From positions 2,409,919-2,422,320 of the forward strand of contig NZ_CM002139.1 of the NCBI RefSeq assembly GCF_000454545.1: a DNA stretch of 12,402 nucleotides, in the 5' to 3' direction. Positions 1 to 12,402 of this stretch are shown in pieces (the stretch's first letter is position 1; every line of letters begins with the position of its first letter). The notes under the pieces are model-generated. The model was not told the origin of the DNA. It searched no databases and was given only the letters and a program-made list of their open reading frames with translations. Origin of the DNA: Xanthomonas cassavae CFBP 4642. Lineage in GTDB: Bacteria; Pseudomonadota; Gammaproteobacteria; Xanthomonadales; Xanthomonadaceae. The translations under genes were made by a program, and so were the position numbers.

Positions 1-74
1 CAATCGGCGGAATGACGCCGACGGCCTATGCCCAGCACCTGGCCAACAGCGATATCATCAACCCCGGACTCTAA
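1..74 (+). CDS. IS3-family transposase OrfB, C-terminal end only (partial)
   Basis: The frame starting at base 3 reads IGGMTPTAYAQHLANSDIIN followed by PGL and a TAA at 72-74. A Gly-Gly-Met-Thr-Pro step followed by a short hydrophilic tail is typical of the extreme C-terminus of IS3-family OrfB (DDE integrase) transposases, where the usual text is 'SLGGMTP'. The catalytic DDE residues lie outside the window, so nothing can be said about activity. The family call rests on about 23 residues and is from memory of the family, not a search. Which IS3 subgroup it belongs to is not decided. Confidence 0.7.
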   Translation, partial: IGGMTPTAYAQHLANSDIINPGL

Positions 75-109
75 ACCCGACTGCTACTCAGGATGGGGGG
101 ACGTCGCCA
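75..109 (+). mobile_element. probable right end of the IS3-family element
   Basis: About 35 bases separate the transposase stop codon from a G-rich run ending in CGTCGCCA near 109; read on the other strand this end starts TGGCGACG followed by a run of C. IS3-family ends begin TG and end CA, and OrfB normally stops just inside the right inverted repeat, so the boundary is plausibly here. Composition changes to AT-rich immediately afterwards. The left end and target duplication are outside the window, so the exact boundary is inferred. Confidence 0.4.
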
Positions 110-157
110 AAGGCAGGCATTTTGCGTTTTCCCGTTTTCAAATTATGCTTGGAGTGT

Positions 158-955
158 TTAGTCGGTGGTCAGTGCTTTATTCAATTCTGATTGCGCTATC
201 CACTCTCTTACGAAGCTTATGCCCATCAGTACATACCAAAGGCAAGCCCCAAAAGCCACAAATAGAACCTTTCTTTGCTTGCTCACTTCCTTAGTGATAT
301 GGCTCCTTATCTCTGAATCGTTCCATATTCCACAGAGAATGGATCGATCTTCTAGTTTGAAGCCCTCTGGGGTGACCCACAGCTCGGTCTTTTTGGAGCA
401 GTCCGACTTGGTAATCGTGACCCGATCGCCGAAAAACGGGCGCACCAGTGTTGCGTCACTATCCGAAAGCCATAGATCAGTGTGTGTTTTTTTAAGTGTT
501 GCCAAAAGACTGCTATTTGTGGTCAATCCGAGTGAAAGTAGTCCGGCTGGAATGAAAATTAGGAATATTAAAATCGGAAGAGTGAACCAATATTTTCGAG
601 GCAGCCGCTTCGGGATGATTTCAAGATTTTTCAAATCAAAAACCCATCCGGCTCTTCCTATTAAATCGAGCGAGATGTTTTTGACGTTCGCAAACTCGGC
701 CAACTTCTTTGCATCAGAGAGTGTTCTGGTTCGAACGCCGTGGGTCATGCGAAAACTGATCAATGCTGCCTGATCGGCCAGACTTTTTCTGATGACAGGA
801 TCTTCGACATCATCTCGACTGATAAAAAATCTCAGTAGCCGAGAGTTGATAGGGTGAAAAGATCCGGCTCGCCAGCAGGTAATTCCTGCCGCGATGCAGA
901 TGCCAATGACCGAATAGGGGGCGATTTCACGAGTTAGGAAGTCAAGCCAATCCAT
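158..955 (-). CDS. three-helix membrane protein of unknown function (possibly DUF6216 family)
   Basis: A 265-residue protein starting MDWLDFLTREIAPYS. This ATG was preferred to the upstream in-frame start at 1051 because a GGAAG ribosome-binding site precedes it at 7-8 nt and the extra 32 residues are not conserved-looking. Three hydrophobic segments are visible at about residues 12-28, 122-144 and 229-249. The K/R-rich stretch 29-121 suggests a cytoplasmic domain between helices 1 and 2. The 145-228 loop would then be periplasmic; it holds two cysteines (186 and 208) that could form a disulfide. I see no enzymatic motif. The architecture reminds me of DUF6216 proteins common in Xanthomonas, but this is a recollection, not a match. 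The gene is clearly AT-richer than everything to its right and abuts an IS end, which suggests horizontal acquisition. It stands alone. Confidence 0.8.
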   Translation of the reverse strand: MDWLDFLTREIAPYSVIGICIAAGITCWRAGSFHPINSRLLRFFISRDDVEDPVIRKSLADQAALISFRMTHGVRTRTLSDAKKLAEFANVKNISLDLIGRAGWVFDLKNLEIIPKRLPRKYWFTLPILIFLIFIPAGLLSLGLTTNSSLLATLKKTHTDLWLSDSDATLVRPFFGDRVTITKSDCSKKTELWVTPEGFKLEDRSILCGIWNDSEIRSHITKEVSKQRKVLFVAFGACLWYVLMGISFVREWIAQSELNKALTTD

Positions 956-1030
956 TATTTTCTTCCGATGAGGCCTAGTTGGCACGAGGATGTAGAGGAT
1001 ATCGGTTGGTGCGAGGACTATTTTAGAAGA

Positions 1031-1182
1031 CCGTGATGGGGTCAGGTGCACTTATCAGGCGACGGCGCTCGGCTTGCGTGGCCCGTATGGAACTGCGCCA
1101 GCGGCGCACACAGCCGCGCGAGACCCTCCGGCGTGTATTGACACGCCAGACCGTGTACTTGCAATCTAGGCTCAAGGAGCGT
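1031..1182. other. GC-rich spacer after a composition switch; no convincing gene
   Basis: At about 1030 the sequence changes abruptly from AT-rich to GC-rich, which probably marks an insertion or recombination junction. A minus-strand frame here ends at 1042 with residues reading ACQYTPEGLARLCAPLAQF, which could be the tail of a lost gene. I do not recognise it, and it runs straight through the structured leader to the right, so I do not call it a gene. Confidence 0.3.
1138..1167 (+). promoter_or_regulatory. possible sigma-70 promoter for the symE leader
   Basis: A perfect -35 hexamer TTGACA (1138-1143) is followed after 18 nt by CAATCT (1162-1167), a weak -10 box. Transcription would begin near 1174, just before the first strand of the outer leader helix at 1183, which is what one would expect if this drives the leader and the two genes behind it. 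The poor -10 box keeps confidence moderate. Confidence 0.35.
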
Positions 1183-1337
1183 CGAAACTCCTCTAGTAGC
1201 GGTACCCACCTCCGTCAAACCGGTGGGTTTTTTGTGCCTGCATCCCGCAGGTACAAGCCGACGCAATGCCTGCGTCGGGAGGGCGGCTAATACAACACCC
1301 GCAAGGGGAATACGCCCGCCGGCTACTAGCGGTTTCG
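1183..1337 (+). ncRNA. multibranched structured leader RNA upstream of the symE operon
   Basis: Pairing found by eye: outer helix CGAAA (1183-1187), a 2-nt bulge, CC (1190-1191), a mismatch, and CTAGTAGC (1193-1200) pair with GCTACTAG (1322-1329), GG (1331-1332) and TTTCG (1333-1337). Inside are four further helices. First, ACCCACC/GGTGGGT (1204-1210/1222-1228). Second, CCTGC/GCAGG (1237-1241/1247-1251). Third, CCGACGCA/TGCGTCGG (1258-1265/1271-1278, 5-nt loop). Fourth, GGCGG/CCGCC (1282-1286/1316-1320), enclosing CCC-GCAA-GGG (1298-1307). This amount of nested pairing in about 155 nt is far above what coding or spacer DNA usually shows. It could be a cis-acting leader of symE or, because pairing is symmetric, the template of an antisense RNA. 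The described ptaRNA1 family lies antisense to the 5' leader of a Xanthomonas toxin gene; whether this is a member cannot be judged by eye. Confidence 0.55.
1204..1233 (+). terminator. intrinsic-terminator-like hairpin inside the leader
   Basis: A 7-bp stem ACCCACC/GGTGGGT (1204-1210 with 1222-1228) with an 11-nt loop runs directly into six T residues (1228-1233) on the plus strand. Placed between the possible promoter and the first start codon at 1400, it would act as an attenuator or premature terminator rather than an end-of-operon signal. On the minus strand the hairpin has no U-tract. Confidence 0.5.
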
Positions 1338-1339
1338 AA

Positions 1340-1391
1340 CCTCCCGACATCCCGTCGCCGTTGGCGGCGGTTCTTGGGTTGTTCCAGGAGG
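1340..1391 (+). promoter_or_regulatory. possible Shine-Dalgarno-sequestering helix before the first start codon
   Basis: The strong ribosome-binding site AGGAGG (1386-1391), 8 nt before the ATG at 1400, can pair through GGAGG (1387-1391) with CCTCC (1340-1344). The intervening bases contain their own hairpin, CGCCG (1356-1360) with CGGCG (1365-1369) and a TTGG loop. If it forms, translation of the small ORF, and by coupling SymE, would be masked. Only five base pairs close the outer helix, so this is a suggestion. Confidence 0.35.
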
Positions 1392-1399
1392 GCGTTGCC

Positions 1400-1669
1400 A
1401 TGTCTACCGCACCATCCATGCCGGCATCTGTGCCGGTTGATCTGTGGCCAGCTTCCGCTCACCGCCTGCGGTTTGATATGGGCGATGTGCTGCGCAGGCT
1501 CGACGCACGCACAGGTATTGAGCAGGCGAGTGACCATACTGCGCATCCGCTGAGTCGCCAGCTCGGTGTATTGCCGTACACCTCGCGCCGCCTGTCGGCA
1601 CGCAGGGCTGTGCCATTGCAGCAGTACGTCGCTGCAACCATCACCCGCCATCACCCGGAGGCGCCATGA
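1400..1669 (+). CDS. small protein of unknown function, translationally coupled to symE
   Basis: An 89-residue frame starting MSTAPSMPASVPVDLWPASA. The ATG at 1400 has an excellent AGGAGG site 8 nt upstream, which makes it a real start. The same frame is open further upstream from 1223, but through the structured leader and without a comparable site. Its stop codon overlaps the start of symE as ATGA (1666-1669). The overlap implies that ribosomes finishing this gene re-initiate on symE, so its translation probably sets SymE output. The protein is soluble-looking, with a basic second half (RRLDAR, TSRRLSARR) and no membrane segment or recognised domain. It could be a leader/coupling ORF, a partner or an antitoxin; the sequence does not decide. 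Confidence 0.65.
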   Translation: MSTAPSMPASVPVDLWPASAHRLRFDMGDVLRRLDARTGIEQASDHTAHPLSRQLGVLPYTSRRLSARRAVPLQQYVAATITRHHPEAP

Positions 1670-2082
1670 CACGCCGTCGCCCACCCACGGCATCTGCCAG
1701 CGCACGGCCCACCCGCACACGTACGCGCCCCGCGCCGCCCAAGCGGGTGCAGTGGGTCGTTGTGGAACCCGACCGCACCAAGCTGCCACCGATGCTGCCA
1801 CCCGACCCGGACGCCTCGCCGCAAGGCCCCGGCACGCTGCGCGCACCCCGCCGCGCCCGGCGCCCACGCCAATGCACCGTCAGCTACACCCATTACCCCG
1901 GTGCCCACGACCACGCCGGCGACCAGCACGTGCCCCACGTCCGCCTCAGCGGCCTATGGCTGGAACAACTGGGCTTTGCCATCGGCACCAAGCTGCGCAT
2001 CACCGCCAGCGAAGGGCAGCTGCTGATGGAGGTGTTGCCGCCAGCGGAGGTGCCGGCCAGGGCGCGCAGTGTGCGGCGATGA
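1666..2082 (+). CDS. symE: SymE-family type I addiction-module toxin
   Basis: 138 residues. The C-terminal half (about 69-124) matches the SymE pattern: CTVSYTHYP, then PHVRLSGLWLEQLGF, then a GTKLRITASEGQLLMEV strand pair. It corresponds to the E. coli SymE segments 'LTVSYASRYP', 'ITLKGQWLEAAGF' and a terminal beta-hairpin. SymE has an AbrB-like fold; in E. coli it is SOS-induced, has been linked to RNA cleavage or nucleoid effects, and is repressed by the antisense RNA SymR. The first 65 residues here are a Pro/Arg/Ala-rich extension with little predicted order. The ATG at 1666 follows a GGAG at 6 nt and overlaps the preceding stop codon (ATGA). I saw no LexA-box-like palindrome upstream; control may instead come from the structured leader. 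Confidence 0.85.
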   Translation: MTRRRPPTASASARPTRTRTRPAPPKRVQWVVVEPDRTKLPPMLPPDPDASPQGPGTLRAPRRARRPRQCTVSYTHYPGAHDHAGDQHVPHVRLSGLWLEQLGFAIGTKLRITASEGQLLMEVLPPAEVPARARSVRR

Positions 2083-2269
2083 TGGTGCGGCCGCCAGACC
2101 CCTTGCGATTGACCTCGGTGCCGGATGCCACTAGCGTCGCAACCACACCAGCGCACAACGGGAAATAACGGTTCCAGGTTCATTTCCACGGCAGCCTGGC
2201 CGTCGCCAAATCATCGCGCCCATGCCTGCGCGCGTAGCGACATAGATCGGCAGCGATGCTGGTAGTGAC

Positions 2270-2302
2270 ACGACAACGGCCGCAATACGCGGCCGTTGTC
2301 GT
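2270..2302. terminator. perfect 14-bp inverted repeat, possible bidirectional terminator hairpin
   Basis: ACGACAACGGCCGC (2270-2283) and its exact complement GCGGCCGTTGTCGT (2289-2302) flank a 5-nt loop AATAC. It sits between convergent symE and cheA, the usual place for a shared terminator. Neither strand has a T-run after the stem, so it is not a textbook intrinsic terminator; it could block 3' exonucleases or bind a protein. Confidence 0.45.
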
Positions 2303-2330
2303 TAGATCAGGCAACCAGGATCGTCTTGAC

Positions 2331-2393
2331 GATTCCCGATTCCCGATTCCCGATTCCCGAATCCCGAATCCCGAATCCCGAATCCCGAATCCC
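2331..2393. repeat. tandem heptamer array, (GATTCCC)4(GAATCCC)5
   Basis: Nine uninterrupted 7-bp units: four GATTCCC (2331-2358) then five GAATCCC (2359-2393), differing only at the third base. The array ends 5 bp before the cheA stop codon (complement of 2399-2401). Such GAATCCC/GATTCCC arrays are, to my recollection, frequent in Xanthomonas intergenic DNA and variable in copy number. No protein frame is involved. Confidence 0.95.
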
Positions 2394-2398
2394 GAACC

Positions 2399-4051
2399 TC
2401 AATGATCGCTGGAACGCAGCCCATCCACATCCAGGATCAGCGCCATGCGGCCGTCGCCGATCAGGGTGGCGCCGGCGTAGCCGGGCAGGCCGCGCAGGGC
2501 GCGGGGCAGGGGCTTGATCACCACTTCCTCGCGGCCGCGCACCTGGTCCACCACCAGGCCGAAGCGGGTTTCGCCGGCCTGCAGCAGCACCACCGTCAAT
2601 AGCGGCGGTTGCTCGGCAGGCACGCCCAGCCAGCGGCGCAGGTCGATCAGCGGCAGGGTATGCGAGCGGCGGTCCAGCACGGCGCGGCCGTCGAACCAGC
2701 CCAACGAGGTCTGCGGGGCGTGCAGCACTTCGACCACGCGGGCCAGCGGCAAGGCGTAGACCGCTTCGCCGGCCTGCACCAGCAGCGTGGGCAGGATCGC
2801 CAGGGTCAACGGCACGCGGATCATGAAGCGGCTGCCGCGGCCCAGTTCGGACTGGATCTGGATCTGCCCGCTGAGTTCGCGGATGCGCGATTGCACCACG
2901 TCCATGCCCACGCCGCGGCCGGAGATGTCGGTGACCTCGGCCTTGGTGGAAAAGCCCGGCATGAAGATCAGATGCAGGCACTCGTCGGTGCTCAGGCGGG
3001 CGGCGGCTTCGGCATCGATCAGGCCCTTGTTGCGGGCGATTTCGCGCAGGCGTTCCGGGTCGATGCCGGCGCCGTCATCCTGGATCTCGATGCTGACGTA
3101 GTCGCCTTCCTGCTGCGCAGACAGACGCACATGGCCGCTGCGCGGCTTGCCGGTGGCTTCGCGCAGGGCCGGCGATTCGATGCCGTGGTCGATCGCGTTG
3201 CGCACCAGGTGCACCAGCGGGTCGGCCAGGGCCTCGACCAGGTTGCGGTCCAGTTCCGTCTCGGCGCCGATCAGTTCCAGTTCCACTTCCTTGGACAGCG
3301 TGCGCGCGACATCGCGGGCCACCTTGGGGAAGCGTGCGAATACCTTGCTCACCGGTTGCATGCGGGTGCGCATCACCGCGGTCTGCAGGCGCGCGGTGGC
3401 GATGTCCAGGGTGCTGACCGCGCGGTCGAGTTCTTCGTCGCGCAGCCGGGTGCGCAGGGTCTTGAGGCGGTTGCGCGACAACACCAGTTCGCCGATCAGG
3501 TTGACGATGGCGTCCAGGCGCTTGGTGTCCACGCGCACGGTCTGCTCGGCGTCGGCCGCCTTGGCCGCCGCCTTGGGCGCGGCCTTGGCGCCCGGCGCAG
3601 CAGCGCCGTGTGCGTCATCGTGTGCGGGTGCAGCGGCAGCGGCCTTGGGCGCGGCCTTGACCGCCGGCGGGCCGCTCTTGGCATCGAACTGCGCAATCAG
3701 CGAGGCCGGCGCATGCGGCACGGTTTCGCCCGAGCCCATCGCATCCAGCATGGCCTGCAGATAATCCAGCGACTGCTGCGCGGCATCGAAGTGATGCGCC
3801 TGCAACACCGCCTGGCCGGAGCGCGCCATGCCCAGGGTTTCCTCGGCGGCGTGGCACAGCTCCACCATGGGTTTTATCGCCAGGAAGCCGGCGCCGCCCT
3901 TGAGCGTGTGGAAGCCGCGGAACACCGCGTTGAGCTGGTCGGCTTCGTCTGGCGCCTGTTCCAGCGACACCAGCTGTTCGCCGAGGCGGTCCAGGATTTC
4001 CTGGGCCTCGACGATGAAATCGGCCGCAATATCGTCTGGAACAGCACTCAT
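2399..4051 (-). CDS. cheA: chemotaxis histidine kinase CheA, short form without P2
   Basis: CheA autophosphorylates in response to receptor/CheW arrays and passes phosphate to CheY. 550 residues: P1 phosphotransfer domain (about 1-105) with the acceptor His48 in GFHTLKGGAGF; an Ala/Pro/Lys-rich linker (about 110-168); P3 dimerisation (170-235); P4 kinase (236-415) with N box HLVRNAIDHG (281-290), G1 box DDGAGID (325-331) and G2 box GRGVGMD (378-384); and P5 CheW-like domain (416-550). E. coli CheA is about 650 residues. The space normally occupied by the P2 CheY/CheB-docking domain is only low-complexity linker here, so CheY must be phosphorylated without P2 docking. The start lies 2 nt after the cheZ stop (TAACCATG). 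It is the last gene of the operon. Confidence 0.98.
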   Translation of the reverse strand: MSAVPDDIAADFIVEAQEILDRLGEQLVSLEQAPDEADQLNAVFRGFHTLKGGAGFLAIKPMVELCHAAEETLGMARSGQAVLQAHHFDAAQQSLDYLQAMLDAMGSGETVPHAPASLIAQFDAKSGPPAVKAAPKAAAAAPAHDDAHGAAAPGAKAAPKAAAKAADAEQTVRVDTKRLDAIVNLIGELVLSRNRLKTLRTRLRDEELDRAVSTLDIATARLQTAVMRTRMQPVSKVFARFPKVARDVARTLSKEVELELIGAETELDRNLVEALADPLVHLVRNAIDHGIESPALREATGKPRSGHVRLSAQQEGDYVSIEIQDDGAGIDPERLREIARNKGLIDAEAAARLSTDECLHLIFMPGFSTKAEVTDISGRGVGMDVVQSRIRELSGQIQIQSELGRGSRFMIRVPLTLAILPTLLVQAGEAVYALPLARVVEVLHAPQTSLGWFDGRAVLDRRSHTLPLIDLRRWLGVPAEQPPLLTVVLLQAGETRFGLVVDQVRGREEVVIKPLPRALRGLPGYAGATLIGDGRMALILDVDGLRSSDH

Positions 4052-4053
4052 GG

Positions 4054-4680
4054 TTACAACCCCAATCCGGACAGCAAATCGTCGGCGTCGTCCTGCGACA
4101 CCGCGTGACGGTCCAGGCCCTTGATTGCAGGACCGGCCAGACCGCCGTCGTCTTTCTTCGGCTCGGTGTTCTTCGGCGGCAGGCCGAGCGCACCGAAGCC
4201 TTCATGCACGCGCCGCACGATCCCGGCCACGCGGCGGATGATCTGCCCGCTGAGGTCCTGGTAGCTCTGCGCCAGCGACAGCTCGGTGAGGTTGTGGCGC
4301 ATCTTTTCCAGCAGCGCGCCCTGGTCTTCATTGAGTCCACCGTCGCGCAGCTGGTTGGCCAGCACGCGGCACTCCTCGACCAGATCCAGCGTGCGATGGC
4401 TGGCCTTTTCGGTCATTTCCACCACGTGGTCCAGGCGCGAGCAGGCATCGTCCAGTTCGCCGGCTTCTTCGGGCACGGTGGGCAATTCGCCCAGGGCCTG
4501 CCCGAGTTCGCGGGCGAGCCGGCTCAGGCTCTGCATCATCGGGCGTGTGCGCAGGGCGGCGAGGTGATCGACCTCGCGACGCCAGGCGACCTGGTCACCG
4601 CTTTCCAGTGCATCGAGCGCGTGCTGCAGGCGCTCGATCAGGGCGGCACGTTCGGCATCGGCTTCCACGGTGGCGTTCAT
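4054..4680 (-). CDS. cheZ: CheY-P phosphatase CheZ
   Basis: CheZ speeds dephosphorylation of CheY-P, ending the motor signal. 208 residues from [14 protein letters not shown]; the longer frame up to 4776 is a shadow of cheY. The long helical hairpin contains SYQDLSGQIIRRV, in which Asp142 and Gln146 correspond to the E. coli residues Asp143 and Gln147, the latter inserting into the CheY active site. The C-terminal DDADDLLSGLGL matches the CheY-binding helix of E. coli CheZ (DDLLDSLGF). Its ATG shares one base with the cheY stop (TGATG), so the two are translationally coupled. The local Shine-Dalgarno is weak, which fits coupling. Confidence 0.97.
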   Translation of the reverse strand: MNATVEADAERAALIERLQHALDALESGDQVAWRREVDHLAALRTRPMMQSLSRLARELGQALGELPTVPEEAGELDDACSRLDHVVEMTEKASHRTLDLVEECRVLANQLRDGGLNEDQGALLEKMRHNLTELSLAQSYQDLSGQIIRRVAGIVRRVHEGFGALGLPPKNTEPKKDDGGLAGPAIKGLDRHAVSQDDADDLLSGLGL

Positions 4681-5072
4681 CAGGCGGTCGCCGCCAGACG
4701 TTCGAACACCTTGCCCAGCTTCTCTTCCAGTGTCTGCGCGGTGAACGGCTTGATGATGTAGCCGTTCACGCCGCACTGCGCGGCTTCGATGATCTGCTCG
4801 CGCTTGGCTTCAGCGGTCACCATCATCACCGGCAGGTGCTTGAGCTTGGCGTCGGCGCGGATGTTGCGCAGCAGGTCGATGCCGGTCATGCCGGGCATGT
4901 TCCAGTCCGTCACCACGAAATCGAACGGGCCCGCGCGCAGCGCAGCCAGCGCGCTGTTGCCGTCTTCGGCCTCTGCGGTATTGGTGAAGCCAAGATCGCC
5001 CAACAGATTCTTGACGATACGTCGCATCGTCGAGAAGTCGTCCACGATCAGGATCCGCATGTTCTTGTTCAC
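4680..5072 (-). CDS. cheY: single-domain response regulator CheY
   Basis: CheY-P binds the flagellar switch (FliM/FliN) and changes rotation. 130 residues forming one receiver domain: acidic pocket Asp11-Asp12, phosphoacceptor Asp56 in [10 protein letters not shown], Thr86 in MMVTAEAK, Tyr105 and Lys108-Pro109 in GYIIKPF. All are canonical. The start is GTG (reverse of 5070-5072), supported by AGGAG six bases upstream; an in-frame ATG four codons later has no such site. A 35-nt AT-rich gap separates it from fliA, the only real gap in the operon. It overlaps cheZ by one base. Confidence 0.98.
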
Positions 5073-5107
5073 ATCAAGCTCCTAACTCTAAAAATTATGC
5101 GAAAAAA

Positions 5108-5875
5108 TCAGTCATCATTTTCGACACCGGCATCGGCCAGTTCGAAGACCTTGAGGCGGCCGCGCAGACGCACCACCGCCTGGCCATGGATCTGGCAGAC
5201 GCGCGATTCGCTGACACCGAGCACGGCGCCGATTTCCTTCAGGTTCAATTCCTGTTCGTAGTACAGCGACAGCACCAGCTGCTCGCGCTCGGGCAGCTGG
5301 CCGATGGCCTTGCCCAGCTCGCGGCCGAATTCGCCACGCTCCATCATCTGCTGCGGGTTGGGCCCACCTTTGGCGGTGGTGTCCAGTTCGCCGTGATCTT
5401 CGATGCGCGATTCCAGGCTCAGCACCTGGCCGCGTGCGGCGTCTTCCATCAGGCGCAGGTAGTCGGGCAGCGGCATGTCCATCGCGGCGGCCACTTCGGT
5501 GGCGGCGGCGGCGCGGCCGGTGTTCTGCTCGATCTTGCGCACCGCGGCAGCGGCGTCGCGGGCGCGGCGGTGTACCGAGCGCGGCACCCAGTCGCCACGG
5601 CGGATCTCGTCGATCATCGAGCCGCGGATGCGGATCGAGGCATAGGTCTCGAACGAGGCGCCCTGTTCGGAGTCGTAGCTGCGCGAGGCTTCGATCAGGC
5701 CGATCATGCCGGCCTGGATCAGGTCGTCCACTTCCACGCTCGCCGGCAGGCGGGCGGCCAGATGGTGGGCGATGCGGCGCACCAGGTCGGCGTGCTGGGT
5801 CACCACGTCGTTGGCGTTGTTGCGTTGCACGGCACGGTACTGCGCGGTGGCGCTCGTTGCGGTGGCGGTGCTCAT
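5108..5875 (-). CDS. fliA: flagellar sigma factor FliA (sigma-28)
   Basis: FliA directs RNA polymerase to late flagellar promoters (flagellin, motor, chemotaxis genes) once FlgM is exported. 255 residues from MSTATATSATAQYRAV; the upstream extension to 6112 is a shadow of flhG. Region 2 spans about 27-98 (DLIQAGMIGLIEA for core binding, then SFETYASIRIRGSMIDEIR for -10 recognition). Region 3 follows at about 105-165. Region 4 (about 188-242) has its helix-turn-helix at LKEIGAVLGVSESRVCQIH. The ATG has GGGGAG 7 nt upstream and overlaps the flhG stop as ATGA. Length and regions are as expected for the family. Confidence 0.97.
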   Translation of the reverse strand: MSTATATSATAQYRAVQRNNANDVVTQHADLVRRIAHHLAARLPASVEVDDLIQAGMIGLIEASRSYDSEQGASFETYASIRIRGSMIDEIRRGDWVPRSVHRRARDAAAAVRKIEQNTGRAAAATEVAAAMDMPLPDYLRLMEDAARGQVLSLESRIEDHGELDTTAKGGPNPQQMMERGEFGRELGKAIGQLPEREQLVLSLYYEQELNLKEIGAVLGVSESRVCQIHGQAVVRLRGRLKVFELADAGVENDD

Positions 5876-6756
5876 GCGGCCACTCCCCGTTGGATGATGC
5901 GTTCGACAAAGAACTCGACGTTGCCGCGCGGCACGGTGGGAGCCTGCCAGCGCGAGGTACGGCGTGCGATTTCTGCGATGGCCTGCGCCGACGGACTGGC
6001 GGGGTAGGCCTTGATGACGGGTTGCTGGCGCTGCACCGACAGGCGCAGCCAGTCGTCCTGCGGCACATGGCCGAGGTAGTTCAGCGAGACATCGCCCAGG
6101 AACTTTTCGCACACGCGCGAGAGCTTGTCGTACAGCAGGCGGCCCTCGTTGGGGTCGCGCACCATGTTGGCGATGATCTGCAGGCGGTCCACGCCGCGTT
6201 CGCGCGAGAGCACCTTGATCAGCGCGTAGGCGTCGGTGATCGAGGCCGGCTCGTCGCAGACCACCACCACGGTGTCCTGGGCGGCCTGGCAGAAGGTCAG
6301 CACGCTGTCTGTGATGCCGGCGGCGGTGTCGATGACCATCACGTCCAGGTCGCGTTCCAGTTCGGAGAACACGTTGACCAGGCCGATATGCTGGGCCGGG
6401 GCCAGTTCGGCCATGTGGCGGCGACCGGAGGCGGCCGGCACCACCAGCACGCCGCCGGGGCCTTCGATGATGACCTCATCCAGCGTGCAACGGCCGGCGA
6501 TCAGGTCGGCCAGGGTGTACTTGGGCGCCAGCCCCAGGACCACATCCAGGTTGGCCAGGCCAAGGTCGGCGTCCAGCAGCAGCGTGCGTTTGCCCATGTC
6601 GGCAAGCGCCACGGCCAGGTTGGCGGAGATGTTGGTTTTTCCCACGCCGCCCTTGCCACCGGTCACGGCAATGGTGCGCACCGGGCCCAGGGGCTCGGGA
6701 CGGGTCGCCGACAGGGGGAAGGCGTTGGTCAGCTTGGCGTATTCACGCGACTGCAT
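5872..6756 (-). CDS. flhG: flagellar number regulator FlhG (FleN), MinD-like ATPase
   Basis: FlhG/FleN is a MinD/ParA-type ATPase that limits polar flagella number, antagonising FlhF and, in Pseudomonas, the activator FleQ. 294 residues from MQSREYAKLTNAFPLS. Deviant Walker A GGKGGVGKTN (33-42) with the signature lysine (Lys35), switch I-like DADLGLANLD (62-71), Walker B-like VMVIDTAAG (139-147), and ANMVRDPNEG (196-205). The chosen ATG has GGAG 8 nt upstream; the open frame to 6831 is an extension into flhF. It overlaps flhF by 14 nt and fliA by 4 nt. Confidence 0.97.
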   Translation of the reverse strand: MQSREYAKLTNAFPLSATRPEPLGPVRTIAVTGGKGGVGKTNISANLAVALADMGKRTLLLDADLGLANLDVVLGLAPKYTLADLIAGRCTLDEVIIEGPGGVLVVPAASGRRHMAELAPAQHIGLVNVFSELERDLDVMVIDTAAGITDSVLTFCQAAQDTVVVVCDEPASITDAYALIKVLSRERGVDRLQIIANMVRDPNEGRLLYDKLSRVCEKFLGDVSLNYLGHVPQDDWLRLSVQRQQPVIKAYPASPSAQAIAEIARRTSRWQAPTVPRGNVEFFVERIIQRGVAA

Positions 6757-8434
6757 GGTTGTGCTCCGGAGTACAGGGCTTATCGGCAGCGCGCCGCAAA
6801 TCTTCAAGGCGAAGAACGAGACTGGCGGCATTGGCGCGGTGCAGGTCGTCGGGGACCCGCTGTCCGTCAGTCACCCAGGTGATGGGCATTTGGTGATCGA
6901 CGACGACCGACAGCGCACTACCGAAGCGGCCGGTCTCGTCAAGTTTGGTCAGCACCACGCCCTGGGGCTTGGCGTGGGCGAAGCGGCGCACGACCTCGTC
7001 GAGGTCGGAAAAGTGCGCGTTGGCAGGCAGCACCAGCAGCGAGGTGACCTGGTGCGCGGCGCGCAGCCAGTTCAGCTGGGCGGCCAGGGCGCGGTCGCGC
7101 TGGCCCATGCCGGCGGTGTCGATCAGCACCAGCTTGTAGTCGCGCAGGCGCTCGAGCAGTTCCAGCAGGCTCTCGGCGCTGTCGGCCTCGTGCACGGCGA
7201 TGCCGAGCTGACGGCCGTAGCTGTGCAGCTGCTCGCGGCCGCCGACGCGCTGGGTGTCGGTGGTGACCAGGGCCACGTCGCGCGGGGCGTGCTGGGCGGC
7301 GAAGCGCTGGGCGAGCTTGGCGATGGTGGTGGTCTTGCCGGCGCCGGTCGGGCCGACCAAGGCGATCACGCCGCCGCGTTCCAGCGGGTCGACCGGGGCC
7401 ACCGGCAGGCGCTTGGACAGCAGGCCCAGCATCAGCCCGCGGCCGCGGTGCAATTCGGTATCGGCCGGAATCTGCAGTGCCACGTCGCGGATCAGGCCGG
7501 CGTCGAAGCCGTAGTCGTCCATCAGCTCCAGGGCCTGCGCGCGCACCGGCGAGCCACGCAGGCGCTCGTCGGTCAGGCGGTTCATTTCGCGCTCGATCAT
7601 CTGCCGCATCAGCGCCAGCTCGCCGCGCAGCTGCTTGAGTTCTTCGTCGTTCTGCGGGATCGGCGCGGCAGCCACCGGCACTGCGGCCAGCGCAGCGGGG
7701 GCGGGCGGGGCGACCACGATCGGCGGCAGCGCGGCCGGCGGCAGGATCTGCGGCAGCGCGTCGTCCAGATCGAAGTCGGCCTCGTCGGCGAAGGCGTCGT
7801 CGTCCTGGTCCTGGGCGGCATAGGCGGGGGCGGCAACCGTGGCGGCCATGACCGGAGTCGGTGCCTGGACCGGGGCGGCCTGCACGGCCGGGCGCTGCAC
7901 CGGAGCGGTGGTCAAAAAGTCGGCGAACAGCTGTTCCGGCACCGCCGACAGCGCGTGTTCCTGGCGCTGCACGACCGGCGCGGGCAGGTCCTGCACGGCC
8001 GGCATCGGCGCGGCGCTGCGGATCGGGGTGGCGACCGGCGCCTGGCGCGGCACGCTGGCCGGCTGGCGCAGGGCCATGGCGGCAATCATGTCTTCGGCGG
8101 CGCTGGCCACGCGCTGGCGGTGGCTCATGGTCTCCGCGGCCGGCTTCAGCGGAGCGTGGACCGGCGCGGCGGGGCGGGCGGCAACCTGCGCCGGCTGGGC
8201 CGGGGCCTGCTGCACGGGAGCCTGCTGGGCCGGCGCGGCGCTGGGGGCCGGCGTCTCGCGGGCGGTTTCCAGGGCGCGCTGCACCAGCTCTTCGTCGTAG
8301 TTGCTGGCGGCGACGATCTCGATGCCTTCGGCGGTACGCCGGTTGGACAGGATCACGGCATCCGGGCCGTGTTCCTCACGCACCATGCGGAATGCGGTGC
8401 GCATATCCGGGGCGACAAAGCGTTTGATCTTCAT
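6743..8434 (-). CDS. flhF: SRP-type GTPase FlhF, polar flagellum placement
   Basis: FlhF marks the cell pole where the flagellum is built. 563 residues starting MKIKRFVAPDMRTAFRMV, a typical FlhF B-domain opening. The upstream frame to 8782 lacks any FlhF-like sequence, and GGAGG lies 8-9 nt before this ATG. A long Ala/Pro/Gln-rich linker runs from about 60 to 260, then an N domain (about 262-350). The G domain follows: P-loop GPTGAGKTT (361-369), TTDTQRVGGREQL (391-403), DTAGMGQRD (439-447) and TKLDETGRFG (496-505). The unusually long low-complexity linker makes it longer than many FlhF proteins. First gene of the operon; see the sigma-54-like element upstream. Confidence 0.98.
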   Translation of the reverse strand: MKIKRFVAPDMRTAFRMVREEHGPDAVILSNRRTAEGIEIVAASNYDEELVQRALETARETPAPSAAPAQQAPVQQAPAQPAQVAARPAAPVHAPLKPAAETMSHRQRVASAAEDMIAAMALRQPASVPRQAPVATPIRSAAPMPAVQDLPAPVVQRQEHALSAVPEQLFADFLTTAPVQRPAVQAAPVQAPTPVMAATVAAPAYAAQDQDDDAFADEADFDLDDALPQILPPAALPPIVVAPPAPAALAAVPVAAAPIPQNDEELKQLRGELALMRQMIEREMNRLTDERLRGSPVRAQALELMDDYGFDAGLIRDVALQIPADTELHRGRGLMLGLLSKRLPVAPVDPLERGGVIALVGPTGAGKTTTIAKLAQRFAAQHAPRDVALVTTDTQRVGGREQLHSYGRQLGIAVHEADSAESLLELLERLRDYKLVLIDTAGMGQRDRALAAQLNWLRAAHQVTSLLVLPANAHFSDLDEVVRRFAHAKPQGVVLTKLDETGRFGSALSVVVDHQMPITWVTDGQRVPDDLHRANAASLVLRLEDLRRAADKPCTPEHNHAVA

Positions 8435-8593
8435 GCCACGTGCCTCCAGGAACAGGACCCGCCGGACGCCGGACGGGTGCGCGATGAATGTGGGTGTGTT
8501 GCCAGCGTCATGAGTTGCCTGTCCCGGTCGTAGTTCCAAGTCCTGCCGTCCGCCCCGCAGCGGTGGTGCTGGCTGCGGTCTCGCCAGAGCTAA

Positions 8594-8609
8594 TGCATGC
8601 GGTGTGCCA
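8594..8609 (-). promoter_or_regulatory. possible sigma-54 (-24/-12) promoter of the flhF operon
   Basis: Read on the minus strand: TGGCACACCGCATGCA. The -24 box TGGCAC is perfect, the invariant GG and GC are exactly 10 nt apart, and only the TTGC box deviates (ATGC). Start of transcription would be near 8583, giving a leader of about 150 nt to the flhF ATG at 8434. Class II flagellar operons of polar flagellates are commonly RpoN/FleQ-dependent. A second, poorer candidate (CGGCGC-N5-TTGCA) lies at 8783-8798. Confidence 0.5.
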
Positions 8610-8810
8610 AAACGCGGCGTTGGGTTTCCGGCACACGCCGACATCGCGCCTGCGGGTCGGTGCTGCAAACGCAGTACCGGATGGAGTGGGTGGCGGTTTT
8701 CTGACACCTGGCCCGCTTCGGCTTGCTGAACTGCCCAGCCATCGGATCTCACGGCCCGGCCATCGAAGGGCTCGGCAGTCAATGCAAGAGCGGCGCCGGA
8801 TCACACGCGG

Positions 8811-8900
8811 TTGGAGAGCATCTGCCTGGGTGTGGTCTGTGGCAGCCATCACCAGCCGCACCTTGGGGGACTTGGCCAGGACTTCCGGCAGCAGCTGGGG
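8811..8900 (-). pseudogene. possible remnant of a CheB/response-regulator receiver domain
   Basis: On the minus strand this stretch reads PQLLPEVLAKSPKVRLVMAA followed by TDHTQADALQ. It resembles the alpha3-beta4 segment of CheB-type receivers, typically 'LPEIL.R.P...VVMASTLT...AE', with strongly Xanthomonas-like codons (CTG, GCC, AAG, GTG). Flanking residues in the same frame do not look like a receiver, and no phosphoacceptor Asp or methylesterase part is present. The match is short and could be chance. Confidence 0.3.
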
Positions 8901-9187
8901 CAGGTGACAGGCACGTGCGCAGGTGGCTGGCGAGGCTTCACCTGCCTGCAGACAGCCCGTGTCAGGCAGGACTGAGCGCCGTGTATCGAGCGCAGCCGGC
9001 GTGACAGTTGGCCGTATAGGGGCCACTGGCGTGGCAATCGATGGGTTATCCGGTAGGCCTGCCGGGAGACCGGCCACCCGCCGTCAGCCTGTCACGCAGG
9101 TCTGGTCGCAGCCTGAGGTGCATGACACGCCCCAAACGGAGTGGTATCGCAACAGTTCAGGTCGGTGGCGTGCAGGCAGGTAGGGTT

Positions 9188-9514
9188 CTACCTGGTCGGC
9201 AGAAAATCGATGGTGTCGCGGTCGTTCTGGCCTTCCAACGGTGCCGCCTCGTCGCACTGCGAGTCCGCGTGGCGTGCGACATGGCGTTGCGAGGTGCCCG
9301 GCACAATTCGGGATCCGGGGGCATGACGATCAGCATCTGCAGCGCGACATCCATTGCCTGGGAATGTCGTCCGTATCGCCGCGTTCCGGGCAGTGAACGA
9401 AAGGACCAGCTCGCTAGCAGTGCCGATTGAGCTTCCGATCGCGTCGTGTCCTGGCCCTGCAGCAGTGCCGTACGCAGCGATCATGTCGAGCGAGAGTCCA
9501 CTGTGCCGTTGCAC
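9188..9514 (-). pseudogene. possible decayed reading frame downstream of the effector
   Basis: A 108-codon frame opening at a GTG. Its left portion reads protein-like (SGLSLDMIAAYGTAAGPGHD, then SELVLSFTARNAAIRTTF). The middle becomes CRAADADRHAPG while the neighbouring frame at the same place reads VALQMLIVMPPDPE, which suggests a frameshift near 9340-9380. No clear ribosome-binding site. It occupies the slot right after the effector gene where a partner gene could have been. I do not recognise the product. Confidence 0.25.
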
Positions 9515-9578
9515 CTCTTCGACCGCTTGCTGTCTGCGGGGTTCGTTTCAACGCCTGAGTGGATTTGTTATTCGCTGA

Positions 9579-12402
9579 TTACCCGATGACCGGCCCCGGC
9601 GGCGTCGGCTGCTCCTGTTTGGCTTGCGTCATCGCCTGCTGCTGCCGTGCTGTTTTCAGCGTATGGGCCTGCACCTGTTGCATCGATGCCTCGATCGACG
9701 GTGCCGGCTCGGCGATGGATGTGGCGAAGCGCTTGGTGATGTCGTCGTAGTTCTGCGCATAGAACCGCTCGTTGACCACATCCACCCGCCCATCCCAGCC
9801 GGGCTTGAAGCCTTCCATGTACAGGGCCGCCGTGAGCTGGGTCAAGCGATCCTCCGGTAGCGGCGTGCCCTTCGCCTCCAACCGGTCTTTCACGTCCACA
9901 TACAGGGGATGGCCGGGGTGCGCCGGGTCGCTGAAGGCGCGCGGTGTGGCCGAGGACTGCGTCTGCGCCGGGCTGTCGATGGCGCCTGGCAGCGATGCCT
10001 CGTCGCGCTGCGTGTCCTGGGTTTCCCGCTCGGCCGGCCGCCCGCGCTCCTGCTGCAGCTGTTGGTCCTGCTGCAACTGCCATTGGCGTTGTTGTTCCAG
10101 CAGCGCGTGTTGCTGCTGTGCAGGTAGATCGGGTGGGCTGCGTTCAGGCGTGGCGGCGAGCGGTGCGGTAGCGGGCATGACCATCACGCTGCGTGGCGCC
10201 TCCTGCGACACCGGGCCTGCGTGCTGCGACACCGGGCCTGCGTGTTGTGGCGTGTCGCGCTGGGCAATGGCTGCGCTGGCTTGCTGCTGCACCGTTGCAA
10301 GAGTATGGCGGTCGGCGATGCCGGTGACCTCATCCATGCCCTGCATCAACTGGAAGGCCTGCACACCGCGCTGGGTGGGCTGATCGTAGGTGCCGTTGAT
10401 CTCCACCGGTGTCTTGATCCGCTCGTTGATACCCAGCTGGATCAGGCTGGCCTGCAGCGCCTGTACCTCGGTGCCGTGGTCGCCCGGGCGTAGCGTCGCC
10501 CCTGGTGATGGGGCTTGGTCGGGTGCGGCGTGTTCCGGTAGCGCATCGCGCGCGTTGGCCGGCTTCAGGGAATCTGCCTGGATCTGCTCTACCGCACTGC
10601 GGATCTCCTCGGTGCTGGTGGTCGCGGCGACCCGCACCACGCCATCGGCATCGCGGCGCAGATGCTGTATCGGGCTGTCCACCGAGTAGTGGCCGGACCG
10701 ATCGCGCTCCAGAGCCAGCGACGTGATGGATGCGTCGATTCCGTTTGCCTCACGCGTGTGCTGCAGCGCCTGCTGGACGGCGTCGGTCGTCGTGGCATTG
10801 GGCGCAACCCCGTAGGCTGCATAGGTCGCCTGCAGGTTGACCTGGTCCTGCTGCTGCGGCGTTGGAGACCGCCGTTGCGGCATCTGCTCCATTGCCCGTG
10901 CGTGCTGGTCCAGGGCTGGCTGCAACTGCTGGCGGGTGGCGTCGAGTTCTGCCAGGACGTTGCCTTGGGCCACGTCATCGCCATTGCGCCATTGGCCTCG
11001 CGTGTCGCGCGTGTAGTACTTGCCGTCGGAGGCTTCCAGTGCGTCCGCGCTCAGCGCCGTCTGCACGGAGACCGGCATCGGGCCGAACGCATCCCAACCG
11101 TTGCGCCGATAGGCAGCTTGATAGGTTGCCGCAATTGCGGCCGGGCCACGGGCAATGTTGGCATCGATCACCTGGGCCGCCTGCTGATCCAGTTGGATGG
11201 CACGTTCGGGGCTGGCCGGATCGACATTCCAGACCGGCCGGTCATTCCGATCGACCTCGTCGGCCACCATCCGCGACCATTGTCCGTTGGTGGCATCACG
11301 CCTCCAATCGCGCTGGTACAGGTGCGCGACGTCTGCCTGGCCGGACGGCTGCACATAGGGACTAGTGGATTGCACCTTGCCCAGCGCCTGCTCGGTCGCT
11401 TCGCTGCTGGCGTGGTAGTTCAGCTCGCGCGCTTTCTCGGGCAGCGCGAACATGCCCTGCTTCTGCGGCGTACCCACGCCGTCGTCTTGCAGGTCGGCCT
11501 TTTCTTGGCGCAGCCACTGGCTGCCGTTGAACTCCCAGCTCACGCCCTGCGTGTCGGTCTGCGTATAGATCTGGCGGTTGTCCCAGAGCGTCGCGGCCTT
11601 GTCGGCCGCCGTGCTGAACAGGTATGCGTCGGCCATGACCAGCGCGACAGGGCCGGCACCGGTGGTGCCAACAACGGCAGCGGTGGCGGCACCTCCGGCC
11701 CAGCCGCCCGCGCCTCGGGCAGCAAAGTGCAGCGCTTCCGAGCGCGCAGCGGTGAGGTTGTCCTGTGCCAACAGCGTGGCAACACGCTCTTCGGTTTGCG
11801 ACGCATCGTAGGCGGTCGCGGCGACGCCCAGACCCGCAAGCCCTGCCGTCATCCCTGCGCGGCCCAAGCCTGGGATTTCAGGTTCTGGCGTGGTTTGGAT
11901 GTTGCGTCCCTGCCACTCATCCCAGCGCGCCTGACCCGCCTGGGCATGCTCGGTTGGCGGATTCATGCGCTCACTGAGCGGAAGCGTGCTCTGGTCTAAC
12001 GCCTTCGACGTTCCCTCAATGGCCGTTCCACGAAAATACTCTCTGTTGTCGAGCCTCAGAACTTTGTTCTCGCGGAGCGCATCATCACTGGCCGGGATGC
12101 GCAGCATGCCCTCGTGTTCACGCGCACGCGCAACAATCAACTCAAAAGCTGCCTGCTGACCGAGCCGATCTTTCACACCGACTAGCGCTTCACGCGGAAG
12201 CCCCTCAATCGAGGTGACGTTTGGATTGGCAAGAATGCGAGGCACTTCAATTTCGCCAAAGACGCGGCTTGGCTGAGCGTCGCCCACGATGGCATGAACT
12301 TCACCTACGGAAACTCTGAACAACTCCCCCTGATCCTGCGACAATCGCACAGAGGCACCAGGACGATGACGATGCAACTGACCTTCGGCGACGCGGAGTA
12401 CA
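9579..12402 (-). CDS. probable T4SS antibacterial effector (X-Tfe) with PG_binding_1 and XVIPCD-like domains; N-terminus beyond the window
   Basis: The frame is open to the window edge (940 visible residues) and ends at TAA (complement of 9579-9581). The in-frame TTG at 12375-12377 is not a credible start because coding continues past it. Visible parts, numbered from the edge, begin with a globular portion (1-150). Gly/Ala-rich membrane-like stretches follow (about 178-198 and 229-262, e.g. GGAATAAVVGTTGAGPVALV), then a long helical/polar region. Next are a peptidoglycan-binding PG_binding_1 domain (about 637-708: LRPGDHGTEVQALQASL and AFQLMQGMDEVTG), a Gln-rich spacer, and a final 118 residues beginning FSDPAHPGHPLYVDVKDRL and ending Gln-rich. 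That end resembles the XVIPCD, which is recognised by VirD4 and targets toxins into the Xanthomonas VirB/D4 bacterial-killing system. The toxic domain is presumably in the missing N-terminus, so the activity is unknown. Confidence 0.8.
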   Translation of the reverse strand, partial: VLRVAEGQLHRHRPGASVRLSQDQGELFRVSVGEVHAIVGDAQPSRVFGEIEVPRILANPNVTSIEGLPREALVGVKDRLGQQAAFELIVARAREHEGMLRIPASDDALRENKVLRLDNREYFRGTAIEGTSKALDQSTLPLSERMNPPTEHAQAGQARWDEWQGRNIQTTPEPEIPGLGRAGMTAGLAGLGVAATAYDASQTEERVATLLAQDNLTAARSEALHFAARGAGGWAGGAATAAVVGTTGAGPVALVMADAYLFSTAADKAATLWDNRQIYTQTDTQGVSWEFNGSQWLRQEKADLQDDGVGTPQKQGMFALPEKARELNYHASSEATEQALGKVQSTSPYVQPSGQADVAHLYQRDWRRDATNGQWSRMVADEVDRNDRPVWNVDPASPERAIQLDQQAAQVIDANIARGPAAIAATYQAAYRRNGWDAFGPMPVSVQTALSADALEASDGKYYTRDTRGQWRNGDDVAQGNVLAELDATRQQLQPALDQHARAMEQMPQRRSPTPQQQDQVNLQATYAAYGVAPNATTTDAVQQALQHTREANGIDASITSLALERDRSGHYSVDSPIQHLRRDADGVVRVAATTSTEEIRSAVEQIQADSLKPANARDALPEHAAPDQAPSPGATLRPGDHGTEVQALQASLIQLGINERIKTPVEINGTYDQPTQRGVQAFQLMQGMDEVTGIADRHTLATVQQQASAAIAQRDTPQHAGPVSQHAGPVSQEAPRSVMVMPATAPLAATPERSPPDLPAQQQHALLEQQRQWQLQQDQQLQQERGRPAERETQDTQRDEASLPGAIDSPAQTQSSATPRAFSDPAHPGHPLYVDVKDRLEAKGTPLPEDRLTQLTAALYMEGFKPGWDGRVDVVNERFYAQNYDDITKRFATSIAEPAPSIEASMQQVQAHTLKTARQQQAMTQAKQEQPTPPGPVIG
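9582..9935 (-). other. XVIPCD-like T4SS recruitment domain (C-terminal 118 residues)
   Basis: Opens with DPAHPGHPLY, close to the 'DPAHPDH.LY' opening of many XVIPCDs, continues with DRLTQLTAALYMEGF and ends in a Gln-rich tail (ARQQQAMTQAKQEQP). The conserved middle 'RIDHV...FAVQG' is only loosely represented (GRVDVVNERFYAQN). It is therefore a divergent member or a subtype. Confidence 0.7.
10203..10244. repeat. 21-bp direct duplication inside the effector gene
   Basis: CTGCGACACCGGGCCTGCGTG occurs twice back to back (10203-10223, 10224-10244), encoding the heptapeptide HAGPVSQ twice in the linker after the PG_binding domain. The units are identical, so the duplication is recent, and it is in frame, so the gene stays open. 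Confidence 0.97.

Follow-up and report, generated by a model that had tools for sequence, protein, structure and literature searches.

The window analysed here (the whole 12,402-nt stretch at positions 2,409,919 to 2,422,320 of NZ_CM002139.1, Xanthomonas cassavae CFBP 4642; all coordinates below are window positions) carries a structured leader followed by two overlapping genes on the + strand. The first gene, ORF1 (1400-1669), encodes a diverged XAC0095-like protein of 89 aa; its ATG (1400-1402, +) is preceded by the Shine-Dalgarno sequence GGAGGG (1387-1392), and it overlaps the second gene, symE (1666-2082, 138 aa), as ATGA. The symE product matched Pfam family PF08845 with 61.8 bits, compared to a cut-off of 29, and is thus a member of the SymE toxin family and a predicted toxin, which confirms the symE operon that a first-pass annotation had placed behind the leader. 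With the NCBI equivalog model NF010128, the same protein scored 28.4, far under the cut-off of 132. Of six ORF1-type proteins scanned, four matched NF047335 (XAC0095) with E values of 1e-7 to 1e-10, three sister proteins above the cut-off of 34 and the fourth just under it at 32 bits. The ORF1-type proteins of the window and of locus L008 gave no match to this model, and the window's ORF1 matched no family. Elsewhere in the window are a DUF6216 protein at 158-952 on the - strand (PF19723, E = 3.6e-65), short tandem repeats of the GATTCCC/GAATCCC type with a 14-nt spacing at 2316-2399, downstream of symE, an ORF beyond these repeats that we take, from reading it, to be cheA-like, and a 932-aa ORF with a peptidoglycan-binding domain (PF01471) at 9579-12377 on the - strand.

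The + strand of 1183-1337 folded with a minimum free energy (MFE) of -77.1 kcal/mol (z = -5.88), and none of 200 dinucleotide shuffles was equally stable; the - strand of the same segment was less stable (z = -3.32, 1 of 200 shuffles). These results bear out the multibranch RNA structure proposed there by the first-pass annotation, and both its outer helix (7 + 8 bp) and its GCAA loop are present in the MFE structure. The outer helix is formed by pairing of A (1183-1202) with A* (1319-1337). Segment A as a whole (1175-1203, +) resembles seqA of phage P4 and comprises a short hairpin on its 5' side (1175-1179/1188-1192) together with the bases that A* complements. Directly 3' of segment A, the MFE structure contains an intrinsic-terminator-like hairpin with a T run (1204-1234, +; stem 1204-1210/1222-1228). 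Next comes hairpin 2 (1231-1257, +), for which the consensus fold keeps pairs with changes on both sides, and hairpin 3 (1258-1278, +; stem 1258-1265/1271-1278). The four internal hairpins that had been described are all in the MFE structure, but the third shares the strand GTCGG (1274-1278) with another helix, P1 (1274-1282/1340-1348). The fold with four hairpins and the fold with P1 are therefore alternative conformers that compete with each other. The TTGACA noted earlier ahead of the structure is indeed there, at 1138-1143, 18 nt before CAATCT (1162-1167), and together these boxes form a promoter as read from the sequence (1138-1167, +), from which transcription would start near 1174.

Helix P1 belongs to the Rfam family sRNA-Xcc1 (RF02221), the covariance model of which matched 1274-1356 (+) with 78.8 bits, compared to a gathering threshold of 53. 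This match makes the 3' half of the leader, its CI/C4-like antisense part, a member of a named RNA class, which the first-pass annotation had been unable to assign, and moves the end of the unit beyond the 1337 that it had given. The 1183-1337 fold is part of a longer leader, 1138-1356. For the full leader, the predicted folding energy was -127.3 kcal/mol. Segment A* (1318-1340, +), delimited by covariation and by complementarity to A, lies inside sRNA-Xcc1. In X. campestris (Xcc 8004), sRNA-Xcc1 was reported as a discrete RNA of approximately 100 nt on Northern blots and 88 nt by RACE (PMC2996969), and it was detected again by RNA-seq of Xcc (PMC7694677). The family is listed among those with an R-scape-improved structure (PMC11701678), has 15 copies in Aeromonas salmonicida J223 (PMC8780938), and is described as vesicle cargo in Xylella (PMC12189769). 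The combination of symE with sRNA-Xcc1 upstream of it is reported to be the most widespread integron cassette of Xanthomonas (PMC12444791).

The structure was compared across homologues in alignment A2, which holds 46 window-type leaders drawn from 51 type-X leaders of less than 90% identity and excludes L213, L237, L278, and L296, which are truncated or tandem; alignment A1 was made without the IS-interrupted L078. Lack of covariation across homologues had been proposed as grounds for abandoning the structure, a test that the outer helix withstood. The outer helix was 97.2% paired over the 17 pairs counted in the 46 leaders, and eight of its pairs, with 106 cells, were altered on both sides. 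Its covariation score was 0.372, compared to 0.092 +- 0.010 in shuffled alignments, none of 500 of which reached it, and to 0.010 to 0.052 after sliding. One of the 17 pairs was unpaired in 19 of the 46 leaders, and one was U-G (T-G in DNA) in all 46, which favors an RNA of the + strand over DNA or the other strand. Positions 1181 and 1339 also changed in concert (G.A in 25 leaders, C-G in 19, T-A in 1, and G-C in 1). Helix P1 was 99.8% paired and nearly invariant in the 46 relatives, with one pair altered on both sides, no more than in shuffles, and hairpin 3 was 88.9% paired, with covariation not above that of shuffles.

The first-pass annotation had offered two functions, a sensor or the target of an antisense RNA, with ptaRNA1, a family present in Rfam, as the closest idea. 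Nothing was found in favor of ligand sensing. Antisense pairing did prove to be the key to the leader, but it involves no separate opposite-strand RNA: A* shares both leader and strand with the 5' part that it complements. When 1100-1700 was searched on both strands at E <= 10, only sRNA-Xcc1 and one sub-threshold snoRNA model were returned; a ptaRNA1- or SymR-type antisense RNA was rejected, since no such model matched. An opposite-strand antisense RNA directed at this leader would have a precedent in Escherichia coli, where SymR, encoded in cis, regulates SymE (PMC12444791), and the two systems are alike in placing SymE under antisense control. SymR is made from the opposite strand, while the window's antisense is within the same leader. 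The lack of a match on either strand and the better folding of the + strand make a target for an opposite-strand RNA extremely improbable.

The signals around A were conserved in a wider collection of leaders. Loci were assigned to type X, the type of the window, or to a phage type by a single motif, CCACC[TC]CCG; as a result, some type-X-like loci (e.g., L031, L118, and L135) fall in the phage-type set, where they were kept together with some likely chance matches (e.g., L173). Of 167 distinct type-X leaders, 137 had TTGAC[ATC] at the position equivalent to that in the window, compared to 3 of 164 at a control position; for phage-type leaders, the counts were 35 of 85 and 4 of 77. The spacing of the type-X promoter boxes was 17 to 18 nt. 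A T run of at least 5 nt occurred in 166 of 167 type-X leaders (18 of 164 at the control place), and a T run occurred in 66 of 85 phage-type leaders (16 of 77). Of the 167 type-X leaders, 162 had the terminator loop motif CCGNNA (1204-1240 region) and 162 had RTGY after the T run; among the 85 phage-type leaders, the counts were 58 and 46, respectively. These two motifs are conserved beyond the needs of a terminator. The distance from the core to the start of the first ORF had a median of 87 nt in type X (ORF found at 206 of 210 loci) and 84 nt in the phage type (71 of 88 loci).

We then compared the complementarity of A* to its own locus with its complementarity to other loci. The core matched at 180 places, 173 of them distinct and 164 usable, which gave 110 distinct A* segments; for each, the longest pairing (run-length complementarity) was determined, and 2,000 permutations were made. 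For the 79 phage-type segments, the fit to the locus's own upstream A was 6.99, compared to 5.74 for other loci (0 of 2,000 permutations; a score of at least 6 in 71 of 79), and the fit to its own ribosome-site region was 7.16, compared to 5.67 (0 of 2,000; at least 6 in 61 of 79). Many of these ribosome-site matches extended into the Shine-Dalgarno sequence ahead of the ATG. Different results were obtained for the 31 type-X segments: the upstream fit was 7.84, compared to 6.12 (0 of 2,000 permutations), and there was no fit to the downstream ribosome site (5.56, compared to 5.86, with 1,970 of 2,000 permutations at least as high). A set of 30 distinct type-X segments taken within the genus gave the upstream fit again (7.78 versus 5.29, 0 of 2,000). 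No second type-X target was detected in any of eight bins reaching approximately 840 nt downstream (best bin, 475 of 2,000 permutations), and the region of the window's own Shine-Dalgarno sequence was not complementary to A*. Run-length complementarity of the variable segment replaced generic duplex energies after the result of the latter was known. With duplex energies, the pairing of A* with its own upstream region ranked among the top 5% in 57% of 166 loci, and that with its own ribosome-site region in only 8%, a low figure attributable to the GC-rich conserved blocks that dominate such energies.

Copies of A* within one genome were no more different than expected by chance: all 20 nt were identical in 3 of 310 within-genome pairs, compared to 99 of 6,499 pairs between genomes (Fisher p = 0.31), and the 8-nt core was identical in 9 of 310 and 256 of 6,499, which was not significant. 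This level of diversity gives no sign of copy-specific action in trans. Predicted folding of the window showed no ON state, with an unpaired probability of the Shine-Dalgarno sequence of 0.02 to 0.21 across four modelled states; predicted folding did not discriminate translation states in the window. The terminator of the short RNA was predicted to form with or without A*.

The immunity region of phage P4 served as a positive control, and the complementarity measure recovered its seqA-CI-seqC layout. Upstream matches to CI were TTCACAGG (8) and GTGAGAA (7), and downstream matches were GGAGGCTGCC (10), GGCGATAGC (9), and TTCACAGGA (9), with GGAGGCTGCC and TTCACAGGA at one ribosome site. The P4 CI RNA arises by processing of its own leader and has two pairing partners, seqA on the upstream side and seqC on the downstream side (PMC4825925). 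The leader resembles the P4 region in the order promoter, A, terminator, and antisense RNA, in the two-block complementarity to the upstream site, and, in its phage-type relatives, in a further copy of this site at the ribosome site; P4 and the window also share the letters after the terminator hairpin (TTTTTTTGTG; TTTTTT(T)GTG). It differs in that its antisense core is another one, other genes are downstream, and the window type has no downstream target. In the IsrK system of Gifsy-1, a small ORF and an antirepressor are under the control of two RNAs with parts complementary to each other, one short and terminated, the other an isoform made by read-through (PMC4825925). The same pair of RNAs is proposed here, and in both cases a small ORF is coupled to the next gene, but IsrK activates translation in trans and has an antirepressor downstream (PMC4825925). 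As with C4 of P1 and P7 and with c4-a1b1 (PMC2864571), the antisense is encoded in the leader of its own target, and, as with C4, phage-type relatives of the leader have upstream and downstream target sites.

Rfam models separate the leader from these systems. On the P4 region, C4 (RF01695) and isrK (RF01394) scored above their cut-offs and c4-a1b1 just below, whereas C4, c4-a1b1 (RF03163), and isrK gave no match at 1100-1700 up to E = 10 and none in 13 relatives up to E = 0.1. Membership in these three families was rejected on this basis, and we call the leader C4/CI-like. Among the features of C4/CI-type leader RNAs, an antisense complementary to an upstream site in its own leader is present; a further target, at the ribosome site of the ORF behind the leader, is absent from the window and the 31 type-X segments and present in the 79 phage-type segments. 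In the literature surveyed, no link between sRNA-Xcc1 and C4, CI, or antirepressors was seen.

The same results bear on whether the leader could act purely in cis, with A and A* pairing only inside a single RNA, which would be a structural attenuator or a sensor of unknown type, and with the 88-nt sRNA-Xcc1 as a stable leftover. The great stability of the intramolecular fold, the lack of within-genome specificity, and the missing type-X ribosome-site target agree with such a leader. However, phage-type A* also fits its own ribosome site, which a mere outer helix would not need, and the parallel systems, P4 and IsrK, are trans acting (PMC4825925). On balance, we consider a purely cis-acting leader unlikely.

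The genes behind the leaders differed between the two types. Pfam scans covered 60 of the 66 distinct phage-type first ORFs (all but those of L031, L070, L071, L089, L178, and L270), and the domains found were Bro-N (9), P22_AR_C (7), Rha (6), KilA-N (5), AntA (4), ORF6N (4), and SymE (4), counts that partly overlap, along with a few further families; the commonest PHROG was anti-repressor Ant, in 18 of the 60. First ORFs with SymE-like sequence lay behind L050, L052, L075, and L120; of these, L050 is a named Pfam SymE match, and L052 keeps an 8-nt ribosome-site match. For type X, 44 of 118 distinct first ORFs were scanned, and 34 matched NCBIfam XAC0095, 5 NCBIfam SymE, and 5 Pfam SymE. Among 125 leaders of the genus Xanthomonas, drawn from the matches listed for the genus, 56 preceded an XAC0095-like ORF (ORF1-like ones included) and symE, 44 only an XAC0095-like ORF, and 24 only symE; the sole leader with neither by this test, L286, is followed by a symE-like start and then another ORF. 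With 124 of 125 copies before symE and/or an XAC0095-like ORF, the RNA behaves as a cis leader.

This regularity bears on the current annotation, by which sRNA-Xcc1 is a free, trans-acting virulence RNA with unlinked mRNA targets. The title of a 2011 paper by Chen reportedly calls it "trans-acting" and places it under HrpG and HrpX. That title and published target predictions (PMC2996969) speak for the annotation, but a free RNA would not be expected directly before the same genes at a constant distance in 124 of 125 genus copies, nor would its most variable part, A*, be expected to covary with the neighboring A. We regard unlinked targets as improbable.

The window's genome has seven sRNA-Xcc1 copies and six SymE-domain matches; by coordinates, five of the seven copies have symE no more than approximately 510 nt downstream, and such an RNA precedes five of the six symE genes. 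Matches to sRNA-Xcc1 above the cut-off were obtained in each of the 35 genus genomes searched, and in a class-wide draw with stricter filters, 26 of 369 genomes (the window's own included) had a match, 12 of 369 above the cut-off. A pattern scan of named genomes found at least 118 stretches, and the matches listed were mostly from Pseudomonadota and also from Desulfovibrionaceae, a Holophaga MAG, and Flaviflexus. For the core matches outside Pseudomonadota, L126 (Flaviflexus massiliensis) and L102 (Holophaga MAG), contamination is possible; L126 also has a 7-nt upstream match. Relatives of parts of the leader were present in 13 plasmid records and, with two queries, in 24 and 41 phage records, and in one Vibrio phage record, sRNA-Xcc1 is an annotated feature, followed by a hypothetical gene and a DNA-binding gene. 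Tandem modules, each before its own ORF and with a different A*, were seen in L085 (Escherichia phage PhiR5_2), where both ORFs are annotated as antirepressors, and in L129 (Oxalobacter MAG).

Similarity of the window to Xanthomonas copies at unlike places started near 1026-1039 in many rows and ended at 2161 in 29 of the 60 rows listed, some of which are one place twice; other copies continue beyond 2161 with a common further ORF that the window does not have. Judged by these shared boundaries, 1029-2161 is a mobile, cassette-like unit. In L078, on plasmid NZ_CP021010.1, IS5-like elements interrupt the leader, next to two symE copies arranged as an inverted pair. The unit ends shared by copies at unlike places and the reported integron cassettes (PMC12444791) would suit a structured single-stranded DNA site, for example, one like attC, rather than an RNA. 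The U-G pair in 46 of 46 leaders, the conserved promoter and terminator, and the ribosome-site complementarity argue against this possibility, which we find scarcely credible. In its RNA and neighboring gene, the window's unit is like the sRNA-Xcc1/symE cassette of PMC12444791; the cassette account in the excerpts of that paper gives only a divergent mechanism and names no antisense pairing, phage origin, or XAC0095-like ORF.

Taken together, these results demonstrate a real, conserved, same-strand antisense leader, with an A/A* pairing, promoter, terminator, and constant ORF distance that are legible in the DNA letters. We favor, with a probability of roughly 0.7, a self-antisense module that works like P4 CI, P1 C4, and Gifsy IsrK, has been captured in symE/XAC0095 cassettes, and has an upstream target only. 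One promoter would produce two RNAs: a short one that carries A and ends at the adjoining terminator, and a longer one, made by read-through, in which sRNA-Xcc1 is followed by ORF1-symE. The chances seem about even that the longer RNA then gives off sRNA-Xcc1, which base-pairs with A of newly made transcripts and favors termination, so that the operon keeps itself off; self-silencing through termination and action in trans are both predictions of this reading. More tentatively, a surplus of the short RNA or altered termination might titrate A* and allow ORF1-symE to be expressed. The leader was probably derived from phages and later lost its translational target.

Extended to the whole family, the self-antisense reading would make sRNA-Xcc1, annotated as virulence linked since 2010, a further lineage of phage self-immunity antisense RNAs beside C4 and P4 CI, one that in Xanthomonadaceae was domesticated into multicopy cassettes as a same-strand, upstream-only switch silencing XAC0095-like and SymE genes, with their release in certain settings, for example, during growth in the plant; this joint proposal could equally well hold or fail. 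The leader stands out because it would re-read a named "virulence sRNA" and because the window type would have lost the translational half of the switch. A testable function would follow for an Rfam family interpreted in the literature as a virulence sRNA, one RNA module would tie together phage antirepressor control, integron cassettes, and SymE, and there would be a proposal for how a very common Xanthomonas cassette stays quiet. The upstream-only type would also be a natural experiment on the capability of half a C4 switch.

XAC0095 itself becomes a lead, given that cells from citrus leaves were the only ones in which it was detected and that its mutant was one of eight with altered virulence (PMC2653504). 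By size and letters alone, the listed XAC0095 ORF (222 bp) and its primers (PMC2653504) resemble type-X ORFs, such as the 222-nt ORF of L030.
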